Of a DNA stretch of 64,000 bases, positions 1-64,000 are shown one piece after another. Both the position numbers and the translations under genes were made by a program. The stretch's first letter is position 1, and each line of letters starts with the position of its first letter. Origin of the DNA: Nocardiopsis sinuspersici. Lineage in GTDB: Bacteria; Actinomycetota; Actinomycetes; Streptosporangiales; Streptosporangiaceae. The stretch covers positions 110,231 through 174,230 of the forward strand of contig ML703345.1 of the NCBI GenBank assembly GCA_008638415.1. Direction: 5' to 3'. The notes under the pieces are model-generated. The model saw nothing but the letters and a program-made list of their open reading frames with translations, did not search any database and had not been told where the DNA came from.

Positions 1-10
1 CTGAGCCAGT

Positions 11-69
11 GGGGGGGGGGGGGCGGGGGGGGGGGCCCCCGCCGCCCCCCCCCCCCCCCCCCCACCCCC
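11..69. repeat. poly-G / poly-C tract able to form a very GC-rich hairpin
   Basis: Runs of 13 and 11 G (split by one C at 24) are followed at once by C runs broken by G at 41 and 44 and A at 64. The two halves are complementary, so the tract can fold into a stem of more than 20 bp. It ends 2 bases before the stop codon of the minus-strand GTPase gene at 72, so a terminator role is possible. A sequencing or assembly error in the homopolymers is an equally serious explanation. Confidence 0.6.
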
Positions 70-71
70 GG

Positions 72-2057
72 TCAGCCGTGCCCGCCGGGACCGGACCGGC
101 CCAGGTGGATCAGGTACTCCTGCCGGTTCAGCGGGTTGCCGTCGGTGCGGGCCCGACGCGGCGGGGTGCCGGTCACCGGACGGCTTCCCGACCTGCGCCC
201 CAGCCACAGGCCCCGGCCCCCGGTCAGTCCGGGCAGTGCGCTCTGGAAGGTGTGGACGGCGCTGGTGGGCATCTCCCCGGTCAGCGTCCACGTGTGCGCG
301 TCGAGCACGGAGTCGTGCACCCGCCCGCCCAGCCCCGTCAGGCGGGGCAGGACCCGGTTCAGAGAGTGGGCCGGAACCTCCAGTACGAAGGCGTGCACGG
401 GTGCCAGCACCCGCGTGCCCGCCCGCAGCAGCGCACGCATGAGCACCATCGGGGTCAGGCAGCGAAAGTCCCGGGCCGTGGTGCCCGGGGTGAAGCCGCT
501 GTGGGTCAGGACCACCACGCAGTCGGTGACCTGCCACCCGTACAGGCCCTGTTCCAGGGTGTGGTGGACCGTCTCGACCAGGGCGCGGTCGAAGGAGGGC
601 AGCAGCGCGCCCAGCTCCACCTCGCGGCGGAACACGACGCCGCTGTCCCTCTCCCCCGGTTCCACACGCAGCCCCACGGTCGCGGGGAAGCCGTCCGGGG
701 GCTGCTCCCAGAAGGTCTGCACGGCCCGGCCCACACCGTTGGGGCGCTCGGTGTACACGACGCTGCTGGGTTCGAAGACCGCCTCCACGCCGAAGTCCTC
801 GGCCAGGGTCGCGGCCACGACCTCCTTCTGCACCTCCCCGTACAGCAGTACCGACACGCCCCGCCCCGGCACCGTGCGCACGCCGATCAGCGGATCCTGG
901 TCGGCGAGCGCGGCCAGGGCCGCGTGCAGGCGCGGCCCCTGCCCGGGGCGTCGGGGACGTGCGAGCGACTCCAGGGAGGGGCGGGCGAAGGCCGCCCGCG
1001 CCGACCCGCTGGGCGCGGGACCGAGCCGGTCGCCGACCCGGATGCCGGGCAGTCCCCGGATGCGGCCGATCTGTCCCGCCTCCAGGGTGCGGCCCTCACC
1101 GGGCCGGGCGCCCACCACCTCCAGGTGGGTGACGCGGCCCCGGTGCGGGTCCCCGTCGGGACGCTCGAAGAGGACGCTCTCGCGGGCGGCCAGACGGCCC
1201 GAGCGCAGCCGCAGGTAGGCGGTCTTCTCCCCCGAGGCCGAGCGTTCGATGGAGAACACCGTGCCGTGCGGCTCCCCCGTGCCCGGCCCGGGCGCGTTCA
1301 CCGGGAACAGGGAGGTCAGCGCATCCACCAGTTCCGGTGTGCCCCGGCCGGTGAGGGCCGATCCGAACACCACCGGACACACCGACCCGTGCGCGACCTG
1401 CCGGGCCAGGATCCCGCGCAGCCGGAGCGGGTCGGGCAGGGGCAGGTCCTCCACCAAGCGGGTGAGCAGGTCCTCGTCACGCTCGGCGAGGACCTCGGCG
1501 GCCCGGGAGGCGACGGCGGGGTCCTCCAGTGCCAGGGGCAGCGTGTGCGCGTCGGGCGTGCCCGCGCCGTGGACCCGGTTGAGCGCCAGCACGTGCGGGT
1601 ACAGCAGGCGCCTGATGTCGGCGAGCACCCCGTCCGGGCGCGCGCCGCGGCGGTCGGCCTTGTTGACGAACAGCACGGTGGGAAGGCCCGCCTCGCGCAG
1701 GACGCGCGTCAGCGACCGGGTGTGGGCCTGGACGCCCTCGACCGCGGACAGGACCAGGACCGCGCCGTCGAGTACGGACAGGGCGCGTTCGACCTCGGCC
1801 ACGAAGTCGGTGTGGCCCGGGGTGTCGATGAGGTTGATCTGCACGGGGCCGGCGCGAAACGGTGCGACGGCGGTGCGCACGGTGATGCCGCGCTCGCGTT
1901 CGATGCGGCCGCTGTCGGTGCGCGTGTCGCCGGAGTCCACACTGCCGAGGCGGTCGATGGCGCCGGCGTCGAAGAGCAGGCGCTCGGTGAGGCTGGTCTT
2001 ACCGGCGTCGACGTGCGCGACGATGCCGATGTTCAGGGTTGCGGGAGCGGAAGGCAA
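72..2057 (-). CDS. TetM/OtrA-type ribosomal protection GTPase (EF-G family)
   Basis: A 661-aa translational GTPase. Proteins of this family bind the ribosome and release tetracyclines; in antibiotic producers OtrA is a self-resistance protein. The G1 loop AHVDAGKT is at residues 14-21, the G3 motif DTPGHTDF and the G4 motif NKAD follow, and the C-terminal half has the EF-G-like domains III-V. Length fits TetM/OtrA (about 640-665 aa) rather than EF-G (about 700). The start is TTG at 2057, preceded by GAGGA with 5-nt spacing; no in-frame ATG lies nearby. It is monocistronic, divergent from phoD, and ends beside the G/C hairpin. The sequence cannot prove tetracycline resistance; close relatives include uncharacterised TetM-like proteins of actinomycetes. 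Confidence 0.9.
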   Translation of the reverse strand: MPSAPATLNIGIVAHVDAGKTSLTERLLFDAGAIDRLGSVDSGDTRTDSGRIERERGITVRTAVAPFRAGPVQINLIDTPGHTDFVAEVERALSVLDGAVLVLSAVEGVQAHTRSLTRVLREAGLPTVLFVNKADRRGARPDGVLADIRRLLYPHVLALNRVHGAGTPDAHTLPLALEDPAVASRAAEVLAERDEDLLTRLVEDLPLPDPLRLRGILARQVAHGSVCPVVFGSALTGRGTPELVDALTSLFPVNAPGPGTGEPHGTVFSIERSASGEKTAYLRLRSGRLAARESVLFERPDGDPHRGRVTHLEVVGARPGEGRTLEAGQIGRIRGLPGIRVGDRLGPAPSGSARAAFARPSLESLARPRRPGQGPRLHAALAALADQDPLIGVRTVPGRGVSVLLYGEVQKEVVAATLAEDFGVEAVFEPSSVVYTERPNGVGRAVQTFWEQPPDGFPATVGLRVEPGERDSGVVFRREVELGALLPSFDRALVETVHHTLEQGLYGWQVTDCVVVLTHSGFTPGTTARDFRCLTPMVLMRALLRAGTRVLAPVHAFVLEVPAHSLNRVLPRLTGLGGRVHDSVLDAHTWTLTGEMPTSAVHTFQSALPGLTGGRGLWLGRRSGSRPVTGTPPRRARTDGNPLNRQEYLIHLGRSGPGGHG

Positions 2058-2241
2058 AGGCGTCCTCGGGAACTCGTGTCCACATGCTGGTCTCGAAGGT
2101 TCCGTCGGATCGCCGCACGCCGTTGCTCCTCGCTGTGTAACTGCCGGTGACTCGCCTGATCATGATCTTCCGGCGGGGGGCGATCAACAGGTTTTCCCCC
2201 TTCCCGGCGTGTTGTGCCCCTGACCTGCGTCGCAACGGTCC

Positions 2242-2279
2242 GTCACCTGCTAGTCACCCATGGGGGACCAACGTTCACC
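2242..2279 (+). promoter_or_regulatory. probable PHO box (PhoP direct repeats) upstream of phoD
   Basis: GTCACC at 2242 and again at 2253 are exactly 11 bp apart. They are followed by GGGACC at 2264 and by GTTCACC at 2273-2279. Streptomyces PhoP binds 11-bp direct repeats built on GTTCACC, so the spacing and core match. The site lies about 110 bp before a PhoD alkaline phosphatase, a classic PhoP target. The third repeat is degenerate and the fourth is one base out of phase. Confidence 0.5.
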
Positions 2280-2385
2280 ACGCGGTGGTTGGGACGTTCC
2301 GCCTCCTGTGGCCGGATGGGACACGGTCCCCCGCCCGATCCGTCACGAGGTCGGGCTTCCCCCGTAACCCGTCAGGAGACCGTGC

Positions 2386-3996
2386 ATGCCGGAAGCCCCC
2401 CGCACACCCGTCCGAGCCCCCGCCCCCGCGACCGTCCCCGCGGCCCCGACCGCGCGCACCACCCGGCGCCAGGCCCTGGTCGGCGGCGCGGCCACCCTGG
2501 GAGCCGTCGCTCTGGGCACCGCGTGGAGCACCGAGGCCCGCGCGGACACCGCCGCCAGACCGAGCGGTATCGGCGAGCCCTTCACCCTCGGCGTCGCCTC
2601 CGGCGACCCCTTCCACAGCAGCGTCGTGCTCTGGACCCGCCTGGCCCCCAACCCCTTCGCCGAGGACGGACTCGGCGGCATGCCCGACCGGCGGGTGGAG
2701 GTCGAGTGGCAGGTGGCGGAGGACGAGGGCTTCGGCCGCGTCGTCACCTCCGGGACCGTGGAGACGGGCCCCGACGCCGCCCACTCGGTGCACGTGGAGG
2801 CCCAGGGGCTGCGGCCCGGCGCCGAGTACTTCTACCGGTTCCGCGTCGGCACCGAGATCAGCCAGGTCGGCCGGACCAAGACCGCTCCTCCCCCGGGGAT
2901 GCGGCTGGACCGGTTCTCCTTCGCGTTCGCCAGCTGCCAGAGCTACACCAGCGGCCACTACACCGCCCAGGCGCACCTGGCCGACGAGGACCTGGACCTG
3001 GTCGCCTTCCTGGGCGACTACATCTACGAGAGCGGCGCCCAGGGCGGCATCGGCCGAGGGCACATCCCCCAGGTGGAGGCCCGCACCCTGACCCAGTACC
3101 GGATCCGGCACGCCCAGTACAAGAGCGACGCCAACCTCCAGGCGGCGCACGCCGCGTTCCCGTGGGCGGTGGTCTTCGACGACCACGAGCTGGAGAACAA
3201 CTGGGCCGACGAGCAGTCCAACGGGGAGGACGTGTCGGCCGAGGAGTTCCTCCGGCGGCGCGCCCAGGCGATGAAGGCCTACTACGAGCACATGCCGCTG
3301 CGCCGCGCCCAGCGGCCCGACGGCCCCGACCTGCGCCTCCACCGCAGGCTGTCCTTCGGAGACCTGGTGGACATGCACATGCTCGACACCCGCCAGTACC
3401 GCGACCCGCAGGTGGGCGACTCCGGGCACGGCGACCCCTCACGCACCCTGCTGGGCGCCGGGCAGAAGCAGTGGCTGTTCGAGGGGCTGTCCTCCTCGCG
3501 GGCCCGCTGGAACGTGCTCGCCCAGCAGGTGTTCTTCTCCCAGCGCGACTTCCTCGACGGCGAGGCGACCAACTTCAGCAACGACGCCTGGGACGGCTAC
3601 CGCGTCGAGCGCGACGAGGTCCGCGACCGGCTGGCGCGCGTGCGCAACGGGGTGGTGATCACCGGTGACGTGCACGCCAACTACGTGTGCGACGTCAAGG
3701 CCGACTTCGACGCCCCGGAGTCGGCGACGGTGGCCACCGAGCTGGTGGGCACGTCCTTCACCAGCGGCGGCGACGGCGCGGACCAGAACCCGGGTGACGC
3801 GGTGCAGCTGCGACAGAACCCCCACATCAGGTTCATCAACCGCAAACGGGGTTATGTGCGCAACGTCGTCACGCCCACCGAGTGGACGGTCGACTACCGG
3901 ATCGTGGACTACGTGAGCGAGCCGGGCGCGCCCATCAGCGACCGGGCGCGGTTCGTCATCGACGACGGTGTCGCGGGCGTGCGCGCCCAGGGGTGA
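2386..3996 (+). CDS. phoD: alkaline phosphatase D, Tat-exported PhoD
   Basis: A 536-aa secreted phosphomonoesterase/phosphodiesterase that frees phosphate outside the cell. The N-terminus carries a Tat signal (TTRRQALVGG near residues 25-34, hydrophobic stretch, then an ARA-type cleavage site). The mature protein starts with the PhoD N-terminal domain and continues with the metallophosphatase core: FLGDYIYE, FDDHELENNWADE, and VITGDVHANYV supply the metal ligands. Length and motif order are normal for PhoD. The start is ATG at 2386. The upstream PHO-box-like repeats suggest induction under phosphate starvation. A long hairpin follows the gene. Confidence 0.95.
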   Translation: MPEAPRTPVRAPAPATVPAAPTARTTRRQALVGGAATLGAVALGTAWSTEARADTAARPSGIGEPFTLGVASGDPFHSSVVLWTRLAPNPFAEDGLGGMPDRRVEVEWQVAEDEGFGRVVTSGTVETGPDAAHSVHVEAQGLRPGAEYFYRFRVGTEISQVGRTKTAPPPGMRLDRFSFAFASCQSYTSGHYTAQAHLADEDLDLVAFLGDYIYESGAQGGIGRGHIPQVEARTLTQYRIRHAQYKSDANLQAAHAAFPWAVVFDDHELENNWADEQSNGEDVSAEEFLRRRAQAMKAYYEHMPLRRAQRPDGPDLRLHRRLSFGDLVDMHMLDTRQYRDPQVGDSGHGDPSRTLLGAGQKQWLFEGLSSSRARWNVLAQQVFFSQRDFLDGEATNFSNDAWDGYRVERDEVRDRLARVRNGVVITGDVHANYVCDVKADFDAPESATVATELVGTSFTSGGDGADQNPGDAVQLRQNPHIRFINRKRGYVRNVVTPTEWTVDYRIVDYVSEPGAPISDRARFVIDDGVAGVRAQG

Positions 3997-4014
3997 GACG
4001 GGCCCGGCCGTGGT

Positions 4015-4072
4015 GCCCGGTCCGGGGCCGACCGGCGGGTGGCGCGCACCCGCGGCCGGCCCCGGACCGGGC
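4015..4072 (+). terminator. long GC hairpin after phoD
   Basis: Perfect 15-bp arms (4015-4029 and 4058-4072) enclose a 28-nt loop that itself holds a 6-bp hairpin (CGGGTG/CACCCG). It begins 18 bp after the phoD stop. There is no U-tract, as is usual for actinomycete terminators. The rest of the gap up to 4305 shows no further gene or site that I can support. Confidence 0.6.
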
Positions 4073-4305
4073 GGCGGCTCAGCGGCGCTGGATTCCGGTC
4101 GGGTGTCCACGACGTCCCACGGCGCCCTTCCTGAGATCACGTGGTCCCAGAGCCCGGGGATCCGGCTCCGAGAAACGAGACCCCCGTCCCTGACCGAATC
4201 GGGTTGCTTGTCGGTTTCCGGGTGCGTAGCGTTGTCGGCCCCCGTGCTCGAAGGCGCGCCCTGGTCGCGCCCCTGTGAACCAGCGGATCGAGGGTGTGCA
4301 GAGGA

Positions 4306-5031
4306 ATGACGTCCCGACTCATCGCGCTCTGCTTCGACGCGAACGACCCGGTCGGTCTCGCGCGCTTTTGGTCCGGCGTCCTGGGCTGGGAGACGACCGA
4401 CGACCCCGACGAGGGCGTCACGCTCGTGCCGACCGACGACACCGGGTTCCGGATCCGATTCGTCGACACCCGGGAACAGAAGTCCGGCCCCAACCAGATG
4501 CACTTCGATCTCACGAGCACCTCCCTCGACGACCAGCGCCAGACCGTGGCCAGGTCGCTCGAACTGGGTGCCCGGCACATCGACGTCGGGCAACTTCCGG
4601 AGGAGGGCCACGTGGTGCTCGCCGACCCCGAGGGCAACGAGTTCTGCGTCATCGCGCCGGGCAACGACTTCCTTGCCGACTGCGGATTCGTCGGAGCGGT
4701 CGCCTGCGAGGGCTCGCAGGAGGCCGGGTACTTCTGGAGCCGGGCGCTGGGATGGCCGCTGGTCTGGGACCAGGATCAGGAAACCGCGATCCGCTCACCG
4801 CACGGCGGCCCGAAGATCACCTGGGGCGGTCCGCCACTGATGCCGAGGACCGGGACGAAGAACCGGCTGCACTTGGACCTCGCTCCACCCGCCGACGGTG
4901 GCCAGCAGGCTGAGGCGGACCGCCTCGTCTCCCTCGGAGCGACCCGCACCGACATCGGTCAGGGCGAGGTCGGCCGGGTGGTGATGGCGGACCCCGACGG
5001 CCATGAGTTCTGTCTGTTGACTCCTCGATAG
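4306..5031 (+). CDS. tandem VOC-fold (glyoxalase/bleomycin-resistance-like) protein
   Basis: A 241-aa protein with two consecutive VOC modules. The first (about residues 3-115) opens with LIALCFDANDP and closes with VLADPEGNEFCVI. The second (about 125-240) closes with VMADPDGHEFCLL. Such two-module glyoxalase-like proteins are common in actinobacteria; their substrate is generally unknown and can be a toxic small molecule or an antibiotic. I chose ATG 4306; an in-frame GTG at 4294 would add four residues and neither has a well-spaced RBS. It is followed 81 bp later by an SDR on the same strand, but a shared operon is not evident. Confidence 0.85.
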   Translation: MTSRLIALCFDANDPVGLARFWSGVLGWETTDDPDEGVTLVPTDDTGFRIRFVDTREQKSGPNQMHFDLTSTSLDDQRQTVARSLELGARHIDVGQLPEEGHVVLADPEGNEFCVIAPGNDFLADCGFVGAVACEGSQEAGYFWSRALGWPLVWDQDQETAIRSPHGGPKITWGGPPLMPRTGTKNRLHLDLAPPADGGQQAEADRLVSLGATRTDIGQGEVGRVVMADPDGHEFCLLTPR

Positions 5032-5112
5032 CACGACCGGCTCTCCTGGGCGGCCCTCCCGTCCGTGCCGGGGCACCCGCGTCGGACCCGTGCGCACTGG
5101 CAGAATCGCGTC

Positions 5113-5805
5113 ATGGACGCTCAGGGCGAGATCATGGTCACCGGCGCCACCGGTGGAATCGGCTCCGCGGTGGTCGCCGAACTCGCGCGGCGGGGCCACC
5201 CGGTGACGGCCGCGGGGCGCGACGGAGAGCGGCTTCGCCGCCTCTGCGACCACCATCAGGGCGTCACCGCGGCGCGTATCGACCTGCGTGAACCCGAGGG
5301 GCCGGCCGCACTGGGCGCGGGCCGTGAACGGGTGGCGGCCCTGGTCCACTGCGCCGGGGTCGCTCCGGTGGCCGGCGTCGCCGAGACCTCATGGCACACG
5401 TGGTCCGACGTGCTGGCGGTGAACCTCGTCGGCCCGGCCGAGGCGACCCGGGCACTGCTGCCCGCTCTACGTGCCGCGCGGGGCCATGTCGTGTTCGTCA
5501 ACGCGGCTCCGGGCGTGCACGGCGTTCCGCGCTGGTCGGCCTACACCGCGAGCAAGGCCGGGCTGCGCGAGCTCGCCGACGCACTGCGCGCCGAGGAGGC
5601 CGCACACGGTGTACGGGTCACCAGCGTGTACCCGCGCGGCACCGACACGGCGCTGCTGCGCGCGGTCAGGGCGGCCTTCGGCCGTGACTTCGACCCCGCG
5701 GCGTGCGTGCGGCCCGCGACGGTCGCCGCCGTCGTCGCCGACACGATCGCCGCGCCGCCCGACGGTTATCCGACCGAGGTCGTCGTGTCGTCCCCCCACC
5801 CCTGA
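5113..5805 (+). CDS. short-chain dehydrogenase/reductase (SDR)
   Basis: A 230-aa NAD(P)-dependent oxidoreductase of the classical SDR fold. The nucleotide loop TGATGGIG is at residues 10-17, an HCAGV segment follows strand 4, and the catalytic YTASK pair (Tyr, Lys) lies near residue 143. The usual catalytic Ser region reads VNAAPGVHG, so the canonical Ser may be replaced or shifted, which is mildly unusual. The start is ATG 5113; an upstream in-frame start at 5065 would add 16 residues that do not look like an SDR. A CAGAAT box lies 6 nt before the ATG, compatible with a leaderless transcript. Substrate unknown. Confidence 0.88.
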   Translation: MDAQGEIMVTGATGGIGSAVVAELARRGHPVTAAGRDGERLRRLCDHHQGVTAARIDLREPEGPAALGAGRERVAALVHCAGVAPVAGVAETSWHTWSDVLAVNLVGPAEATRALLPALRAARGHVVFVNAAPGVHGVPRWSAYTASKAGLRELADALRAEEAAHGVRVTSVYPRGTDTALLRAVRAAFGRDFDPAACVRPATVAAVVADTIAAPPDGYPTEVVVSSPHP

Positions 5806-5956
5806 CCCACACCGACCGACGCCGCTTTTCGCCTGGTCGGGAGGTAGGACAAGCGGGGATCTCCGAGTGGTCCGGTCTCGCCGTGTGCTTTGCCCGGTAC
5901 CGGATGGCTCTGGCTTTCGGCGACCCCCGGACAGCAGTGGCGAGGGCTTCGCGCGG

Positions 5957-6133
5957 CCAGAAGCTGGGGATGCCGGCCTCGGTTTACAACTGCGGCTCGC
6001 GCTGTCGGTCGCGCAGCTCCGACTCCGGAGAGACCACCTCGGCCACCGGTTCCACCGCCCGCGGCGGGAACCAGGTCTGCTCCGTATCCTCCGTGGGCAT
6101 TTCGATGTCTCCGGGTGTCGGATCGTTCTCGTC
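5957..6133 (-). pseudogene. decayed Uma2-family (DUF820) gene fragment
   Basis: On the minus strand one frame reads WFPPRAV, EVVSPESELRDRQREPQL, then a TAA stop, then TEAGIPSFW. The same motifs occur intact in the Uma2 gene at 33582-34157 (FPPKAV, EVVSPESVERDRHRKPQL, YAEAGIPHFW). About 26 of 38 aligned positions are identical, and the stop falls where the intact gene has a Tyr codon. Neither a start with the N-terminal third nor a C-terminal continuation is recognisable, so this is a relic. It fills most of the 5806-6183 gap between the SDR and the MntR-like gene. Confidence 0.75.
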
Positions 6134-6183
6134 ACCCACAGTATTCATTTGCTTTGGGCGGTGGCGATGTTCCTGGAAAATCC

Positions 6184-6891
6184 CTACCCGTTGCCGTCGG
6201 TGCTGATCCACAGGGACTCGGCGGCCACCAGGCCCAGGGACTGGGAGCGCTCGGGAGAGTCCTCGTCGGGGCGCACGGTGAGCTGCATCGACCCGGCGAA
6301 GGGCCGGCGCTCGACCACCTCCACGCGCATCCCGATGCCGAGCTCGATCTCGGCCAGGTAGCGCAGCAGGTCGGGCTCGGTGTCGTTGACGCGCACGATC
6401 ACCCCGCTGACACCCTTGTCCGCCTCCGAGAGCAGCACGCTCTCGTGCTGGACGATGTGGCCGTCGCGGGTGGGGATGGGGTCCCCGTGCGGGTCGACCA
6501 CCGGGTCGCCCAGGTGGGTGGCTATGCGGTCGACGAACTTGTCCGAGACCACGTGTTCGAGGATCTCGGCCTCGTCGTGCACCTCGTCCCAGGAGTAGTC
6601 CAACTCGGCGACCAGGTAGGTCTCCAACAAACGGTGGCGGCGCAGCACCGAAAGCGCCGCCTTGGTCCCGGGCTCGGTGAGGGTGACCGCGCCGTAGCGC
6701 CGGTGCTCCACCAGGCCCAGCTCGCTGAGTTTGCGGAGCATGCCCGACACCGAGGAGTTGGACACCGACAGGCGCTCGGCCATACCGGAGATGGTCACGG
6801 GTCCGGTGCCGCGTTCCTGGAGGTCGTAGATGACCTTCACGTAGTCCTCAACCGACGTGGACGGTCGTGTCGGTGCGTTTTCCATGCCCAT
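6184..6891 (-). CDS. DtxR/MntR-family metal-dependent repressor
   Basis: A 235-aa regulator. It has an N-terminal winged helix (VEDYVKVIYDLQ start, recognition region around VSNSSVSGMLRKL), a metal-binding dimerisation domain, and a C-terminal SH3-like/FeoA domain (about residues 155-215). The metal ligands can be aligned to DtxR: RRH, the Glu of RLLE, and VHDEAEILEH. Where DtxR/IdeR has Cys102 this protein has Glu, as in MntR, so manganese is a more likely co-repressor than iron (inference). Two ATG codons, at 6891 and 6885, could be the start. It is divergent from a channel gene; no metal transporter lies next to it. Confidence 0.9.
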   Translation of the reverse strand: MGMENAPTRPSTSVEDYVKVIYDLQERGTGPVTISGMAERLSVSNSSVSGMLRKLSELGLVEHRRYGAVTLTEPGTKAALSVLRRHRLLETYLVAELDYSWDEVHDEAEILEHVVSDKFVDRIATHLGDPVVDPHGDPIPTRDGHIVQHESVLLSEADKGVSGVIVRVNDTEPDLLRYLAEIELGIGMRVEVVERRPFAGSMQLTVRPDEDSPERSQSLGLVAAESLWISTDGNG

Positions 6892-7009
6892 AACCGTATC
6901 GCGGACCGCTCATCGGCCACCATTTGTGCACCGTGCCTGTGGACGGCCCCGAAGCGGTTCGCCCCTCCCCGGATTTGGTCTGCGCGGAAGCGTTTGGTCG
7001 AATCGGAGC

Positions 7010-7822
7010 GTGGAACAACACAGCTCGTCCTCTCCCAGTCCTCCCAGGTCACAGGAACGTCTGACCCGCTGGCGCTCCGTCACCGAACTGCCCCTGGTCG
7101 GCGCGGCGCTGGTCTTCGTCGCCGCCTACGCCTGGCCCATCCTCGACCCCGGCCTGTCACAGAACTGGCGGGAGTTCTGCGAGGTACTCCTCGTGGCCGT
7201 GTGGGTGGTCTTCGCCGCCGACTACGCCACACGCCTGTACCTGGCGCCGAACCGGTGGACGTTCATCCGCGGGAACCTGCTGGACCTGATGATCGTGGTG
7301 CTGCCGATGCTGCGCCCCCTGCAACTGGTCCGGCTCCTGACCGTCCTGTCGCTGCTGCACCGCCACATGTCGGTCTCCCTGCGCGGGAACGTGATCCTGT
7401 ACACCGCGGGTATCACCGTCATCATGCTCCTCATGGCCTCGCTGAGCATCCTGCGCGCGGAGCAGGACGCCCCCGGAGCCAACATCACCACGCTCACCGA
7501 CGCGTTCTGGTGGTCGCTGGTGACGGTGTCCACCGTCGGCTACGGAGACTTCTACCCGGTCACCGGCACCGGTCGCCTGATCGCCGCCTTCCTCTTCATC
7601 ATGGGGATCGGCCTGCTCGGTGTCATCACCGGCACGCTGTCCACCTGGCTCGTCCAGCGCGTCGACGACGGCTCCGACAAGCACGCGCAGGAGACCGACA
7701 CGGCCACGCGGGAGCAGTTGCGCGAGCTCACCGAGCAGGTCCGCGCGCTCAGGGCCGAGCTGGGCCGCACCGCCGAAGCAGCCGAGCCGGTGCCGCCGGA
7801 TCGGCCGGAGGCCTCCCCCTGA
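7010..7822 (+). CDS. six-TM voltage-gated-type potassium channel
   Basis: A 270-aa integral membrane protein with about six hydrophobic segments, a pore loop with the K+ selectivity filter TVGYGD, and a cytoplasmic tail with a heptad-like stretch (EQLRELTEQVRALRAELG) that may tetramerise. The S4-like segment has only a few Arg residues, so true voltage gating is uncertain. I place the start at GTG 7010; longer starts would run into the divergent MntR-like gene and add 51 low-complexity residues. It should pass K+ through the cytoplasmic membrane. A terminator hairpin follows 3 bp after the stop. Confidence 0.87.
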   Translation: MEQHSSSSPSPPRSQERLTRWRSVTELPLVGAALVFVAAYAWPILDPGLSQNWREFCEVLLVAVWVVFAADYATRLYLAPNRWTFIRGNLLDLMIVVLPMLRPLQLVRLLTVLSLLHRHMSVSLRGNVILYTAGITVIMLLMASLSILRAEQDAPGANITTLTDAFWWSLVTVSTVGYGDFYPVTGTGRLIAAFLFIMGIGLLGVITGTLSTWLVQRVDDGSDKHAQETDTATREQLRELTEQVRALRAELGRTAEAAEPVPPDRPEASP

Positions 7823-7825
7823 GCG

Positions 7826-7850
7826 GCCGGGAGGGCCGGGGCCTCCCGGC
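7826..7850 (+). terminator. hairpin after the potassium channel gene
   Basis: GCCGGGAGG at 7826-7834 and CCTCCCGGC at 7842-7850 form a perfect 9-bp stem with a 7-nt loop directly after the stop codon. Confidence 0.65.
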
Positions 7851-7864
7851 GGAGCCGGTGGGCT

Positions 7865-7870
7865 TAGTGT
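7865..7870 (+). promoter_or_regulatory. -10 box TAGTGT of a probable leaderless mRNA
   Basis: TAGTGT fits TANNNT and ends exactly 7 nt before the ATG at 7878, so the predicted transcript would begin at or beside the start codon. The same geometry recurs at several other genes in the window. Confidence 0.45.
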
Positions 7871-7877
7871 CCGGAGC

Positions 7878-8636
7878 ATGAGCGCATCCCACCCCCCGAA
7901 CGTGCCCCCGCGCGGATCGTCCTTCTACGACCTGCCCCGGATGTCCGACCGCTACGGCGAGCACCGCCACGGCGGAGTGTCCAGCCCGAACACGGTGATG
8001 GAGGAGCCCGCGCTCCTGGAGGAGCTGGGGCCGGCCGAGGGGCTGGACGTGCTCGACCTGGGATGCGGTGACGCCGACCTGGGACGGATCCTGCTGGAGG
8101 CGGGGTGCCGGAGCTACCTGGGCGTGGACGGCTCCGCGGCGATGGTGGAGCGGGCCCGCTCCCGCCTGCGGGACACCGGAGGCAGGGTCGAGCGGGCCGA
8201 CATGGAGGAGTTCACCGCCCCGCCGGGCGGTTTCGACCTGGTCGTCTCCCGGATGGCGCTGCACTACGTGGACGACGTCGCCCCGGTGCTCGCCTCGGCG
8301 CGGCGGTGGCTGCGTCCGGGAGGGCGTGTGGTGTTCACGGTTCCACATCCGGTGCTGACCTGCAACGACACCAGTGAAGGCACCGGCGGGCCTCGGCGGG
8401 AATGGGTGGTGGACGGCTACTTCGACACCGGTCCCCGCCGGCGCGTGTGGATGGGAGAGCCGGTGACGTGGTACCACCGCACGGTGGAGGACCATGTGCG
8501 GGCACTGCACGGGGCCGGGTTCGCCCTCACCGCGCTGCGTGAGTGCGCCCCCGCGCGGGAGCTGTTCGGGGCGAAGGAGCAGGAGTACGCGCGCCGCCGG
8601 AGGGTGCCGCTGTTCCTGCTGATCGCCGGGGCCTGA
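7878..8636 (+). CDS. class I SAM-dependent methyltransferase
   Basis: A 252-aa protein with a Rossmann-type methyltransferase core. Motif I is VLDLGCGDADLG, followed by the acidic loop LGVDGSAAMV and by post-motif segments FDLVVSRMALHYV and LRPGGRVVFTV. The substrate is unknown; the C-terminal region has the WYHRTVEDHVRAL pattern typical of small-molecule methyltransferases. The start is ATG 7878, with CGGAG close by and a TAGTGT box 7 nt upstream. The last 72 bp of the gene and 18 bp beyond are repeated in mutated form at 11122-11211, with a small gene island between the copies. Confidence 0.88.
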   Translation: MSASHPPNVPPRGSSFYDLPRMSDRYGEHRHGGVSSPNTVMEEPALLEELGPAEGLDVLDLGCGDADLGRILLEAGCRSYLGVDGSAAMVERARSRLRDTGGRVERADMEEFTAPPGGFDLVVSRMALHYVDDVAPVLASARRWLRPGGRVVFTVPHPVLTCNDTSEGTGGPRREWVVDGYFDTGPRRRVWMGEPVTWYHRTVEDHVRALHGAGFALTALRECAPARELFGAKEQEYARRRRVPLFLLIAGA

Positions 8637-8654
8637 CCCCGCGGAGCGGCGTGT
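8565..8654 (+). repeat. 90-bp direct repeat, left copy (methyltransferase 3' end)
   Basis: This stretch matches 11122-11211 at 86 of 90 positions. It contains the final 24 codons of the methyltransferase (including the stop) plus 18 bp. The 2,467 bp between the copies hold four genes unlike the flanks. Confidence 0.9.
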
Positions 8655-8774
8655 CCGCGAGCGAGGGCCGGGCCTCCCGGACTCGTCCTTCGGGAGAGAG
8701 CGATCGGGAAGTCCGCCGCCTCTCACTCGCCACCGCTTACGCTGGAATCCCACTCCTGCACGGAGGGCGAGCAT

Positions 8775-9977
8775 GTGGCCGAGCACGAAACCCCCAGGCC
8801 CTCGGACGGCGTTGGAGCCCGCGTGGCCCGCGCCAGAAAGCGGAGCGGACTGACGCAGCAGGGACTCGCGCAGCGCACCAGCTACGCCCGCTCCCATATC
8901 GCACAGGTGGAGGCCGGGCACAAGGCCGCCACCCCCGCCTTCATCGCGGCCGTCTCGGATGCGCTCAAGGTGGACATGAGCGAGCTGTACGGGCAGCCCT
9001 ACCGGGGCGACACCCCCTCGACCGACCGTGTCCATCAGGCCATTCCCGATCTGCGCCGCGCCCTGGCATGGTCGGACCTGTCGCCCGAGTTGGAGGGCCC
9101 TCCGCGTCCCCTGAAGGTTTTGGCCAGCGAACTGGAGAACGCCAAACGGCTTCGACGCCTGGCCCGCCACGTGCAGCTCGGGGCGTCCCTCCCAGCGGTC
9201 ATGGAGGAGCTGAGCTTCCACGCGCACGACGCGGACGACCCACGGGTGTGGCGGCTGCTGTCCGACGTCTTCTGCGCGGCCGGAGAGCTGTCCCGCCGCT
9301 TGGGCTACAGCGACCTGGCGGACTCCATGTTCAAGGAGGCGGCTCGCTTCGCCGTGCTCTCGCGAGACCCGCACCTCCCCCTGATCATCACGTGGCGGCG
9401 TGCCCTCGTGCTCATGAACCACGGCGCTCTCACGGCAGCCGTCCGGCTCCTGGAGCGGTGTACGACGATGATCGAGGAGGGACGGCCCGGCGACGTGGAG
9501 GTGTCAGGGGCGCTTTACCTGCGGGCGGCCGTTCTCGCGGGCCGCCTGGGCAACGCTGGGAGTGCCTGGGACCACTTTGAGCAGGCAGCTGAGATCAGCG
9601 CGAGGGCGGGCCGTCCTCATCTGGACGAATACAGCACGTATTTCTCGCCTGCGAACATCCTGATCCACGGCGCGGCGGTGGCGACCGAACTGGGCGACTA
9701 CGACGAGGCGGTCCGGCGTGATGCGGCCATCTCCCTGAATGCACTCAACAGCCTGGCCAGGGAGCGCCGTTCACACCACCTCATCGACATGTCACGCGTC
9801 CACATGGAGCAAGGCCGCAACAAGCAAGCACTCTCGCGGCTCTTGACGGCAGAGCGCGTCGCCCCCCAAATGACCCGCTACCACCCGTTCGCGCGTACCG
9901 TCGCGACCCACCTTCAGGACCGCCACAGGGTCCTCTCCGAAGATCTCAGGGGCCTCGTAGCGCGCATGCGCATCTGA
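8775..9977 (+). CDS. XRE-type HTH regulator with long TPR-like C-terminal domain
   Basis: A 400-aa protein. Residues about 10-65 form an XRE/Cro helix-turn-helix (GARVARARKRSGLTQQGLAQ, then SHIAQVEAGHKA). The remaining 320 residues are helical and Ala/Leu-rich with repeat-like pairs, consistent with TPR-type ligand or peptide sensing. The start is GTG 8775, preceded by GGAGG with 8-nt spacing; an ATG two bases upstream is out of frame. A flavoprotein gene begins 16 bp after the stop. Regulators of this shape are common in actinomycete accessory regions and often sit beside small hypothetical genes. It lies inside the 90-bp-repeat-flanked island and has fewer GC-ending runs than its neighbours. 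Confidence 0.85.
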   Translation: MAEHETPRPSDGVGARVARARKRSGLTQQGLAQRTSYARSHIAQVEAGHKAATPAFIAAVSDALKVDMSELYGQPYRGDTPSTDRVHQAIPDLRRALAWSDLSPELEGPPRPLKVLASELENAKRLRRLARHVQLGASLPAVMEELSFHAHDADDPRVWRLLSDVFCAAGELSRRLGYSDLADSMFKEAARFAVLSRDPHLPLIITWRRALVLMNHGALTAAVRLLERCTTMIEEGRPGDVEVSGALYLRAAVLAGRLGNAGSAWDHFEQAAEISARAGRPHLDEYSTYFSPANILIHGAAVATELGDYDEAVRRDAAISLNALNSLARERRSHHLIDMSRVHMEQGRNKQALSRLLTAERVAPQMTRYHPFARTVATHLQDRHRVLSEDLRGLVARMRI

Positions 9978-9993
9978 CGGCCAGACTGGCCGC

Positions 9994-10500
9994 ATGCGAA
10001 CTCTCTACCTCACGCTCTCCGGCGCGTCCACGACGCCGGAGGAGACCGCCCCCGACCTGGTCCGCCTGCTCCAAGGCGAGGGGTGGCGGGTCGCCGTCCT
10101 GTGTACGCCGACGGGCACCCGCTTCCACGACCTCGACGAACTGGGGGCTCTGACGGAGGAACCGGTGCGCGTGGACTTCCGCCGCCCCGGCACAGGCAGG
10201 AGCCTGCCGCCTCCGGATGCGGTCCTCGCCTGCCCCTGGTCGTTCAACAGCACGAACAAGACGGTGCTCGGCATTACGGACACCTTCGCCGTTGCGCTCG
10301 TCTGCGAGATGATCGGGCGCGGCGTCCCCACGTTCCTGGTCCCCAAGGCCGGGGACGGGCTCTCAGGCCACCCCACCTGGGACGGCAGCCTCCGCCTCCT
10401 GGAGGAGATTCCCCATGTCACCCTCCTGCGCAACCCCGCCCGCAGCCTCCCGGGGTGGCGTCAGGTCGCCGACACCCTCGCCAAGGTGCCCACACCGTGA
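9994..10500 (+). CDS. HFCD-like flavoprotein (PPC-decarboxylase/EpiD fold)
   Basis: A 168-aa protein resembling the homo-oligomeric flavin-containing Cys decarboxylase family (phosphopantothenoylcysteine decarboxylase, EpiD). It starts with a Rossmann-like strand-loop (TLYLTLSGAST), has VLCTPTGTRFHDLDELG where the family carries its N-terminal motif with a His, and PWSFNSTNKTVLGITDTFA where the family has its PASANT-type motif. The later PxMN-type motif is not evident (FLVPKAGDG instead), so decarboxylase activity is uncertain. ATG 9994 is 16 bp after the XRE gene, suggesting one transcript; a CAGACT box also lies 6 nt before the ATG. Confidence 0.75.
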   Translation: MRTLYLTLSGASTTPEETAPDLVRLLQGEGWRVAVLCTPTGTRFHDLDELGALTEEPVRVDFRRPGTGRSLPPPDAVLACPWSFNSTNKTVLGITDTFAVALVCEMIGRGVPTFLVPKAGDGLSGHPTWDGSLRLLEEIPHVTLLRNPARSLPGWRQVADTLAKVPTP

Positions 10501-10620
10501 AGGGGTACGTGTCTCGAAGGGCGTACATGAGGTGTACGCCCTCGGCTTGCCTGACCTTGGGAGACGAGGATGTTCCATCTTGGAACAGTGCGCCCCCTTG
10601 ACGGATCCACCATCGCTCTC

Positions 10621-10869
10621 ATGGACTCTACGACTCCTCAGCGTGACCAGAACGAGCTGGACAGGCTGAACCGCGAGTACCCGGGCTGGAGGGTGTGGCG
10701 CAGCCGGAACGGTGACGTGCTCTCCGGCTGGGTGGCGACCAACCTCAACCCCCACAGCACCTTCGACCCCACGTTGCACGGCGACACCGCCGAGCAGCTT
10801 GAGCGGCTCCTCAAGTGCCCGCCCCACCGCATCGGCAGGCCGCTTCGTGAGGGCGAGGTGGCGTTGTGA
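10621..10869 (+). CDS. small hypothetical protein, first of a coupled pair
   Basis: An 82-aa soluble protein that I do not recognise as a named family. It opens with an acidic/polar helix (NELDRLNREYPGWRVWRSRNG) that resembles the short YPGWxVxRS proteins often found near XRE regulators in actinomycetes. It has one Cys near the C-terminus. I chose ATG 10621; a further in-frame ATG at 10570 would add 17 residues. Its stop overlaps the GTG of the next gene (GTGA), which indicates translational coupling. Confidence 0.6.
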   Translation: MDSTTPQRDQNELDRLNREYPGWRVWRSRNGDVLSGWVATNLNPHSTFDPTLHGDTAEQLERLLKCPPHRIGRPLREGEVAL

Positions 10870-11114
10870 GGCAGTCACGTAAGGGCCTCCAGCTCACCCC
10901 CGAGCAGAGGAGGGCCCTCGACCTCGTCCGGCCCCACGTGGACCAGCTCGACGCCGAGTTCGGCGACACCTGGGACATCGGACCGTGCCACCCCTGGAAC
11001 GGGACCGTTGAGCGGCTGTACGCCACGCGGCGGGTGCCCGTTCCCGGCGAGCTGAGCGCCCTGAGCGCGCGCACGGTGGGCGAGCTTCGCGCCAAGCTGC
11101 GCGAGCGCTCCTGA
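10866..11114 (+). CDS. small hypothetical protein, second of a coupled pair
   Basis: An 82-aa protein of unknown function. The GTG start at 10866 overlaps the TGA of the upstream small gene, so the two are probably made together. The sequence has a basic N-terminus (RQSRKGLQLTPEQRRALDLV), a central segment FGDTWDIGPCHPWNGTVERL, and a basic C-terminal helix. No signal peptide or membrane segment is visible. The right copy of the 90-bp repeat begins 8 bp after its stop, marking the edge of the island. Confidence 0.6.
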   Translation: MRQSRKGLQLTPEQRRALDLVRPHVDQLDAEFGDTWDIGPCHPWNGTVERLYATRRVPVPGELSALSARTVGELRAKLRERS

Positions 11115-11121
11115 ACGAGAC

Positions 11122-11211
11122 TTCGGGGCGAAGGAGTAGGAGTACGCACGCCGCCGGAGGATGCCGCTGTTCCTGCTGCTCGCCGGGGCCTGACCCCGCG
11201 GAGCGGCGTGT
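11122..11211 (+). pseudogene. 90-bp direct repeat, right copy: orphan 3' end of a methyltransferase gene
   Basis: It matches 8565-8654 at 86/90 positions. In the inherited frame it reads FGAKE, a TAG stop (CAG in the left copy), then EYARRRMPLFLLLAGA and the normal TGA. The other changes are one synonymous, one Val-to-Met and one Ile-to-Leu. It therefore looks like the tail of a diverged gene copy left behind, not a gene. No RBS or start precedes it. Confidence 0.85.
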
Positions 11212-11253
11212 TCGCCGAAGGCGCTCGCGCGGCCCCCGGCGAACACGTGCCGC
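11203..11253. terminator. hairpin between converging genes
   Basis: GCGGCGTGTTCGCCG (11203-11217) pairs with CGGCGAACACG-TG-CCGC (11237-11253), with a 2-nt bulge. The left arm begins in the right repeat copy. It sits between the small ORF ending at 11114 and the convergent MetE-like gene ending at 11276, so it can serve both strands. Confidence 0.5.
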
Positions 11254-11275
11254 GTCCCCGCGGCGGAGGCCGGAC

Positions 11276-12394
11276 CTACCCCCAGACCTCCTGGGCGGTC
11301 TCCACGATCAGCCGCAGCTTGGCGACCTGCTCGTCGTAGGTCAGGTCGTTGCCCTCGAAGGTGGAGGAGAACCCGCACTGGGGGGACAGGCACAGCTGCT
11401 CCAGCGGGATGTGGCGGCTGGCCTGCTCGATGCGCCGCTTGAGCTCGTCCTTGCTCTCCAGTTCACCCCTCTTCGTGGTGACCAGGCCCAGCACCACGTA
11501 CTTGCCCTCGGGGACGAAGCGCAGCGGTTCGAAGCCGCCCGAGCGCTCGTCGTCGAACTCCAGGAAGAACCCGTCCACGTCCAGCTCGTTGAACAGCTCC
11601 TCGGCCACGTAGTCGTAGCCGCCGCGCGCCACCCACGAGGAGCGGAAGTTGCCCCGGCACATGTGCGTGGTCACGTTCATGCCCTCGGGCCGGTCGGCCA
11701 GGGCGGCGTTCATCTGACGGATGTAGCGCACGTGCAGCTGGTCGCTGTCGTCGCCGCGCTCGTCGAGCATCCCGCGCTGGCCGGGGTCGTTGAGGTAGGC
11801 CAGGCTGGTGTCGTCCAGTTGCAGGTAGGTGCAGCCCAGCTCGCCCAGCGCGCGGATCTGCGCCGCGTAGGCCGCCGACAGGTCCGCCCAGAACTCCTCC
11901 TGGTCGGGGTAGACCTGCGGGTCGATGGAGGCCGAACCGCCGCGGTAGTGCACCATGCTCGGCGAGGGGATGGTCAGCTTGGGGGTGTTCTGGGTGACCG
12001 TCTGGCGCAGGAAGGTGAACGCCTCGGCGAAGATGGGCCGCTCGAAGCGGATCCTGTCGGCGATCCGCAGCCCCGAGGGGGTGAACTCGATGTCGCCCTG
12101 GTCGTTGTGGAAGGTGACCGTCAGCTCGTCCTGGACCTTGGACACACCGCCCAACTGGTAGATGAAGTCCATGTGCCAGGAGGCCCGGCGGAACTCGCCG
12201 TCGGTCGCCGACCGCAGCCCCACCTCCTCCTGCATGCGCACGACCTCGCGAACGGACTCGTCCTCGACCTCGCGCAGTCGATCGTCGCCGATCTCACCTC
12301 TGGCGTGGTCGTCGCGCGCACGCAGCAGCTTCTCGGGGCGCAGGAGGCTGCCGACGTGGTCGGCCCGGTAGGGCGGTTGGGACTTGGGTGCCAT
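11276..12394 (-). CDS. MetE C-terminal-like (cobalamin-independent methionine synthase family) protein
   Basis: A 372-aa UROD/MetE-fold protein like YxjG/YxjH, corresponding to the catalytic C-terminal half of MetE only. It starts with RADHVGSLLRP, contains ATDGEFRR and YLQLDD, and has the zinc ligands expected for the family in THMCRGN (His, Cys) and in LCLSPQCGFSS (Cys). Full MetE is about 750 aa, so the folate-domain half is absent. Short forms use other methyl donors or move methylthio groups; the true substrate is not known. It is the last gene of a minus-strand run after benzoylformate decarboxylase (123-bp gap). Confidence 0.88.
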   Translation of the reverse strand: MAPKSQPPYRADHVGSLLRPEKLLRARDDHARGEIGDDRLREVEDESVREVVRMQEEVGLRSATDGEFRRASWHMDFIYQLGGVSKVQDELTVTFHNDQGDIEFTPSGLRIADRIRFERPIFAEAFTFLRQTVTQNTPKLTIPSPSMVHYRGGSASIDPQVYPDQEEFWADLSAAYAAQIRALGELGCTYLQLDDTSLAYLNDPGQRGMLDERGDDSDQLHVRYIRQMNAALADRPEGMNVTTHMCRGNFRSSWVARGGYDYVAEELFNELDVDGFFLEFDDERSGGFEPLRFVPEGKYVVLGLVTTKRGELESKDELKRRIEQASRHIPLEQLCLSPQCGFSSTFEGNDLTYDEQVAKLRLIVETAQEVWG

Positions 12395-12517
12395 GTGGAC
12401 TTCGACTTCCCTTCGGATGCGGGTGGTGTTCGTCGGTTCTCGGTCGCGGGGACGTGGGAGGCGTCGGTCCGCAGATGCGTCCTTCCCCGGTCACCGGGGC
12501 CGGAGAACATCGCGGTC

Positions 12518-14161
12518 TCAGGGCTGGAACGCGGGATCCGGTGCGACGGTGACGTCGAGGACCAGGGGTTCCTCCCGCTCGGCCAGGCCGGGCACGGTCT
12601 CCTCCAGGACCCGGCACAGTTCGGCGTGGGTACGGACCCGCACCGCGGGGCAGCCCAGCCCGCTGGCCAGGGCGGCCAGGGACACCTCGGGGAAGGCGGG
12701 CCAGGGCGGTTTGCCGCCGCCGCTGCCACCGTTTTCGGCGAGGCGGTCCATGACCGCGTAACGGCCGTTGGAGAGCACCACGAACAGCACTCCGGCCCGG
12801 TAGCGTGCGGCGCTCCACAGTGCCTGCACCTGGTAGAGGGCGGACCCGTCCCCCACGACCGCCACCACCGGGCGTTTCGGGGCGGCCATGCGCACACCGG
12901 TCGCGGCGGGCAGCGCGAAGCCCAGCCCGCCCATGGCCGCGGACAGGAAGCCCAGGGGCGCCCGGGCGGGCAGCAGCCGGTGCAGTTGGGGGCGGCTGGA
13001 GGGGGTCTCCTCCACCACGACCGTGTCCGGTGTGATCCGCCGTGCCAGCTCCCGTAGGACGTGCGCGGCGCGCAGCGGCTCTCCCGGCTCCGGGGGAGCC
13101 GACTCCTCGGAAGCCGCCACGGGGGCCGCCGCCCGGGCACCGGCGCGGGAACGCCCGCGCACCAGGGTGGCGACCACGGCGGTGAAGGACGCGACCGGTG
13201 CGAGGACGGCCAACTCGACGGGACCGCGATGGACCTCCTCCGGATCCTGCGAGATCACCGCCAGCCGGGTGCCGGGGTCCACGAGAGGGCCGTCGGCGTA
13301 GACGTACTGGCGCAGGACCGGTGCGCCCACCGCGAGCACCGCGTCATGCCCCCGCAGCGCCCGGCGCAGCCGGGAGCGCTCGGCGGGCAGGTGTCCTGCG
13401 AACAGGGGGTGGTCCTGGGGGAAGCCGGCGCGCGCTCCGAAGCTCTCCTGGTACACGGGCGTCCCCAGGCGTTCGGCGAGGGTGGTCAGGGCCCGCCATG
13501 CGGGGGCGCCGTCGGCACCCGCGCCCACCACCAGGGCCGGGTCGGTCGCCGCGTCCAGGAACGCGGCGACCTCGGCGGCCGCGGGGTCGTCGGCGGCCAC
13601 GTGGGCGGGACGGGCGACCCGTACCGGCGCGTCGCCGGAGCGGTCGGGGCCGGCCGGTCGCTCCCAGTCGTCCATACAGACCACGACCAGGACCGGGCCC
13701 GACCCGTGCACGGCCTGGTGGTGGGCGCGCACGATCGCTCCGGGCACGTCCTGGGCGCGCACGGGTCGGTGGACGGCGACGGGGTAGTCCCCGGCCAGCC
13801 CCTCCAGCCTCCCGGCGAGGAAGGGCTCCTGGGCCAGGTGGCGGCGGTCCTGCTGGCCGACCAGGACCACGAGCGGCGCACGGTTGACGCGTGCCGTGGC
13901 CAGTGCGCCGACGGCGTTGCCGAGCCCGGCGGTGGTGTGCATCTGTACCAGCGCCGGGCGCTCGCGAGCCAGGGCCCAGCCGGTGGCCATGCCCACCACC
14001 GACCCCTCGTGCAGTGCCAGGACGAAGTCGATGTCGTCGGGCAGGTCCACGAGGAAGGGGACCTCGGTGGAGCCGGGGTTGGCGAAGAGCGTGGTCAGCC
14101 CCAGCTCGCGCATGAGGTCCAGGGTCCGCTCGCGGACCGTGGGGCCGGTCTGGTCGGGCAC
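12518..14161 (-). CDS. mdlC: ThDP-dependent decarboxylase, benzoylformate decarboxylase type
   Basis: A 547-aa thiamine-diphosphate enzyme with the usual three domains: N-terminal PYR domain (ANPGSTEVPFL, HEGSVVGMATGWAL with the catalytic Glu region near 50), central domain, and C-terminal PP domain (GDGSALYQVQALWSA followed by NGRYAVMDRL). The segment LVVLVGQQDRRHL is typical of benzoylformate decarboxylases. The reaction would turn benzoylformate (or a similar 2-oxo acid) into the aldehyde. I chose GTG 14161 because AGAAGGA lies just upstream; a longer start at 14194 adds 11 unlikely residues. It follows the substrate-binding lipoprotein gene by 58 bp. Confidence 0.85.
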   Translation of the reverse strand: MPDQTGPTVRERTLDLMRELGLTTLFANPGSTEVPFLVDLPDDIDFVLALHEGSVVGMATGWALARERPALVQMHTTAGLGNAVGALATARVNRAPLVVLVGQQDRRHLAQEPFLAGRLEGLAGDYPVAVHRPVRAQDVPGAIVRAHHQAVHGSGPVLVVVCMDDWERPAGPDRSGDAPVRVARPAHVAADDPAAAEVAAFLDAATDPALVVGAGADGAPAWRALTTLAERLGTPVYQESFGARAGFPQDHPLFAGHLPAERSRLRRALRGHDAVLAVGAPVLRQYVYADGPLVDPGTRLAVISQDPEEVHRGPVELAVLAPVASFTAVVATLVRGRSRAGARAAAPVAASEESAPPEPGEPLRAAHVLRELARRITPDTVVVEETPSSRPQLHRLLPARAPLGFLSAAMGGLGFALPAATGVRMAAPKRPVVAVVGDGSALYQVQALWSAARYRAGVLFVVLSNGRYAVMDRLAENGGSGGGKPPWPAFPEVSLAALASGLGCPAVRVRTHAELCRVLEETVPGLAEREEPLVLDVTVAPDPAFQP

Positions 14162-14219
14162 GTCTTTCCTTCTGGTGGTGCTGGTGGGGCGCACGGCGCG
14201 GCCCTGGATCAGGAGGCCC

Positions 14220-15170
14220 TCACTGGTACAGCGCCTCCAGGTCCGCCTCGCTCTCGATGAGCCCGTCCTGGAGCATGAGGTCGGCCAGGACGCCGACGGA
14301 CTCCTTGTCGACCTCCGCGGGCCAGCGGGGCAGGCGGAGCTGGTCCAGCAGGGCCTGGTCGATCTCGGTGTAGGTGGGGACGATCCGGCGGACCTCGTCG
14401 GGGTTGTCCTGGGCGTAGGCCAGGGACTCGCGTAGCGCGGCCTCGACGTCGGCGATCAGTTCGGGGTCCTGGTCGAGCATCCTCTCGGAGGTGAAGTAGG
14501 CCGCCACGGTGAGGTCGGGGTGGGTGTCGACGAGGTTGGAGGCGATCTCGCGGTGCCCGGCCTCGGCGGCCATGGTGGTGAAGGGTTCGACCAGCCAGAT
14601 CGCGTCCACCTGCTCGTTCTCCAGGGCGGGCACCATGTCGGGCAGGCCCATCTCGACGAACTCGACGCTGGAGGGGTCGCCTCCGGCCTTGCGGACGGAC
14701 TGGCGGACGGTGGTGTCACCGATGTTCTTGAGGTTGTTGGCGGCGACCGTCATGCCCTCCAGGTCGGCGGCGTCCTGGACGGGGCTGTCGTCCAGGACGA
14801 ACACCGCGCTGAAGTCGGCGCCCTGCTCGCCGTTGGAGGCCACGCCGTTGGAGAAGATCTTCAGGGGCAGGCCCTGGTCGCGGGCGACCATGACCGAGAC
14901 GACGTTGCCGAAGGCGAACTCGAAGTTGCCGCTGATCACGCCGGGGATGGCGGCGGCACCGCCGGAGCCCGGCTGGATTTCCAGGTCGATGCCGCGGTCG
15001 GAGAAGAATCCCTGTTCGACTCCCAGGTGGAGCGGGGCCACGTCCACGATGGGGATCGCGCCGGCGGTCACCTGTCGTAGTCCGTCTCCCTCCCCTTCCT
15101 CGGCACCGCCGCAGGCCGTGGCCGGGACAAGCACGGCTATGCCGAGGAGGGCTGTCAACTGTCGGCGCAT
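14220..15170 (-). CDS. ABC transporter substrate-binding lipoprotein (NitT/TauT, NMT1-like)
   Basis: A 316-aa periplasm-side binding protein. The start MRRQLTALLGIAVLVPATACGG is a lipoprotein signal with lipobox PATAC; ATG 15170 has GGAGA 5 nt upstream. The mature part follows the NMT1/SsuA pattern (VTAGAIPIVDVAPLHLGVEQ, then GVISGNFEFAFGN). It heads a minus-strand run with benzoylformate decarboxylase and a MetE-like protein, so its ligand could be an aromatic 2-oxo acid or a sulfur compound (inference). No permease or ATPase gene is adjacent, so its transport partners must lie elsewhere. Confidence 0.88.
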   Translation of the reverse strand: MRRQLTALLGIAVLVPATACGGAEEGEGDGLRQVTAGAIPIVDVAPLHLGVEQGFFSDRGIDLEIQPGSGGAAAIPGVISGNFEFAFGNVVSVMVARDQGLPLKIFSNGVASNGEQGADFSAVFVLDDSPVQDAADLEGMTVAANNLKNIGDTTVRQSVRKAGGDPSSVEFVEMGLPDMVPALENEQVDAIWLVEPFTTMAAEAGHREIASNLVDTHPDLTVAAYFTSERMLDQDPELIADVEAALRESLAYAQDNPDEVRRIVPTYTEIDQALLDQLRLPRWPAEVDKESVGVLADLMLQDGLIESEADLEALYQ

Positions 15171-15281
15171 CTGTGTCTCCTGAGTCGGTCGGCGGTCGGG
15201 AAGGGGGGTCGCTGACCCGACGGTCGGTGTGGACCAGGACGGGGCGCCCGAACCTCGCGACAACCCATGGATGTACGTTTT

Positions 15282-15307
15282 GCGAACAATTGTGCTTTAG
15301 GCGAACA
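15282..15307 (-). promoter_or_regulatory. direct repeats upstream of the binding-protein operon
   Basis: GCGAACA occurs at 15282-15288 and 15301-15307, 19 bp apart, each followed by a TG. They lie in the only AT-richer stretch between the lipoprotein gene and the SnoaL-like gene, about 115 bp before the lipoprotein start. A two-site operator or part of the promoter is plausible; the regulator is not known. Confidence 0.35.
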
Positions 15308-15372
15308 TAAGTGATCCAGTTCACCGGGTCAAGGCCGCTTTTCCCGCCTCTCGCCGCCGTCTCCCCCACTGG

Positions 15373-15795
15373 TCAGGGGACGGGAGTGCCCTGGTGGTAG
15401 TAGATCCGCCACGTGCCGTCCGCGCCCCGGCGCCACAACGAACTGCGCCGGGCACGGGTGCCGTCGACCTCGGTGGCATAGGTCAGGTGCACCAGGTCCG
15501 GAGCGAGCAGCCTGCCCACCATGTCGCTGACCCGCACCCGGCCGCGCCCCGGCCCGGTCTTCCCCGCCTCGGCCTCCGGCCCGGCGGCCCCCGAGGAAGC
15601 GTCCATGGTGGCCAGCTCCGCCAGCATCGACGTCCGGTCCCAGTGCCTGCCCGACTTGCCGACCTCGGTGAACTCGGCGTCCAACAGCTCCGCGGCGAGC
15701 CTGCGTGAGGCGCGCACGCGGGGCTCCAACAGCATCAGCTCCCCCTCGATCACCCGCTGGACCGCCTCGCCCGCCCCGTCCCCGCTCCCGCACAT
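15373..15795 (-). CDS. SnoaL-like / DUF4440 (NTF2-fold) protein
   Basis: A 140-aa protein of the cone-shaped NTF2-like fold. The pattern VIEGELMLLEPRVRASRRLA, LLDAEFTEVGKSGRHWDR and a C-terminal SSLWRRGADGTWRIYYHQGTP is typical of DUF4440 proteins (short stress or ligand-binding proteins, function usually unknown). I chose ATG 15795, with GGAGA 5 nt upstream; a longer start would add 20 Cys-rich residues outside the family. The gene stands alone, divergent from the nucleotidase. Confidence 0.8.
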   Translation of the reverse strand: MCGSGDGAGEAVQRVIEGELMLLEPRVRASRRLAAELLDAEFTEVGKSGRHWDRTSMLAELATMDASSGAAGPEAEAGKTGPGRGRVRVSDMVGRLLAPDLVHLTYATEVDGTRARRSSLWRRGADGTWRIYYHQGTPVP

Positions 15796-15819
15796 GCCCG
15801 TCTCCCTGCACGGTTGTCC

Positions 15820-15843
15820 GGTGCACGCCGGTGAACGTGCACC
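15820..15843. promoter_or_regulatory. inverted repeat with GTTCACC core before the nucleotidase gene
   Basis: GGTGCAC (15820-15826) and GTGCACC (15837-15843) are perfect inverted arms around a 10-nt spacer that contains GGTGAAC, the reverse complement of the PHO-box core GTTCACC. It could be a dyad operator or a reverse-strand PHO box with about 10-bp repeats. A phosphate link would fit the downstream nucleotidase, but the evidence is thin. Confidence 0.3.
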
Positions 15844-15933
15844 GATTGTTAACACCTGACCGGTTCCGCGCTCCTTGGCGCCTTACTAGCCTGTGGGAGT
15901 TTCACCCACCCCCGCCACCCCCAGGAGACACAC

Positions 15934-17733
15934 ATGTCAGCGGACCCCGGCATCTCCCGACGCGGCGCCCTCGGAGGTCTGAGCGCCGCGGGCGCCCTCG
16001 CCCTGGCCGGTTGGCCCGGTACGGCGGCCGCGTCCTCGGCACGCGACGCCCTCATCACCGTCATGGGCACCTCCGACCTGCACGGCCACTGCCTGAACTG
16101 GGACTACTTCAAGGACGCCGAGTTCGAGGACGGCGAGGGCAACCACATCGGCATCGCCAAGGCGGCCAGCCTGATCAAGGAGGTCCGCGCCGAGCGCGGC
16201 CGCAACAACACCCTGCTCTTCGACTCCGGCGACACCATCCAGGGCGCTCCGCTGGCCACCTACTACAACGTCGTCGAACCGATCACCGAGACCGGGCAGA
16301 CCCACCCGATGGCGCGGGCGATGAACGCCGTCGGATACGACGCCGTGGCCCTGGGCAACCACGAGTTCAACTACGGCCTGGAGCACCTGGACACCTGGAT
16401 CGACCAGATGCAGGCTCCGGTGCTGGCCGCCAACGCCCTGCACCACGGCACCGACGAGCCCGCCTACCGCCCCTACGTGCTCAAACGCATGAAGGTGGAC
16501 TGCCTCGACAAACCCGGTACCCAGCCCCTGGTCGTCGGCGTGCTGGGCCTGACCAACCCCGGGTCCATCATCTGGGACCGCCACAACGTCGAGGGGGAAC
16601 TGGAGTTCGCGGACCTGGTGGAGAGCGCCCGCCACTGGGTGCCCGTCATGCGCGGCGAGGGCGCCGACCTGGTGATCGTCAGCGCCCACTCCGGTGACAG
16701 CGGTACCTCCTCCTACGGCGGGGGCGTCCCCGTCGAGAACGCCTCGGCGATGGTCGCCGAGGAGGTGCCCGGCATCGACGCCATCCTGTTCGGCCACGCC
16801 CACCGCGACATCTCCGAGCGCTTCGTCACCAACAAGGTCACCGGCGAGCAGGTCCTGATGACGATGCCCTCCTACTGGGGGCGGAGGCTGTCGGTGATGG
16901 ACCTGGCGCTGCGCCGGGAGCGGGGCCGCTGGCGGGTCACCTCCAAGAGCGCGGTCACGCTGAACAGCAACACCGTGGAGGAGGACCCCGAGATCGTGGA
17001 GTTGGTGGCCGACCAGCACGCCACGGCGGTGGAGTACGTCAACCAGGTGGTGGCGACCTCGGTGGAGGAGCTGAGCGCGGCCCAGGCCTGCTGGCGCGAC
17101 ACCGCGATCGTGGACTACATCCAGCACGTGCAGATCGAGACGGTGCGCGCGGCGATCCAGGACACCGCCGAGGCGGCCCTGCCCGTGCTCTCGATCGCGG
17201 CGCCCTTCAGCCGCTCGGCGGTCTTCCCCGCCGGTGACGTCTCGATCCGCGACATCGCCGGCCTGTACGTGTACGACAACACCCTGCTGGCCGGCGTGCT
17301 CACCGGAGCCCAGCTACGCGACTACCTGGAGTACTCCGCGCGCTACTTCCACCAGGTGTCCGCCTCCGGCGCGGTCGACCCGGGCGGCCTGACCAACGCC
17401 GGCGGCACCCCCGACTACAACTTCGACCAGGTCGCCGGGCTGGAGTACGACATCGACGTGTCCCGGCCCGTGGGCGGGCGGATCACCTCGCTCACGCTCC
17501 AGGGTGCGAAGGTCGCCGACGACCAGCGGTTCGTGCTGGCGGTCAACAACTACCGCCAGTCGGGTGGCGGCGGGTTCCCGCACATCACCGGCGCCCCGGT
17601 GGTCTACAACGCGCAGGTCCAGGTCAGGCAGGCGCTGATCGACTACGCCACGGCCACCGGCACCATCGACCCGGCCGACTTCCACGTCGTCAACTGGCGC
17701 CTGGTCCGCGAGGGCACTCCCGTCTTCGACTAG
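15934..17733 (+). CDS. secreted 5'-nucleotidase / 2',3'-cyclic phosphodiesterase (UshA/CpdB family)
   Basis: A 599-aa Tat-exported enzyme. The signal has SRRGALGGLSAAGALALA (Arg pair at residues 9-10) and an AAA-type cleavage site. The N-terminal metallophosphatase domain has TSDLHGH, DSGDTIQG, GNHEFNYG and FGHAHRDI; the C-terminal 5'-nucleotidase domain binds the base (AVFPAGDVSIRDIAGLYVYD; NNYRQSGGGGFPH). It should release phosphate from extracellular nucleotides. The start is ATG 15934 with AGGAGA 7 nt upstream. With phoD it forms the phosphate-scavenging theme of the window. A strong hairpin follows the gene. Confidence 0.93.
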   Translation: MSADPGISRRGALGGLSAAGALALAGWPGTAAASSARDALITVMGTSDLHGHCLNWDYFKDAEFEDGEGNHIGIAKAASLIKEVRAERGRNNTLLFDSGDTIQGAPLATYYNVVEPITETGQTHPMARAMNAVGYDAVALGNHEFNYGLEHLDTWIDQMQAPVLAANALHHGTDEPAYRPYVLKRMKVDCLDKPGTQPLVVGVLGLTNPGSIIWDRHNVEGELEFADLVESARHWVPVMRGEGADLVIVSAHSGDSGTSSYGGGVPVENASAMVAEEVPGIDAILFGHAHRDISERFVTNKVTGEQVLMTMPSYWGRRLSVMDLALRRERGRWRVTSKSAVTLNSNTVEEDPEIVELVADQHATAVEYVNQVVATSVEELSAAQACWRDTAIVDYIQHVQIETVRAAIQDTAEAALPVLSIAAPFSRSAVFPAGDVSIRDIAGLYVYDNTLLAGVLTGAQLRDYLEYSARYFHQVSASGAVDPGGLTNAGGTPDYNFDQVAGLEYDIDVSRPVGGRITSLTLQGAKVADDQRFVLAVNNYRQSGGGGFPHITGAPVVYNAQVQVRQALIDYATATGTIDPADFHVVNWRLVREGTPVFD

Positions 17734-17801
17734 GTCGTGTCTCCTTGAGGCTCCGCTGCGCTTCGCCCCGTGCTCGGACACCGCAGGTACGGGAGCCTTC
17801 G

Positions 17802-17827
17802 GTCCCCGCGGGTGCGCCCGCGGGGAC
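17802..17827. terminator. perfect 11-bp hairpin between converging genes
   Basis: GTCCCCGCGGG and CCCGCGGGGAC flank a TGCG tetraloop. It lies 69 bp after the nucleotidase stop and 90 bp beyond the stop of the convergent DUF4291 gene, so it may end both transcripts. Confidence 0.7.
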
Positions 17828-17916
17828 CCCCGGCGGCACAGGACCGAGTCCACCGATGTCCAGCCCTGGCCACGTCTCGGTCTACCGGCTCCCCGAGCAG
17901 GGTTTAGCCGCCCCGC

Positions 17917-18540
17917 TCAGGCCGTGTCCTCCTCCCCCACGGTCGGGGCGGGGCGCAGGTGGTCCAGCTCGTGCGGTGCGACCGGGTAGGGGCGCTCGGC
18001 GGGCAGCAGTCGGGCGGCGGCCTCCAGCTTTCCCGCCTGGACCAGCGTGTGGATGCGGTGTGCGAGCGGGGTGACGTCGGTGATGGAAGTGATCCACGCG
18101 TCGGCGTAGCGGTGCGCGGCCTCGCCCGCCAGCCCCAACTGCAGGGAGCGGTGCTCCAGCGGCCTCAGGTGCAGGTCGCGTTCGGGGTCCCACTGCACCC
18201 GTACGGGGCTCTCGCGCAGTCGGCGCCTCCACGTGCGGCGGTCCGCGTGCACGTTCGCCGTGTAGTGCGACAGGCAGGCGTTGCGCAGTGCCCACTCGAA
18301 TCCCTCACGGGTGACCTCCACCGCCAGTACGGTCTCCTGGTCCTTCTTGGTCCCCCACCCGCATCGATAGGCCGTCCACAGGAGCGAAGGCTTGACCCAT
18401 GTCATGCGGTCCCGCTTCCAGGCGGAGGGGAAGCGGCCGTCGCGGGCGGCGGGCAGTCCGATGGAGGGGCTGTAGGCCTGGTAGACGGTGACCGCGGTGT
18501 CGGTGTAACGCGCCCGGATCTGGTGTCGGGGGAAGTCCAT
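17917..18540 (-). CDS. DUF4291-family protein
   Basis: A 207-aa protein matching the DUF4291 layout: IRARYTDTAVTVYQAYSP near the N-terminus, then TWVKPSLLWTAYRCGWG, VTREGFEWALRNA and a C-terminal QWDPERDLHLRPLEHRSLQ segment. DUF4291 proteins are about 200 aa and of unknown biochemical role. The family start MDFPRHQIRARY supports ATG 18540. It lies 62 bp downstream of the pabAB gene on the same strand and could be co-transcribed, without any obvious functional link. Confidence 0.88.
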   Translation of the reverse strand: MDFPRHQIRARYTDTAVTVYQAYSPSIGLPAARDGRFPSAWKRDRMTWVKPSLLWTAYRCGWGTKKDQETVLAVEVTREGFEWALRNACLSHYTANVHADRRTWRRRLRESPVRVQWDPERDLHLRPLEHRSLQLGLAGEAAHRYADAWITSITDVTPLAHRIHTLVQAGKLEAAARLLPAERPYPVAPHELDHLRPAPTVGEEDTA

Positions 18541-18602
18541 GGGGCTCAAGATGGCCTCTGTCCCCCGGCGGCGGCAAACGGTTTTCCCGCGCCCCGGAGC
18601 GG

Positions 18603-20741
18603 TCAGCGGCCGCGGGCGGGCACGGCGGCCTTGAGGAGCATCTCCTCGTACTCCCCCTCCGGGTCGGAGTCCAGCACGACGGCCCCGCCCGCGCCGATGG
18701 TCATCTCGCCGTCGGCCAGCACGGCGGTGCGGATGACGATGTTGAGGTCGGCGGTGCCGCAGGAGGACACATAGCCCAGCGCGCCGGAGTAGACGCCGCG
18801 CGCGGAGGACTCCAGCCGGTCCAGGATCTCCATGGTGCGCTCCTTGGGGGCTCCGGTCATCGACCCGCCGGGGAAGCAGGCGCGCACCGCGTCCATGGCC
18901 GACACCCGCGGGCGCAGCCTGCCGCGCACGGTGGAGACGAGCTGGTGCACGGTGGTGTAGGACTCGGTGTACATGAACGCGGGCACCTCGACGCTGCCCA
19001 CCTCGCACACGCGGCCCAGGTCGTTGCGCAGCAGGTCGACGATCATGAGGTTCTCGGCGCGGGTCTTGGCGCCGGTGCGCAGCTCCTCGGCGACGCGCGC
19101 GTCGAGGTCCGGGTCCGGGTGGCGGGGCGCGGTGCCCTTGATGGGGCGGCTCTCGGCGGTGCGGTCGGCGTCCACGCGCAGGAACCGTTCGGGTGAGGCG
19201 CTGAGCACGCTCATCGCCCCCAGGCGCAGTAGGGCGGCGTAGGGCGCGGGGCCGGCGGCGCGCATACGGCGGTAGGTGTCGAGGTCGCCGCCGGTGTGGG
19301 CCAGGCGCAGCCGGTTGGTCAGGCAGATCTCGTAGCTCTCCCCGGCCGTGAGCTGGGCCAGGCACTCCTTGACGTCGTCGACGTAGTCCCCGTGCGAGCG
19401 CTCCAGCAGCGGGGCCAGGTCGGTGGCCGGCGCGGAAGGCGCGGGCGGGTCCAGGGGCGGCAGGTCGGCGAGGGCCGACAGGGTCTCATCCAGCCATGCG
19501 TCGCCGTCGGGGAGGCCGTCGGCGCACACCGCGTAGGTGCGTCCGCGGTGGTGGTCGACGGCCACGAACCGGTCGCAGCGCAGCCACACGGCGTCGGGGT
19601 GGGGTGAGGTGTGCGCGTCGGCGGCGCCGCAGTCGGCCTTGAGCTCGTAGCCGAGGTAGCCGACGTAGCCTCCGGCGAAGTCGAAGGGCAGCCCGCTGGG
19701 ACGGGGGTGGGGGACGCGGCGGTCCAGGGCGTCGAAGACACTGCCGGGCTCGGTGTGCTCGGTGCCGTCCGGGGCGCGCACGTGGACGGGGCCGCCGACC
19801 CGGTAGGTGAGCACCTCACCGGTGGCGGCGCCCAGGAAGGAGAAGCGGGCGGGGCCCTCGGGTCGGGAGCTGTCCAGCCAGAACGCGTACTCGGCGTCGC
19901 CGTACAGGTGGGCGAAGGCGGCCTCGGTGTCCACGGCCAGGGGGAGCTCGCGTGTGCGGGGAACGGGGCCTTCGGGCGTCTGGCCGGGGTGCTGCCGGAG
20001 TGTCCGTGACGGGGGGCCGGGGTGGTTCGCGTGGGGGTGCGGGCCGGAGGCCTCCCGTCCCGGTGGGCTGTCCGCGTGCCTCTTCCGCGTGCTCTCCCGC
20101 GCTCCGAGGGCCCTGGTCGGCGGGTCCGCGGGAGCGGAGGGGCGGCTTGTGCCCGTGGCGGTGTGCGGGCGGGCCAGGTCCAGGAAGTTGGCGACCGTCC
20201 GCGCGCCGAACTCGCTGGCCACCGACTCGGGGTGGAACTGCACTCCCCAGCGGGGCAGGGTGCGGTGTTCCAGGCCCATGACCACGCCGTCCTCCGACCA
20301 CGCGGTCGCGGTCAGCGGCTCGGGCAGGGGGTCGGCGACGGCCAGGGAGTGGTAGCGCACGGTGGTGAAGTCCTGTGGCAGGCCCGCGAACAGGCCCGAT
20401 CCGTTGTGCCGGATCCGGGTCAGGTGGCCGTGGCGGGGTTGGGGGGCCGAGACCACGTCCGCCCCGGCCAGGTGGGCGATGGCCTGGTGGCCCAGGCACA
20501 CGCCCAGCACCGGCAGGCGGGTGTGGTCCAGGAGGCGGGGGACGCGGCCCAGGTCGCGCGGGTGCTGGGGGCGGCCCGGGCCGGGTGAGAGGACCACGGC
20601 GTCCACGTCGGCCGGGTCGAGGGTGTCCCAGCGGGGGTCGTCGTTGGTGATGACCGCGGGGGTGTGGCCCAGGACGCGCGCCAGGAGTTGGAAGAGGTTG
20701 TAGGTGTATGAATCGTGGTTGTCCACGAGGAGGACGCGCAT
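18603..20741 (-). CDS. pabAB: fused aminodeoxychorismate synthase PabA-PabB
   Basis: A 712-aa fusion making 4-amino-4-deoxychorismate from chorismate and glutamine, for folate or a p-aminobenzoate-derived metabolite. Residues about 1-190 are the class I glutamine amidotransferase (LLVDNHDSYTYNL, GVCLGHQAI with the catalytic Cys, HPES with the His/Glu). A Pro/Arg-rich linker of about 80 residues follows. The PabB half carries SYEICLTNRL, PIKGTAPR, ENLMIVDLLRNDLGRV and GSMTGAPKERTMEI. ATG 20741 begins the amidotransferase exactly (MRVLLVDNHDS). Such fusions are frequent in antibiotic producers; no other folate or PABA gene is nearby. Confidence 0.93.
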   Translation of the reverse strand: MRVLLVDNHDSYTYNLFQLLARVLGHTPAVITNDDPRWDTLDPADVDAVVLSPGPGRPQHPRDLGRVPRLLDHTRLPVLGVCLGHQAIAHLAGADVVSAPQPRHGHLTRIRHNGSGLFAGLPQDFTTVRYHSLAVADPLPEPLTATAWSEDGVVMGLEHRTLPRWGVQFHPESVASEFGARTVANFLDLARPHTATGTSRPSAPADPPTRALGARESTRKRHADSPPGREASGPHPHANHPGPPSRTLRQHPGQTPEGPVPRTRELPLAVDTEAAFAHLYGDAEYAFWLDSSRPEGPARFSFLGAATGEVLTYRVGGPVHVRAPDGTEHTEPGSVFDALDRRVPHPRPSGLPFDFAGGYVGYLGYELKADCGAADAHTSPHPDAVWLRCDRFVAVDHHRGRTYAVCADGLPDGDAWLDETLSALADLPPLDPPAPSAPATDLAPLLERSHGDYVDDVKECLAQLTAGESYEICLTNRLRLAHTGGDLDTYRRMRAAGPAPYAALLRLGAMSVLSASPERFLRVDADRTAESRPIKGTAPRHPDPDLDARVAEELRTGAKTRAENLMIVDLLRNDLGRVCEVGSVEVPAFMYTESYTTVHQLVSTVRGRLRPRVSAMDAVRACFPGGSMTGAPKERTMEILDRLESSARGVYSGALGYVSSCGTADLNIVIRTAVLADGEMTIGAGGAVVLDSDPEGEYEEMLLKAAVPARGR

Positions 20742-20888
20742 CCCGCCCCTTTCGTCCGGATCGCGGTACTCCAAGGTTACGGCGGTCCGGGCGGAGGCGG
20801 TCGTCCACAGGTACGAGGAGCCCCTGGAGAAAGGCCTCCGGGCGGGGTACACAAGAGAGTAGGAGCGGTTTCCTCACCAGGAGTGGAG

Positions 20889-21137
20889 ATGACCTACATG
20901 GTGGCCACGCTCGTGATCCTCGTCATGGTGGCGCTGGGCGTCTTCTTCGTCGTCACGGTCGCGTCCGTGGCGGGCGCGGCCCTGGACGGCCACACCCGTG
21001 CGGACCGGCGGTCCCCCTCCGCCGCGCCCGGGTCGCAGGCCGTGGACGCGGCGGAGGAGGAGTTGCGGCTCAGATACGCGCGGGGCGAGATCGACCGGGA
21101 GGAGTTCCTCCAGAGGAAGATCGACCTGGAGCGCTGA
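20889..21137 (+). CDS. small membrane protein with C-terminal SHOCT domain
   Basis: An 82-aa protein with one N-terminal membrane helix (VATLVILVMVALGVFFVVTV) and a C-terminal SHOCT motif (LRLRYARGEIDREEFLQR). SHOCT is a short oligomerisation domain found at the ends of many bacterial proteins. ATG 20889 has AGGAG 5 nt upstream; ATG 20898 is an alternative. Function unknown. Confidence 0.82.
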   Translation: MTYMVATLVILVMVALGVFFVVTVASVAGAALDGHTRADRRSPSAAPGSQAVDAAEEELRLRYARGEIDREEFLQRKIDLER

Positions 21138-21207
21138 GCCCTCCGCCTGCCCCCCCAGCCGCCCACTCCGTGGGTGGTCGGAGGGTGGGAACGGAGCTCT
21201 GAGCTGG

Positions 21208-22635
21208 TCAGCCCTGCATCTCCTCCAGGGTCTTGCCCTTGGTCTCCCGCACGAACCTCCACACGAAGAAGAACGACACCAGCGCGAAGAACGCGTACAT
21301 CATGTACGTGCCGCTCAGGCTCCAGTCGCGCAGGCTCGGGAAGCTCACGGTGATCAGCCAGTTGGCGAGCCACTGGGTCGCCGTGGCCACACCCATCGCG
21401 GCGGCACGGATGCGCAGCGGGAACATCTCCCCCAGCAGCACCCACACGACCACACCCCATGACAGGGCGAAGAAGAGCACGAACAGGCTGGCCGCGGTCA
21501 GCGCCACCGCTCCCCACACGAACGGCAGTGACACCTCTTCGCCCTGCACCACCGCGTGGTTGAAGGCGTAGGCGGCCAGGGCCAGCGACACCGTCATACC
21601 GGCCGAGCCCACCAGCAGCAGCGGCTTGCGGCCGACCCGGTCCACCAGCAGGATCGCCACGAACGTACCGACGATGTTCACGATGGAGGTGAACAGGCTC
21701 AGCAGCAGGGAGTTGGTCGCGGACACACCCACCGACTGCCACAGCGAACTGGAGTAGTAGAAGATGACGTTGATACCGACCAGCTGCTGGAAGGCCGAGA
21801 TGGCCATACCGATCCACACGATGGGCAGCAGACCGTAGCGGCCGGTCAGGTCGCTCAGCTTCGGCTTGATCTCCGAGCCCAACGCCTCCTTGATCTCTCC
21901 GATGCGCCGGTCCACCCGCTCGGGGCCTCCTCCCTCGACCTCGGCGAGGATGCGGCGGGCCCGGGGCGTCTGTCCGATACGCACCAGGTAGCGGGGCGAC
22001 TCGGGGATGAGCAGGCTCAGTCCCACGTAGACCATGGCGGGGATGACCTCGACACCCAGCATCCACTGCCAGGCCTGGAACCCCCCGAGCATGTCGCTCG
22101 CGCTGCCGCCGGCCATCTGGGCGACACCGAAGTTGACCAGCTGTGAGGTGGCGATACCGAGAACGATCGCCAGTTGCTGCAACGACGCCAGCCGACCGCG
22201 GTAGGCGGCCGGTGACACCTCGGCGATGTAGGTCGGGGCGATCACCGAGGCCAGGCCGATGGCGACACCGCCCAGGATCCGCCAGGCGGTCAGGTCCCAG
22301 ACTCCGAACGGAAGGGCCGAGCCGATGGCGCTGGCGGCGAACAGCACACCGGCGATCTGCATGGTGCGGATACGGCCGACCCGGTCGGCCAGGGCACCCG
22401 CGGCCGCGGCGCCCACCACACATCCCAGGAGCGCCGAGGCGACCGTGAAGCCGAGCGTGGCCGGTCCCACGCCGAACCGCTCCTGGATGGCCGGTACCGC
22501 GCCGTTGATCACGGCACTGTCGTAGCCGAACAGGAAACCGCCCATGGCCGCGGCGGCGGCGATCATCGTCACGTGGACGATGTTGGCCTCACCCGATGGT
22601 GCGCCCTCGTAACCGGTCTCTCTGGCTCCGCTCAC
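21208..22635 (-). CDS. MFS sugar porter
   Basis: A 475-aa, 12-TM transporter of the sugar porter family, probably proton-linked. Family signatures are present: GYDSAVINGAV in TM1, DRVGRIRT in loop 2-3, PESPRYLVRIGQ after TM6, QQLVGINVIFYYS in TM7, DRVGRKPLLLVG in loop 8-9, and a C-terminal ETKGKTLEEMQ. GTG 22635 is preferred because AAGGAAG precedes it and the next residues fit the family; an upstream start would add 50 odd residues. The sugar is not predictable. An inverted repeat about 90 bp upstream may be its operator. Confidence 0.92.
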   Translation of the reverse strand: MSGARETGYEGAPSGEANIVHVTMIAAAAAMGGFLFGYDSAVINGAVPAIQERFGVGPATLGFTVASALLGCVVGAAAAGALADRVGRIRTMQIAGVLFAASAIGSALPFGVWDLTAWRILGGVAIGLASVIAPTYIAEVSPAAYRGRLASLQQLAIVLGIATSQLVNFGVAQMAGGSASDMLGGFQAWQWMLGVEVIPAMVYVGLSLLIPESPRYLVRIGQTPRARRILAEVEGGGPERVDRRIGEIKEALGSEIKPKLSDLTGRYGLLPIVWIGMAISAFQQLVGINVIFYYSSSLWQSVGVSATNSLLLSLFTSIVNIVGTFVAILLVDRVGRKPLLLVGSAGMTVSLALAAYAFNHAVVQGEEVSLPFVWGAVALTAASLFVLFFALSWGVVVWVLLGEMFPLRIRAAAMGVATATQWLANWLITVSFPSLRDWSLSGTYMMYAFFALVSFFFVWRFVRETKGKTLEEMQG

Positions 22636-22721
22636 ATTCGCTTCCTTCCCCCGTGGCACAACAGTTGCGACCCCAGGGTGGACACGCCGAAGACGAAGCG
22701 TCACGGACAAAACGCCCGTAG

Positions 22722-22745
22722 GCCAAAAGATGTCCAACTTTTGGC
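22722..22745 (-). promoter_or_regulatory. inverted repeat GCCAAAAG-N8-CTTTTGGC, possible operator
   Basis: Perfect 8-bp arms at 22722-22729 and 22738-22745 in the region shared by the sugar transporter (minus) and the HAD gene (plus). It is AT-richer than its surroundings and lies 87 bp before the transporter start, so it is a fair operator candidate. The regulator is not in the window. Confidence 0.45.
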
Positions 22746-22882
22746 ACACAACCTGTATGGGGCACGGCGCCGTGGGACACCTCATCCGAACGTTCCGGGC
22801 GCGTGCGCCCCGGGCGCGGACGGCCGGAGCGCGTACGATCTGGACGGCGCCGTCCCCGGCCCCCGAAGGAAGAGGTGACCTC

Positions 22883-23494
22883 TTGACCGTGCTCTTCGAC
22901 CTGTTCGGTGTCGTTGCGTGCCACCAGTCCGAGGAGGGCGGGGACCGGCTGGTCCGGGTCGCGGGCGCACCCGCCCCGGCCTTCTGGGAGGCGTACTGGG
23001 CGCGGCGCCCCTCCTACGACCGCGCGGACGTGAGCGCCTCCGAGTACTGGCGCCGCGTGGGCGAGGACCTGGGCCTGCGCTTCGACGACCACCGGATCTC
23101 CGCACTGGTGGAGGCCGACATCGCCAGCTGGGACGCGGTCGACGACACCATGGTCGCCCTGGTCGGGGAACTCGCGGCCTCGGGCCGACGGATCGGGCTG
23201 CTGTCCAACATCCCCGAGGAGTTGGCCCTGTACTACGAGGAGCACCACTCCTGGCTCCGCGACTTCCACGTGCGCGCCTTCTCCTGCCGGATCGGCCACG
23301 TCAAGCCCGAACCGGAGGCCTACCGGTGGTGTCAGGAGGCGCTGGGGGTCGAGCCGGAACGCGTCCTCTTCGTCGACGACCGCCGGGAGAACGTGCGGGG
23401 CGCCCAGGAGACGGGCATGCGTGCGCACCTGTTCACCACCGCCGCCCGGCTGAGGGAGGAATTCGCCCGCTGGGACGCCGACGCCTCGACGTGA
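22883..23494 (+). CDS. HAD-superfamily hydrolase
   Basis: A 203-aa haloacid-dehalogenase-fold hydrolase with a helical cap. Motif I reads FDLFGVV (nucleophile Asp present, but Phe where phosphatases usually have the second Asp), motif II is LLSNIP, motif III lies in HVKPEPEAY, and motif IV is FVDDRREN. The missing second Asp is typical of some dehalogenase-like members, so phosphatase activity is uncertain. The start is TTG 22883, about 8 nt after GAAGGAAGAGG; GTG 22889 is an alternative. Substrate unknown. Confidence 0.85.
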   Translation: MTVLFDLFGVVACHQSEEGGDRLVRVAGAPAPAFWEAYWARRPSYDRADVSASEYWRRVGEDLGLRFDDHRISALVEADIASWDAVDDTMVALVGELAASGRRIGLLSNIPEELALYYEEHHSWLRDFHVRAFSCRIGHVKPEPEAYRWCQEALGVEPERVLFVDDRRENVRGAQETGMRAHLFTTAARLREEFARWDADAST

Positions 23495-23686
23495 GCCCCG
23501 GCGTCCGCGGCGGGCCTGCCGCCTCCTCCCTGCCCCATCCGCCCCCTCACGCGCGCGGAGTGCGATCGCCACGTTCGGACGCGGGCGCGCCGGAGCGCGA
23601 AGAGCCGTCCCGTACAAGACTTCTCCCGCGTTTTTGGCTCCTTCCGGGGCTGTGCCGCTCCCGTCCGGGGACCCAGGATCGTCCCC

Positions 23687-24748
23687 GTGACCACATTCCT
23701 TCCCCTGGCCGAGAAGGCCCTGCGCCGTGAGAAGCCCACCCGCGACGAACTCCTCGGAGTCCTGCGCGGCTCCGACGACGACCTGATGGACCTGGTAGCC
23801 GCCGCCTTCCGGGTCCGGCTGCGCTACTTCGAGCGCCGCGTCAAGCTCAACTACCTCGTGAACATCAAGAGCGGCCTGTGCCCGGAGGACTGCTCCTACT
23901 GCTCCCAGCGCCTGGGCTCGGAAGCCGAGATCGTCAGGTACACCTGGCTCAAGCCCGACCAGACCCGCGAGGCCGTCTCCCACGGTGTGGGGGCGGGCGC
24001 CACCCGGGTCTGCCTGGTGGCCAGCGGGCGCGGTCCCACCGACCGCGACGTGGAACGCCTCGCCCCCGCCATCGAGGGCATCAAGGCCGAGCACCCGGGT
24101 GTGGAGGTGTGCGCCTGCCTGGGCCTGCTCTCCGAGGGCCAGGCCGACCGGCTGCGCGAGGCCGGGGCCGACGCCTACAACCACAACCTCAACACCTCGA
24201 GGGAGCGCTACGCCGACATCTGCACCACCCACGAGTTCGCCGACCGGGTGGAGACCGTGGCCAGGGCCAAGCACGCCGGGCTCTCCCCCTGCTCCGGGCT
24301 GATCGCGGGGATGGGGGAGAGCGACGACGACCTGGTGGACGCCCTGTTCGCACTGCGCGAGCTGGAGCCGGACTCGGTACCGGTCAACTTCCTCATGCCC
24401 TTCGAGGGAACCCCGCTGGAGGGCACCTGGGAGCTGACCCCGCAGCGGTGCCTACGGGTCCTGGCCGCCACCCGGTTCGTCTTCCCCGACGTGGAGGTCC
24501 GTCTGGCGGGAGGCCGGGAGATCCACCTGCGCTCCCTGCAGCCGCTGGCGCTGCACATCGTCAACTCGCTCTTCCTGGGGGACTACCTCACCAGCGAGGG
24601 CCAGGCGGGCGGGGCCGATCTGGAGATGATCGCCGACGCCGGGTTCACCGTGCAGGGGGCGGGAGAGCCCACCCTGCCCGGCCGGCGCCACGATCTGCTC
24701 AGGCCCCGCCGGCGCGGCGCCGGAACCGCTCTTCCGCCCAACGCCTGA
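23687..24748 (+). CDS. bioB: biotin synthase
   Basis: A 353-aa radical SAM enzyme that inserts sulfur into dethiobiotin. The [4Fe-4S] motif CPEDCSYC is at residues 65-72, preceded by YLVNIKSG. The cysteines expected around the second cluster appear in [18 protein letters not shown] and [14 protein letters not shown]. The YNHNLNTS segment is characteristic of BioB. GTG 23687 is the start. No bioA, bioD or bioF is nearby, so it stands alone here. Confidence 0.95.
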
Positions 24749-24819
24749 GGCCGACGCGGCCCGAAGCCTCTCCGTTCGCCGCCTCGAAGGTCCCGGGGCG
24801 ACGAACGGGCCCGTCCTGC

Positions 24820-25119
24820 TCAGGAGCGCGGGACGGGCTGCTCGTTGCCGTACCAGAGGGGGATCTGCTGCTGGTTCTGCGCCATCTCGGCGGCCAGCAC
24901 GTCCTCCTGGCGGTCGCGCACGCACTTGGCCAGCGTGAAGGTGGAGGTGATGACGTAGAGCAGGCCCAGGCCCAGGAAGGCACGGATCCACAGGTCGACG
25001 GGGAGGTAGATGATTCCCGCGCCCACCCCGACCGCGGAGACCCCGAAGGACAGGGCGGACTGGAGGAAGAACTGCGGGGTGGAACGGGGCTGGGGAGCAT
25101 AGGTGTTCATGGCGTCCAT
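24820..25119 (-). CDS. YiaA/YiaB-family inner membrane protein
   Basis: A 99-aa protein with two membrane helices separated by a short loop (FGVSAVGVGAGIIYLPVDLW, then FLGLGLLYVITSTFTLAKCV) and a polar tail with DRQEDVLAAEMAQ. This is the yiaA/B two-helix domain, of unknown function. ATG 25119 and ATG 25110 are both possible; neither has a strong RBS. It is monocistronic and convergent with bioB. Confidence 0.82.
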   Translation of the reverse strand: MDAMNTYAPQPRSTPQFFLQSALSFGVSAVGVGAGIIYLPVDLWIRAFLGLGLLYVITSTFTLAKCVRDRQEDVLAAEMAQNQQQIPLWYGNEQPVPRS

Positions 25120-25181
25120 GCTGCCGCCCGCCCCGGCCCCGCGCCTGAGTACGGCTACTCACCGCCCCGGCGGGTGCCCTC

Positions 25182-26360
25182 TCACCGCTGTGTCCCGCCC
25201 TCGGCCACGCCCACGTCCTCCCCCGCCCCGGCGAGGTCCTCGGCGCCGGATGCCATCGGCCGGTCGGGGCGGAAGGGGGACAGGTCCACCCCGGGCTCCT
25301 CCCCCATCGCCAACCGGGCCGCGACCACCCCCTGGAAGGGGCCGAAGGTCAGCCCCTCTCCGCCCAGCCCGGTCGCCACCACCACTCCGGGCAGGCGTTC
25401 CACGGGCCCCAAAAGCTGCCTTCCGTCGTGTGTGCCCGGACGGAAGCCCACGCGCGTCTCCGCCACCGTGGCCTCGTCCAGGCCGGGCAGCACCTCCAGC
25501 GCGGTGGAGAGGTTGTGCAGCAGGCTAGAGGCCGTCACCCGCCGGTCGAACCCGGCCTCCGGCTCCAGCGTGCCGCTGGTGACCACCCGGTCCGGGCCGA
25601 ATGCCGACGCGTAGTATCCGCGCTCGCCGAAGCGCACCACCGGCCAGGCCCTGGTGTCCCGTCCGGGCAGGGCGAAGTGCGTCACCTGCCCGCGCACCGG
25701 TCGCACGGGCAGGTCCACCCCGGCGGCCGCGAGCAACCCGGCCGACCACGCGCCCGCCGCCACGACGACCGTGGGCGCCTCCAGGTCCTCGGTGCCCACC
25801 CGCACGCCCGTCACACGGTGGCCGTTCCACAACAGGCGGGCCTCGCCCTTGAAGTAGCGCAGGCCCCGCTCCTCCGCGGCGTTGAACAGGGCGTTCCGTG
25901 CCGCCGGAGCGTTCAGCCGGGCCATCCCCTGCACGAACACCCCGCCGTAGGGCGCGGGCACCAGCGGGAACCGCTCGCGCGGCTCACCCGGGCCCAACCG
26001 CTCCACCCGGCCCATGGTGGTGAACTCCGGGCGCTCGGACAGGGTGCGCATCAGGTCGAACCCGGCGTCGTCCCCCTCCAGGTCCACGGACATGCCGCCG
26101 ACCACCTCGTAGCCGGTGGCCTGCCCGTCCTGGGCGAGCTCGTCCATCAGCCGCGGATAGTGCTCGGCCGCTCGGGCCTTGAAGTCCCACACCGGCCCGG
26201 AGTCCCAGGGGAAGGGCCACGGGTAGATGACCCCCAGGCCGGCGGCCGTGGCCTGCCCCAGGTGCGCGGTGTCCACCAGCGCGGTGGACACACCCTTCTT
26301 GGCCAGGTGGAACGCCGCACTCGTTCCCACGATCCCGCCACCGACAACGATCACGTCCAT
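25182..26360 (-). CDS. FAD-dependent oxidoreductase (DadA/glycine oxidase-like)
   Basis: A 392-aa flavoenzyme of the DAO superfamily. The FAD-binding GxGxxG region reads VIVVGGGIVGTSAAFHLAK at the N-terminus, ARLNAPAARNALF lies mid-protein, and the C-terminal FAD segment is VVATGLGGEGLTFGP. It would oxidise an amine or D-amino acid with O2 or another acceptor; the substrate is not predictable. ATG 26360 is used because it directly begins the FAD motif. It is divergent from the DDAH gene, so both may act in amino-acid breakdown. Confidence 0.87.
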   Translation of the reverse strand: MDVIVVGGGIVGTSAAFHLAKKGVSTALVDTAHLGQATAAGLGVIYPWPFPWDSGPVWDFKARAAEHYPRLMDELAQDGQATGYEVVGGMSVDLEGDDAGFDLMRTLSERPEFTTMGRVERLGPGEPRERFPLVPAPYGGVFVQGMARLNAPAARNALFNAAEERGLRYFKGEARLLWNGHRVTGVRVGTEDLEAPTVVVAAGAWSAGLLAAAGVDLPVRPVRGQVTHFALPGRDTRAWPVVRFGERGYYASAFGPDRVVTSGTLEPEAGFDRRVTASSLLHNLSTALEVLPGLDEATVAETRVGFRPGTHDGRQLLGPVERLPGVVVATGLGGEGLTFGPFQGVVAARLAMGEEPGVDLSPFRPDRPMASGAEDLAGAGEDVGVAEGGTQR

Positions 26361-26496
26361 GACGTCCACCCTGCCCCTCCGGTCGTTCACGGACAAGCCG
26401 GACGGCCCGCGTGCCGTGCCCGGGAAACGGGTACGGGTGCGCGATAGGTTGTGCTCTCCCGAAAATCCCCGTGGCAGGACCCTGGAGGACGTGTAC

Positions 26497-27288
26497 GTGG
26501 ACGGATACACCTACTACGGGGTCGCCCTGATGCGCCGCCCCAGCCCCGAGCTGGCACGGGGCATCGTCACCCACATCCCCCGCGCGGCGGTGGACCCGGT
26601 CCTGGCCGCACGCCAGTACACGATCTACCAGGAGGCCCTGGCCTCGGCCGGGTGGCGGGTGTGCGAGGTCGAGGCCGCGCCCGAACACCCCGACTCGGTG
26701 TTCGTGGAGGACACCGTGGTGGTGTGCGGGGACCTGGCGGTCCTGACCCGCCCCGGCGCCGAGGCCCGCCGCGGCGAGGTGGAGGGGGTCGAACCCGTGG
26801 TGCGCGCGCTCGGGCTGCGGGTGGCGCGCGTCGAGGCGCCCGCGACCCTGGACGGCGGTGACGTGCTCCAGGTGGGCTCCACCGTCTACGTGGGCGTGGG
26901 CGGGCGTACCAACACCGAGGGCGCCGCCCAGCTCGAAAAGCTGCTCAAACCGCTGGGCAGGGAGGTCGAGCGTGTGGGGATGGGTGCGGCGCTGCACCTG
27001 AAGTCGGCGGTGACCGCGCTGCCGGACGGATCGCTCGTGGGCCTGCCCGACCTGGTGGAGGCCGACGCCCTGCCGCCGGTGCGCCGCGTCGCCGAGGAGC
27101 CGGGCGCGCACGTGCTGCCGCTGGGCGGACGCGACGTCATGGTCAGCGCGGCGGCGCGGGAGACCATCCACCAGTTGACCGCCGACCGCTGGCGGGTGCT
27201 GCCGGTGGACATCTCCCAGTTCGAGAGGCTGGAGGCGTGTGTGACCTGCCTGAGTGTCCTGATCCCGGACCAGGGCGCCGGGGCCTGA
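26497..27288 (+). CDS. dimethylarginine dimethylaminohydrolase-like guanidino hydrolase
   Basis: A 263-aa pentein-fold enzyme like DDAH, which splits methylated arginines to citrulline and methylamines. Key segments are RRPSPELARGIVTHI, the acidic EHPDSVFVEDTVVV, LDGGDVLQVG, the His-bearing ALHLKSAVTALP, and the C-terminal EACVTCLSVL with the catalytic Cys. Length is right for DDAH. I chose GTG 26497 because GGAGG lies 8 nt upstream; GTG 26491 is too close to it. Arginine deiminase-like specificity is also possible. Confidence 0.88.
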   Translation: MDGYTYYGVALMRRPSPELARGIVTHIPRAAVDPVLAARQYTIYQEALASAGWRVCEVEAAPEHPDSVFVEDTVVVCGDLAVLTRPGAEARRGEVEGVEPVVRALGLRVARVEAPATLDGGDVLQVGSTVYVGVGGRTNTEGAAQLEKLLKPLGREVERVGMGAALHLKSAVTALPDGSLVGLPDLVEADALPPVRRVAEEPGAHVLPLGGRDVMVSAAARETIHQLTADRWRVLPVDISQFERLEACVTCLSVLIPDQGAGA

Positions 27289-27339
27289 GCCCGCGTCGCC
27301 GGGTGCAGGACGGCCCCCTTCCACCGGTCCGGTCGGCTT

Positions 27340-27359
27340 CTCGGCCCTCAAGGGCCGAG
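27340..27359. terminator. 8-bp hairpin with TCAA loop
   Basis: CTCGGCCC and GGGCCGAG surround TCAA, 51 bp after the DDAH stop and in the space before the convergent inositol-phosphatase-like gene. Confidence 0.5.
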
Positions 27360-27449
27360 CCTGCGACCAAAGCCCGCCACTGGCTGTGGCGTCCCCGCCG
27401 GGTCTTGGCCGCCAGTGCCGTGGCCTGGTGGCCGGGACGTCCGACGTCC

Positions 27450-28313
27450 TCAGGGAGCGGACCGCACGGCGTCCAGGGCCTCGTCGTGGACGCGGGTGTT
27501 GCTGAACAGCGCCGCTCCGGTGTCGAACCGGTCCCCGCCGGAGAGGTCGCTGAAGGAGCCGCCCGACTCCCGGACGATCGGTACGAGGGCGGCGATGTCC
27601 CAGGGGCCCGCACCCACCAGCAGGAAGGCGTCCAGTCGGCCCGTGGCCACGAGCAGCCCGCCGTGGCAGGTTCCCGAGCCGGTCGAGGGCTTGGGAGGCG
27701 TGGGCTCCGTGCGTTCGTGGCCGGTCCAGTCGAGCGGGGGGACCGTGCGCCCCGCCCTGGCGGCGAGTCCGGCGGCCGCCGTGCGGGCCTGGTCGGTGAT
27801 CCGCTGTGGAGGCGGCCAGATTCCGACCGAGGCGCGGTCCAGGCGGGCCGTGGCCGTGACGCCCGGGGCGCGGGGCGGCGCGTCATGCCGTGCGGGCCCC
27901 GTGGCGGCCGCCGTCCACGCGCCTTGCCCCGGCACCGCCCACCAGCGCCGGCCCAGGGCCGGGGCGAAGACCAGGCCGAGGTGGACGCGGTGGCCTCTCG
28001 CGAGGGCGATCAGCGTTCCCCATTCCGGCTCGCCCGAGAGGAGGCTTCTGGTGCCGTCGACCGCGTCGACGATCCACCGGCGCGGTCCACTCCCCTGGCC
28101 GCCGGACTCCTCACCGGTGAAGGCGTCGCCCGGGCGCTCTCGGTCGACCATCTCACGCAGCTCCCGCTCGACGCGGAGGTCGATCGCGGTGACGGGGCTG
28201 CCGTCGCTCTTCTGCCCGGCCCGGTGATCGCCCGCGGCGACGTGTGACATCGCGACCCGTCCGGCGAGGTCGGCCATCCGGTGCGCGAGATCCAGGTCCC
28301 CGTCGTCCTTCAT
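27450..28313 (-). CDS. inositol monophosphatase-family protein
   Basis: A 287-aa metal-dependent phosphatase fold (IMPase/HisN/CysQ family). The metal site motifs are present: FTGEESGGQ with the first Glu, WIVDAVDGTRS (family norm is DPIDGT, so Pro-Ile is replaced by Ala-Val), and GAGPWDIAALVPI with the later Asp. It would hydrolyse a small phosphate monoester; inositol phosphate, histidinol phosphate or PAP are all possible. It lies 12 bp after the ABC permease gene on the same strand, so it is probably the last gene of that three-gene operon. Confidence 0.85.
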   Translation of the reverse strand: MKDDGDLDLAHRMADLAGRVAMSHVAAGDHRAGQKSDGSPVTAIDLRVERELREMVDRERPGDAFTGEESGGQGSGPRRWIVDAVDGTRSLLSGEPEWGTLIALARGHRVHLGLVFAPALGRRWWAVPGQGAWTAAATGPARHDAPPRAPGVTATARLDRASVGIWPPPQRITDQARTAAAGLAARAGRTVPPLDWTGHERTEPTPPKPSTGSGTCHGGLLVATGRLDAFLLVGAGPWDIAALVPIVRESGGSFSDLSGGDRFDTGAALFSNTRVHDEALDAVRSAP

Positions 28314-28325
28314 CCGTTCCCCTCG

Positions 28326-29306
28326 TCATGCCGGTCCGGCGTGGTGTCCGAGTGCGAGGCGGTGCCGGAGACCGCGTCGGCCGGCGTTTCGGTGGAGGAG
28401 GCACAGCCACCTCCGCTCGCAGGAGCGGGCGGGTGCGCCATGGCCCGGTGGGCGGTGCGCCGACGGGTGTTCCTGCTGGTCGGGCCTGGAGAAGCGCCGC
28501 ACGGCCAGGAACAGGCACAGGGCGCCGAAGCAGGTCAGCGCCACCAGTTCCTCCACGGTCGACGGCCGCAGGCCCCACACCCGCAGGTTGGCGAACAGGG
28601 TGTCGGAGGCGGCGGCCGGCAGGTGGGCGGTGAGGGTGTGGCGTGCCGCCTCCACCGCGTGGGTCAGCGGATTGAGCGCGGTGACCACGGTCAGCCAGGC
28701 CGGTAGGACACTGAGCGGGAAGAAGACTCCCGACAGCAGTACCAGCGGCCCCAGGATCAGGCCGGTGGTGGCCTGGAAGGTCCGCGGGCCGGGCAGGCAG
28801 ACCGCCAGCAGGGTGCCCAGGGAGGTCAGCGCGAACGAGGCCGGCACCAGCACCGCCACGAGCGAGGTGAACAGCGCCGGGTCGTAGGGCACGCCCGCGG
28901 CTCCGGCGAAGGCCAGCAGGACGGCTCCGTGGCAGGTGGCGGCGGTGGTGCCCGCGAGCACCTTGCCCAGCAGCAGGGACTCGCGGCGCACGGGCGCCAT
29001 GAGCATCCCGCGGAGGAAGCCGAGTTCGCGGTCTCCCAGGATCGAGGCGCCGGTGGCCAGGGCCGGGGACTGGACCGCCATCACCATGACGCCGGGGAAG
29101 AGGAAGGTCACGTAGCCCACGCCCGAGCCGCCGTCGGACACGATCGCGCCCAACCCGATGCCCAGGGTGGCCAGGAGCAGCATGGGCTGTGCCAGGCCGA
29201 GCACCAGGCGCAGCCGCCCGCGCAGGAGGGTGGTGATCTCGCGCCGCCACACGGCGGCCACCACCCGCGCCTCGGCGTCCAGCCGGACCGCCATCGCTGT
29301 ACTCAC
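28326..29306 (-). CDS. ABC-2 type permease (DrrB-like)
   Basis: A 326-aa membrane protein with about six helices, e.g. LVLGLAQPMLLLATLGIGLG, VTFLFPGVMVMAV and LILGPLVLLSGVFFPLSVLP, the last typical of DrrB/NodJ exporters. The start GTG 29306 overlaps the TGA of the ATPase gene (GTGA), which indicates translational coupling; ATG 29294 is an alternative. A hydrophilic 60-residue tail follows the last helix and is low-complexity. It should form the membrane part of a drug or lipid exporter with the upstream ATPase. Confidence 0.9.
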   Translation of the reverse strand: MSTAMAVRLDAEARVVAAVWRREITTLLRGRLRLVLGLAQPMLLLATLGIGLGAIVSDGGSGVGYVTFLFPGVMVMAVQSPALATGASILGDRELGFLRGMLMAPVRRESLLLGKVLAGTTAATCHGAVLLAFAGAAGVPYDPALFTSLVAVLVPASFALTSLGTLLAVCLPGPRTFQATTGLILGPLVLLSGVFFPLSVLPAWLTVVTALNPLTHAVEAARHTLTAHLPAAASDTLFANLRVWGLRPSTVEELVALTCFGALCLFLAVRRFSRPDQQEHPSAHRPPGHGAPARSCERRWLCLLHRNAGRRGLRHRLALGHHAGPA

Positions 29307-30169
29307 GTGTGGGACTTCCTCATCCGAAGGCGCGGGCGGTGCCCGGTACGGCTCGGGAGCACGTCGTCCAGGCCCGGTGGAGGCGGGGGTACCAGGCGGG
29401 CGGGATCGTCGCCGGGGCGGAAGCGGAGCTGGGCCGGGGTGCCCAGGTCCCTGACCCGGCCGCGGTCCAGGACGGCCACCCGGTCGCAGCCTCGCGTCTC
29501 GGCCGGGTGGTGGGTGGCCAGCAGCACCGCGGCACCGGACTCGCGGTGCATGCGGTGCAGGTACACCCACACGTCGGCGCGGTCGCGCGGACCGAGGCCG
29601 GCCGTGGGCTCGTCCAGGAGCAGGACCTCGGGGTGGTGCAGCAGGCTCCGTGTGATCTCCAGGCGCCGCTTCGCCCCCTCGGGGAGTGCGCGCACCAGTT
29701 CGTGCCGCCGGTCGAGCAGGCCGGCCAGGGCCAGCATCGAGGTGATGCGACGGCGTACCCGGCGGCGCGCGACACCGTGGAGGGCGGCGTGCACGCGCAG
29801 GTTCTCCTCGACCGTGAGCTTGCCGTCCAGGGTGGTGTCCTGGAACACCACGCCGATGGAGCGCCGGACCCCGGCGGGGTCGGTGCGCACGTCGCGCCCG
29901 GCCACCCACAGGCTTCCGGAGGTGGGGCGGACCAGTGCGCACAGCATCGCGATGGTGGTGGACTTTCCCGCTCCTGCGGGGCCCAGGAGCCCGAAGACCT
30001 CCCCCGGGCGTACCAGCAGGTCGATCCCGCGGACCGCCTCCACCCCGGGGTAGGTCTTGACCAGGTCCTTGGCGCGGATCGCAGGAGGACGTGGGGTCGG
30101 GGCCCGGACGTCTTCGGTCTTTGGGAGTGTCACCCCGGTTGGGCTACCGGTGTGGATTCCTGATTCCAA
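29303..30169 (-). CDS. ABC transporter ATP-binding protein (DrrA-like)
   Basis: A 288-aa ATPase of the DrrA/daunorubicin-resistance class. Walker A is GPAGAGKST, the Q-loop is VVFQDTTLDGKLT, Walker B is EVLLLDEPTAGLGP, and the H-loop is LLATHH. The signature is LPEGAKRRLEI instead of the normal LSGGMKRRLEI, an unusual loss of the Ser-Gly-Gly. I prefer TTG 30169 because GAGGA lies 5 nt upstream; GTG 30226 would add 19 residues. It is coupled to the permease gene that follows. Confidence 0.9.
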   Translation of the reverse strand: MESGIHTGSPTGVTLPKTEDVRAPTPRPPAIRAKDLVKTYPGVEAVRGIDLLVRPGEVFGLLGPAGAGKSTTIAMLCALVRPTSGSLWVAGRDVRTDPAGVRRSIGVVFQDTTLDGKLTVEENLRVHAALHGVARRRVRRRITSMLALAGLLDRRHELVRALPEGAKRRLEITRSLLHHPEVLLLDEPTAGLGPRDRADVWVYLHRMHRESGAAVLLATHHPAETRGCDRVAVLDRGRVRDLGTPAQLRFRPGDDPARLVPPPPPGLDDVLPSRTGHRPRLRMRKSHT

Positions 30170-30392
30170 TTCATTCCTCAAGGGGGCAAAACGCCCAACG
30201 TCTGGTGGACGATGAGGGGCGTCCACCGACGAAGTCGTTTTCTGCGTGGGGGTTCGGGAGTTAAGCTCGCGGCAAAGCTACCCGAGGTGGTTTGTCGGTA
30301 ACAACCGGTTGCCGGGAAGAGGCGGCCGGAACCTCCAGGACGGACACGCGCGTTATCCGGGGCGTACCGACCGACGAACACCCGGGAGCACG

Positions 30393-30803
30393 ATGAAAGC
30401 GGTCACGCTGATCCGCAGCCAGACCCTGACCGAGGCCGTGGAATACGCCTACGCCGCCACGGTCCGGGCGCCCGCCCGGGTGGTGTGGACCGCTGGCGCC
30501 TGCCCGCTCGACGCCGAGGGCGGGACCGTCGCCGTGGGCGACTACGCGGGCCAGGCCGAACAGGTCATGCGCAACCTGCGCACCGCCCTGAACGACGCCG
30601 GGGCCGACCTCACCGACGTCGTCAGGACCACGGTGTACGTCGCCTCCACCCGCAGGGAGGACCTGGTCCGGGCCTGGGAGGTGGTGCGGGCCCACATGGG
30701 CGCGCACGACGCGCCCGGCACCCTGCTCGGGGTGACCGTGCTCGGCTACGAGGACCAGTTGGTCGAGGTGGAGGCGGTCGCCGTCACGTCCGGGGACGGC
30801 TGA
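30393..30803 (+). CDS. RidA/YjgF-family protein
   Basis: A 136-aa member of the RidA superfamily, which removes reactive enamine/imine intermediates. It shows VVWTAGACPLDAEGGTV, an AGQAEQVMRNLRTALNDAGA helix, and TDVVRTTVYVAS with the conserved Arg; the C-terminal VEVEAVAV includes the usual Glu. ATG 30393 has GGGAG upstream. Its last 20 bp overlap the end of the convergent CGNR gene. Confidence 0.88.
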   Translation: MKAVTLIRSQTLTEAVEYAYAATVRAPARVVWTAGACPLDAEGGTVAVGDYAGQAEQVMRNLRTALNDAGADLTDVVRTTVYVASTRREDLVRAWEVVRAHMGAHDAPGTLLGVTVLGYEDQLVEVEAVAVTSGDG

Positions 30804-31353
30804 CCGCCGCGCCGGGGACGGCCGTCCGTCGGTGGGCGGCCACCCTGGCGCGGGTGGCGCAGCGGCGCGAGCAGTACCGGCGAGGGCTGCCGCTGCCACA
30901 GTCCACGAACACCCGCTCGCATCCGTGCGCCGCGCACACCCCGCCCGGCGGACGCTGGCGGTCGGTGAGCAGCAGCGCCAGCATCAGGCACGAGGAGGCG
31001 AGGAACCACTCGGCCAGCGGCGCGTCGTCGCGTGAGTCCACGTGGACGTGCCAGTGCGTGGTGCCGCCGTGGTCGGTCAGCCGGGGCTGGTGGGCGCGGG
31101 CCAGGAGACGGTTGATCCGCTCGGCCGCGCTGTCGGCGTCCTCCGCGGCCAGGACCGCGCGGATCCGGTAGGCGGCCGCGCGCATCCGGCCGACGTCGTC
31201 CGAGGTCACCGGGTCGGTCTCGCCGTGGGCGCGCAGCACCCGGGCCAGGGCCGCCGCGTCGGCGTCCTCCTCGGCCAGGGCGTTGAGCAGGTCGGTGGTG
31301 CGTTCGGCGACGGCGCGCACGGAGCGTCCGGTGACCGCGTTGGTGGAGGGCAT
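30784..31353 (-). CDS. CGNR-type zinc-finger (ABATE domain) regulator
   Basis: A 189-aa protein. The N-terminal helical ABATE-like domain (TTDLLNALAEEDADAAALAR) is followed by a stress-response type zinc finger: Cys residues in VCAAHGCERVFVDCG and YCSRRCATRARVAAHR. The signature reads CSRR in place of the name-giving CGNR. Such proteins act as transcription regulators. ATG 31353 is the start, with TACATT exactly 7 nt upstream on this strand (leaderless geometry). It is divergent from an MFS exporter across a perfect operator-like palindrome, so it probably controls both genes. Confidence 0.87.
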   Translation of the reverse strand: MPSTNAVTGRSVRAVAERTTDLLNALAEEDADAAALARVLRAHGETDPVTSDDVGRMRAAAYRIRAVLAAEDADSAAERINRLLARAHQPRLTDHGGTTHWHVHVDSRDDAPLAEWFLASSCLMLALLLTDRQRPPGGVCAAHGCERVFVDCGSGSPRRYCSRRCATRARVAAHRRTAVPGAAVSRPRT

Positions 31354-31360
31354 GGCGCCC

Positions 31361-31402
31361 AATGTAACGCCTCTTCCGATTTGAGGCGTTACCTCTTAAC
31401 GT
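31361..31402. promoter_or_regulatory. divergent promoters with central operator (CGNR regulator / MFS)
   Basis: GTAACGCCTC (31364-31373) and GAGGCGTTAC (31383-31392) are perfect 10-bp arms with a 9-nt spacer. A -10 box TACATT (minus, 31361-31366) ends 7 nt before the CGNR ATG, and TAACGT (plus, 31397-31402) ends 7 nt before the MFS ATG. The palindrome sits between the two boxes and overlaps one, so binding should shut both promoters. Confidence 0.65.
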
Positions 31403-31409
31403 CCTGGGC

Positions 31410-32621
31410 ATGCCACAGCGTTACGGCCTGGTCCGGTACCTGACGGGAGCGGTCTGCGCGCGCACCGGCGACGAGGCCTCGGGGCCGGCCCTGCTCCTGT
31501 GGGGGATGGCGCTCACCGGGTCGGTGGGCGCCGGATCGGCCCTGCTCGCCGGGCTCACCGCCGCCGCGGCCGCCGGCGGGCCCCTGGTGGGCATGGCACT
31601 GGACCGCAGTGCCCGCCCCGGGCGCCCGTTGGCCGTGGCCCTGGCCGTGTACGCGGCGGGGCTGGCGGTGGTCGCCCTCGCCCTGGGCCGCCTCCCCCTG
31701 CCCCTGGTGGTGGGCGCGGCCCTGGCCGTCGGCCTGGTCGGACCCGTGCTGTCGGGAGGGTGGACCGCGCAACTGCCCCGGGTGTGGGCGCCCGGGCGGT
31801 CGGCTCGGGCGAGCACGTGGGATGCCATGACCTTCGGTGCGGCCGGTCTGCTCGGCCCGGCCCTGGCCGGTGCGGTCGCCGCCGCCTGCGGCGCCGGGAC
31901 GGCGGTGGCCGCGGCCGTGGTCCTGCTCGCCCTGGCCGTACCCGCCGCCTGGACCCTGCCCGGACGTGCGCCCCGTTCCGCGTCCGTGTCCGTGGCGGCC
32001 GACCTGCTCGCCGGGGTGCGCGCGGTGCTCGGCAACCGGTCCCTGTCGCGTGCCACGGCGGTGACCGCGGTCTCCATCGCGGGCACGGGCATGCTGGTGG
32101 TGTGCGCGCCCGTGACGGGCCTGCGCGTGCTGGGCTCCCAGGAGAGCGGGGCCCTGCTGCTGTCGGGCATGGCCGCGTGCTCACTGCTGGCCAACCTGCT
32201 ACTGGCCCGCAGGTCGCCGCGCGTGTGCGCGGACGCGGTGGTCCTGGTCTGCGTCCTGGTACAGGCCGCCGGTACGGCCCTGGTGGCCCTGGCGGCCCTG
32301 GCCCCCTCCCCCGCCGTGCTCCTGACGGGTGCCGCCCTGGTGGGCGCGGCCGAGGGGCCGCAGTTGGCCTCGCTGTTCGCGGTCCGACACCGGGAGGCCC
32401 CCGAGCACCTGCGTGCGCAGGTCTTCACCACCGGGGCCAGCCTGAAGATCTCCGCCCTCGCGCTGGGCACCGCCGTCGCCGGTCCCCTGGCCGAGGCCTC
32501 CGTGACCGTGTGCCTGGCCGTGGCGGCCGGACTCCACCTGGTGGCCGCACTGGTGTACACGGGCATCCGCGTGAGTGCAGGACCGAAGCCGTCCTGCACT
32601 CCTGGCAGACTGCGCTCATGA
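31410..32621 (+). CDS. MFS transporter, probable exporter
   Basis: A 403-aa, 12-TM major facilitator protein. It opens with RYGLVRYLTGAVCARTGDEA, a pattern common in actinomycete drug-type MFS proteins, and the loop 2-3 motif reads GMALDRSARPGRPL. The substrate is unknown. ATG 31410 is preceded by TAACGT 7 nt upstream. Its stop overlaps the ATG of the WYL regulator (ATGA), and its last 20 codons run through a perfect inverted repeat. Confidence 0.87.
   Translation: MPQRYGLVRYLTGAVCARTGDEASGPALLLWGMALTGSVGAGSALLAGLTAAAAAGGPLVGMALDRSARPGRPLAVALAVYAAGLAVVALALGRLPLPLVVGAALAVGLVGPVLSGGWTAQLPRVWAPGRSARASTWDAMTFGAAGLLGPALAGAVAAACGAGTAVAAAVVLLALAVPAAWTLPGRAPRSASVSVAADLLAGVRAVLGNRSLSRATAVTAVSIAGTGMLVVCAPVTGLRVLGSQESGALLLSGMAACSLLANLLLARRSPRVCADAVVLVCVLVQAAGTALVALAALAPSPAVLLTGAALVGAAEGPQLASLFAVRHREAPEHLRAQVFTTGASLKISALALGTAVAGPLAEASVTVCLAVAAGLHLVAALVYTGIRVSAGPKPSCTPGRLRS
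32573..32601 (+). promoter_or_regulatory. inverted repeat GAGTGCAGGAC-N7-GTCCTGCACTC inside the MFS gene end
   Basis: Perfect 11-bp arms at 32573-32583 and 32591-32601. A CAGACT box at 32606-32611 follows, 6 nt before the WYL ATG at 32618. This is an operator candidate for autoregulation by the WYL protein, placed within the coding end of the upstream MFS gene. An attenuating hairpin is the alternative. Confidence 0.55.
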
Positions 32622-33574
32622 GAGCGACCTCCGCGCGCCTGCTGCGCCTGCTGTCCCTTCTACAGACACGCAAGGACTGGCCGGGCGGCGAACTCGCCGA
32701 ACGGCTCCGGGTGAGCCCGCGCACCGTGCGCCGGGACGTGGACCGGCTGCGCGAGCTGGGCTACCCCATCCAGGCGACCATGGGTACCGGGGGCGGCTAC
32801 CAGCTCGGTGCGGGCGCCTCCCTGCCGCCGCTGCTGCTGGACGACGACGAGGCCGTGGCGGTCGCCGTGGGGCTGCGCACCGCCGCCCAGGGCGGGGTGT
32901 CGGGGATCGAGGAGACCTCGGTGCGCGCCCTGGCCAAACTCCTGCAGGTGCTGCCCTCGAAACTGCGCCGCAGGGTGGACGCCGTGGGGACCTTCACCGT
33001 ACCCATGCCCGCCCGGGGACCCGCGGTCGACGCCGACACGCTGGCCCTGGTGGCCGCCGCCTGCCGGGACAGCGAGCGACTGCGCTTCGACTACGAGAGC
33101 CACGACGGCAGTGCCTCACGCCGGATCGTGGAGCCCCACCGGCTGGTCACGCGGGGGCGGCGCTGGTACCTGGTGGCCTGGGACACCGCCCGCGACGACT
33201 GGCGCACCTTCCGGGTGGACCGGATGCGCCCGCTCACGCCGACCGGTCCGCGCGTGCCCCCGCGCGACCCGCCCGAGCAGGGTGTGGCCGCCTACCTGGA
33301 GGAGCGGATGACCGTGCACATGTGGCCCGTGCGTGCGCGGATCAGGTTGTTCGTCCCCGCGGAGGAGGCCGAACGCACGGCGGGCGGCTACGGGCCGATC
33401 GAGCCGGTGGACGAGCACTCGTGCGTGCTGGTGTGCTCGGGGGGCTCGCTACTGCACATGGCCTGTTACCTGGGCATGCTCGACATGGACATGGAGGTGG
33501 AGGAACCGGACGAGCTGCGTGAGCACATGGCCCGTCTGGCCACCAGGTTCCAGCGGGCGGCGGCTTCGGGCTGA
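32618..33574 (+). CDS. WYL-domain transcriptional regulator (YafY-like)
   Basis: A 318-aa regulator. The N-terminal DeoR-type HTH is RLLRLLSLLQTRKDWPGGEL with VSPRTVRRDVDRL as the recognition part. The WYL domain (about residues 140-215) has VEPHRLVTRGRRWYLVAWD; its motif is RWYL. A C-terminal WCX-type domain follows. Such proteins sense ligands or nucleic acids through the WYL domain. ATG 32618 overlaps the MFS stop by 4 bp. The palindrome 17 bp upstream suggests autoregulation. Confidence 0.92.
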   Translation: MRATSARLLRLLSLLQTRKDWPGGELAERLRVSPRTVRRDVDRLRELGYPIQATMGTGGGYQLGAGASLPPLLLDDDEAVAVAVGLRTAAQGGVSGIEETSVRALAKLLQVLPSKLRRRVDAVGTFTVPMPARGPAVDADTLALVAAACRDSERLRFDYESHDGSASRRIVEPHRLVTRGRRWYLVAWDTARDDWRTFRVDRMRPLTPTGPRVPPRDPPEQGVAAYLEERMTVHMWPVRARIRLFVPAEEAERTAGGYGPIEPVDEHSCVLVCSGGSLLHMACYLGMLDMDMEVEEPDELREHMARLATRFQRAAASG

Positions 33575-33581
33575 AACCGGC

Positions 33582-34157
33582 TCAGAGCCGCTCGACCTCG
33601 GTCAGGTCGATGTCGATGGGATAGGGAAGTTCGACCTTGAGCCGCTCGTGGTGAATCCCGGTGGGTACGTAACAGGCTTTGGCGGGGTCCAGTTCGTACA
33701 CGTACACCACGGGTGCGTTGTCGTTCCTCTCCACCCGCCAGAAGTGGGGGATGCCCGCCTCGGCGTAGAGCTGGGGCTTGCGGTGCCTGTCCCTTTCCAC
33801 GGACTCCGGCGACACGACCTCGACCGCGAGCGCCACCGCCTTCGGTGGAAAGGTGCTCTGACGGTTGTCCACCGCACCGGTGTCCACCACGATGACGTCG
33901 GGTTCGGGTCGTTGACGCGGCCCGAGCGTGACCGTCATCTCCCGGCGCACACGATAGTGGTGTGGAACCGTACTCCGCAGGCCGGCGGTGACCAGGTCCA
34001 GCACCACACTGTGAAAGCCCATCTGAGGACTCATGAGAACGAGGCTTCCGTCGATCAGTTCGGTGTGCGGGGGCAGATCGGGCAGGGTGTCCAGGTCCTC
34101 GGCTCTGAATCCTCTGGTCGGGGGGATGAGCCAGTCCGGTACCGGTTGTGCGCACAT
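33582..34157 (-). CDS. Uma2-family (DUF820) PD-(D/E)XK-like protein
   Basis: A 191-aa protein of the Uma2 restriction-endonuclease-like fold. It has TELIDGSLVLMSP near the N-terminus, PEPDVIVVD (putative catalytic Asp), LAVEVVSPESVERDRH (catalytic Glu region) and KPQLYAEAGIPHFW. Despite the nuclease fold, the cellular role of the family is unproven, and genomes often hold many copies. It is convergent with the WYL gene. A broken relative lies at 5957-6133. Confidence 0.92.
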   Translation of the reverse strand: MCAQPVPDWLIPPTRGFRAEDLDTLPDLPPHTELIDGSLVLMSPQMGFHSVVLDLVTAGLRSTVPHHYRVRREMTVTLGPRQRPEPDVIVVDTGAVDNRQSTFPPKAVALAVEVVSPESVERDRHRKPQLYAEAGIPHFWRVERNDNAPVVYVYELDPAKACYVPTGIHHERLKVELPYPIDIDLTEVERL

Positions 34158-34301
34158 GCCTGCCTACCGATCGTGGAAGTTCCCTTGCGGCAATGGTAGC
34201 CCCGCCACTCCCCGATTGGGCGAAGTCCACCCGGACGCACGCCGGAGCCGCTACTTTGAGGAGTCATCCATACCCGAGGAGTAGCGAAGGCAGTGGTGTA
34301 G

Positions 34302-35216
34302 GTGTCCGTCCAGAACAAGAGCCCCGAACTGCGCGGTCTGAGCGCGCCGCCCACCGTTCGGGACTTGTGTCCCGGCTACCGCGTCGCCCGCTGGGACTCC
34401 CCCGCCGCCCTGTCACCACCCTGCCGCGAGCGCCTCCACCACACCCTGCGCGACCTGGCCGCGCGCGCCTTCGACGCCGACCACTCCGGCTACTGGCGCG
34501 CCCGTGTCAGGGCCGGGTTCTTCGACCAGATCGCCACACTGGCGCTCATCCTGGGACCCGACGGCTCCCCCGTCGGCTGGGGCGGCTACCACCGGCACCG
34601 CTTCGCCTCCCGGCGCGCCCTGTACCTGGACGCCGCGGGCGTGGTCCCCGCCCACCGCCGGTTCGGCCTCTCCGCCGCACTGATGACCCACTTCCTGGCC
34701 CGCGAGGTCCTCCTCCACCCGCTCCGGCGCACCTACGTGGTCCTGCGCACCCGCCATCCGGCCGTCTACGCCGGGTGGCGCAGGGGTCTGGGTGCCGCCC
34801 GCGTCTTCCCCAACGAACTCCGGCCCCTCCCCGCTCGGGTCCGGCGCATCGCGGGCGAGGCCGCGGAGTGGCTGGGTGACGGCCCCCGCTTGGAGGCCGA
34901 CACCCTGCTCGTCCGCGACGCCTACCGCATGTTCGACGGCGAGATCTACGGCACCCGGCCCCGCAGCGGCCACACCCCGCTCGACGACTACTTCGCCCAC
35001 CAGGTCGGCCCCAAGGACGCCGTCCTGGTCGTGGCCCGCACGAGCGCGCCCGTCCTGGCGCGGGCCACCGCCGCGCGTGTGCTGCGGGCGCGGGCCCGGA
35101 GCCTGCCCATGGTCGGCGGCCGCCCCGTGCGCGGCGCCGACCCCGTGGACCCGGTCCCGGGGGCCGCGCCCAGCGGGTCGGGGCCGGCCGGACTCATCCC
35201 AGGGGCACGGCCTTGA
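34302..35216 (+). CDS. GNAT-like acetyltransferase with extended C-terminus
   Basis: A 304-aa protein. Residues about 25-170 look like a GNAT fold: FFDQIATLALILGPDGSPVG as the central strand pair, and LDAAGVVPAHRRFGLSAALM as the acetyl-CoA loop. The C-terminal 130 residues are not recognised and end in a Pro/Gly-rich tail. The proposed GTG 34302 has GAAGG 11 nt upstream, which is weak, so the true start may be slightly downstream. The gene overlaps the end of the convergent oxidoreductase by 23 bp. Substrate unknown. Confidence 0.68.
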   Translation: MSVQNKSPELRGLSAPPTVRDLCPGYRVARWDSPAALSPPCRERLHHTLRDLAARAFDADHSGYWRARVRAGFFDQIATLALILGPDGSPVGWGGYHRHRFASRRALYLDAAGVVPAHRRFGLSAALMTHFLAREVLLHPLRRTYVVLRTRHPAVYAGWRRGLGAARVFPNELRPLPARVRRIAGEAAEWLGDGPRLEADTLLVRDAYRMFDGEIYGTRPRSGHTPLDDYFAHQVGPKDAVLVVARTSAPVLARATAARVLRARARSLPMVGGRPVRGADPVDPVPGAAPSGSGPAGLIPGARP

Positions 35217-36210
35217 CGGTGGCCGGGCTGTAGACCAGGCCGCCCATGTCACGGATCCGGTCGGTGAGCCGGGCCAGGCGCAGACTCTCCGCCCAGGGCA
35301 TGTCGGGGCTCTCGCGCTCGCCCGCGGCCACGCGGCGCGCGACCTCCTCGGCCTCGTACTCGTAGCCGTTGGCGCGGAAGGGCCGGTGGAACTCCTCCGG
35401 CTCGCGCCCGTCGCGGTGCAGCACCACTCCGGTGGCCGCCCAGAAGTGCGGGATCTCCAGCCACCCTCCGGATCCGGCCAGCACCGCCCGGTTGGGCAGT
35501 GTGGTGCGCGAGGAGCACACCAGCGAGCCGGTGCCGCCGTTCTCACCGCGCACGAGCACGGTGGTGTGGGTGTCCACCATCCGGTCGGGCGAGAGCTGCC
35601 GGGTGGCGCCCACGACGGTCAGCTCGCCCAGGTACTGGGAGGCGAGGGCCAGCGGGTACACGCCCAGGTCGAGCAGGGCGCCGCCGCCCAGGTCGGCGTT
35701 GAAGATCCGGTGGTCGGGGTCGTAGGGGACGTTGCTGCCGAACTCCGCCGAGATCCAGGACACCTCGCCGATCGCCCCGTCCCCGACCAGGTCGCGCACC
35801 AGGCGGGAGGCGGGCAGGTAGCGGGTCCACATCGCCTCCATCAGGAAGCGGTCGTTGTCGCGGGCCGCCGCCACCATCTCCGCCACCTGGAGGGCGTTCA
35901 TGGCCATGGGCTTCTCGACCAGCACGTGCTTGCCCGCGTTCAGGCAGGTCAGGGTGTTGGGATGGTGCCAGGGATGGGGGGTGGCCACGTACACGGCGTC
36001 CACCTCGGGGCTCTCGGCCAGGTCCGCGTAGCTGCCGTGGCGTTCGGGGATGCCCCAGGCGTCGGCGAACTCCTCGGCCCGTTCCCGGGTGCGTGAGCCG
36101 ACCGCGGTGACGCGGGCCGTGGGGGTGGCCCTGAGCCCTTCGACGAAGGAGTGTGCGATACCGCCGGTCCCGACCACGCCCCAGCGCAGTCCGCCGTTGT
36201 CATCTGTCAT
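35194..36210 (-). CDS. Gfo/Idh/MocA-family oxidoreductase
   Basis: A 338-aa NAD(P)-dependent sugar-type dehydrogenase. The N-terminal Rossmann motif is WGVVGTGGIAHSFVEGL, the family EKP motif appears in HVLVEKPMAMN, and the C-terminal alpha/beta domain has DLGGGALLDLGVYPLALA. Likely substrates are cyclitols or sugars, but this cannot be told here. ATG 36210. Monocistronic. Confidence 0.92.
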   Translation of the reverse strand: MTDDNGGLRWGVVGTGGIAHSFVEGLRATPTARVTAVGSRTRERAEEFADAWGIPERHGSYADLAESPEVDAVYVATPHPWHHPNTLTCLNAGKHVLVEKPMAMNALQVAEMVAAARDNDRFLMEAMWTRYLPASRLVRDLVGDGAIGEVSWISAEFGSNVPYDPDHRIFNADLGGGALLDLGVYPLALASQYLGELTVVGATRQLSPDRMVDTHTTVLVRGENGGTGSLVCSSRTTLPNRAVLAGSGGWLEIPHFWAATGVVLHRDGREPEEFHRPFRANGYEYEAEEVARRVAAGERESPDMPWAESLRLARLTDRIRDMGGLVYSPATVKAVPLG

Positions 36211-36339
36211 GGGAGCATCCTAAAAACACGGTCATCTCGGGAGCGAGGCGGGGAAGGTACTCGGATTCCCCGCCCTGGGACCGTACGGTGTCCAGGGAGG
36301 CGTGTGAGGCCGCCCGACAGGCCAAGAACGGAGGAGGAC

Positions 36340-36732
36340 ATGACGAAGACCCTCTCCCAGAGGCTCGGGGTGCAGCCTGGTGACCGGCTGCTCGTTCTCA
36401 ACGCTCCGGAGCGCTACCTGCGGCTGCTGGATCCGCCCCCCGACATCCATATCGACCTGGGGCCCGTCGAGGGCGCCGAGTACGACGACGTCCACATGTT
36501 CGCCCTGGACCGGGGAACCGTGGATCGCGAGGCGCCCCGGACACTGACCCTGGTGGGCCCGCGCACCCGCCTGTGGATGTGCTATCCCCAGCGCGGCGGA
36601 ACCATCATCACCGACCTGGCCGCCGACAAGGGCTGGGACCTCCTCGTCGACTCCGGATGGCACGGCACCGCCCAGGTGCCGATCGACTCGGACTGGGCGG
36701 CGCTGCGCTTCGAGCGGGTCGGCGCCTCCTAG
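36340..36732 (+). CDS. DUF3052-like small protein
   Basis: A 130-aa soluble protein. The layout (LGVQPGDRLLVLNAPERYL, then YDDVHMFALDR, RTRLWMCYPQRGG, and GWDLLVDSGWHGTAQVPI ending in WAALRF) resembles small actinobacterial proteins annotated as DUF3052 or similar; the assignment is tentative. ATG 36340 has a strong GGAGGA. Its TAG stop and that of the convergent DUF4097 gene share the palindrome CTAG. Confidence 0.65.
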   Translation: MTKTLSQRLGVQPGDRLLVLNAPERYLRLLDPPPDIHIDLGPVEGAEYDDVHMFALDRGTVDREAPRTLTLVGPRTRLWMCYPQRGGTIITDLAADKGWDLLVDSGWHGTAQVPIDSDWAALRFERVGAS

Positions 36733-37700
36733 TCGGATGTGACGCTCAGGGTGCCGCTGACGGTGTCGGCCTCGATGCGTGCGTCCGCCCCGGACGAGGT
36801 CTCCACCCCCACGTGGCGGCTCCCGGACGCGGACTCCCCGGTGACCTCGTAGACGCCCTCGGGTACCTGTACGTGGATACCGCCGCTGACACTCTCCATG
36901 CTCAGCAGGTCGAAGGTGTCCTCGGTGGTGACCCCGATGCTCCCCGAGACCGTGGAGACCCGCGCCTCGGTGAAGTCCCCGCCCACCTGGACGCCGCCGC
37001 TGGTGGACTCGGCCGTGACCGTTCGCGCGTCGAACCCGGACACGTCCACGTGCCCGGACGTGCTCGAGGCCTGCAGGCTCTCACCCTCGCCCTCCGCGGT
37101 GATCCGGCCACTGGTGGTCTCGGCGACCAGTGAACCCCTCGCGCCGGTCACGTCGATCCTGCCGCTGGTGGACTCGGCGGTGACGTCGCCGCTGGTGTCG
37201 TCCACCCGGACCTGGCCGCTGGTGCTGGTCAGGTTCAGCTCACCGTGGACGTTCTCCACGCTGATCCGGCCGCTGACGGTTTCCACGGTCACCGCGGTCC
37301 CCTCCGGAACCGCGACCTCGTAGTCGACCCGGCAGCCGCCGAGGAACGGTACGCCCAGGCAGAGAGCCTCCACCTGCAGGGCGTCACCGCTCGTTTCGAT
37401 GTCCTCCTCCGGCTCGGTGAGGGGGGTTCCGCGCAGGGTGCGGTCCAACCGCACCCCCTCGTCGCCGCCGGTGAGGGTGACGTCGCCGCCGGTGCTGTTC
37501 TCGATCTCCATGGACTGGGGAGCGTCGTAGGTGTCGCTGCGGTCGCCGTGGTCCACGCCCACGCTGCCCAGGACCGAGAACGCGGTCGCCACCACCAGGG
37601 CCGCCACCAGCACCGCGCCCAGGAGCAGCCACGGCCCCACGCGGAACCTGCGCGGCTCCTTGCTCGACGAGGCGTACAGGCCCCGCGCCTTGAATGTCAC
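36729..37700 (-). CDS. DUF4097-family beta-repeat membrane-anchored protein
   Basis: A 323-aa protein. Residues about 20-45 form one membrane helix (VGPWLLLGAVLVAALVVATA) with Arg/Lys before it, so the rest is extracytoplasmic. The body is a run of short repeats with S/T-SG corners (e.g. LNLTSTSGQVRVDDTSGDVT), as in DUF4097/DUF4098 beta-solenoids. Its gene lies 43 bp after the response regulator and is likely the third gene of that operon, suggesting a cell-envelope role. ATG 37700. Confidence 0.85.
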   Translation of the reverse strand: MTFKARGLYASSSKEPRRFRVGPWLLLGAVLVAALVVATAFSVLGSVGVDHGDRSDTYDAPQSMEIENSTGGDVTLTGGDEGVRLDRTLRGTPLTEPEEDIETSGDALQVEALCLGVPFLGGCRVDYEVAVPEGTAVTVETVSGRISVENVHGELNLTSTSGQVRVDDTSGDVTAESTSGRIDVTGARGSLVAETTSGRITAEGEGESLQASSTSGHVDVSGFDARTVTAESTSGGVQVGGDFTEARVSTVSGSIGVTTEDTFDLLSMESVSGGIHVQVPEGVYEVTGESASGSRHVGVETSSGADARIEADTVSGTLSVTSD

Positions 37701-37743
37701 TGTCTTTCCTTTCCCGAGGGTTCGCGCCCCCTGGTCTTGGCGT

Positions 37744-38448
37744 TCAGTTCCGGTCCGCGCCGCGCAGATAGCGCAGGACTGCCTGGACTCTGCGGTGGTC
37801 GTGGTCGTCCTGGCTCAGGTCGAGCTTGGTGAAGATCGAGCGGATGTGCTTTTCCACGGCGCGTTCGGTGACGGTCAGCCGATCCGCGATACCCGCGTTG
37901 TTGAGTCCCTGCGCCATCACCTCCAGCACCTCGGCCTCGCGGGGGGTGAGGCGCTCCAGTGCGCTGTCCCGGCTCCTGCTGAGCAGCTGTGAGACCACCT
38001 CGGGGTCGATGGCCGCGCCGCCGTCGGCCACCCGGCGCAGCACTCCCAGGAACTCGTCGATGTCGGCGATCCGGTCCTTGAGCAGATAGCCGACCTTGCT
38101 GGAACCGCCGCCCAGCAGGTCGGCGGCGTAGCGGCTGACCACGTGCTGGGACAGCAGCAGCACCGCCACCTCCGGGTGCCTCTGACGGATGACGATGCCC
38201 GCCTGGATGCCCTCCTCGGAGTAGGTGGGCGGCATGCGGATGTCGACCAGGCACAGGTCCACGTCGGGGTGGTCCTCCACCGCGCGCAGCAGGGCCTCGG
38301 CGTCTCCGACCTGCTCGACGATCTCCACGCCCGCGTCCTCCAGCAGGCGGGCCATCCCGCTGCGCAGCAGGACCGAGTCCTCGGCGATGACCACCCGTGG
38401 GCCCTTCTCGGCGGACGGTGTGGTGTGCGCGCTGGTGTGCACGGTCAT
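37744..38448 (-). CDS. NarL-family response regulator
   Basis: A 234-aa two-component response regulator. The receiver domain has VVIAEDSVLLRSG (acidic pocket) and LCLVDIRMPP (phosphorylated Asp); the C-terminal LuxR-type HTH is LTPREAEVLEVMAQGLNN with VTERAVEKHIRSIFTKL. ATG 38448 overlaps the TGA of the kinase gene (ATGA), so the two are translationally coupled; ATG 38457 is possible. It likely controls the downstream DUF4097 gene. Confidence 0.95.
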   Translation of the reverse strand: MTVHTSAHTTPSAEKGPRVVIAEDSVLLRSGMARLLEDAGVEIVEQVGDAEALLRAVEDHPDVDLCLVDIRMPPTYSEEGIQAGIVIRQRHPEVAVLLLSQHVVSRYAADLLGGGSSKVGYLLKDRIADIDEFLGVLRRVADGGAAIDPEVVSQLLSRSRDSALERLTPREAEVLEVMAQGLNNAGIADRLTVTERAVEKHIRSIFTKLDLSQDDHDHRRVQAVLRYLRGADRN

Positions 38449-39854
38449 GCCTCCCATGGGATGTCGGCGGTCAGGACGGTGCCCTCGCCCGAAGGACTGT
38501 GTACGGTCAGGGTGCCGTCGACCGCGTCCACGCGGTCCCACAGGCCGTACAGGCCCGTGCCCGACTCGGGATCGGCCCCTCCGGCGCCGTCGTCGGTGAC
38601 GGTGAGCCGCAGCAGGTCGCCACCGCGGCCACCGCGCCGGGACGTGCGTGGTACCCGCTCGGCGGCCACGGTGATCCGTGTGGCCCCGGCGTGTTTGGCG
38701 ATGTTGGTGAGCGCCTCGCAGGCCACGTAGTAGGCCACCCCCTCGGCCCGCGGCGAGGGGCGCTCCGGCAGTTCGACGTCGACCCGCACGGGCACCGGGG
38801 CGCGTCCGGCGGCCACGGGCAGGGCCGCGCCCAGTCCGTGGTCGGTCAGGACACGGGGGTGGAGTCCGCGCGCGACCTGACGCAGCTCGTCCATGACCTC
38901 CCGGGACTCGCGCTGGGCCTCGGTGATCAGCTCCAGAGCCGTATCGGGATCGGTGCCCACACGTGAACGGGCCCGGGTCAGGGTCATGGACAGGGCGAGG
39001 AGCCGCTGTTGGGCGCCGTCGTGCAGGTCGCGCTCGATGCGGCGCCGCTCGGACTCGGCGGCGTCGACCATGCGCAGGCGGCTGTCCTGGACGTGGACCA
39101 GGCGGCGGCGGATGCGCACCTCGGGGGCCTCGAACAGCAGCATGCGGTGCAGCAGGACCTCGGTCGCGACGATGGTGGGGGCCAGGCGCAGGCCCACCAG
39201 GGCGCACAGCGGGCCGGCCACGACCAGGACCAGCGGACCGACCAGGTCACCGGGGGCGCCCTGGACCAGTACGAACACGATGCCGATCAGGGCGCCGACG
39301 GCGGTCGCTCCGCCGCACACCACCAGCACCACCACCGCGCCCGCGGCCAGGAGGCCGTGGACCCCGGCGACGGTGCTGTAGACGACCGCAGACCAGGCGT
39401 CGCGTCCGAGCAGGAACCGCGAGGCGCGCAGGAGCGGGTTGTCGTCGGCCAGGGGGTCGGGCGGGCTGGTCTCCACGATCCCGAACACGTGGTCCAACCG
39501 GTTGCGCTGGACCCGGCAGGCCAGGCGGGCCAGCAGGGTCGCGGCGGCCGGGAACCCCAGGAGGAAGGTGACCGCGTCCTCAGCCAGGTGGAGGGGTTCT
39601 CGCCGGGGTACGTCGGGCAGCCACGGGGCGGTGAGCGCGGAGCCGACCCAGGTGGCCGAGACGATGAGCGTGAACGCGGGCACCAGGTAGAACAGGGCCA
39701 GGGCCAGGGAGGTCATCAGATACAGGACCTCGACCAGGCGCACCCGCCAGGTGGCCCCGTAGGCTTCGGCCACACGGGGCAGGCCGGCGGGGGAGGACAG
39801 GGAAGCTCCGTCCCCGCCTCCGCCCGCGCTGTCGTGTGTGCTCTGACCGGTCAC
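38445..39854 (-). CDS. sensor histidine kinase (HisKA_3 type)
   Basis: A 469-aa membrane kinase. Four to six hydrophobic segments in two groups occupy residues about 40-215 without a large extracellular domain, suggesting an intramembrane or envelope-sensing kinase. The dimerisation/phosphoacceptor box is RRIERDLHDGAQQRLLALSM, and the HATPase_c domain has CEALTNIAKHAGA and DDGAGGADPESGTGLYGL. GTG 39854. Partner regulator and a DUF4097 protein follow in the same operon. Confidence 0.93.
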   Translation of the reverse strand: MTGQSTHDSAGGGGDGASLSSPAGLPRVAEAYGATWRVRLVEVLYLMTSLALALFYLVPAFTLIVSATWVGSALTAPWLPDVPRREPLHLAEDAVTFLLGFPAAATLLARLACRVQRNRLDHVFGIVETSPPDPLADDNPLLRASRFLLGRDAWSAVVYSTVAGVHGLLAAGAVVVLVVCGGATAVGALIGIVFVLVQGAPGDLVGPLVLVVAGPLCALVGLRLAPTIVATEVLLHRMLLFEAPEVRIRRRLVHVQDSRLRMVDAAESERRRIERDLHDGAQQRLLALSMTLTRARSRVGTDPDTALELITEAQRESREVMDELRQVARGLHPRVLTDHGLGAALPVAAGRAPVPVRVDVELPERPSPRAEGVAYYVACEALTNIAKHAGATRITVAAERVPRTSRRGGRGGDLLRLTVTDDGAGGADPESGTGLYGLWDRVDAVDGTLTVHSPSGEGTVLTADIPWEA

Positions 39855-39968
39855 GGAACCAATCTAGGTTTCACGGCCCTGTCGGCACGAGACCATCAGC
39901 ACGTGAGGTGGGGGTGGTGCTGCCACTACCGGCGCCCTCCCCCGGGAGCCGAGAGGGCGGATGCGGGA

Positions 39969-40709
39969 GTGGACGACAGGGGTGTGGCGGTGCGGCCGGT
40001 GCTGGCCGACGTCGGCGGGATCAACATGCTCTTCGCCCTGGAGACACGGCCTCCCGGCTCCGGATGGCTGCCGCTGGGCGGCGCGGACGCGGTGGAGGAC
40101 GGGAGGCTCGCCGCGGAGGTGGAGCGGGTGCGCGGGCGGCTGGCGGAGCTGTCGGGGCGGCCGGGCGCCACGGTGGAGTGGCGGGTGGCGGCCTCGGTGT
40201 TCCACCAGGGACTGGCCACGCGGCTGCTGTCGCCGGTGCTGGCGGCGGCGCTGTGCCACGGGGCGCTGCTGGACGCGGCGCGGTTCCACTGGGACCCGCA
40301 CCGGGAGGGGCCGGTGGTGCTGCGCACCGCGCAGGAGCGGGCCGCGCCGGTGGTCGGCGGGACGGTGGAGGTGGCCGACTGGATCGAGCGCACGGTGGTC
40401 CTCGGGGTGATGGCGCGCGTGGCGCGGGATCTGTCGGGTGTGGGCAAGGTGGCGCGGGGGCTGCTGCGCGGCAACACGGCCGCGGCCCTGGCCGGGGCCG
40501 TGCGCTCCCTGGGCGCGGACCGGCCCGCCCGGCGGGAGCGGGCCGAGGAGGTGGCCGGGGATCTGCTGGCGCGCCCCTCGCTGGCCGGGACCGGCGCCTA
40601 CACGGGGACGGACGCCTCGGGGGCGGCGGTGTTCCGGCGTACCACGTGCTGCCTGTACTACCGGGTGCCCGAGGCGGGTTACTGCGGCGACTGCGCGCTG
40701 CGGCCCTGA
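39969..40709 (+). CDS. FhuF-like ferric reductase (2Fe-2S)
   Basis: A 246-aa protein of the FhuF family, which reduces iron in siderophores in the cytoplasm. The C-terminal cluster motif is CC-x10-C-x2-C in RTTCCLYYRVPEAGYCGDC. The middle has the family helices (VFHQGLATRLLSPVLAAALC). GTG 39969 is a provisional start; other GTG codons nearby are possible and no RBS is clear. No siderophore genes or obvious iron box are adjacent. Confidence 0.82.
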   Translation: MDDRGVAVRPVLADVGGINMLFALETRPPGSGWLPLGGADAVEDGRLAAEVERVRGRLAELSGRPGATVEWRVAASVFHQGLATRLLSPVLAAALCHGALLDAARFHWDPHREGPVVLRTAQERAAPVVGGTVEVADWIERTVVLGVMARVARDLSGVGKVARGLLRGNTAAALAGAVRSLGADRPARRERAEEVAGDLLARPSLAGTGAYTGTDASGAAVFRRTTCCLYYRVPEAGYCGDCALRP

Positions 40710-40860
40710 GGGGCCGCGGCGCCGGACCCGCACCTCCCGGGCACCGGTGAGGGCCACGGGCCGGACGCCCGTGCGCGGGATGTGACCGCGGGGAGGGCGT
40801 GTCGGCCCTCCCCCGTGAAATCCGATGGACGCTTCGGGGCGGGTGGGCGATCCTGTCCCG

Positions 40861-41616
40861 ATGGTCACTCCACCCCTTCCTCCCCTGTACCGCGACGCCG
40901 ACTTCAACGGTCCGCTCTCCGACGACCACGCCGCCAGGCTGATCCGCGACCTGGACTCCCTGGAGGACAGGCGGATCGTCGACATCGGCTGCGGCTGGGG
41001 CGAGTTCCTGCTGCGCGCCCTGGCGAGCGAGCCGACCGCCACCGGATTCGGCATCGACCTCGGCGAGGAGGCCGTCGGGCACGGGCGTGCCAACGCCCGG
41101 GGCCGCGGACTGGCCGACCGCGTCGAACTCGTGGCCGGCGACGTGGGCGCCTGGACCGGCACGCGCGCGGACGTGGTGGTCAACAGCGGTGCCAGCCACG
41201 TGTGGGGCGGTGACCCGGTGAGGCACACCGCCAACGCCCTGGAGTCGGTCGCCGGCCTGCTCGAACCCGGAGGCCGGTTCCTGTTCGGCGAGTGCTTCTG
41301 GCTGCGCGAGCCGACCATGGAGGAGCTGGAGGTCATGCGCGACATCCCGCGCGCCCAGTACCGGTTCCTTCCGGACCTGGTGGACTTCGCCCTCTCCCAC
41401 GGCTTCCGGCTTCGGGCGCTCTCGCAGGCGAGCCCGCGGGAGTGGGACGACTTCGAGAACCGGCACGCCCGGGGCCGGGAGGAGTGGCTGCTGGCCAACC
41501 CCGGCTCCCCGGACGCCGACGAGGTCCGGGCCGGGGCCGACCGGCACCGCGAGTTCCGTGTCCGCGGTACCCGGGAGACGATCGGTTTCGCCTACCTGTC
41601 CCTGATCCGGGTCTGA
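40861..41616 (+). CDS. class I SAM-dependent methyltransferase
   Basis: A 251-aa methyltransferase with motif I RIVDIGCGWGEFLLRAL, the acidic GFGIDLGEEAV, and GGRFLFGECFWLRE after strand 5. The substrate is unknown. ATG 40861 gives the best N-terminus; an in-frame start at 40825 adds 12 residues. It is convergent with the PhnB-like gene across a strong terminator. Confidence 0.87.
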   Translation: MVTPPLPPLYRDADFNGPLSDDHAARLIRDLDSLEDRRIVDIGCGWGEFLLRALASEPTATGFGIDLGEEAVGHGRANARGRGLADRVELVAGDVGAWTGTRADVVVNSGASHVWGGDPVRHTANALESVAGLLEPGGRFLFGECFWLREPTMEELEVMRDIPRAQYRFLPDLVDFALSHGFRLRALSQASPREWDDFENRHARGREEWLLANPGSPDADEVRAGADRHREFRVRGTRETIGFAYLSLIRV

Positions 41617-41654
41617 CCCGCGCACGACGGCGGGCCGGGTCCCGGCGCCCACGT

Positions 41655-41688
41655 GGTGGTGCCCGGGGAGACCGCCTCGGGCACCACC
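41655..41688. terminator. 11-bp hairpin between converging genes
   Basis: GGTGGTGCCCG (41655-41665) and CGGGCACCACC (41678-41688) enclose 12 nt. It sits between the stops at 41616 (plus) and 41723 (minus). Confidence 0.65.
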
Positions 41689-41722
41689 GGCACCGCCCGG
41701 CCACGGGGGCGGGGCCGGCGCC

Positions 41723-42205
41723 TCAGCCCCCGTCCGCGGCCCTGCGGATCTCGGCCAGGTCGATCCGGCCCATCTTCAGCATCGCCTGCATGGCGCGGCC
41801 GGCCCGACCGGGGTCGGGGTCGGCCAGCAGGTCGTCGAGCTCGGCGGGAAAGACCTGCCAGGAGAAGCCGAAGCGGTCCTTGAGCCAGCCGCACTGGCTC
41901 TCCTGGCCGCCCTCACTGAGCTTGTACCAGTAGTGGTCGGACTCCTCCTGGCCGTCGCAGACGACCTGGAGCGAGACCGCCTCGGAGAAGGTGAACCCGG
42001 GGCCGCCGTTGAGGGCGGTGATCTGCTGGCCGTTGATCTCGAAGTCCACGGTGAGCACCATGCCGGCGGGCCGGGGCGCGCCCGGCCCGTAGTGCCTGAC
42101 CCGCAGGATGCGCGAGTCCTCGAACAGTCCGACGTAGAAGTCGGCCGCCTCCTCGGCCCGGGTGTCGAACCACAGGCAGGGGACGATCTTGTTGAGCCTG
42201 GTCAT
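41723..42205 (-). CDS. PhnB/3-demethylubiquinone-methyltransferase-like VOC protein
   Basis: A 160-aa VOC-fold protein. The pattern KIVPCLWFDTRAEEAADFYV, GPGFTFSEAVSLQVVCDGQE and GWLKDRFGFSWQVFPAEL is typical of the PhnB-like group (Pfam 3-dmu-9_3-mt). The role is unknown. ATG 42205 has GAGGAG 5-8 nt upstream. Confidence 0.87.
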   Translation of the reverse strand: MTRLNKIVPCLWFDTRAEEAADFYVGLFEDSRILRVRHYGPGAPRPAGMVLTVDFEINGQQITALNGGPGFTFSEAVSLQVVCDGQEESDHYWYKLSEGGQESQCGWLKDRFGFSWQVFPAELDDLLADPDPGRAGRAMQAMLKMGRIDLAEIRRAADGG

Positions 42206-42391
42206 GGCCGCTCCTCTCCGTACGCGGCGCGCCCTACGCGCCTTCCTGCCCATACGGACACGTTCGGGCGCCGGAACTCATCGGCACACGCCGAGGCTTC
42301 TTCGCGGGCGGGCGGGCGGGCGGGCCGGTCCTGGAACCGGGAACGCCAACGGCGCTGGGCAACTCCGGTACGGCGTGGCACGATATGACAC

Positions 42392-42841
<450 letters not shown>

Positions 42842-42846
42842 CTGCC

Positions 42847-43272
42847 ATGGACATCACCATTCACCAGGCCTTCCTTCCGCACAACGACCCGGACGCCTCC
42901 CTGGCCTTCTACCGCGACACCCTCGGCTTCGAGGTCCGCAGCGACGTCGGCTACGGCGGAATGCGCTGGATCACGGTCGGTCCCGCCGACCAGCCCGGCA
43001 CGTCCATCGTCCTGGAGCCGCCGGTCGTCGACGGCTGCGGCGTCACCGAGGAGGAGCGCCGCACCATCGCCGAGATGATGGCCAAGGGCACCTACTCCGG
43101 CATCAACCTGGCCACCCGCGACCTCGACGGCACCTTCGAGAAGCTGCGGTCCGGCGACGCCGAGGTCGTCCAGGAGCCGACCGAGCAGCCCTACGGCGTC
43201 CGCGACTGCGCCTTCCGCGACCCCGCGGGCAACCTGATCCGTATCCAGGAGCTGCGTTGGGCCGACCGGTGA
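42847..43272 (+). CDS. VOC-family (glyoxalase/bleomycin-resistance-like) protein
   Basis: A 141-aa single VOC module pair: HQAFLPHNDPDASLAFYRDTLGF at the N-terminus and YGVRDCAFRDPAGNLIRIQE at the C-terminus. Metal-binding His and Glu residues of the family are plausible. Substrate unknown. It lies between an AraC regulator and a PPOX gene whose GTG overlaps its stop (GTGA), so it is co-translated with the latter. Confidence 0.9.
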   Translation: MDITIHQAFLPHNDPDASLAFYRDTLGFEVRSDVGYGGMRWITVGPADQPGTSIVLEPPVVDGCGVTEEERRTIAEMMAKGTYSGINLATRDLDGTFEKLRSGDAEVVQEPTEQPYGVRDCAFRDPAGNLIRIQELRWADR

Positions 43273-43721
43273 GCGACCAGCCCCGCTCCCGCGCCCGGCG
43301 CCGTCGCGACACCGAGCACCGGCTCACCCACGACCAGGACCTCTGGGTGGCCAGCGCCTCGGCGGACGGTGTGCCGTACCTGGTGCCGCTGTCCTTCGAC
43401 TGGGACGGCGAGGCGCTGTTGATGGCCACGCCCACGGACAGCCCCACCGGCAGGAACCTGGCCACCGCCCGCACCGCCCGGCTGGGACTGGGCCACACCC
43501 GCGACGTGTCCATGATCGAGGGCGAGGTCGAGGTCCTGGAGATCGACGCACTGCCGCGGGAGCGGGGTGACCGGTTCGCCGCGCACACCGGCTTCGATCC
43601 GCGCGCGCTGACCACGCCCTACCGCTGGTTCCGCGTCCTTCCGCGCCGCGTCCAGGCCTGGCGCGAGGTGAACGAGATGGCCGGCCGCGAACTGATGCGC
43701 GACGGCCGCTGGCTGGTCTGA
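43269..43721 (+). CDS. PPOX-class (pyridoxamine-phosphate-oxidase-like) flavin/F420-type protein
   Basis: A 150-aa split-barrel protein. [21 protein letters not shown] and [20 protein letters not shown] fit the PPOX/F420-dependent family often named TIGR03667-like. It could use FMN or F420 to reduce an unknown substrate. GTG 43269 overlaps the stop of the VOC gene. The UvrA-like gene follows after 113 bp that include widely spaced 9-bp inverted arms (GGACCGCCC at 43751, GGGCGGTCC at 43804). Confidence 0.85.
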
Positions 43722-43834
43722 CGGGCCTCGCCGACCGACGGGGAGGACCAGGACCGCCCGAAACCGGTGGGACCGGGCCAGGCGACACCGACGGAGGCCG
43801 CGAGGGCGGTCCCGCCCAAACAGATGGAGAGACG

Positions 43835-46243
<2,409 letters not shown>

Positions 46244-46250
46244 CCGAGAC

Positions 46251-46300
46251 CCTGGCGTCTCACATGTCGAGAAGCAAGTCTCACGAACAGAGACGCCAGG
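46251..46300 (+). promoter_or_regulatory. 11-bp inverted repeat before the methyltransferase gene
   Basis: CCTGGCGTCTC (46251-46261) and GAGACGCCAGG (46290-46300) are perfect arms with a 28-nt spacer that repeats GTCTCAC. A TAGGGT box follows at 46303-46308. It may be a two-site operator of the downstream methyltransferase or a terminator of the UvrA-like gene. Confidence 0.45.
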
Positions 46301-46351
46301 TGTAGGGTCCTGGGTGTCGGTACGCCTCGGCGACCCATGAGAGGGCGATCC

Positions 46352-47149
46352 ATGACGCGCTACACCCACGGCCAACACCCGTCGGTCACCAACTCCTACC
46401 GCTGGCGCAACGCGGACAACTCCGCCGCCTACGCGCTCGACGAGATGGTCCCCGGCCGCTCCCTGCTGGACGTGGGCTGCGGTCCGGGCAGCATCACCGC
46501 CGACCTCGCCCGGCGGGTGGCCCCCGGGACCGTCACCGCGGTGGACTCCTCGGCCGAGGCGGTGGACCTGGCCCGCGCCGCCGCCCGGGAGGCCGGAACC
46601 GACAACGTCGAGTTCCTGGTCGGAGACGTACACGACCTGGACCTGCCCTCGGACGCCTTCGACGTCGTCCACGCCCACCAGGTCCTACAGCACGTGGCCG
46701 ACCCGGTCCGCGCCCTGTCCGAGATGCGCCGGGTCGTCAGGCCCGGCGGGGTCGTGGCCGCCTGCGACAGCGACTACTCGGGCATGTACTGGTATCCGCG
46801 CCTGCCCGAGCTGGACGCGTGGATGGACCTCTACCAGCGGATCGCGCGCCGCAACGGCGGCGAACCCGACGCGGGACGGCGCATGCAGGCCTGGGCCCGC
46901 CAGGCGGGGTTCACCGACGTCACCTACGTGGCCGAGGTGTGGAGCCACTCCGAGCCCGACCGCCGCGCCTGGTGGGGCGGCATGTGGTCCAGGCGTGTCC
47001 TGGAGTCGGACATGGGCCGCCAGGCCGTCGAGGAGGGCCACGCCACCCGGCAGGAGTTGGAGCGCATCTCGGCGGGCTGGACGGCGTGGAGCCAGGACCC
47101 GGACGGGGTGTTCGTGATCCCGCGCGGCGCGGTCCTGTGCCGGGCCTGA
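46352..47149 (+). CDS. class I SAM-dependent methyltransferase (UbiE-like)
   Basis: A 265-aa methyltransferase. Motif I is [17 protein letters not shown], followed by [30 protein letters not shown] and [14 protein letters not shown]. The C-terminal half with [15 protein letters not shown] is typical of the actinomycete UbiE-like group. ATG 46352 has GAGAGG about 8 nt upstream; an earlier ATG at 46337 is less well placed. It may be a separate unit from the UvrA-like gene. Confidence 0.9.
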
Positions 47150-47182
47150 GCCGCTGCCCCCTCCCCCTCCCGGGCCGCCCCT

Positions 47183-47206
47183 CCCCCGGGATGTCCTCCC
47201 CGGGGG
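47183..47206 (+). terminator. 8-bp hairpin after the methyltransferase gene
   Basis: CCCCCGGG (47183-47190) and CCCGGGGG (47199-47206) flank an 8-nt loop, 34 bp after the stop. Confidence 0.5.
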
Positions 47207-47507
47207 CGCGGCGGTGGCCCCTGCGAGGCCACCGGCTGACGGGGAGCCCTCGCGACCCCGTCTCGCGGGCCGCAACGATCGTCCTTCGCACCGACGCGAG
47301 GTGGGCACGAGAACGGCCCCGTGCGCCTCTGCCCGGTCCCGGGGACCGTTCACGGCGTCCTTGGGCGGCTCGTCCGCGCCGGACCCGTCTCACCCGGGGC
47401 ACGGGGGGCGAACTCCTCAGGCCGCGGACGAGAAGGTGGGGAACAGGACGCCCATGACGGCGAACAGGCCGCGCGCAGCCGACACGGGTCCGGTGCGTGT
47501 CCGGGCC
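47207..47507. other. intergenic stretch between converging genes
   Basis: Between the hairpin and the stop of the flavoprotein gene at 47508 I see no gene with a start, RBS and coding-like sequence. A 22-codon minus-strand frame (GTG, then SAARGLFAVMGVLFPTFSSA) has no RBS and is not called. Confidence 0.5.
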
Positions 47508-48521
47508 TCAGACGCGGGAGTCGCGGTTCTCGGCCGCGGCGAGGGCCGCTTCGGTGTCGGCGGCGGCCAGCAGGGCGTTGATGTGGGAGCCGGCCAGGGC
47601 TCCGGCCGCGGCCGAAGCGCCCACCTGGGCGGTCAGGTCGGTGGCGTTGCCGGCCACCCACACGCCCGGCACGTCGGTGGCGCCGGCCATGCCGGAGACG
47701 AAGCGGCGGCCCATGCCGTGGGGCAGGTCCTCCATCGCCAGCCCCAGGCCGTCCAGGCCCTCGGTGCGGGCCCGCATCGTGGTGGCGACGGCGAGGACGC
47801 GGCGGGACACGAGCCGCCCGTCGGCCAGGCGCACGCCTGCGACGCCGCCGTCGTCGGCCTTGACGACCTCGTCCACCGGGGTGTCGACGACGCGGATGTC
47901 GCGTGCGCCCAGACGTGTCCGGGTGTCCTCGTCCAACTCCGTGCCGCGGGTGAAGTAGACGAGGTCGTCGGTCAGCTGGCGGAACAGCAGCGCGTGGTGG
48001 ACCGATGCGGGGCCGACCGCGAGGACGCCGATGGGCTCGTCGCGTACCTCCCAGCCGTGGCAGTACGGGCAGTGCACCACACCGCGCCCCCAGTGCTCCG
48101 CCAGTCCGGGAACCTCCGGCAGCACGTCGCGCAGACCGGTCGCCACCAGCAGACGTCGGGCCGCCAGCGTACGGCCGTCGGCCAGGGTGGCGGTGAAGCG
48201 CGGGTCGCCCTCGGCGGACGGGGCGGCCGGGGCGGCGGAGACCACCTCTCCGGCGATGACCAGGCCGCCGTAGCGGCGTACCTCCTCCCGTCCCCTCTCC
48301 AGCAGTTCGGCGGGCGAGGTGCCGTCCAGGCCCAGGAGGCCGTGCACGGCCCGGGCGGGCGCGTTGCGGGGTGTGCCGCCGTCGATCACGATGACCGAGC
48401 GGCGCGAGCGGGCGAGCATCAGCGCGCCGTTCAGCCCCGCGGCGCCGCCGCCGACCACCACGGTGTCGACGGGCCCGTCCGGCAGTGTGTCGGCCGCGTA
48501 CGCGGCGGTCGTCTCAGGCAT
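47508..48521 (-). CDS. thioredoxin-reductase-like NAD(P)/FAD oxidoreductase
   Basis: A 337-aa class II pyridine-nucleotide-disulfide reductase. The FAD motif VVVGGGAAGLNGAL starts near residue 21, the redox-active pair is in HCPYCHGWE (Cys 151 and 154), and a second FAD segment is VWVAGNATDLTAQVG. The second dinucleotide-binding fold is degenerate (GVLAVGPASVHH), so NADPH use is uncertain. ATG 48521. It is divergent from the XRE-cupin regulator, and the shared region holds paired operator-like sites, so it is likely part of the same regulon as the downstream methyltransferase. Confidence 0.9.
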   Translation of the reverse strand: MPETTAAYAADTLPDGPVDTVVVGGGAAGLNGALMLARSRRSVIVIDGGTPRNAPARAVHGLLGLDGTSPAELLERGREEVRRYGGLVIAGEVVSAAPAAPSAEGDPRFTATLADGRTLAARRLLVATGLRDVLPEVPGLAEHWGRGVVHCPYCHGWEVRDEPIGVLAVGPASVHHALLFRQLTDDLVYFTRGTELDEDTRTRLGARDIRVVDTPVDEVVKADDGGVAGVRLADGRLVSRRVLAVATTMRARTEGLDGLGLAMEDLPHGMGRRFVSGMAGATDVPGVWVAGNATDLTAQVGASAAAGALAGSHINALLAAADTEAALAAAENRDSRV

Positions 48522-48591
48522 GTCGCGTGCCCTCTCCTTCGTGCGCGGCCCCGGACGATCCGGGGCGTCTGTGCACGACGCTAACCGCGCT

Positions 48592-48627
48592 TTGCACTAA
48601 GGGCATATACTCTTGCCTATGACGCAA
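48592..48627. promoter_or_regulatory. paired operator sites TTGC-N7-GCAW, 21 bp apart, with -10 box
   Basis: TTGCACTAAGGGCAT (48592-48606) and TTGCCTATGACGCAA (48613-48627) share TGC-N7-GCA and have centres exactly 21 bp apart (two helical turns). TATACT at 48606-48611 lies between them and ends 7 nt before the regulator ATG at 48619, which falls inside the second site. Binding should block the regulator's own promoter and could affect the divergent flavoprotein gene. Confidence 0.65.
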
Positions 48628-49212
48628 GAAGATCGCGAGTTGGACAGCCTGGTGCGCAAGCGCATCCGTGCCCTGCGCGTGGCGCAGGGCTGGTCCCTGG
48701 AGGAACTGGCCGCCCGGGCCCGGCTCAGCCAGTCCACGCTCAGCCGTATCGAGAACGGTCAGCGCCGTCTCGCCCTGGACAGCCTCGTCACCCTCGCCCG
48801 TGCCCTGGACACCACCCTGGACCAGCTCGTCGAGACCGCCTCCGACGAGGTCGTCACCAGCCCGATGATCGACAGCACCCACAGCCTGATGCGCTGGCCC
48901 ATCAAGGCGGATCCCGGTATGACCGTCGTGCGGCAGCGCATGACCGAACCACCCCCCGACAGTCCTGCGCGGATGCGCGCCCACCCCGGCCGGGAATGGC
49001 TGGTGGTCCTCTCCGGCACCGCGGTCCTCATGCTGGGCCACCGCCGTTTCCGCGTCGAGACCAACCAGGCCGCGGAGTTCCCGACGATGCTTCCGCACGC
49101 CATCGGGGCCGAGGGCGGCCCCTGCGAGATCCTGGGGATCTTCGACCGTGACGCACGCCGCGGCCACCAGCGGAGCGACGACGACCGCGACGCGCAGCGC
49201 TCCCGGCCGTGA
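48619..49212 (+). CDS. XRE-family regulator with C-terminal cupin domain
   Basis: A 197-aa regulator. Residues about 10-70 are an XRE HTH (IRALRVAQGWSLEELAARAR, then SQSTLSRIENGQRRL). A cupin barrel follows (about 105-180: HPGREWLVVLSGTAVLMLGH, then AAEFPTMLPHAIGAEGG), which usually senses a small molecule or metal. ATG 48619 is preceded by TATACT at 7 nt and no RBS, so the mRNA is probably leaderless. Operator pairs with the same half-sites lie at its own start and before the next gene. Confidence 0.92.
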   Translation: MTQEDRELDSLVRKRIRALRVAQGWSLEELAARARLSQSTLSRIENGQRRLALDSLVTLARALDTTLDQLVETASDEVVTSPMIDSTHSLMRWPIKADPGMTVVRQRMTEPPPDSPARMRAHPGREWLVVLSGTAVLMLGHRRFRVETNQAAEFPTMLPHAIGAEGGPCEILGIFDRDARRGHQRSDDDRDAQRSRP

Positions 49213-49303
49213 CCGCACACGGCCCCGGCCTTCGTCCGCCGTGGGACACACGGAACCCACCCGGCGTGTTCTTGCGCGTTCGGCAGCCCACACGGTCCTC
49301 GCC

Positions 49304-49339
49304 TTGCGGATGAGGCAAAAAACCATGCCGTAAGCGCAG
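49304..49339 (+). promoter_or_regulatory. second pair of TGC-N7-GCA sites, 21 bp apart
   Basis: TTGCGGATGAGGCAA (49304-49318) and ATGCCGTAAGCGCAG (49325-49339) repeat the half-sites and 21-bp phasing seen at 48592-48627; the first matches the 48613 site at 12 of 15 bases. They lie just upstream of TAACGT (49348-49353), which ends 7 nt before the methyltransferase ATG. This predicts control by the XRE-cupin protein. Confidence 0.6.
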
Positions 49340-49360
49340 GACCGTTCTAACGTGAGGCCC

Positions 49361-50224
49361 ATGACCCACGCACACCAGCACGCAGCCCGCCACGGCGCAC
49401 ATCACGACCACCAGCACGGTTCCGCCGCTCAGGCGGAGATCCTCGACCTGGACGCGCAGGTCCTCGCCGAGCACATCGCCGCCGTCACCGCATGGCTGCC
49501 CGTCAGGACGGCCCCCCACCAGATCGTGGACCTTGGATGCGGAACGGGCGCCGGCACCTTCGCCCTTCTCACCCGCTTTCCCGAGGCACACGTCACCGCC
49601 TTCGACTCCTCGGCCGAGCACCTCCACAGCCTGCGGGAGAAGGCCCGCGCGCAGGGGGTGGAGGGGCGTGTGCGCACCGTCCAGGCCGATCTCGACGCGG
49701 AACGGCCCGACCTTGGCACACCGGACCTCGTGTGGGCCTCGGCCTCGATGCACCACATGGCCGACCCCGACCGCACGATGCGCGAGGTCCACGACACGCT
49801 CGTGCCCGGCGGCCTGTTCGCCGTCGTCGAGCTGGCCGGGTCCCCCCGCTTCCTGCCGGAGGACGCCCCGCACGACCGGCCCGGCCTGGAGGAGCGCTGC
49901 CATGCCGCGAGCGACCGCTTCCACGCCGAGCACGTGCCCCACCGCGGCGCCGACTGGGGGCCGAGGCTGACCGCCGCCGGATTCACCGTCGAGGGGGAGC
50001 GCACCCTCACCGTGGACATCGAGGGCTCCCGCGACGAGGCGATCGGCCGCTACGCCCTCGCCAGCCTGCAGGGCGTCCGCGGTTCCGTCGCGGACGCGCT
50101 CTCGGCCGAGGACCTCGCCGCGCTGGACCGGCTGCTCGACACCGACGGCCCCCACAGCATCCTGGCCCGGGACGACCTCGTGGTGCGTACAGAGCGCACC
50201 GTCTGGGCCGCACGCCGCGACTGA
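49361..50224 (+). CDS. class I methyltransferase with His-rich N-terminus
   Basis: A 287-aa methyltransferase. The first 22 residues contain nine His (THAHQHAARHGAHHDHQHG), a likely metal-binding segment. The core has IVDLGCGTGAGTFALL, TAFDSSAEHLHSL, DLVWASASMHHMADP and LVPGGLFAVVEL. The substrate is unknown; a metal- or metalloid-linked role is only a guess. ATG 49361; another in-frame start at 49352 is too close to the -10 box. Probably regulated by the XRE-cupin protein upstream. Confidence 0.88.
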   Translation: MTHAHQHAARHGAHHDHQHGSAAQAEILDLDAQVLAEHIAAVTAWLPVRTAPHQIVDLGCGTGAGTFALLTRFPEAHVTAFDSSAEHLHSLREKARAQGVEGRVRTVQADLDAERPDLGTPDLVWASASMHHMADPDRTMREVHDTLVPGGLFAVVELAGSPRFLPEDAPHDRPGLEERCHAASDRFHAEHVPHRGADWGPRLTAAGFTVEGERTLTVDIEGSRDEAIGRYALASLQGVRGSVADALSAEDLAALDRLLDTDGPHSILARDDLVVRTERTVWAARRD

Positions 50225-50337
50225 GCCATCGCCCTGCCCTGGCCTCCTTCGGCCCCGGGCGGGGCACAGGTGTCCTCGTCCGCGCCCCGTCTGGTCGGGA
50301 CGGCGAACGGGGGTGCTCCGGCGTCCGGGCAGCCGTG

Positions 50338-50829
50338 TCAGTCGGTGTCGTAGACGGTGACCCCGACGCCCCGGCCGAGGAGTTCGGCCTCGACCAGGGG
50401 CTGGATGAGTTCCCATCTGCCTCCGGCCGGCCCGCAGCCGATGCGGGGCATGTGCACGGTGGCGCCCAGTTCGCGTGCGTGCCCGGCCAGGGCGCGCAGG
50501 CAGGCGGAGACCGCCTCGTAGCGGATGGGCGGGCCTCCGCTCCCCCGCCGGACACCGTGCTGGGCGACCATGTTCGCCACCCGTGTGCCGGTTCCGACCG
50601 GCACCAGGCGCACGGCGCCCAGCGCGAAGTCGTTGCGTGCGCGCTCGCGGTACCAGGCGCGGTAGTCGCGTTCGGGCTCGCTCCAGCTTCTGGAGAGAGC
50701 CAGTACGAAGCCCTTGCCCCAGCCGCCCCGGTCGTTGCACACGTGAGCGATGATCTTGGGCCCGAAGGCTTGGGGATCGGTGGCGTCGCCGCGAACGATC
50801 CGTAGTCCGGAAGGAGTGGGGAAGGACAT
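50338..50829 (-). CDS. macro-domain protein
   Basis: A 163-aa stand-alone macro domain, a fold that binds ADP-ribose or its derivatives and often removes ADP-ribose groups. IVRGDATDPQ, IIAHVCNDRGGWGKGFVLAL (the ADP-ribose loop) and HMPRIGCGPAGG are visible; the layout is closest to the OARD1/YmdB-like short forms. ATG 50829 has TAGCGT 6 nt upstream on this strand (leaderless geometry). No ADP-ribosyltransferase or DarT-like partner is adjacent. Confidence 0.9.
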   Translation of the reverse strand: MSFPTPSGLRIVRGDATDPQAFGPKIIAHVCNDRGGWGKGFVLALSRSWSEPERDYRAWYRERARNDFALGAVRLVPVGTGTRVANMVAQHGVRRGSGGPPIRYEAVSACLRALAGHARELGATVHMPRIGCGPAGGRWELIQPLVEAELLGRGVGVTVYDTD

Positions 50830-50887
50830 GGGGGAACGCTAGCGGGCGGCGGCGACACCTTCCCGACGCGCTGGCGAGTCGCGATAC

Positions 50888-50908
50888 GGCGATATATCTT
50901 CGATCGCC
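50888..50908 (+). promoter_or_regulatory. inverted repeat GGCGAT-N9-ATCGCC before the MarR-like gene
   Basis: The arms are perfect and the spacer includes the palindrome GATATATC (50891-50898). It lies 46 bp before the MarR-like ATG in the region shared with the divergent macro-domain gene, a normal place for an autoregulatory site. Confidence 0.4.
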
Positions 50909-50953
50909 CGGGAAGATGTGGCAGTCCGCTGACGCCGTACTGGAGGAGGCACC

Positions 50954-51361
50954 ATGTCCGACCTGCCGATCGGCTACTGGCTCAAACACCTGGACCGGCT
51001 CATCGAGAACGACTTCGACCGGGTCCTGGCCTCGGAGGAACTGGGGCGCCGCCACTGGCAGGTGCTCAACTCCCTGCACACCGACCCCGGAACGATCGCC
51101 GACCTGGATCGCAGGCTCGCCCCGTTCCTGGAGGAGAACGAGTACACCGTGACCCCGGTGGTGGAGCACCTGCGCCGGCGCGGCTGGGTCGAGGGGCTGG
51201 TCGCCCTCGAACTGACCCCGGCGGGCGAGAGCGCGCACGAGTCGCTCTTCGCCAAGGTGCAGGACGCCCGGCGCCGTATCTCACGCGGAATCAGCGACGA
51301 GGAGTACCGGATCACCGTCGACGTGCTGGAGCGGATGTCGGCCAACCTCGAACAGGACTGA
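50954..51361 (+). CDS. MarR-like winged-helix regulator
   Basis: A 135-aa regulator. DRLIENDFDRVLASEELGRRHWQVLNSL is the typical N-terminal dimerisation/HTH layout, VTPVVEHLRRRGWVE is the recognition/wing region, and LTPAGESAHESL follows. ATG 50954 with GGAGG 9 nt upstream. Target genes are unknown; its own promoter is the best candidate. Confidence 0.83.
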   Translation: MSDLPIGYWLKHLDRLIENDFDRVLASEELGRRHWQVLNSLHTDPGTIADLDRRLAPFLEENEYTVTPVVEHLRRRGWVEGLVALELTPAGESAHESLFAKVQDARRRISRGISDEEYRITVDVLERMSANLEQD

Positions 51362-51402
51362 CCCGGCCGGGCCGCGGACCCGGCCGAGGCGGCGCGGCGG
51401 GC

Positions 51403-51975
51403 TCAGGGAGCGGGCAGCTCCCGGGTGAGCTCGACGAAGGCCAGGTCGGCGCGCCTGGGCAGACCGAAGCTCTCGTCTCCGTAGGGGAAGGGCTCGGTCT
51501 TGCCGGTGTTGGTGTAGCCGCGGCGCTCGTACCAGGCGATCAGCTCCGGACGCTGCTTGAGCACCTTCATCCGCATCAGGCGGCAGCCCCACTCGCGGGC
51601 CGCGGTGTTCTCGGCCTCGGCCAGGACCCGCTTGCCCAGACCGCCGCCCTGGATGGTGGGCAGCACCGAGAACATGCCGAAGTAGGCGCCGTTGACGCCG
51701 CGCTGGAGTTCGCAGCAGGACACGATCCGCCCCTCGGCCTCGGCGACCAGGACGATGGTGTTGGTGCGCTCCAGGAGTTCGGCCATACCCTCGGCGTCCA
51801 CGCGCTGGCCGTCGAGCAGGTCGGCCTCGGTGGTCCATCCCCGCTTGGAGGAGTCGCCCCGGTAACAGGAGTTGACCAGTTCGACGAGGACGGGGACGTC
51901 AGCGGCCACGGCGTGCCTGTAGGTCAGCTCAGGCTGGGATCCGGATGCCGTCTCACTGGTCTGGCTGCTGGTCAC
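51403..51975 (-). CDS. GNAT-family N-acetyltransferase
   Basis: A 190-aa acetyltransferase. TYRHAVAADVPVLVELVNSC opens the fold; VLPTIQGGGLGKRVLAEAEN is the acetyl-CoA P-loop (Q/RxxGxG/A); LIAWYERRGYTNTG closes motif B. The substrate is unknown. ATG 51975. Monocistronic, convergent with the MarR-like gene. Confidence 0.92.
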   Translation of the reverse strand: MTSSQTSETASGSQPELTYRHAVAADVPVLVELVNSCYRGDSSKRGWTTEADLLDGQRVDAEGMAELLERTNTIVLVAEAEGRIVSCCELQRGVNGAYFGMFSVLPTIQGGGLGKRVLAEAENTAAREWGCRLMRMKVLKQRPELIAWYERRGYTNTGKTEPFPYGDESFGLPRRADLAFVELTRELPAP

Positions 51976-52112
51976 GCGCGTCTCCCCCGATGGCTCCGGT
52001 CACTGTCCCCACTCAGTATCGACCACCGAGGGCGGCGGAGAATACGGACCTTCGACATAAAAGACGACACATGGACACATGTGAATGCATACGTAATCGA
52101 AAGGGCGGACGG

Positions 52113-52742
52113 TCAGGAGCCGGCGTGGTGGTGCCAGGCCTCCTCCATGCGGGCGAGGAAGGCGCGCAGCCGGTGCCGGACGTCGTCCGGATCGGTCATT
52201 CCGGGGGTGACCATCAACTGTAGGGCGAATCCGTCCACCAGGGTGTGCAGGTAGCCGGACCACTCCTCCGTCCACGGGTCGGGATGGGGCTGGAAGGGGT
52301 CCCGTGCCGGCAGTCCGGTGATGATCGCGACCAGTTGGCGGTAGAGCCTGCGCTGGCTGTTCCAGCGCCGCTCCCGGTCGCGGTCGTACTCCCCCAGGAG
52401 CCCGGCGGCCTCCCAGGCCCGGTACTCGGTGCGGCGGGTCTGGTCCAGGGGCAGGAGCTGCTCGGCGTACTCGGCCACCCGCTCCAGCAGGGGCGTGTCC
52501 GGTGACTGGGTGTGCTGTAGGGCCAGGAGGCGCTCGGTGACGCGTTCCTCGGACAGGTTCATGGCGAAGACGAGCAGGTCCTCGCGCGTGGGGAAGTAGT
52601 AGCGCAGCGCGCCGGGCGACCAACCCGCCTCGGCGGCCACGGAGCGGATGGACACGGCGGTCGGTCCCGATGCGGAGATGACCCGCCACAGGGCCTCGGC
52701 CAGTTCCCGGCGGCGTTGTTCGTGGTCGACGATCTTGGGCAC
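52113..52742 (-). CDS. TetR-family repressor
   Basis: A 209-aa regulator with an N-terminal HTH (LAEALWRVISASGPTAVSIR, then AGWSPGALRYYFPTRED) and a helical ligand/dimer domain. GTG 52742. It is divergent from the GAP-family membrane gene, with two operator-like repeats between them, and so most likely represses that gene and itself. Confidence 0.93.
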   Translation of the reverse strand: MPKIVDHEQRRRELAEALWRVISASGPTAVSIRSVAAEAGWSPGALRYYFPTREDLLVFAMNLSEERVTERLLALQHTQSPDTPLLERVAEYAEQLLPLDQTRRTEYRAWEAAGLLGEYDRDRERRWNSQRRLYRQLVAIITGLPARDPFQPHPDPWTEEWSGYLHTLVDGFALQLMVTPGMTDPDDVRHRLRAFLARMEEAWHHHAGS

Positions 52743-52752
52743 CCTCCATTTT

Positions 52753-52793
52753 TTAGCACACCTGTGATAATTTATTTAGCACAGGCGTGACAA
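52753..52793. promoter_or_regulatory. tandem TetR operator candidates
   Basis: TTAGCACACCTGTGATAA (52753-52770) and TTAGCACAGGCGTGACAA (52776-52793) match at 14 of 18 bases and are 23 bp apart. The first contains the dyad CACA-CC-TGTG. They occupy the AT-rich gap between the TetR and GAP genes. Confidence 0.6.
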
Positions 52794-52809
52794 AAAGACG
52801 GGAGACCCC

Positions 52810-53505
52810 ATGCCGGCCCTCGACGTGCTGATCCCGGTCGCCGGACTGGCCCTGCTGGACACGCTCAGCCCCGCCACCATCGGCGTCTCGCTGTACGTGT
52901 TGCTCAGCGGGGCGCGCCGGGTGGCCCGCTCCCTGTTCGCCTACCTGGCCACCGTCGCGGTCTTCTACTTCGCCCTGGGCTGCGCGCTCATGTTCGGCTT
53001 CGGCTTCCTGTTCGAGGAGCTGGAGGGCCTCGCCGACAGTCCCGTCCTGGGCTGGCCGATGGCGGCCCTGGGCGGAGGCATGTTCGCCTACGCGCTGTTC
53101 ACGCCCGACCGGCCGCGCAGGCAGCGAAGGCCCTCCTCCCTGAGCGCCACCGCGATGATCGCCCTGGGCCTGGCCACCGGCCTGCTGGAGGGCGGCACCG
53201 CCCTGCCCTACTTCGGGGCGGTCGGCATCATGACCACCGCCGAACTGTCCCCGGCCGTGTGGGTGCCCGTGCTCGCCGCCTACAACGTCGTCATGGTGCT
53301 GCCGCCAATCCTGCTCTACCTGGGCTACCGCGCCCTGGGCGAGCGCCTGCGCCCGCGTCTGGAGCGCTGGCGCGCCAAGGTCGAGTCCGGCTCCCGGGAG
53401 GCCATGGGCTGGCTCCTCGGCATCGTGGGCTTCCTGGTCCTCGTGCACGGACTGGGCCTCACCGGGCTTCTCGACGGGCCCGTCGTCTTCCTGGACGGCC
53501 TGTGA
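52810..53505 (+). CDS. GAP-family (Sap/LysE-like) membrane protein
   Basis: A 231-aa protein with about six membrane segments, starting LIPVAGLALLDTLSPATIGV, the typical opening of the GAP family (mycobacterial sulfolipid-addressing Sap proteins). TALPYFGAVGIMTTAELSP and YNVVMVLPPILLYLGY match the family's middle. It may export a lipid or small molecule. ATG 52810 has GGGAGA upstream. Controlled by the divergent TetR gene in all likelihood. Confidence 0.88.
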   Translation: MPALDVLIPVAGLALLDTLSPATIGVSLYVLLSGARRVARSLFAYLATVAVFYFALGCALMFGFGFLFEELEGLADSPVLGWPMAALGGGMFAYALFTPDRPRRQRRPSSLSATAMIALGLATGLLEGGTALPYFGAVGIMTTAELSPAVWVPVLAAYNVVMVLPPILLYLGYRALGERLRPRLERWRAKVESGSREAMGWLLGIVGFLVLVHGLGLTGLLDGPVVFLDGL

Positions 53506-53535
53506 CGCAGTTCGACGCGGCTCCCCGCCCGGCCC

Positions 53536-54393
53536 TCAACGTGCCGACCGCTCCCCGTACAGGTCCGAGAGCAGGGCCACGGCCGCGTAGGTGGCCGGAT
53601 GGGGGTCGTGGCGCCGCCAGAGCACCCGGACCGGGACACGCGGGGCGTCTCCCACCAGGCGAAAGGCGATGCCGTCGCGCCGGTACTGGGTCACGGTGCT
53701 CTCGGCGGTGACGCCTACGCTGTGCCCGGTGGCGATCCCGGTGAGCCAGTCGTCGATGTCGTTGACGTGCTCCATGGACGGCCGCCTCTGTTCGGGCCAC
53801 AGTTCGGCGGTGGTGGTGCCCGTGCGGCGGTCGACGAGGACGTGTCGGTCGGCGATCTCCGCCAGGCGGATGGAGCGGCGCCGCGCCCAGGGATCGTCGG
53901 AGGCCATGGCGCAGTAACGGCGCTCGTGGCCGACGACGGCGCTGTCGAAGCGGCGCTCGTCGAATGCGGCGCGGACCACGGCCAGGTCGCACAGCCCCTC
54001 GGCCAAGCCCCCGGTGGGCGAGTTGGTCCGGACCATGTGCAGGTCGACGTCGGGGTGGCGGATCGCCCAGCACCGCTGGAACTCGCGGGTGTGGCGGCCC
54101 ACGGCCGACCACGCGTGCCCCAGGCGCAGCCGGCTGTGCCCGGTGGTGGCCTCGCGCACCAGGTTGTCGGCCTCAGCCAGCACGGCCCGCGCACGGGCCA
54201 GTACCTGCACGCCCGCCGTGGTGGGGGCCACGTCGCGGCTGGTGCGGTGCAGCAGACGCACCCCCAGGAACCGCTCCAGCGCGGCGAGGTTGCGGGAGAC
54301 CGCCGCCTGGGAGGTGCCGAGTTCGAAGGCGGCCTCGGTGAAGCTGCCGGTGTCGACGATGGTGACCAGGCAGCGCAGGTGGTGCAGCTCCAT
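53536..54393 (-). CDS. LysR-family transcriptional regulator
   Basis: A 285-aa LTTR. The N-terminal wHTH is ELHHLRCLVTIVDTGSFTEA with TSQAAVSRNLAALERFLG; the periplasmic-binding-like effector domain follows (LRLGHAWSAVGRH onwards). I use ATG 54393 because MELHHLRC is the normal LTTR start; ATG 54399 adds two residues. It is divergent from an EamA exporter and a palindrome overlaps its start, the usual LTTR arrangement. Confidence 0.92.
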   Translation of the reverse strand: MELHHLRCLVTIVDTGSFTEAAFELGTSQAAVSRNLAALERFLGVRLLHRTSRDVAPTTAGVQVLARARAVLAEADNLVREATTGHSRLRLGHAWSAVGRHTREFQRCWAIRHPDVDLHMVRTNSPTGGLAEGLCDLAVVRAAFDERRFDSAVVGHERRYCAMASDDPWARRRSIRLAEIADRHVLVDRRTGTTTAELWPEQRRPSMEHVNDIDDWLTGIATGHSVGVTAESTVTQYRRDGIAFRLVGDAPRVPVRVLWRRHDPHPATYAAVALLSDLYGERSAR

Positions 54394-54397
54394 ACCC

Positions 54398-54412
54398 ATA
54401 CGCACAGCGTAT
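54398..54412. promoter_or_regulatory. palindrome ATACGC-ACA-GCGTAT, LysR-type site
   Basis: Perfect 6-bp arms overlap the LysR gene start, and a further GCGTAT half-site lies at 54436-54441. Spacing and AT-N-AT ends fit a T-N11-A LTTR box serving the divergent EamA gene. Confidence 0.5.
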
Positions 54413-54467
54413 AGAAGCATCAGGGCATGCATTTTGCGTATGTGAGCACAGGTCGCATGCTCGCCCC

Positions 54468-55373
54468 ATGAAGACCTCGACAGGCACGGACCTCACGGCG
54501 GCCTCCCCCACCGGAGCGGTTCAAGGGCCCCGGGAGCGCCTTGTGGGTATGGCGGTGATGCTGTGCGGCGGGATGTCCAACCAGCTCGGCGCCTCCACCG
54601 CCGCGCTGGCCTTTCCCGTGATCGGCCCGGCCGGTGTGGTGGCCGTGCGCCAGTGGGTCGCGGGCCTGGTCCTGATGTCGCTGGGACGTCCTCGGATGCG
54701 CTCCTTCACCTGGCGCCAGTGGTGGCCGGTGCTGTCCATGGCCCTGGTCTTCGCGACCATGAACCTGACGCTGTACTTCGCCGTCGACCGGATCGGCCTG
54801 GGGCTGGCGGTGACCCTGGAGTTCCTCGGTCCGCTGGCCGTGGCCCTGGCCGCCTCGCGCCGGTGGGTGGACCTGGGGTGCGCCCTGGTGGCCGGGGGCG
54901 CGGTGGCGGTGCTGATGCGCCCCCAGCCCAGCAGCGACCACACGGGCCTGGCGCTGGCCCTGCTGGCCGCCGCCTGCTGGGCCGGCTACATCCTGCTCAA
55001 CCGTACGGTGGGGCGCAGGGTGTCGGGTATCGAGGGCTCGGCCGCCTCCGCCGGGGTCTCCGCCCTGTTGTTCGTGCCGGTGGGGGCGTGGGTGCTCTGG
55101 CACCACCCGCCGACACCGGCCGCGCTGGCCTGTGCCGCCGCGGCGGGTGTGCTGTCCTCGACCGTGCCGTTCCTGGGAGACCTGTTCGCCCTGCGGCGGG
55201 TCCCGGCCCGCTTCTTCGGCCTGTTCATGAGCGTCCACCCCGTGATGGCGGCCCTGGCAGGCCTGGTGGTGCTGGACCAGGCGCTGGACCCGGTGGACTG
55301 TGCGGCCATCGCGGCGGTCGTGGCGGCCAACGCCACCAGTGCCCTGACCGCGGGACGCACGCGCGTGCGGTAG
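54468..55373 (+). CDS. EamA/DMT-family exporter (RhtA-like)
   Basis: A 301-aa protein with ten predicted membrane helices in two EamA repeats. GMSNQLGASTAALAFPVIGP and VRQWVAGLVLM are in repeat 1; LAAACWAGYILLNRTVG begins repeat 2; LEFLGPLAVALAASRR separates them. The pattern is close to RhtA-like threonine/homoserine exporters, but the substrate is not certain. ATG 54468. Likely activated by the divergent LysR regulator. Confidence 0.9.
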   Translation: MKTSTGTDLTAASPTGAVQGPRERLVGMAVMLCGGMSNQLGASTAALAFPVIGPAGVVAVRQWVAGLVLMSLGRPRMRSFTWRQWWPVLSMALVFATMNLTLYFAVDRIGLGLAVTLEFLGPLAVALAASRRWVDLGCALVAGGAVAVLMRPQPSSDHTGLALALLAAACWAGYILLNRTVGRRVSGIEGSAASAGVSALLFVPVGAWVLWHHPPTPAALACAAAAGVLSSTVPFLGDLFALRRVPARFFGLFMSVHPVMAALAGLVVLDQALDPVDCAAIAAVVAANATSALTAGRTRVR

Positions 55374-55412
55374 CTCCCCGCCCCGACGCCCACGCCGCTC
55401 CCGCCCCGGGGT

Positions 55413-55443
55413 TTGACCTCAACCTTTGTTGAGGTTCTACGGT
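55413..55443 (+). promoter_or_regulatory. MerR/SoxR-type promoter with 19-bp spacer
   Basis: -35 TTGACC (55413-55418) and -10 TACGGT (55438-55443) are 19 bp apart, longer than normal and typical of promoters activated by MerR-family proteins. The spacer holds the palindrome ACCTCAAC-CTTT-GTTGAGGT, whose CCTCAA-N6-TTGAGG matches the SoxR box outline. It lies 37 bp before the ABC exporter ATG. No MerR gene is in the window. Confidence 0.6.
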
Positions 55444-55479
55444 TCATGGCAACAACCCCGACGGACCCGGTGAACGACC

Positions 55480-57366
55480 ATGAGCATGGAAATGGCCGCG
55501 TGGAACTCGATGTACCACGCGGTACACGCCCAAGAGGACCAGCGCCCATTCTCCCTCCCCCTCCTGCGCCGGATCGCGGCCTTCGCCAGACCCCACGCAC
55601 GGCACCTGACCTGGTTCCTGGCCCTGAGCGTGGTCACCGCCGTGCTGACCGTGGCCTCCCCGCTCCTGGCCGGAGAGGTCGTCAACGCCATCACCGACGG
55701 CGGCGCACTGGGACCGGTGCTCCTCCTGGCCGGGCTCATCGCCACCGTCGCGATCCTCGAGGCCGTCCTGAGGCTGGCGGTGCGCTGGTTCTCGGCCCGC
55801 GTCGGCGAGGGGCTCATCCTGGACCTGCGCACCACCGTCTACGACCACGTCCAGCGCATGCCGGTCGCCTTCTTCACCCGCACCCGCACCGGAGCCCTGG
55901 TCAGCCGTCTCAACAACGACGTCATCGGTGCCCAGCGCACCTTCAGCAACGTGCTCTCCGGGGTGGTGAGCAACCTGGTCACCCTGGTCCTGGCCCTGGG
56001 GGTGATGCTCGCCCTGTCCTGGCAGATCACCCTGCTCGCGCTCGTACTCCTGCCGCTGTTCGTGGTGCCCGCCCGCCGCATGGGCGCCCGCCTGGCCCGG
56101 ATCGAACGCGAACGCGCCCTGCACAACGCGGCCATGGGCACCCAGATGACCGAGCGCTTCTCCGCGCCCGGCGCCACCCTGGTCAAGCTCTTCGGCCGCC
56201 CGAGGGAGGAGTCCGCCGAGTTCGCCCGCAGGGCCGGACGGGTGCGCGACATCGGCGTGCGCACCGCCATGGTCCAGGAGGTCTTCTTCACCGCGCTGAC
56301 CCTGGTCTCCGCGCTCGCCCTGGCCCTGGTCTACGGGCTGGGCGGGTTCTACGCCCTGCGCGGCCAGCTCGACGCGGGCACCGTGGTGTCCATGGGCATG
56401 CTGCTCACCCGCCTGTACGCCCCGCTCACGGCCCTGGCCGGCGCACGCGTGGAGGTCATGAGCGCCCTGGTCAGCTTCAGCAGGGTCTTCGAGGTCCTGG
56501 ACCTCAAGCCGCTGGTGGACGAGCGGCCCGGAGCCGAAACGGTCCCCGCCGGACCGGTGTCGCTGGAGTTCGACGACGTCACCTTCGCCTATCCCACCGC
56601 CGACAAGGTGTCGCTGGCCTCGCTGGAGGAGGTCGCCACCCTGGACGTCACCGAGCAGCGCGACGTTCTGCACGGGATCTCCTTCCGGGTCGAACCCGGG
56701 CAGACGGTCGCCCTGGTCGGCTCCTCCGGTGCGGGCAAGTCCACCATCGCCCAACTGGCCCCGCGTCTGCACGACGTGGACTCCGGCGCCGTGCGCCTGG
56801 CCGGGGTGGACGTGCGCGACCTGACCTTCGACTCGGTGCGCGCCACCCTGGGCATGGTCACCCAGGACGGGCACCTCTTCCACGAGTCCATCCGCGCCAA
56901 CCTGTCACTGGCCCGTCCCGAGGCGGCCGAGGAGGAGCTGTGGGACGTGCTGCGCCGCGCCCGCCTGGACGAACTCGTCGCCTCCCTGCCCGACGGGCTG
57001 GACACGGTGGTCGGCGAACGCGGGTACCGGTTCTCCGGCGGTGAGCGCCAGCGCCTGACCATCGCCCGGCTGCTGCTGGCCGCACCCGAGGTGGTCCTCC
57101 TGGACGAGGCGACCTCGGCCCTGGACTCCACCTCCGAGGCCGCGGTACAGGAGGCTCTGGCAGAGGCGCTACAGGGGCGGACCGCCCTGGTCATCGCCCA
57201 CCGGCTCTCCACGGTCCGCGCCGCCGACGCCATCCTCGTGGTCGAGGCCGGGCGGATCGTCGAGCGCGGCACGCACACCGAACTGCTCGCCCGGGATGGC
57301 CGCTACGCCGAGCTGTACCGGACCCAGTTCGCCACCGGCGACCCCGAGCCCGCCACGGCCGGGTAG
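55480..57366 (+). CDS. fused ABC exporter (permease-ATPase half-transporter)
   Basis: A 628-aa type I ABC exporter that should work as a dimer. Six membrane helices occupy residues about 40-320; the ATPase follows with Walker A GSSGAGKST, the Q-loop MVTQDGHLFHESI, the signature FSGGERQRL, Walker B VVLLDEATSALD and the H-loop VIAHRLS. An insertion of about 20 residues (ADKVSLASLEEVATLDVTE) sits before the Walker A strand and is unusual. ATG 55480 has only a weak RBS. The MerR/SoxR-like promoter suggests induction by redox-active or toxic compounds. A perfect terminator follows. Confidence 0.92.
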   Translation: MSMEMAAWNSMYHAVHAQEDQRPFSLPLLRRIAAFARPHARHLTWFLALSVVTAVLTVASPLLAGEVVNAITDGGALGPVLLLAGLIATVAILEAVLRLAVRWFSARVGEGLILDLRTTVYDHVQRMPVAFFTRTRTGALVSRLNNDVIGAQRTFSNVLSGVVSNLVTLVLALGVMLALSWQITLLALVLLPLFVVPARRMGARLARIERERALHNAAMGTQMTERFSAPGATLVKLFGRPREESAEFARRAGRVRDIGVRTAMVQEVFFTALTLVSALALALVYGLGGFYALRGQLDAGTVVSMGMLLTRLYAPLTALAGARVEVMSALVSFSRVFEVLDLKPLVDERPGAETVPAGPVSLEFDDVTFAYPTADKVSLASLEEVATLDVTEQRDVLHGISFRVEPGQTVALVGSSGAGKSTIAQLAPRLHDVDSGAVRLAGVDVRDLTFDSVRATLGMVTQDGHLFHESIRANLSLARPEAAEEELWDVLRRARLDELVASLPDGLDTVVGERGYRFSGGERQRLTIARLLLAAPEVVLLDEATSALDSTSEAAVQEALAEALQGRTALVIAHRLSTVRAADAILVVEAGRIVERGTHTELLARDGRYAELYRTQFATGDPEPATAG

Positions 57367-57376
57367 GCCCCAGTCC

Positions 57377-57408
57377 CCGTCCCCCGGTGGCGCCACACCG
57401 GGGGACGG
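57377..57408 (+). terminator. perfect 13-bp hairpin after the ABC exporter
   Basis: CCGTCCCCCGGTG (57377-57389) and CACCGGGGGACGG (57396-57408) enclose a 6-nt loop, 10 bp after the stop. Confidence 0.75.
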
Positions 57409-57489
57409 ACGCACCCCTCCCGCCCGTGGGGCCCGGGGTGCGGAGCCGGCACGGACCGCCGACGGCGGCGAGGGGCCGCGGGCGACGCC

Positions 57490-58041
57490 TCAGAGCTCGC
57501 GCACGACACGGGCCGGGTTGCCGACCGCCACCACGCCGGCGGGCAGGTCGCGCGTGACCACCGCACCGGCGCCCACCACGGTGTTCTCCCCGATGCTCAC
57601 ACCGGGGCAGACGATGACCCCGCCGCCCAGCCACACGTTGTCGCCGATGGTGATCGGCTCGGCCGCCTCCCACTTGGCGCGCCTCTGCTCGGGGTCGATG
57701 GGGTGGGTGGGGGTGAGCAGCTGCACGTTCGGGCCGATCTGTACGTCCGCGCCGACGCGGATCGTGGCCACGTCCAGCATCACCGCTCCGCAGTTGACGA
57801 ACGTGCGGGGCCCCAGGCTGATCCGGTACCCGTAGTCCACCCGCAGGGGCGGCCGGACCCAGGTGTCCTCGCCCAGCTCGCCCACCAGCTCGGCCAGGAT
57901 CTCCCGGCGGGCCGGGTCGTCGACGGAGGAGTTGTTGAACGCCTCCGCGCGCCTCTCCGCGCGCACCAGGTCGGCCTGGAGTTCGGGGTCGTCGGCCTGG
58001 TAGAGCTCACCGGCGAGCATGCGTTCCCTCTGACTGGTCAC
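57490..58041 (-). CDS. maa: maltose/galactoside O-acetyltransferase (hexapeptide-repeat)
   Basis: A 183-aa acetyl-CoA-dependent sugar O-acetyltransferase. The N-terminal Maa domain (RMLAGELYQADDPELQADLV) is followed by the left-handed beta-helix with hexapeptide repeats (TIRVGADVQIGPNVQLLTP, ITIGDNVWLGGGVIVCPGVS) and the catalytic His in TPTHPIDPEQR. GTG 58041 is preferred because AAGGGA lies 5 nt upstream; GTG 58044 and the internal ATG at 58020 are alternatives. Confidence 0.9.
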   Translation of the reverse strand: MTSQRERMLAGELYQADDPELQADLVRAERRAEAFNNSSVDDPARREILAELVGELGEDTWVRPPLRVDYGYRISLGPRTFVNCGAVMLDVATIRVGADVQIGPNVQLLTPTHPIDPEQRRAKWEAAEPITIGDNVWLGGGVIVCPGVSIGENTVVGAGAVVTRDLPAGVVAVGNPARVVREL

Positions 58042-58137
58042 CACGGTCCCTTCGGGTCGATTCGGTCCGACCTTAGGACGTGTTCGACGGGCACACGCCC
58101 CGGACCCGGTCGACACGGGGCGGGAAGCGGAAAGGGG

Positions 58138-58168
58138 ACCGTCCCCGTCCCTGAAGGGCGGGGACGGT
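58138..58168 (-). terminator. hairpin after the acyltransferase gene
   Basis: ACCGTCCCC (58138-58146) and GGGGACGGT (58160-58168) form a 9-bp stem; the 13-nt loop contains a further CCCT/AGGG pairing. It is just downstream (minus direction) of the stop at 58183. Confidence 0.6.
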
Positions 58169-58182
58169 GGGACGACGGCCGG

Positions 58183-59376
58183 TCAGAGGATCCTCTTGGC
58201 CCCCGGGACGGCACGGACGGCGGCGGCCAGGAGCCAGCAGGCCGGGACGGCGAGGGCTCCCATCACGGCGAACTTGGCGATCGCGGCCGCCTCCCAACCG
58301 CTCAGCGCCAAGCCGAGGCCGACCAGTACCAGCGGATGCAGGAAGTACACGGCGAAGGCGTTCTCGGACAGGAACCTCCCGAAGCGGTTCTGCCGGTCGA
58401 GGAAGCGGCGAAAGAACACCAGCAGCATGAGCACCATGCCCATCGCGAAGCAGGTCTCCACCACGATCTGCGCCAGCGCCTGCCAGGTGCCCGGGGTCGG
58501 GGCGGCCCCGCCCGCCACCACCATGACGACCGGTAGTGCCAGGAGCCCCGCCGCGGCCAGGGCGGCTCCGAACCATCCGGCCGCGCCGGGCAGGCGGGTG
58601 AGCCAGTCGCCCCGGTAGGCGAGCACGCCCACCATGAACAGGGCGAGGTACTGGGGCAGGTAGCCGGGACTGGGCAGGCCGACGAAGGGCCAGTACGGGG
58701 CGGGGGCCAGGTAGCGCCAGGCGAAGGTGACCAGGGCCAGGCCCAGGACGAAGCCCAGGACCGGCCACAGCCAGCGCGGCGGCGCGCTGTCGGCGGGAGG
58801 GGCCGGGGGTGCGATGACCAGGCCCGCACGCCGGGCGCGGCGCTCGCGCAGGCCCCGGATCACCACGTAGGCCAGGCTGAAAACCAGCAGCACCTCGACG
58901 AACCACATCGGCCCCGGGTCGAAGCTGATCAGGTAGAAGAGCCAGTACGGGAGTTCGGAGCCCTCGGCGGCGGCCGCCCCGGCCGCGGCGGTGTAGGCGT
59001 TGACGGTCAGCAGCGGGCGTACCAGCAGCACGAACAGCAGCAGGGGCACGCCCAGGCGCACCAGGCGCTCACGGACCAGGCCCCGTGGCCCCCTGCGGTC
59101 GGCCGCGCCGGGTACGAAGTAGCCCGCGAGCAGGAAGAACATCCCCATGAAGTAGGTCTGGTTGATGATGACGAACAGGTCGAGCAGTCCGCCGGAGGGG
59201 TCCTGGGCGGGCTCGGTGTAGAACCAGATCGGGATGTTGCCGTAGGTGACCGCCACGTGGTGCAGGACGACCAGCACGGTCAGCATGACCCGCAGGTTGT
59301 CGACGTGGTGGAGGCGCCTTCCCGGCGGTGGCGCGGTGACGTCCGGGTCCAGGGGCGGGCGGGCTCGCTGTGTCAT
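58183..59376 (-). CDS. acyltransferase family 3 membrane protein
   Basis: A 397-aa protein with about ten membrane helices. The N-terminal HHVDNLRVMLTVLVVLHHVAV carries the Arg and His pattern of acyltransferase-3 proteins, and FSENAFAVYFLHPLVLV is the usual C-terminal motif (here LSENAFAVYFLHP). It probably acylates a cell-surface sugar or a secondary metabolite. ATG 59376 has GAGGA 4 nt upstream. It starts 10 bp after the TetR gene and is co-transcribed with it. Confidence 0.88.
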   Translation of the reverse strand: MTQRARPPLDPDVTAPPPGRRLHHVDNLRVMLTVLVVLHHVAVTYGNIPIWFYTEPAQDPSGGLLDLFVIINQTYFMGMFFLLAGYFVPGAADRRGPRGLVRERLVRLGVPLLLFVLLVRPLLTVNAYTAAAGAAAAEGSELPYWLFYLISFDPGPMWFVEVLLVFSLAYVVIRGLRERRARRAGLVIAPPAPPADSAPPRWLWPVLGFVLGLALVTFAWRYLAPAPYWPFVGLPSPGYLPQYLALFMVGVLAYRGDWLTRLPGAAGWFGAALAAAGLLALPVVMVVAGGAAPTPGTWQALAQIVVETCFAMGMVLMLLVFFRRFLDRQNRFGRFLSENAFAVYFLHPLVLVGLGLALSGWEAAAIAKFAVMGALAVPACWLLAAAVRAVPGAKRIL

Positions 59377-59386
59377 GGGGTCCTCG

Positions 59387-60037
59387 TCATTCGGGGGACG
59401 GTGGTGGGAGTGGGGGCTGGTCGGCGCGGGTGGCCCGCACGAGCAGTTCTCCCAGTTCGCGGGCGTGCGCCATGAGGTCATGGCCGGGGTGGGCGTCCCA
59501 GTAGGCGAACATCGTGTCGATCGCCGACTGCTGGGTCACCGCCATCACCCGCACGTCGAAGTCACGCAACTCGCCGCTCTCCTGTCCGCCCCGGTAGAGC
59601 CCCTCCAGGGACTCGTAGAGGGCGTCGGACTCCGCAGCCCCGTAGCGCGGGGAGCCGTCGGCCTTGCGCGCGTGGGTGAAGATCTGTTTCAGCGTGGTCA
59701 TGCGTTCGGGGTTGGCCAGCGCGTACTCGGCCACGCCGCGCACGTGGGCGCGCAGCATGTCGGCGGCGCTTGCCTGCTCCAGGACCCCGGGGACGACCGA
59801 CTCGGTGATCTCGGTGTAGACGTTCGTCACCACCTGGTCCATCAGCTCGTCCTTTCCGGCGAAGTGGTAGGAGATCACGCCCTTGCTGATCCCGGCCGTG
59901 CGCGCGATCCGCGCCAGGGAGGCGTTGGGGTAGCCCACCTCGGCGATGGTCCCGATCGCCGCCGCGATGATCTGCGCCCTGCGGGCCTCCTCGATGAAGG
60001 ACCGGCTCTGACCGTTTGGTTCTTTTTCTGGCCGCAT
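59387..60037 (-). CDS. TetR-family repressor
   Basis: A 216-aa regulator: HTH segment AAAIGTIAEVGYPNASLARIA followed by ISKGVISYHFAGKDELM, then a helical C-terminal domain like TetR_C_6. ATG 60037 is preceded by TAGATT at 6 nt, so it may be leaderless. It is the first gene of a two-gene unit with the acyltransferase and probably represses it. Confidence 0.93.
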   Translation of the reverse strand: MRPEKEPNGQSRSFIEEARRAQIIAAAIGTIAEVGYPNASLARIARTAGISKGVISYHFAGKDELMDQVVTNVYTEITESVVPGVLEQASAADMLRAHVRGVAEYALANPERMTTLKQIFTHARKADGSPRYGAAESDALYESLEGLYRGGQESGELRDFDVRVMAVTQQSAIDTMFAYWDAHPGHDLMAHARELGELLVRATRADQPPLPPPSPE

Positions 60038-60331
60038 GGACAGAATCTAATACACGCGGCCAGAGGGCCATCGGGGATGGCCCTGGTGCGTCCCTGGGCC
60101 CTCACCCACCCGTCCCCGGGGTGACGGGGCCCCGGGTCTGGAGAATCCCTCGGAGGCGCAGTACCGTTGGAGAAGGCGCGGTCCCGCGCCCAACCCCCGG
60201 TTCCGGTGCCCACGCCACCGGCTGTGAGGGGGCAAAGGGGACCCTGGAGTTCTCGGGACGCCGGTCCTGACGTGCCTCATCCGGCGAGGCGGAGAAGGCG
60301 TGGGCTTCGACGCCGCCGCCGAGGAGCCGTC

Positions 60332-61069
60332 ATGACCAGGAACAAGTCCTTCAAGCAGCGGGTGCGCGCCCGGATGGACAGGACCGGCGAGAGCTACTCC
60401 TCCGCCCGCGCCCACCTGCTCGCCCGCGCCGACGGCGCTCCCGCCTCCGCTTCCCTCACGCGCTCGGACACCGCCTCGGAGGGTGTCCGAGCCGGTGCCG
60501 GGCACACCGCCTCCACCGCGGCGATGGACACCCGCATCCCCGACGGGTCCGTCAGGGAACGCACCGGCCGCGACTACGCCGGATGGTTCGCGCTGTTGGA
60601 CGCCTGGGGCGCCACAGGACGCACGCACACCGAGATCGCCGCCTGGCTGGTCCAGGAGCACGACGTGCCCGACTGGTGGGCGCAGACCGTCACCGTCGCC
60701 TACGAGCAGGCGCGCGGCCTGCGGGTGCCGGGGCAGAAGAAGGACGGATTCGCCGTCAGCGCCAGCAAGACCGTCGACGTGCCGGTGGAGCGGCTCTTCG
60801 CGGCCTTCACGGAGGCGGACCGGCGTGAGCGGTGGCTGCCCGGCGGCGACCTGTCGGTGCGCACCGCCACCGAGCCCCGGCGGTTGACCGCCGACTTCGG
60901 CCACGCGGGTCGGCTCACCGTCAGGTTCACGGCCAAGGGCGAGAGCAGGGCCGTGGTCGCCTTCGAGCACTCCAAGCTGGCCGACGCCGAGGCGGCCGAG
61001 GCCGCCAAGGCGTTCTGGAGGCAGCGCCTGGCACGGCTCAAGGACCTGTTGGAGAAGGAAGGGACCTGA
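60332..61069 (+). CDS. DUF4287 + SRPBCC (AHSA1-like) fusion protein
   Basis: A 245-aa cytosolic protein. The N-terminus has a KSFKQRVRARMDRTGESYSS segment; the DUF4287 part is FALLDAWGATGRTHTEIAAW with VPDWWAQTVTVAYEQ; residues about 145-240 are an SRPBCC domain (VSASKTVDVPVERLFAAF, then WLPGGDLSVRTATEPRR and WRQRLARLKDLLE). It likely binds a hydrophobic ligand; function unknown. ATG 60332 has GAGGAG 5 nt upstream. Confidence 0.88.
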   Translation: MTRNKSFKQRVRARMDRTGESYSSARAHLLARADGAPASASLTRSDTASEGVRAGAGHTASTAAMDTRIPDGSVRERTGRDYAGWFALLDAWGATGRTHTEIAAWLVQEHDVPDWWAQTVTVAYEQARGLRVPGQKKDGFAVSASKTVDVPVERLFAAFTEADRRERWLPGGDLSVRTATEPRRLTADFGHAGRLTVRFTAKGESRAVVAFEHSKLADAEAAEAAKAFWRQRLARLKDLLEKEGT

Positions 61070-61226
61070 CCCCGTGGTCCCCCGGGCGGGAGGGCTCCGT
61101 CCGGGGGACCCGGCCGCCCGGTGGGCACCCCGGGCGGAGTACGGCGAGGGTGAGCCCACCAGTGCCGTGCGAGAGCGCACCGCTCTGGGAGCGGGCGCCT
61201 CGCCCTTGGCACGGAGGGACCGACAA

Positions 61227-61247
61227 CCCCGGCCGGAGGGGCCGGGG
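61227..61247. terminator. 8-bp hairpin between converging genes
   Basis: CCCCGGCC and GGCCGGGG flank GGAGG. It lies between the DUF4287 gene (ends 61069) and the convergent UvrA-like gene (ends 61352). The rest of this 282-bp gap holds no gene I can support. Confidence 0.5.
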
Positions 61248-61351
61248 CCTGCCGGATGCGGGTGTTAGTTGCAGCGGTCGTCGAACACTTCGATGATCTC
61301 GCTGCCGGTCTCGCCGCCCCCGGCCCTCCCGGCCCGCGGTGGGAACGGGGC

Positions 61352-63622
61352 TCAGCGCTTCAGGTAGGCGCGCAGGTGGCGGGCGGTGAGGGTGTCACCG
61401 TCGGCGACCAGGTCGGCGGGACCGCCCTCGAAGACGACACGGCCGCCGTCGTGTCCGGCACCCGGGCCCAGATCGATGATGTGGTCGGCGTGGGCCATCA
61501 CCGCCTGGTGGTGCTCGATGACCACCACCGTGTTGCCGTCCTCCACCAGACGGTCCAACAGCGCCAGGAGCCGGTCCACGTCGGCCAGGTGCAGGCCGCT
61601 GGTGGGCTCGTCCAGCACGTACACCGCCCCCTCCTTGGCCATGCTGATCGCCAGCTTGAGGCGCTGGCGCTCACCGCCCGACAGGGTGGTCAGCGGCTGC
61701 CCCAGGCCCAGGTAGCCCAGGCCCACGTCGTGGAGCCGGTCCAGGATGGTGCGGGCGTTGCCGTTGGTGAAGAACTCCCGCGCCTCCACCACCGACATCG
61801 CCAGCACCTGGCTGATGTTCCTGCCGTGCAGCGTGTGGGTGAGGACCTCCGGCCGGAACCGCTTGCCCTGGCACTGTTCACAGGTGGTGGCGACCCCGGC
61901 CATCATCGCCAGGTCGGTGTAGACGACCCCGGCGCCCTTGCACTCGGGGCAGGCGCCCTCGGAGTTGGCGCTGAACAGCGACGCCCTGACCTTGTTGGCG
62001 CGGGCGAAGGCTGTGCGGATCGGGTCCAGCAGACCGGTGTAGGTGGCCGGGTTGGACCGGCGCGATCCCCGGATCGGCGACTGGTCGACCACCACCACGC
62101 CCTCGCGGCCGGGAAGGGCGCCGTGGATGAGTGAGCTCTTGCCCGAGCCCGCCACACCGGTGACCACGGTGAGCACGCCCAGCGGGACGTCGACGCTCAC
62201 GTCCTTCAAGTTGTGGGTGCTGGCCCCGGTGATGGGAATGGCTCCCGTGGGCCGGCGCACCCGCGTGCGCAGGGCGGCCCGGTGGTCCAGGTGGTCCCCG
62301 GTGAGCGTGCCCGAGGCGCGCAGCCCGGCCACGTCCCCGGCGTAGGTGACGTGCCCGCCCGAGGGGCCGGCGCCGGGACCCAGGTCCACCACGTGGTCGG
62401 CGATGGCGATGGTCTCGGGCTTGTGCTCGACCACCAGCACCGTGTTGCCCTTGTCGCGCAGGCTCAGCAGCAGGTGGTTCATCCGCTCGATGTCGTGCGG
62501 GTGCAGGCCCACGGTGGGCTCGTCGAAGACGTAGGTGATGTCGCTGAGGCTGGAGCCCAGGTGGCGCACCATCTTGACCCGCTGGGCCTCCCCGCCCGAG
62601 AGGGTGCCCGACTCCCGGTCCAGGCTCAGGTAGCCCAGGCCCACCTGCACCAGGGAGTCCAGGGTGTGGCCGAGGTTGTCCAGCAGGGGCTTGACCGGGG
62701 GCTCGTCCAGGGAGCGCACGAACTCGGCGAGTTCGTTGACCTGCATGGCCGAGCACTCGGTGATGGTGCGCCCCAGGACCCTGACCGAACGCGCCTGGGC
62801 GTTGAGGCGGGTGCCCCCGCACTCGGGGCACACCGCGAAGACCACGGCCCGGTCCACGAAGGCGCGCACGGCCGGCTGCATCTTCTCGCGGTCCTTGGCC
62901 AGGTAGGTGCGCCTGATCTTGGGGACCAGGCCCTCGTAGGAGAAGGAGTTGGTGCCCACCCTGACCTTGGTGGTGGGCTGGTACAGGAAGGTCTGCCACT
63001 CCTGCCGGGTGTAGTCGGCCAGCCGCTTGTCGGCGTCCAGGAGGCCCGAGTGGACGAACACCTGCCAGTACCAGGAACCCACCGCGTAGCCCGGGACGGT
63101 GATGGCTCCCTCGTTCAGGGACAGGTCGCGGTCGTAGAGCTCCTCCACGTCGATCTGGTTGGTGCGGCCCAGGCCCTCGCACTCACCGCACATGCCCTCG
63201 GAGTGGTTGAAGCTGAAGACGCTGGAGGGCTCCAGGCGCGGGGTGCCCACCCGGCTGAAGACGATGCGCAGCATGGCGGCGGCGTCGGTGGCGGTGCCGA
63301 CGGTGGAACGGGAGTTGGCGCCCATCCGCTCCTGGTCGACGATGATCGCCGCGCTCAGGTTGCGCAGGCTGTCCACGTCGGGGCGGCCCAGGCTGGGCAT
63401 GAACGACTGCACGAAGGTCGTGTACGTCTCGTTGATCAGGCGCTGGGACTCGGCGGCGATCGTGCCGAAGACCAGGGAGGACTTCCCCGAGCCGGACAGG
63501 CCGGTGAAGACGCTCAGCCTCCGTTTGGGGATGTCCACGCACACGTCGGCGAGGTTGTTCTCCCTGGCCCCTCTGACCTGGATGGTGTCGTGGGCGTCCG
63601 CGGTGACGGGTTCGGAGGGCAC
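61352..63622 (-). CDS. UvrA-like ABC ATPase, DrrC type (second copy)
   Basis: A 756-aa paralogue of the 43835-46243 protein. Walker A motifs are GLSGSGKSS and GVAGSGKSS, signatures TLSGGEAQR and TLSGGERQR, and Cys pairs occur in [16 protein letters not shown] and [16 protein letters not shown]. Several stretches are identical in both (e.g. [16 protein letters not shown]). Its length matches DrrC (764 aa) and it lacks most of the UvrB-interaction region of UvrA. ATG 63622. It is divergent from a TetR gene across an operator-like repeat. After its stop, 29 in-frame codons remain open and end in SEIIEVFDDRCN. Confidence 0.93.
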
Positions 63623-63639
63623 GCTGCTCCTAGAAATCG

Positions 63640-63686
63640 CTTATGCTGTAAATTGATGGTCCGAGAACGCTAGTTTATGGCATAAG
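63640..63686. promoter_or_regulatory. 13-bp inverted repeat between UvrA-like and TetR genes
   Basis: CTTATGCTGTAAA (63640-63652) and TTTATGGCATAAG (63674-63686) are inverted copies with 2 mismatches and a 21-nt spacer, in the most AT-rich part of the region. The right arm runs into the AAGGAGA RBS of the TetR gene. This is a natural operator for TetR control of both genes. Confidence 0.6.
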
Positions 63687-63695
63687 GAGACGCAA

Positions 63696-64000
63696 GTGGT
63701 GGTGTATACCGGGCAGGGGGACGTCCGTCGCTCCATGGCTCTGCTGTGGCGCACCTCCGGCGGTCCGTCCGTCCGGACCGCGCCCGGGCCCAAACCCGAG
63801 CTCAGCGTCGACCTGGTGGTGGAGACGGCCGTCGCCGTCGCCGACGAGGAGGGAATGGACGCGCTGTCCATGCGCACCGTGGGCCAGCGCCTGGGGCGTA
63901 CCGCCATGTCCCTGTACACCTACGTGGCCAGCAAGAACGAGCTCATCGAGTTGATGTACGACCACGTGTTCGGCGAGTTGGCCGACGCCGCGGAGGCCGA
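63696..64000 (+). CDS. TetR-family regulator with TetR_C-type domain, cut by window end
   Basis: The first 101 codons are present; the gene runs off the window. After a 30-residue lead (RRSMALLWRTSGG, GPKPELSVD) the HTH is VAVADEEGMDALSMRTVGQR with GRTAMSLYTYVASKNELIEL. The RRSxALLW lead is typical of regulators of the tetracycline-repressor C-domain class found beside UvrA-like resistance genes. GTG 63696 follows AAGGAGA by 6 nt. Confidence 0.88.
   Translation, partial: MVVYTGQGDVRRSMALLWRTSGGPSVRTAPGPKPELSVDLVVETAVAVADEEGMDALSMRTVGQRLGRTAMSLYTYVASKNELIELMYDHVFGELADAAEA

Follow-up and report, generated by a model that had tools for sequence, protein, structure and literature searches.

The window, by which we mean the whole stretch of 64,000 nucleotides analysed from Nocardiopsis sinuspersici, harbours an XRE-cupin regulator gene flanked by a divergent flavoprotein gene and by a methyltransferase gene on its own strand, and the promoters of these genes carry a set of pseudo-palindromic sites:

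47508..48521, minus strand: relative of the HlmI-type FAD dithiol oxidases with a CPYC motif, divergent from the regulator
48578..48583, minus strand: predicted -10 box of the oxidase, TAGCGT, 8 bp beyond the operator
48592..48605: site A, TTGCACTAAGGGCA, of the TGC-N7-GCA type, with column conservation taken over 81 sequences (window plus the best 80 loci)
48606..48611, plus strand: -10 box of the regulator, TATACT, 7 nt before the ATG
48613..48627: site B, TTGCCTATGACGCAA, spanning the regulator start codon and codons 2-3
48619..49212, plus strand: XRE-cupin regulator (HTH_3 plus Cupin_2; Pfam PF01381 at 1.2e-16 and PF07883 at 8.3e-10)
48646..48659, minus strand: third site, antisense within regulator codons 10-14, TTGCGCACCAGGCT, its TTGC lying 32 bp from that of site B
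49272..49285: TTGCGCGTTCGGCA, distal site ahead of the methyltransferase gene, 32 bp before the pair
49304..49317: TTGCGGATGAGGCA, middle site ahead of the methyltransferase gene
49326..49338: TGCCGTAAGCGCA, proximal site ahead of the methyltransferase gene, overlapping the expected -35 region
49348..49353, plus strand: predicted -10 box of the methyltransferase, TAACGT, 7 nt before the ATG
49361..50224, plus strand: SAM-dependent methyltransferase with a His-rich N-terminus (Pfam Methyltransf_25 at 6.2e-20)

Sites A and B, and likewise the middle and proximal sites, share a phasing of 21 bp. Lone TGC-N7-GCA sites are common in the window (28 against 20.8 expected, with at least 28 in 6 of 100 shuffles), and single sites were therefore dropped as evidence, the signal sitting in the pairing at 21 bp. 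Pairs exactly 21 bp apart occur twice in the window against a shuffle mean of 0.008, and among 1000 dinucleotide shuffles 8 held at least one such pair and none held two, which bears out the claim of the preliminary description that four sites form two 21-bp-phased pairs. The exact 35-bp pattern TTGC-N7-GCA-N8-TGC-N7-GCA is present in two places in the 6.1-Mb genome, both at this locus. The same description had placed the first pair over the regulator's own -10 box and start codon and the second just ahead of the methyltransferase -10 box, and the coordinates agree on both counts, as the first pair covers TATACT (48606-48611) and the ATG at 48619, while the second ends 9 bp from the predicted TAACGT (49348-49353).

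Conservation was followed in the best 80 of at least 403 confirmed regulator relatives, 81-95% identical and taken from named genomes of Streptomyces, Nocardia, Nonomuraea, Actinomadura, Microbispora and others; these loci are interrelated, so that the counts out of 81 given here (window plus the best 80 loci) do not represent independent events. The 35-bp pattern at the regulator start is exact in 74 of the 81, the other seven showing one to three mismatches, and a regulator -10 box of the form TAnnnT is in place in all 81; its position 7 nt before the ATG predicts a leaderless mRNA. Codon 3 of the regulator is CAA in 80 of 81 genes as compared to 43 of 646 other, later glutamines, and the pattern is therefore not explained by protein conservation. 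Further into the gene, TTGC recurs at exactly 32 bp in 79/81, with no other offset from 15 to 59 behaving in this way, and codons 12 and 14 read GTA in 61/81 and AAA in 67/81, against 4% and 6%, respectively, beyond codon 30. Codons 2, 3, 5, 12 and 14 represent the five strongest departures in usage among regulator codons 2-59. The regulator of the window itself has kept the TTGC of the third site, but with codons GTG and AAG instead of GTA and AAA.

The methyltransferase promoter was compared in 58 sequences. One is that of the window and 57 come from loci with a methyltransferase match; of the 58 such loci L080 was left out, as its match begins beyond residue 100. The distal site is exact in 50 of these 58 and keeps its TTGC in 55, so that the conservation in related loci on which the earlier proposal had been made to depend was found at both promoters. 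The middle and proximal sites together show no mismatch in 22, one in 13, two in 17 and more in 6 of the 58, the right half of the middle site being the least conserved part of the array. An array score of at most two weighted mismatches was reached by 49 of 58 real promoters, by none of 58 in-gene stretches and by none of 290 shuffled regions, in which the shuffling preserved base composition only. The matching third site at the oxidase and methyltransferase promoters means that both carry one and the same array, the site centres of which lie, by arithmetic, near -81, -49 and -28 from the predicted starts, within 1 bp at both enzyme promoters; calculated likewise from the predicted start of the regulator's own promoter, sites A and B are centred near -20 and +1. 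The paired sites at 21 bp that prompted the earlier dimer-of-dimers proposal are there, yet the array comprises three sites (32 + 21 bp) and not two. It is highly probable from these patterns that the three-site array, including the site hidden in the regulator gene, is a conserved functional element, for which an operator role is predicted. It is unusual for a predicted operator site to be preserved within a gene that pays for it in rare codons.

For scans of whole genomes, 72 of 139 operators were combined into a profile, R1, whose matches at those loci are consequently by construction. In the genome of origin it returned two places at E<1e-3, both at this locus, and in 43 genomes chosen for holding the regulator each of the 64 matches at E<=0.01 lies at a gene for the regulator, the oxidase, the methyltransferase, the pump or a DUF1684 protein, whether intact or decayed to a remnant. 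Broader tests were provided by scans of 246 and 392 genomes, run with stricter filters at which weak matches were lost, and some of the 392 genomes are also among the 80 loci. The 246 genomes are a sample from the phylum; R1 matches at E<=0.001 occur in 6 of them, the genome of origin included, and in each of the other five a regulator relative lies beside the match, three of these relatives being only 49-52% identical. The 392 genomes belong to one genus, taken to be Streptomyces because places coincide with named Streptomyces loci (e.g. G308/G005, the genome of L018), and here the operator (E<=0.001) was detected in 114, the regulator (E<=1e-40) in 127 and both in 113, so that the compact regulon is found in 114 of the 392 genomes sampled from this genus. 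The regulator thereby accompanies 113 of 114 operator-positive and 14 of 278 operator-negative genomes; an operator without it was seen in G550 alone, in front of another XRE-cupin gene (36%).

Targets located away from the regulator constitute the strongest test of the regulon. The 392 genomes contain 146 operator places, 137 within 2 kb of a regulator match and 9 away from one, and seven of these nine lie directly before His-rich methyltransferases that are 47-52% identical (the detached place in G407 was equated with L173, its contig and coordinates being equal to those of G285); the other two precede, in one case, an oxidase and a pump accompanied by a truncated regulator and, in the other, the G550 regulator. 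Further detached methyltransferase targets are present in G009 and G021, and further detached pump targets in G017, beside regulator remnants, and in G268, with approximately 40 bp resembling the regulator by eye, while in G015 an oxidase and a methyltransferase surround a broken regulator with the operator kept. TTGC at 32 bp was retained in 8 of 10 orphan methyltransferase promoters (at 31 in one, missing in L180) though no adjoining regulator gene demands it, these promoters not all representing independent events since the orphan methyltransferases of G407, G021, G568 and most of the rest look like one orthologous subfamily. Divergent regulator-methyltransferase pairs with one common operator exist at L144, L219 and L220, and it is therefore conceivable that the third site of the orphan methyltransferases could descend from a lost divergent regulator gene. 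The conserved loci and the trans targets together support the suggestion made from the window that the regulator, the divergent flavoprotein and the His-rich methyltransferase form one regulon, and in relatives the set extends beyond that trio to a DHA2 pump. That the sites are real and mark a regulon we regard as almost certain. No description of this regulon was found in the open-licence PMC literature; the main text of a 2025 survey of XRE motifs (PMC12565409) contains no TTGC/GCAA letters, and the motif may be given in its supplements.

Decayed modules were also encountered (L182, L179, L223 as judged by eye, L224 and L152), in which the regulator is truncated, broken or nearly gone and the operator persists beside a gene, intact or as a remnant, for an enzyme or pump. 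A further operator is present downstream of the methyltransferase in L026, L033 and L052, near 5616, and in L052, L057 and L061 a DUF1684-type gene follows, a possible fifth member of the regulon. A weak R1 match in the genome of origin (C17:16295, E 0.47) coincides with the start of an XRE-cupin paralogue (L113, L183) that is 38% identical, where a single perfect CTTGC-N7-GCAAG is probably the paralogue's own operator. The divergent frame beside this paralogue reads like a SAM methyltransferase by eye, and XRE-cupin/methyltransferase pairs with TTGC half-sites may therefore recur in the genome.

Assignment of the regulator to the XRE-cupin family is supported by PF01381 and PF07883, both above cut-off, by a structure model with a mean pLDDT of 82.4 and by the palindromic motif found, by sequence, at its own promoter. 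In a fold search the regulator matched 1y9q and metal-binding cupins, HppE among them, at a low whole-chain TM of ~0.4, which is generic. A cysteine sensor in the cupin was considered and rejected, as C169, though found in 96% of 84 rows, is missing from L144, L147 and L148 and is therefore no general sensor. The site at 48674-48686 inside the regulator gene is out of register with the array and was left as coding sequence.

The flavoprotein had been taken for a thioredoxin-reductase-like protein, an assignment that we revise: in a phmmer search against the PDB it is nearest instead to 4ntd (4.6e-73), which we take to be the dithiol oxidase HlmI, followed by DepH (4nte, 1.1e-41) and GliT (4ntc, 5.5e-30). 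Thioredoxin reductases carry an HRRxxxR stretch, and this was absent by eye from the oxidase and likewise from the aligned 4ntd chain. The CPYC cysteines are conserved in 100% (C151) and 97% (C154) of 31 rows, and in 64 of the 81 sequences (window plus the best 80 loci) an oxidase -10 box of the form TAnnnT follows the operator by 8 bases, none being found in 14. As regards the methyltransferase, all 58 rows contain 5-16 histidines in the first 45 residues and 52 of 58 promoters have TAnnnT 9 bases after the last GCA. None of the curated families with a match to this protein names its substrate, and the fold comparison does not single out thiol methyltransferases such as the dithiol S-methyltransferases GtmA and TmtA; in PMC12982422, N-methylation is the role given to a methyltransferase encoded in a thiolutin cluster. 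The DHA2 efflux pump of the relatives is encoded on the divergent strand, and the two pump proteins scanned with TIGR00711, of L041 (233.8) and L028 (231.2), score above the curated cut-off of 230.2; in the window, the ORF list contains no DHA2 pump adjoining the oxidase or the regulator. Elsewhere in the window, a small protein at 50338-50829 has a weak match to the DarG macro-domain antitoxin (E 4.7e-4, far below cut-off), and at 43835-46243 there is a UvrA-like ATP-binding protein (by eye), after which comes a second SAM methyltransferase (46337-47149).

Taken as a whole, we read the locus as an XRE-cupin repressor that controls a dithiol-toxin defence set through three-site arrays, with a probability of roughly 60%; the sites with their conservation, the third site and the regulon with its trans members are evident from the sequences, and the binding, sign, inducer and substrates are inferred. 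Dimers of the regulator would bind the TTGC-N7-GCA pseudo-palindromes on one face of the DNA, which follow each other at each enzyme promoter as distal site, 32 bp, middle site, 21 bp and proximal site. With no inducer present, the regulator would silence its own gene, with its predicted leaderless mRNA, and would in all likelihood occlude the -35 region of the enzyme genes. Release would follow when the cupin senses a small molecule; the signal is probably a dithiol or disulfide toxin, or what such a toxin does to metal. The HlmI-type oxidase would then re-oxidise the dithiol, the His-rich methyltransferase would cap it by S-methylation and, in relatives, the DHA2 pump would export it. That the regulon serves in defence against dithiol or disulfide toxins, the substrates and inducer being presumed from the gene content, has in our estimation slightly better than even odds.

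The 4ntd chain, searched against the same 392 genomes, has a single 98% match, in G568, the surroundings of which encode an NRPS with condensation, AMP-binding and carrier domains, together with a thioesterase, a small flavoprotein (PF02441) and an MFS pump. These hlm-like surroundings support the identity of 4ntd as HlmI and make it probable that G568 belongs to a producer of holomycin such as S. clavuligerus. Its hlmI gene is divergent from an XRE-cupin gene (L214) whose product is 38% identical to the window regulator, with one intervening TTGC-N7-GCAA site. In the same genome, one contig carries a regulator relative (86%) together with the pump, and a second contig has a His-rich methyltransferase (49-52%) directly preceded by a weaker operator (E 0.07 genome-wide, 0.0013 in fetched stretches). 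According to PMC3826145, S. clavuligerus without hlmI accumulates S-methylated intermediates, and the enzyme that bis-thiomethylates dithiol holomycin is described in 2023 (PMC10500201) as still awaiting discovery. The operator-bearing orphan methyltransferase of G568 offers a concrete, if tentative, candidate for this open question of holomycin S-methylation, although we consider it doubtful that it will prove to be the thiomethylase. It is similarly doubtful that every element of the widest interpretation holds at once, namely a widespread actinomycete dithiol/disulfide-toxin regulon that would be the bacterial counterpart of GliT/GtmA/GliA, with an XRE-cupin sensor acting through a three-site array, a codon-embedded third site and a methyltransferase that is the holomycin S-methylase. 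The genomes with the best HlmI matches show no enrichment of the operator (4/12 as compared to the genus rate of 114/392). Other HlmI-like oxidases (66-69%) lie beside XRE-cupin genes at L217 (8226-10761) and L221 (8444-10041), and HlmI-like oxidases lie beside methyltransferases 33-35% identical to that of the window at L217 and at L218 (7301-9572, where the oxidase is again 66-69%).

The oxidase gene was present in only 38 of the best 80 loci, in 8 of them as partial pieces, as compared to 57 with the pump and 58 with the methyltransferase, and dithiol oxidation may therefore not be core to the regulon. A broader handling of toxic molecules (drugs, electrophiles, metalloids) by efflux and methylation, with the oxidase as a dispensable extra, is possible, if on the unlikely side. 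It accords with the presence of the pump in the flanks of 13 of the 15 loci among the best 80 that have neither oxidase nor methyltransferase, with the multidrug exporters in the pump family and with a His-rich N-terminus that could serve a metal; however, those loci that do have the oxidase have one of HlmI type, and the hlm-like cluster again combines an XRE-cupin gene, HlmI and a pump.

As to the predicted sign of regulation, repression is favoured over activation by a fair margin of confidence. The distal site near -81 would be superfluous for simple occlusion and is equally compatible with activation, and a dual regulator, repressing itself and, when ligand-bound, switching on the oxidase/pump genes and the methyltransferase gene through the upstream array, is an explanation we deem a shade less probable than broad toxin handling. 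Such a regulator would account for an array that lies upstream at both enzyme promoters, equally spaced and with the distal site at its far end, for an expected -35 that by eye is poorly TTGACA-like and for a pair centred near -39 of the predicted start. Class II activators sit near -39. The proximal site, however, is located between -35 and -10, which is odd for an activator of this type, and the Pseudomonas XRE-cupins described in PMC7901475 are local inhibitors with palindromic motifs that mostly bind core promoters. The notion that the sites are conserved promoter or coding sequence instead of operators, for which the partial overlap of the array with -10 boxes and first codons might speak, is highly improbable given rare codons exactly at site positions and recurrence of the array before unlinked methyltransferases and pumps.

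The repressor that we favour resembles Pseudomonas PsdR, PauR and ErfA (PMC7901475) in its HTH and cupin domains, palindromic motifs and core-promoter sites, most of that group having one or two direct targets and suspected autoregulation. It differs from them in a three-site array (32 + 21 bp) that is repeated at each target, in one site placed in its own coding sequence and in its targets, which comprise an oxidase, a methyltransferase and a pump. The pair of L214 in G568 is like that of the window in having an XRE-cupin gene divergent from an oxidase gene with TTGC-N7-GCAA between them, and unlike it in the 38% identity of its regulator, its single site and its location inside an NRPS cluster. 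The oxidase of the window is related to the dithiol oxidases HlmI, GliT and DepH by sequence and by its CPYC motif, whereas it is 45% identical to the 98% HlmI match of G568, and a biosynthetic cluster was not noticed among the ORFs of 44-54 kb, in an inspection short of a dedicated search. Deletion of GliT, GtmA or GliA renders a fungus sensitive to gliotoxin, as reported in PMC10500201, and the oxidase, SAM methyltransferase and MFS pump of the regulon correspond to that fungal set as described there. The regulon is distinguished from GliT, GtmA and GliA by being bacterial, by its single XRE-cupin regulator and by the absence of the pump at the window locus, and, as compared to GtmA, the action of the methyltransferase on sulphur is here a prediction.
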